Below, in pieces: positions 1 through 6,593 of a DNA stretch of 6,593 nt; the stretch's first letter is position 1, and every line of letters starts with the position of its first letter. The stretch lies in assembly GCA_027064785.1 (NCBI GenBank), contig JAMOPE010000410.1:1-6593 (forward strand), in the 5' to 3' direction. Under the pieces are notes generated by a model. That model made no database searches, had not been told where the DNA came from, and saw only the letters and a program-made list of their open reading frames with translations. The position numbers and the translations under genes were made by a program. This stretch comes from Geobacteraceae bacterium (lineage in GTDB: Bacteria > Desulfobacterota > Desulfuromonadia > Desulfuromonadales > Geopsychrobacteraceae).

Positions 1-1782
1 GAGACGCTTGTCGGCCGAAAGGTTCAGAACACAGTTGGAGAGCAGCAGATCGGTGCTGTCGGTTTCAAGTGGGAGCTCTTCAAGGTAGCCTTTACGGAAT
101 TCGATATTATCGTAGCCGAGGTTTCTGCGGACTTCGGTCGCCCCTTCCTCGGCGATAGAGAGCATCGGATCAAGCATGTCGATGCCGATACTGCGCCCGT
201 TTCGCCCGGCCAGCCGTGCCGCAATGAAGATTTCAATCCCACGGCCGCTGCCGAGGTCGACAATTGTTTCACCGGGTTTGATGTCGGCATCAAGAACCGG
301 ACTGCCGCAACCATAACCACGAAAGCGGAATTTTTCGGGAATGTGGGAAATATCGCTGTCGGCGTAGCAGACGGGATTGAGAATGTCGTCTTTGGTGTTG
401 GTTGCGGCGGCTCCGTAATAATCTTTGACAATGCTGCGGCTGTCTTTAGCAGCGATTGCCAGCAGACAGTTGGCATGGGTGAGGGCAACATCGCCATGGG
501 CACCGCAACTTTCAAGGATATCGCCCATCTTCAAGCGTAGCTCTGGTGACTCCTTTTCAGCAAAGCGGGTTGCTTCCCGCTTGATCAGCCAGAAGATAAT
601 GTGTTCGTACAGAGGGAGATAGGGATCGCTTCCCGAAAACTGGCCGTTATGAATCCATGAGTGGTCAAGATCTCCACCGCCGGTCAAGTAGCGCAGCGGA
701 TCATCGTTTTTGGCAACGGTCGTCTGACGAATTTTTTGCAGAACCGGACTGTGGTGCCAGCTGGTGGCAAGATCTGTAGCGATTTCTGTTTTTAACTGCG
801 GTGTCCCGACCAGTGCTGCTGAAGGGTAGAGGTGCCCGTCAGGTCCGATCGCAGCCGATTCACAGCCACTGCTGCTGCCGTCGTGAATTGTTCCCGCCGG
901 GGCGAAAATCTGGGTTTTTAATGCCGTGAGATTATCAATCTGGATTCCAAGCTGCTCCGCCTTTTCAACGGCAGCAATAAAATGGGGAATGATCTCAACA
1001 GGCGGGACAAATTCTTTCGCGACTCCGCGTCCCTGGACGAAATACCAGAGATAATGGAGGTTTGCAGCCCCCACTGCGGCTGCAAAATCGACCAGTCCTC
1101 CCATATCATAAAGGTTGCGCTGTTCAACACACATCGACAAGGTGATGGGAATTTTTTTCTCTTTCAGCACCAATAACTGCTTTCGCAGCTGGTTGAACGT
1201 CCCGTGACCGCGGATCGCATCATGCCGGTCGCCCAGACCATCGACACTGATCTGCAGGTGGATACGACTTAAATCATGATTGCCACTGAGAAGTTTCTTC
1301 AACAGCAACCCGTTGGTCAGAATGACGACGTGACAATCGGAATATTTAAGCAGACCAGTGAGGATTTCATCGATTTCAGGATGAAAAAATGGTTCACCAC
1401 CGGTTAAAGCGAAGATCCGGCAGCCAAGCTCGACAGCCTCTGCCGCACGGTCGAGAATTTGTCGGGCACTCAGCTCTTCGGTCGCTTCAGGTCCCGAAGT
1501 GAAAAGACAATGATGACAGCTGAGATTGCAGCGGTTGGTCACGTGAAACCATAACTCTTTTAATTGCTCTGTTTGCAGTGACTCAGCTCGCCCGGTGTAG
1601 TTGCTGAACGGGGCATCGGGTAACCTCTGGAGAAACTTCTGTCGCAGGGGGTGCTGCTGATTGCTCTGCAACAACAGGTCTCCGCATGTGTTGGGGACAA
1701 ACCAGGTGGGGCGATCAGAACGGATGTAAATCGGAAGCTGATCAAATTCGTAACGCGTCCAGAGCTGTGGATTGTATGACAT
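1..1782 (-). CDS. Radical SAM / ArsM-like methyltransferase fusion protein (3' end beyond the window)
   Basis: The frame is open from ATG at 1782 to the left edge (594 codons, no stop), so the C-terminus is missing. The start is supported by AAGGA six bases upstream. An N-terminal stretch of about 80 residues precedes a radical SAM domain: [4Fe-4S] cysteines C85, C89 and C92 (CNLSCHHC), GGEP at 128-131 and ISVDG at 178-182. A possible SPASM-like remnant follows around C307 (GCES...DGHLYP), with only one clear cysteine. A linker holds C426 and C439. From about residue 452 the protein resembles arsenite methyltransferase: DYYG (454-457), C472, YGCG (490-493), SAM motif I DLGSGRG (509-515), GIDM, and SNCVLNLS (C584). 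By alignment from memory, C472, C492 and C584 match human AS3MT C32, C61 and C156; the C206 equivalent would lie outside. A role in methylating arsenic, or a related soft element, coupled to radical chemistry is inferred. The radical SAM part lacks an obvious resemblance to ArsS. It is the last visible gene of the operon. Confidence 0.9.
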   Translation of the reverse strand, partial: MSYNPQLWTRYEFDQLPIYIRSDRPTWFVPNTCGDLLLQSNQQHPLRQKFLQRLPDAPFSNYTGRAESLQTEQLKELWFHVTNRCNLSCHHCLFTSGPEATEELSARQILDRAAEAVELGCRIFALTGGEPFFHPEIDEILTGLLKYSDCHVVILTNGLLLKKLLSGNHDLSRIHLQISVDGLGDRHDAIRGHGTFNQLRKQLLVLKEKKIPITLSMCVEQRNLYDMGGLVDFAAAVGAANLHYLWYFVQGRGVAKEFVPPVEIIPHFIAAVEKAEQLGIQIDNLTALKTQIFAPAGTIHDGSSSGCESAAIGPDGHLYPSAALVGTPQLKTEIATDLATSWHHSPVLQKIRQTTVAKNDDPLRYLTGGGDLDHSWIHNGQFSGSDPYLPLYEHIIFWLIKREATRFAEKESPELRLKMGDILESCGAHGDVALTHANCLLAIAAKDSRSIVKDYYGAAATNTKDDILNPVCYADSDISHIPEKFRFRGYGCGSPVLDADIKPGETIVDLGSGRGIEIFIAARLAGRNGRSIGIDMLDPMLSIAEEGATEVRRNLGYDNIEFRKGYLEELPLETDSTDLLLSNCVLNLSADKRL

Positions 1783-1788
1783 TGTTAT

Positions 1789-1793
1789 TCCTT
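1789..1793 (-). promoter_or_regulatory. Ribosome binding site of the radical SAM/methyltransferase gene
   Basis: The minus strand reads AAGGA, six bases before the ATG at 1782-1780. It lies in the 60-base gap after the flavoprotein stop codon (1845-1843) and fixes the start of the fusion protein. I see no convincing promoter or terminator hairpin in this gap, which fits read-through from the upstream genes. Confidence 0.7.
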
Positions 1794-1842
1794 GAAAATA
1801 TATGATTCACCCATCTTGCAAAGCCGGGGAATTGGTCAATTA

Positions 1843-3984
1843 TTAGCTTCTACGCCAGTGGTGATATTTTTCAACCCAGTGGAGCAGCTTTTCGGGAGCA
1901 TGGGCTCGCTTCCATTCGCCAGCAGCCATCTTATTCATTTCAGCTAGGGTTGGATAGATATGAATTGTGCCGAGAACTTTATTCAGACCAAGATTGTACT
2001 TCATTGCCAGAACATATTCTGCCAAAAGGTCTCCGGCATGATGACCGACAATGGTGACGCCGAGGATAGTATCGTTGCCCGGTTTTGTCAGTATTTTAAC
2101 CCAGCCCCGATCTTCACTGTCGGCAATCGCCCGGTCAAGATCATCGATTCCATAGCGGGTGACTTCGAAGGGAATCCTCTGTTGTGTTGCTTCCGTTTCG
2201 TTTAATCCAACCCGGGCAACTTCAGCATCAGTAAACGTACACCACGGAATGACCCGGTCATCGACTTTGAAACTTTTGATGGCTCCAAACAGGGCATTGA
2301 CTGCTGCGTACCAGGCTTGATGTGCCGAGGTGTGGGTGAATTGATATGGACCGGTGACATCACCAACACAATAGATATTCGGAAAATTGGTGCGTAAAAA
2401 GGGATCCGCTGCAATGGTTCCCTGCGGGTTGAGATTGATATTGAGCTCTTCAAGACCAAAGCCGGTCACATTGGCTTTGCGGCCTACTGCAATCAGTAAC
2501 TGATCAAATTCAATCTCGACTGTATCTCCCTGATGATCGCAAATAAGCCACTGCCGCTGCTCGTCTTGTCGGACTTCAATAGCCTGATGTTCGGTTCGGA
2601 CAATGACTCCATCGGCTGCAAATGCTTGTTGAATATGTTCACTGACGTCGGGGTCTTCACGGGACATAATCCTTGAGCCACGTTCAATTTGAGTGACAAG
2701 GCTTCCCAGCCGAGCGAAGGCCTGGGTCATCTCGCAGCCGATCGGACCGCCTCCAAGAATAACCAACTTTTCAGGTCGTTGCCGTAGCTTCCAGATGGTA
2801 TCGGAGGTCAGGTAGTCGATATCCTCAAGCCCCTTAATCGGTGGGATAAATGGTGATGCTCCTGTCGCGATGATAATATTGCGGGTTGTCAGAGTCTCGC
2901 CGTTGACTTCAACTCTCCAAGGGGAGGTGATTTTTGCCTCTCCTTCGATGACATCGACACCGAGCTTGGTGTAGCGTTCAACGGAGTCGTGAGGTTCGAC
3001 CTGGGTGATTTTCTGCTGAACGCGTTCCATCACTGTAGAAAAGTCGTAATCGACTTCGGTCTTGTTGAAACCGAATTCCCGGGCCCGTTTTGCGTAAGAA
3101 ACCATTTTGGCACTGCGGATCAGAGCTTTGCTGGGGACACAACCGGTATTCAGACAGTCTCCACCCATTTTGTGTTTTTCGATTAGGGCAACTTTAGCTT
3201 TAACGGCGGCAGCAATGTAAGAGCTGACCAGTCCACCGCTTCCTGCTCCGATAACGACAATATTGTAATCAAATTTTTGTGGTTTTTTGTAGTTGGCAAA
3301 GATTTTTTGGGCTTGAAAAATTGCTAGTAGGCGTTTCGCAACCAACGGGAAAACACCAAGGAGGGCAAATGAAAGCAACAGCCCGGGAGAAAGAATACCA
3401 CTGGCCGATTCAAGTTGCCCAATCCGCGTTCCGGCATTAACAAAGACGAATGTCCCTGCCAGCATGCCAATCTGACTGACAACGTAGTAGGTTGTAGTTT
3501 TCAGCGGAGTGAGGCCCATCACCAGATTGATGACAAAAAACGGGAAGAGGGGAACCAGTCGCAAAGAAAACAGATAGAAGGCCCCCTCTTTTTCGATTCC
3601 TTCATTGATCGCCTGGAGCTTGTCCCCAAACTTGTTCTGTACCCAATCACGTAACAGAAAGCGTGAAACCAGAAAGGCCAGAGTCGCACCGATGGTGCTG
3701 GCAAAGCTGACAACGATCAGTGCTGTCCATAAACCGAACAGTGCCCCGCCTGCCAGTGTCATAATTGTTGCTCCCGGGAGGGAGAGGGCCGTGACTAGAA
3801 TGTAGATGAAGAAGTAGCTCAACAACGTTGAGAATTGATGGTTCTGGTAGTAGATATCGAAGCGTTGCTGTTGATTTTTAAGATAATCGAGAGTCAGGTA
3901 CTGACCGAGATCAAAGATAAAAAAGCTGGCGACCAGAAGGATGATGATGGCTAGGATGATAATTTTACCGGTGCGACGGTTCAT
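1843..3984 (-). CDS. TVP38/TMEM64 membrane domain fused to FAD-dependent pyridine nucleotide-disulfide oxidoreductase
   Basis: The protein has 713 residues from ATG 3984, preceded by AGAGGA; a TTG at 4005 would add seven residues but has no better binding site. Residues 1-225 are a membrane domain of the TVP38/TMEM64 (SNARE-associated, DedA-like) family: a first helix at about 8-25, then hydrophobic segments at about 52-72, 76-106, 135-158, 166-184 and 200-222, with the family-like region SLPGATIMTLAGG near 68-80 and FSLRLVPLFPF near 139-149. Residues 240-713 form a two-dinucleotide-binding flavoprotein: FAD motif GAGSGG (246-251), redox disulfide C277-x4-C282 in GGDCLNTGCVPSK, NAD(P) motif GGGPIG (411-416), second FAD motif YCVGD (538-542) and a C-terminal dimerisation domain. 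The usual HPTxxE catalytic pair of lipoamide dehydrogenase reads Y677-PTLA-E682, so the base histidine is tyrosine. There is no heavy-metal-binding N-domain and no C-terminal Cys-Cys pair, so a true MerA is unlikely. A membrane-tethered NAD(P)H-dependent disulfide or metal(loid)-linked reductase is inferred; the substrate is unknown. Confidence 0.93.
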   Translation of the reverse strand: MNRRTGKIIILAIIILLVASFFIFDLGQYLTLDYLKNQQQRFDIYYQNHQFSTLLSYFFIYILVTALSLPGATIMTLAGGALFGLWTALIVVSFASTIGATLAFLVSRFLLRDWVQNKFGDKLQAINEGIEKEGAFYLFSLRLVPLFPFFVINLVMGLTPLKTTTYYVVSQIGMLAGTFVFVNAGTRIGQLESASGILSPGLLLSFALLGVFPLVAKRLLAIFQAQKIFANYKKPQKFDYNIVVIGAGSGGLVSSYIAAAVKAKVALIEKHKMGGDCLNTGCVPSKALIRSAKMVSYAKRAREFGFNKTEVDYDFSTVMERVQQKITQVEPHDSVERYTKLGVDVIEGEAKITSPWRVEVNGETLTTRNIIIATGASPFIPPIKGLEDIDYLTSDTIWKLRQRPEKLVILGGGPIGCEMTQAFARLGSLVTQIERGSRIMSREDPDVSEHIQQAFAADGVIVRTEHQAIEVRQDEQRQWLICDHQGDTVEIEFDQLLIAVGRKANVTGFGLEELNINLNPQGTIAADPFLRTNFPNIYCVGDVTGPYQFTHTSAHQAWYAAVNALFGAIKSFKVDDRVIPWCTFTDAEVARVGLNETEATQQRIPFEVTRYGIDDLDRAIADSEDRGWVKILTKPGNDTILGVTIVGHHAGDLLAEYVLAMKYNLGLNKVLGTIHIYPTLAEMNKMAAGEWKRAHAPEKLLHWVEKYHHWRRS

Positions 3985-3987
3985 AGA

Positions 3988-3993
3988 TCCTCT
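3988..3993 (-). promoter_or_regulatory. Ribosome binding site choosing ATG 3984 for the TVP38-flavoprotein
   Basis: The minus strand reads AGAGGA three bases before the ATG at 3984-3982. This lies inside the longer possible reading frame starting with TTG at 4005. The purine-rich site, and the fact that the hydrophobic segment starts soon after this ATG (MNRRTGK then hydrophobic residues, a normal membrane-anchor layout), favour 3984 as the start. Confidence 0.6.
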
Positions 3994-4086
3994 TTTCTCC
4001 CGCAAACGGATATCGGGTTTTCATTATGATAGCCGTTGCTGCAAGAGAGAATGTCAGGGAGCTTACTTTGTTTGTGCTTTTGTCTT

Positions 4087-4767
4087 TTAATTGCTGGTAA
4101 AACTGATATCGCCATAACTGGCGGCGACTGAATCTTTTGAATTGTCGCTGTCGGTCATGATGGCGACTACGTGAATTGTTTTGATCTCTTCTCCGAAAAT
4201 GGCTTTCATATCTTCGTAGACATTGCGCTTCTCCCGATACCAGACGCCCTGTTTGTCGGTCGAAGAGCGTACGGCAAGGAGCATCGCATTTTTGCCGGCA
4301 AATGCGTTCGGCCAGACAGAGTTGGTTTTCTCTGATGAAGCCCAGACGTAGTTAATAGCTCGGGTGTTCCAGAAGAACAGTCCCCCTTTGACAACGACAT
4401 AAATTCTGGCGACATAGTCATCTCCGGCTTTGGTTCGCTCGGCAAGGGGCGGGTGAAGCTTGTCGGCACGCCACTCCCAGTTTAGATAGGGGTGGGTTGA
4501 CAGATCGATCTCGACTTCTTTGAACAGCCCTGATGCAGCGGCATTGGTGGACGCTTGAAGGATGACCCGATCGTCCTCCTTGACCAGCTGATAATGAGTT
4601 TTACCGGAAAATTCCTTCTCTTCCCATCCCGCAAGGGTATTGTGCGAAAACTCACCAATCGGGATGGACATTTCCCTTTGATTCTGAGCAGCAAAAAGCG
4701 AGAAAGGGATAAAAAAGGTTATAAATAGGAGCGTAGCTGTCATTATCCTCCTAGTCTGAATAGTCAT
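4087..4767 (-). CDS. Exported DUF3047 family protein
   Basis: The protein has 226 residues from ATG 4767. An upstream in-frame start at 4842 would sit inside the previous gene and bury the signal peptide, so 4767 is preferred; a strong AGGTGA lies just before it. Residues 1-27 look like a Sec signal peptide: RR near the start, a hydrophobic core at about 10-25 and a break at FAAQ. The rest matches DUF3047 as I remember the family: YLNWEWR (94-100), ERTKAGDDYVARIYVV (110-125), INYVWAS (138-144), VWPNAFAG (151-158), an arginine-rich RNVYEDMKAIFGEE segment, and a terminal MTDSDN...ASYGDI (204-221). No biochemical role is established for the family that I can name, and no catalytic residues are obvious. 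It probably acts in the periplasm. The start lies four bases past the stop of the glycosyltransferase gene, so the two are likely translationally coupled. A 102-base gap separates it from the flavoprotein gene. Confidence 0.9.
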   Translation of the reverse strand: MTIQTRRIMTATLLFITFFIPFSLFAAQNQREMSIPIGEFSHNTLAGWEEKEFSGKTHYQLVKEDDRVILQASTNAAASGLFKEVEIDLSTHPYLNWEWRADKLHPPLAERTKAGDDYVARIYVVVKGGLFFWNTRAINYVWASSEKTNSVWPNAFAGKNAMLLAVRSSTDKQGVWYREKRNVYEDMKAIFGEEIKTIHVVAIMTDSDNSKDSVAASYGDISFTSN

Positions 4768-4771
4768 GGAA

Positions 4772-4777
4772 TCACCT
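4772..4777 (-). promoter_or_regulatory. Ribosome binding site of the DUF3047 gene, overlapping the upstream stop codon
   Basis: The minus strand reads AGGTGA four bases before the ATG at 4767-4765. Its last three bases are the TGA stop codon of the glycosyltransferase gene, an arrangement typical of translational coupling. It decides the start of DUF3047 in favour of the position giving a normal signal peptide. Confidence 0.7.
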
Positions 4778-6118
4778 TTTCTTTTTGCCTCGATAGAAAT
4801 GGCTGAGTCTTTGGATTGGGATTCCAAGGAGAAAACCGACAATCATCAGCTGGTTGGTTACGGTGGTGCGTATTGCTCCCAGGGTTTTCCAGCGGCGTGC
4901 TGAAGTTACCGCAGCTTCCGGCAGCGTTACAATTGTACCACGTCGGCGGAGTTTGCGTACAAAGGCAAAATCTTCCATGATTGGCAGGAGTGGAAATCCA
5001 CCAAGGCCCTCAAATGTTTCGCGGCGTAAAAATAACCCTTGATCACCATAGGGAAGTTGGAAACGGGTTGAGCGGAGGTTTGTTCCCCACTCAATGACGC
5101 GCATGACAGTCCCTGTATGATCCGTCTTGAAACGAAAAGCTCCGGCAGAGACGCATGGATCTTTCAGCACTGAAATAATTAAATCGGGGTAGTTGGCAGG
5201 GAGCAGAGTGTCAGCATGGAGAAATAATAAATATTTCCCCCGACTCACTGCCGCACCACGGTTTAATTGTGCTGCTCGACCGCCAGCAGCAACAATAAGC
5301 TTAACCCCTGATCTCGTCGCAATCTCACCCGTTGTGTCGTCACTGCCCCCATCCGCAACAATAATTTCGACACTTTTGAGTCTCTGCAAATTATGGAGGG
5401 TCTTTTCGAGAGTCTGCGCTTCGTTGAGGGTTGGGATAATAACTGAAAGCCTTGGGGTGCAGTAGATGAGATCGCAGAATCTCGAATCATCTCTCAATTG
5501 GGGTAGGTCATCCGGGCGGTCAATATCAGACAGTCTCTCTAATATTGCGACTTTCAGCCCCCGGCGTGCCGCAATCACCAGCGTTTGCCGTAATACTTTA
5601 TCGGTTCCCCATTCGATACCGGCGAACAGTTCGGGGTAATGTTCTTTCATCCCGATGAGATAGTACCCGCCATCATCTGCCGGGCCGACAACAAGATCGT
5701 GATCTATAAGACTCTTCTCTGCCTGATGCAATCGCGCCGGGGAAAGCTTTGGGGCGTCCGTCCCGATTCCGATAGCGCAATGTGTTCCGTTTTTGAATGC
5801 TGCGGTGAAGGCGCATTTCATCCGTTCACCTAAATCATCTCCAAATTGTTCCAAATAGGTGAGATCGCTTCCCAGCCAGTTACGAAAAGCTGTTTCTGTT
5901 GCGCCGGTGTAATGGAGGCTGATTTTCCGTTTCGGACTCTCCGTTTTCTGACACCATAGCCGGGCTGTCTCGACCGTCACTTCAGCCATTCTGCGGTGAA
6001 GTTGAGCAGCATTAGCGGCACCGATTGCCGGAATAAGTCGGGTCTTGGCTTTTCCTGCGGAGGGGTATTTACTAAAAATTAAAAGTTGAGTCGTTGGTTT
6101 GGTTGTCATCTTGTTCAA
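4772..6118 (-). CDS. Two-domain glycosyltransferase: TIGR04282 (DUF2064) fused to TIGR04283 family-2 glycosyltransferase
   Basis: The protein has 448 residues if it starts at TTG 6118, or 445 from ATG 6109. The TTG sits four bases after AGGA, while the ATG is 13 bases away, so TTG is slightly favoured. Residues 10-215 match the DUF2064/TIGR04282 nucleotidyltransferase-like fold: FSKYPSAGKAKTRL (15-28), GTDAPKL (119-125), GPADDGGYYLIG (145-156) and DIDRPDDL (198-205). Residues 223-448 match TIGR04283, a GT-A family-2 transferase: SVIIPTLNEA (225-234), ADGGSDDTT (255-263), GRAAQLNRGA (280-289), LHADT (300-304, the metal/nucleotide-sugar DxD-like site), GAFRF, YGDQGLFLRR (357-366), MEDF (381-384) and a terminal LSHFYR. 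There is no signal peptide, so it is cytosolic. These two families are usually separate adjacent genes; NCBI names them arsenosugar-biosynthesis glycosyltransferases from genomic context. Sugar transfer to, or activation for, an arsenic- or selenium-related metabolite is inferred. The donor and acceptor are unknown. Confidence 0.93.
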   Translation of the reverse strand: MNKMTTKPTTQLLIFSKYPSAGKAKTRLIPAIGAANAAQLHRRMAEVTVETARLWCQKTESPKRKISLHYTGATETAFRNWLGSDLTYLEQFGDDLGERMKCAFTAAFKNGTHCAIGIGTDAPKLSPARLHQAEKSLIDHDLVVGPADDGGYYLIGMKEHYPELFAGIEWGTDKVLRQTLVIAARRGLKVAILERLSDIDRPDDLPQLRDDSRFCDLIYCTPRLSVIIPTLNEAQTLEKTLHNLQRLKSVEIIVADGGSDDTTGEIATRSGVKLIVAAGGRAAQLNRGAAVSRGKYLLFLHADTLLPANYPDLIISVLKDPCVSAGAFRFKTDHTGTVMRVIEWGTNLRSTRFQLPYGDQGLFLRRETFEGLGGFPLLPIMEDFAFVRKLRRRGTIVTLPEAAVTSARRWKTLGAIRTTVTNQLMIVGFLLGIPIQRLSHFYRGKKKR

Positions 6119-6122
6119 TTAT

Positions 6123-6126
6123 TCCT
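6123..6126 (-). promoter_or_regulatory. Ribosome binding site of the glycosyltransferase fusion, overlapping the ChaN-PDZ stop codon
   Basis: The minus strand reads AGGA within TAGGAATAATTG. The TAG at 6127-6125 ends the upstream gene, and the TTG at 6118-6116 follows four bases after the AGGA. The second candidate start, ATG at 6109-6107, lacks its own purine-rich site. The two genes are therefore tightly coupled, with a likely non-ATG start. Confidence 0.5.
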
Positions 6127-6593
6127 AGTTCTTCTCTGGGGCCATGATTGTTTTTTCGATGACTTCATCGCCGCGTTGTAAGACTAGATCAATCTTGTCG
6201 CCCGGTTTTTTTTGCTGAAGTTCGTAGATCAGGTCAAAAATCTGTTCGATGGGCTGGGTATCAATTTGGGTCAAAATATCACCAGCCTGTAAGTCGTTTT
6301 TCTCCGCAATTGAGTTGGCAATTACTTCTTTGACTTGTAAACCCTTCTCCGTTTGGTCGAGGAGAACTCCCAGCTTAATTCCGGGATTTTCAAGGTCTTC
6401 ATAAGCGGTAAAGGTCACGAAGTGATACGGCAATAATGGGTAGTCTGGAGTTTCAATATCCATCAGTCGATCCTGTTTGTCAGCGGGAACATCGAGTTCT
6501 TCCGAGCCGATCAACAGATAGGTTACAGGAGTACGGCGGAACATCCGGCGCGGGATGCCGAAGCCGAAGCGGACATGGTTGCCTCCGGCAACA
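6125..6593 (-). CDS. ChaN-family (haem-binding lipoprotein-like) protein with C-terminal PDZ domain, 5' end beyond the window
   Basis: The frame is open from the right edge to TAG at 6127-6125 (156 codons). An internal ATG at 6544 is not the start: the reading frame continues upstream, and the residues before it (AGGNHVRFGFGIPRR) belong to the conserved C-terminal segment of ChaN/DUF399 proteins, where a GxGHxxxxxGIPxR pattern is typical. ChaN proteins are envelope lipoproteins; one Campylobacter member binds haem, and iron uptake roles are proposed. The second part, about 6140-6382, is a PDZ domain: carboxylate-binding-loop-like KLGV, then VIANSIAEKNDLQAGDIL, the usual 'A..AGL..GD.I' pattern, and a GDKIDLVLQRG strand. 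PDZ domains bind protein C-termini, suggesting a partner in the envelope. The lipoprotein signal, if present, lies outside. The gene ends six bases before the glycosyltransferase start and is the first visible gene of the operon. Confidence is high for the PDZ part and moderate for ChaN. Confidence 0.8.
   Translation of the reverse strand, partial: VAGGNHVRFGFGIPRRMFRRTPVTYLLIGSEELDVPADKQDRLMDIETPDYPLLPYHFVTFTAYEDLENPGIKLGVLLDQTEKGLQVKEVIANSIAEKNDLQAGDILTQIDTQPIEQIFDLIYELQQKKPGDKIDLVLQRGDEVIEKTIMAPEKN

Follow-up and report, generated by a model that had tools for sequence, protein, structure and literature searches.

To our knowledge, the methyltransferase ArsM acting with the radical SAM enzyme ArsS is the only system described for the first steps of arsenosugar synthesis. 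In marine algae, arsenosugars are among the major forms of arsenic (PMC13197290), and in Synechocystis ArsM and ArsS together reportedly perform the initial steps of their synthesis (cited in PMC8552651). A radical SAM enzyme and ArsM also act in turn on arsenic in the arsinothricin pathway; there, ArsL and ArsM are separate proteins, ArsL moves a 3-amino-3-carboxypropyl group, and the radical step comes first. Fusions of ArsM are a known theme, examples being ArsR-ArsM (PMC10190100), ArsM-SelD (PMC5552862) and the ArsM-ArsS fusion described below. What appears to be new at the locus analyzed here, judging from sequence, is a radical SAM domain of a non-ArsS family in the place of ArsS, together with a DUF5714 domain. 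No paper with this combination was found in the literature searched.

The stretch of DNA analyzed (the window, 6,593 nucleotides) is contig C410 in full, from a 2.37-Mb genome (G000) of a bacterium whose nearest relatives are Desulfuromonas-type. Its five genes run in one direction on the minus strand: a PDZ protein, a two-domain glycosyltransferase-type protein, a DUF3047 protein, a TVP38-like/MerA-like fusion, and, last, the radical SAM-ArsM fusion (Table 1). The Rfam search of the window gave 0 matches and thus no RNA element, and promoter and terminator patterns (9 and 8, vs 5.9 and 7.3 in shuffles) were uninformative.

Table 1. Coordinates of the features in the window
Feature	Position	Strand	Remarks
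Fusion gene, first 594 codons (radical SAM + ArsM-type methyltransferase)	1782 to 1	-	ATG start; open at contig end
Radical SAM core, residues ~75-260	1003..1560	-	PF04055 residues 81-219, E 5e-22
CX3CX2C motif C85/C89/C92, 4Fe-4S cluster	1507..1530	-	Invariant in 59/59 relatives aligned
GGEP, SAM-binding motif, residues 128-131	1390..1401	-	G128, G129, E130, P131 invariant in 59
SPASM-like region, residues 261-444	451..1002	-	Fold match; auxiliary-cluster cysteines absent
ArsM-type methyltransferase, N-terminal part, residues 449-594	1..438	-	PRK11873; CrArsM, CmArsM, AS3MT
C472, equivalent of CmArsM C44	367..369	-	C in 40/59 relatives
C492 in YGCG, As(III) ligand equivalent	307..309	-	59/59 relatives
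C584 in SNCVLNLS, As(III) ligand equivalent	31..33	-	59/59 relatives
TVP38/TMEM64-type membrane domain + MerA-like FAD pyridine-nucleotide disulfide oxidoreductase, fused	1843..3984	-	PF09335 6e-22, PF07992 4e-65; ATG at 3984, frame open from 4005
DUF3047 protein	4087..4767	-	PF11249 6e-57; ATG at 4767 likely, frame open from 4842; recurs at other loci
TIGR04282 + TIGR04283 glycosyltransferase-like domains, one protein	4772..6118	-	204 bits (cut-off 134), 247 bits (cut-off 182)
PDZ protein		-	Cut by window's right end

Extent and relatives of the fusion gene

The original prediction, one uninterrupted frame with a radical SAM domain and an ArsM-type methyltransferase, was confirmed by profile matches (PF04055, 5e-22; Methyltransf_31, 4e-17; PRK11873, 2e-38). 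The codons of C85, C89, C92, the GGEP motif (G128, P131), C472, C492, and C584 were located where it had placed them, and AAGGA sits 7 nt upstream of the ATG. The proposed two-domain architecture stood in so far as both domains are present, but relatives of ~1000 aa show DUF5714 as a third domain.

Relatives were searched for in 5.8 billion proteins; 7997 candidates were scored, yielding 641 relatives at E 1e-3, the best 120 of which were listed. Nearly all of the 120 matches listed had both the radical SAM and methyltransferase domains, and most were ~1000 aa long with Radical_SAM, Methyltransf_31, and a C-terminal DUF5714 (PF18978). Closest among them was the full-length protein P0006 (1006 aa), with 99% identity across all 594 window residues. 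An open frame at the end of contig C436 of the window's own genome matched P0006 residues 709-1006 with 97% identity and carries the sole DUF5714 of that genome; the gene, therefore, most simply continues on C436. The assembly gap between the two contigs spans residues 595-708 (~114 residues, including C634).

In their sources, the relatives are named 'DUF5714 domain-containing protein', 'methyltransferase type 11', or radical SAM enzyme/methyltransferase. The view that the architecture belongs to no named family held, as the 25 NCBIfam models listed, of the 78 matching P0006, were all below their cut-offs. At two loci, the radical SAM-methyltransferase and DUF5714 lie in two adjacent frames (L056 9045-12142, 741 + 342 aa; L089 1681-4967, 761 + 334 aa), which is either a natural split or a frameshift. 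Fusions were also seen in an Acidobacteria bin (L013, 1051 aa) and a Chitinispirillum bin (L015, 1023 aa); if these bins are clean, the range of the gene extends beyond the phylum.

Domains of the fusion protein

The CX3CX2C motif and the PF04055 match place the first domain in the radical SAM superfamily. When its predicted structure was compared with solved folds, CteB, anSME, and SkfB were matched; the solved folds closest to it belong to SPASM maturases, which modify peptides, so that the substrate may be a peptide. A complete SPASM motif has seven cysteines. After the core of the fusion protein, only C426 (505-507) and C439 (466-468) are invariant in the 59 relatives aligned, and the auxiliary 4Fe-4S cysteines expected of a SPASM maturase are missing. 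W307, E308, and S309 are >90% conserved among relatives, and the window protein carries C307.

Identity with ArsS was rejected: TIGR04167 gave 48.9 bits against a cut-off of 300, with only the core aligned. Four cysteines that follow the core and are invariant in 29/29 ArsS proteins are unmatched in the fusion, which has only C426 and C439 in that stretch. The fusion resembles ArsS in its radical SAM core with CX3CX2C, in common neighbor families, and in mutual exclusion over 345 genomes (see below); it differs in that many ArsS genes have an in-frame TGA, and fusion frames do not. One such TGA is common in ArsS genes and stands for selenocysteine according to the NCBI family name.

The second domain is ArsM-type, as claimed, which was borne out by the PRK11873 score, the tree placement, and the fold match to solved ArsMs. 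PRK11873 (NF008823) scored 132 bits in the window protein and 214 bits in P0006, under the curated cut-off of 263, which puts the domain outside that subfamily; AsSugarArsM scored 114 of 400 bits, likewise under its cut-off. With ArsM and AS3MT (CmArsM 4fr0, CrArsM 5evj, human AS3MT 8xt7), the domain has in common the SAM-binding fold and three As(III)-ligand cysteines, and the fold alignment covers fusion model residues 470-734 at ~30% identity. In contrast to these enzymes, it is here the middle domain of a 1000-aa protein.

C492, C584, and C634 are the equivalents of the As(III)-ligand cysteines C72, C174, and C224 of CmArsM and are invariant in 59/59 relatives. C492 and C584 were read directly in the window's genome, where the position of C634 falls in the assembly gap. 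A fourth arsenic-site cysteine in a W-x-E-C context had been anticipated: the cysteine is present, as C634 in G-E-C in 59/59 relatives, but its context in the relatives read is Q/R/H-G-E-C, and the W is missing from CmArsM and CrArsM too. The equivalent of CmArsM C44 (C472 in the window) is a cysteine in 40/59 relatives and in 0/30 PRK11873 ArsMs as aligned; this type of cysteine, therefore, does not define the ArsM family.

In the tree, the methyltransferase domain grouped with three solved ArsMs, five ArsMsug, and one ArsM-ArsS with a support of 81. Support was 61 for the whole ArsM clade against the six outgroups and 32 for the fused-clade node. The outgroups were five methyltransferases from the window's own genome and one DVU_1556-type enzyme. 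Six close fused rows of the 59 were omitted, as were nine weak or unrelated places of the 15 methyltransferase places in the own genome, where one further place is the window itself. A quinone or sterol methyltransferase was rejected, as the domain groups with ArsM and the outgroups, none of them typed quinone or sterol enzymes, fall outside. The domain is predicted to methylate arsenite.

DUF5714 (PF18978) on C436 scored 205 bits against the Pfam gathering score of 26.2. Thirteen of its cysteines are invariant in 59/59 fusions (771, 774, 789, 792, 802, 809, 812, 892, 898, 944, 945, 976, and 985), and seven, the Cys-Cys pair among them, are still invariant in 33 mostly standalone copies. Predicted alone, the domain was well folded (pLDDT 91.6), and its model had no confident fold match in the PDB. 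The DUF5714 part also matches MbdU (NF045648) with 145 bits against a cut-off of 600, and the two selenocysteines of MbdU have no counterpart, as the C436 frame has no in-frame TGA. MbdU-type selenoproteins have the motif CU, and selenoproteins of this set have been linked to mercury and arsenic (PMC13188914). MbdU, ArsM_DUF2284, ArsM_AhpD, and MTase_UXPK_star again point to ArsM-domain fusions as a known theme; the fusion differs from them in having no selenocysteine and in scores under their cut-offs, and radical SAM is missing from their names.

Standalone DUF5714 genes were found beside comparable partners. At L095, DUF5714 adjoins a TrsS radical SAM gene (546 bits, cut-off 490), with a DVU_1556-type methyltransferase nearby (143 bits, just under the cut-off of 155). 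The set at L095 and L096 has the same three kinds of protein as neighbors; it differs from the fusion in comprising three genes, a Tes-like radical SAM enzyme, and another methyltransferase family, beside a molybdopterin aldehyde oxidoreductase. A DVU_1553-type ligase accompanies this oxidoreductase at both loci, at L096 as judged by gene clusters. Radical SAM, methyltransferase, and DUF5714 were separate neighbors in 2/17 standalone loci, 6 of the 17 having been scanned by family. Among these six, TrsS was found at L095, and the others showed LarC, AcsV-like, PurH-like, or ArnT-like neighbors or none at all; the trio is thus no general feature. DUF5714 may thus partner other radical SAM and methyltransferase pairs. 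In L083 the standalone gene adjoins LarC, a gene for the nickel pincer cofactor; in L069 its neighbor is a corrinoid activation protein (AcsV-like, below cut-off).

ArsM and ArsS had been described as separate proteins in arsenosugar pathways, which does not always apply: genome G128 carries an ArsM-ArsS fusion (L154 7701-9767, 688 aa), with NF040538 at 350 bits (cut-off 500) over residues 15-332 and TIGR04167 at 302 bits (cut-off 300) over residues 392-687. As in the fusion studied here, a methyltransferase and a radical SAM domain for the same pathway are in one chain. It differs in its reversed domain order, a true ArsS domain, and the absence of DUF5714, and is a separate fusion event. Further ArsM-ArsS fusions may be present in G090 and G308, where ArsS lies within long frames of 676 aa and, with one TGA, 697 aa, respectively.

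Gene neighborhood and distribution relative to ArsS

Beside the fusion gene, TIGR04282 and TIGR04283 both exceeded their cut-offs, which makes this an arsenosugar-type gene cluster; the name of the two families, 'arsenosugar biosynthesis glycosyltransferase', is an NCBIfam annotation and was taken as a label only. The two domains form a single protein in the window vs separate genes in L064, L085, L098, and L100. TVP38-like and MerA-like families recur near other fusion genes and near ArsS; they are one fused protein in the window vs adjacent genes in L017, L064, L085, and L100.

Profiles of five neighbor families (TVP38-like, MerA-like, TIGR04282-like, TIGR04283-like, and DUF3047) were built from the fused loci. 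At least one of the five was found in 28/50 fused loci, a circular figure because the profiles came from these loci, in 23/38 hand-picked ArsS loci, and in 1/17 standalone-DUF5714 loci. At least two were found in 20/50, 15/38, and 0/17, respectively. Within the stretches fetched, 22/50 fused loci had none of the five. The 38 ArsS loci were chosen by hand, some for a nearby TIGR04283, and 23/38 is, therefore, not a rate. All five families adjoin ArsS in some loci (e.g., L144, L159, L160). L017 and L100 are one gene, which brings the 50 fused loci down to 49 genes or fewer; the fusions in L058 and L092 were missed by ORF picking and shown by tblastn.

Among the best 150 places, TIGR04283 lay within 10 kb in 35/106 ArsS genomes (15/38 hand-picked, 20/68 others), in 10/31 fusion genomes, and in 0/14 other DUF5714 genomes. 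TIGR04283, therefore, neighbors ArsS and the fusion at a like rate. It was not within 10 kb in 21/31 fusion genomes among these places, some contigs being short.

The survey covered 345 genomes sampled evenly from the phylum; because the genomes are related, Fisher values for these counts overstate their independence. DUF5714 was present in 45 genomes, ArsS in 106 (E 1e-50), and TIGR04283 in 163 (E 1e-30; 144 over its cut-off). The fusion gene was found in 31 genomes spanning 17 families: 25 with frames of at least 911 aa, and G000, G156, G209, G218, G261, and G280 with contig-end pieces or adjacent split frames, G280 being counted from a 64-residue piece. The fusion and ArsS occurred together in 0 of the 31 genomes, with 9.5 expected. 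TIGR04283 was present in 30/31 fusion genomes and 100/106 ArsS genomes, so that the 163 TIGR04283 genomes comprised 100 with ArsS, 30 with the fusion, 0 with both, and 33 with neither. When G209 and G280 were left out, ArsS was present in 0/29 and TIGR04283 in 28/29. DUF5714 outside the fusion had no such link (initial count, 16 genomes: ArsS in 4, TIGR04283 in 6). G126, of the same family as the window's genome, carries ArsS. A PRK11873 match at E 1e-40 was found in 49/106 ArsS genomes and in none of the other 57; ArsS in this phylum may, therefore, act outside cyanobacterial arsenosugar synthesis.

Proposed function

We consider it fairly probable, from sequence evidence, that the radical SAM - ArsM-type - DUF5714 fusion makes an organoarsenical alone, replacing separate ArsM and ArsS. 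Both domain kinds are present, the gene setting is alike, and ArsS is absent; most simply, then, As(III) would be bound and methylated, and a SAM-derived radical group, in all likelihood 5'-deoxyadenosyl, would be added. The methyl and radical steps on arsenic predicted originally are strengthened by the gene context and the mutual exclusion with ArsS, and remain a prediction. In the putative mechanism, DUF5714, with its Cys-Cys pair and zinc-ribbon-like CxxC pairs, would bind and hand over the metalloid or an intermediate. The methyltransferase domain would methylate the presumed substrate arsenite, and the methylated arsenic would next receive 5'-deoxyadenosyl from the radical SAM domain, both group and order being assumed. 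From the adenosylated arsenical, the glycosyltransferase-type neighbors would form an arsenosugar-type product; transport or reduction of arsenicals may fall to the TVP38-like/MerA-like neighbor.

More tentatively, and at somewhat less than even chances, the protein could be a one-protein organoarsenical synthase of anaerobes, in which DUF5714 captures As(III) and passes it to the ArsM domain, after which the degenerate-SPASM radical SAM domain adds 5'-deoxyadenosyl. Such a synthase would be independent of ArsS, would occupy the same slot, and would occur in at least 17 families. Three observations fit an arsenosugar model poorly: PRK11873 matches in just 49/106 ArsS genomes, the 22/50 fused loci with no neighbors in view, and nearest folds that act on peptides.

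The fusion might instead methylate arsenic and form another C-As bond through its radical SAM domain, either by an ArsL-like transfer of 3-amino-3-carboxypropyl or by coupling of arsenic to a small molecule or a lipid. With ArsL and ArsM, the pairing of a radical SAM enzyme with ArsM is proven (PMC8552651), and a radical SAM domain that is not ArsS need not perform the reaction of ArsS. We regard this as unlikely, since the gene context and mutual exclusion indicate the ArsS slot; that ArsL is missing among the 25 listed NCBIfam matches, of 78, counts weakly in the same direction.

There is a still smaller chance that the ArsM-type domain methylates a metalloid while a peptide or the protein itself is modified by the radical SAM domain (in maturation of the Cys-rich DUF5714 or of a metallophore), which would make the whole a detoxification or cofactor enzyme rather than an arsenosugar synthase. 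Against this, the SPASM auxiliary-cluster cysteines are lost, and the neighbors are common to the fusion and ArsS.

We find it quite improbable that the same architecture serves antimony, tellurium, selenium, or mercury. The DUF5714 part is related to MbdU, the NCBIfam metal-binding double selenoprotein (145 bits), and selenoproteins of that set are tied to mercury as well as arsenic (PMC13188914); against this, none of the three As(III) ligands of ArsM varies among the relatives aligned, and the domain lies inside the ArsM group. Truncation of the window gene at the contig end would fit gene decay or an assembly artefact behind the fusion, but this reading has practically no standing and was ruled out by independent full-length copies. 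At E 1e-3 there are 641 relatives, and both domains occur in nearly all of the 120 matches listed; frames of at least 911 aa are present in 25/345 phylum genomes, and 19 loci come from separate assemblies.

If the fusion makes an organoarsenical as proposed, a second, different radical enzyme would stand in the slot of ArsS, suggesting that radical C-As bond formation was solved more than once in nature. Organoarsenical synthesis would be extended to further anaerobic bacteria. With the fusion, methylation, transfer of the radical group, and hand-over of the metalloid become accessible to joint tests in a single protein, and DUF5714, a family without known function, gains a concrete hypothesis.
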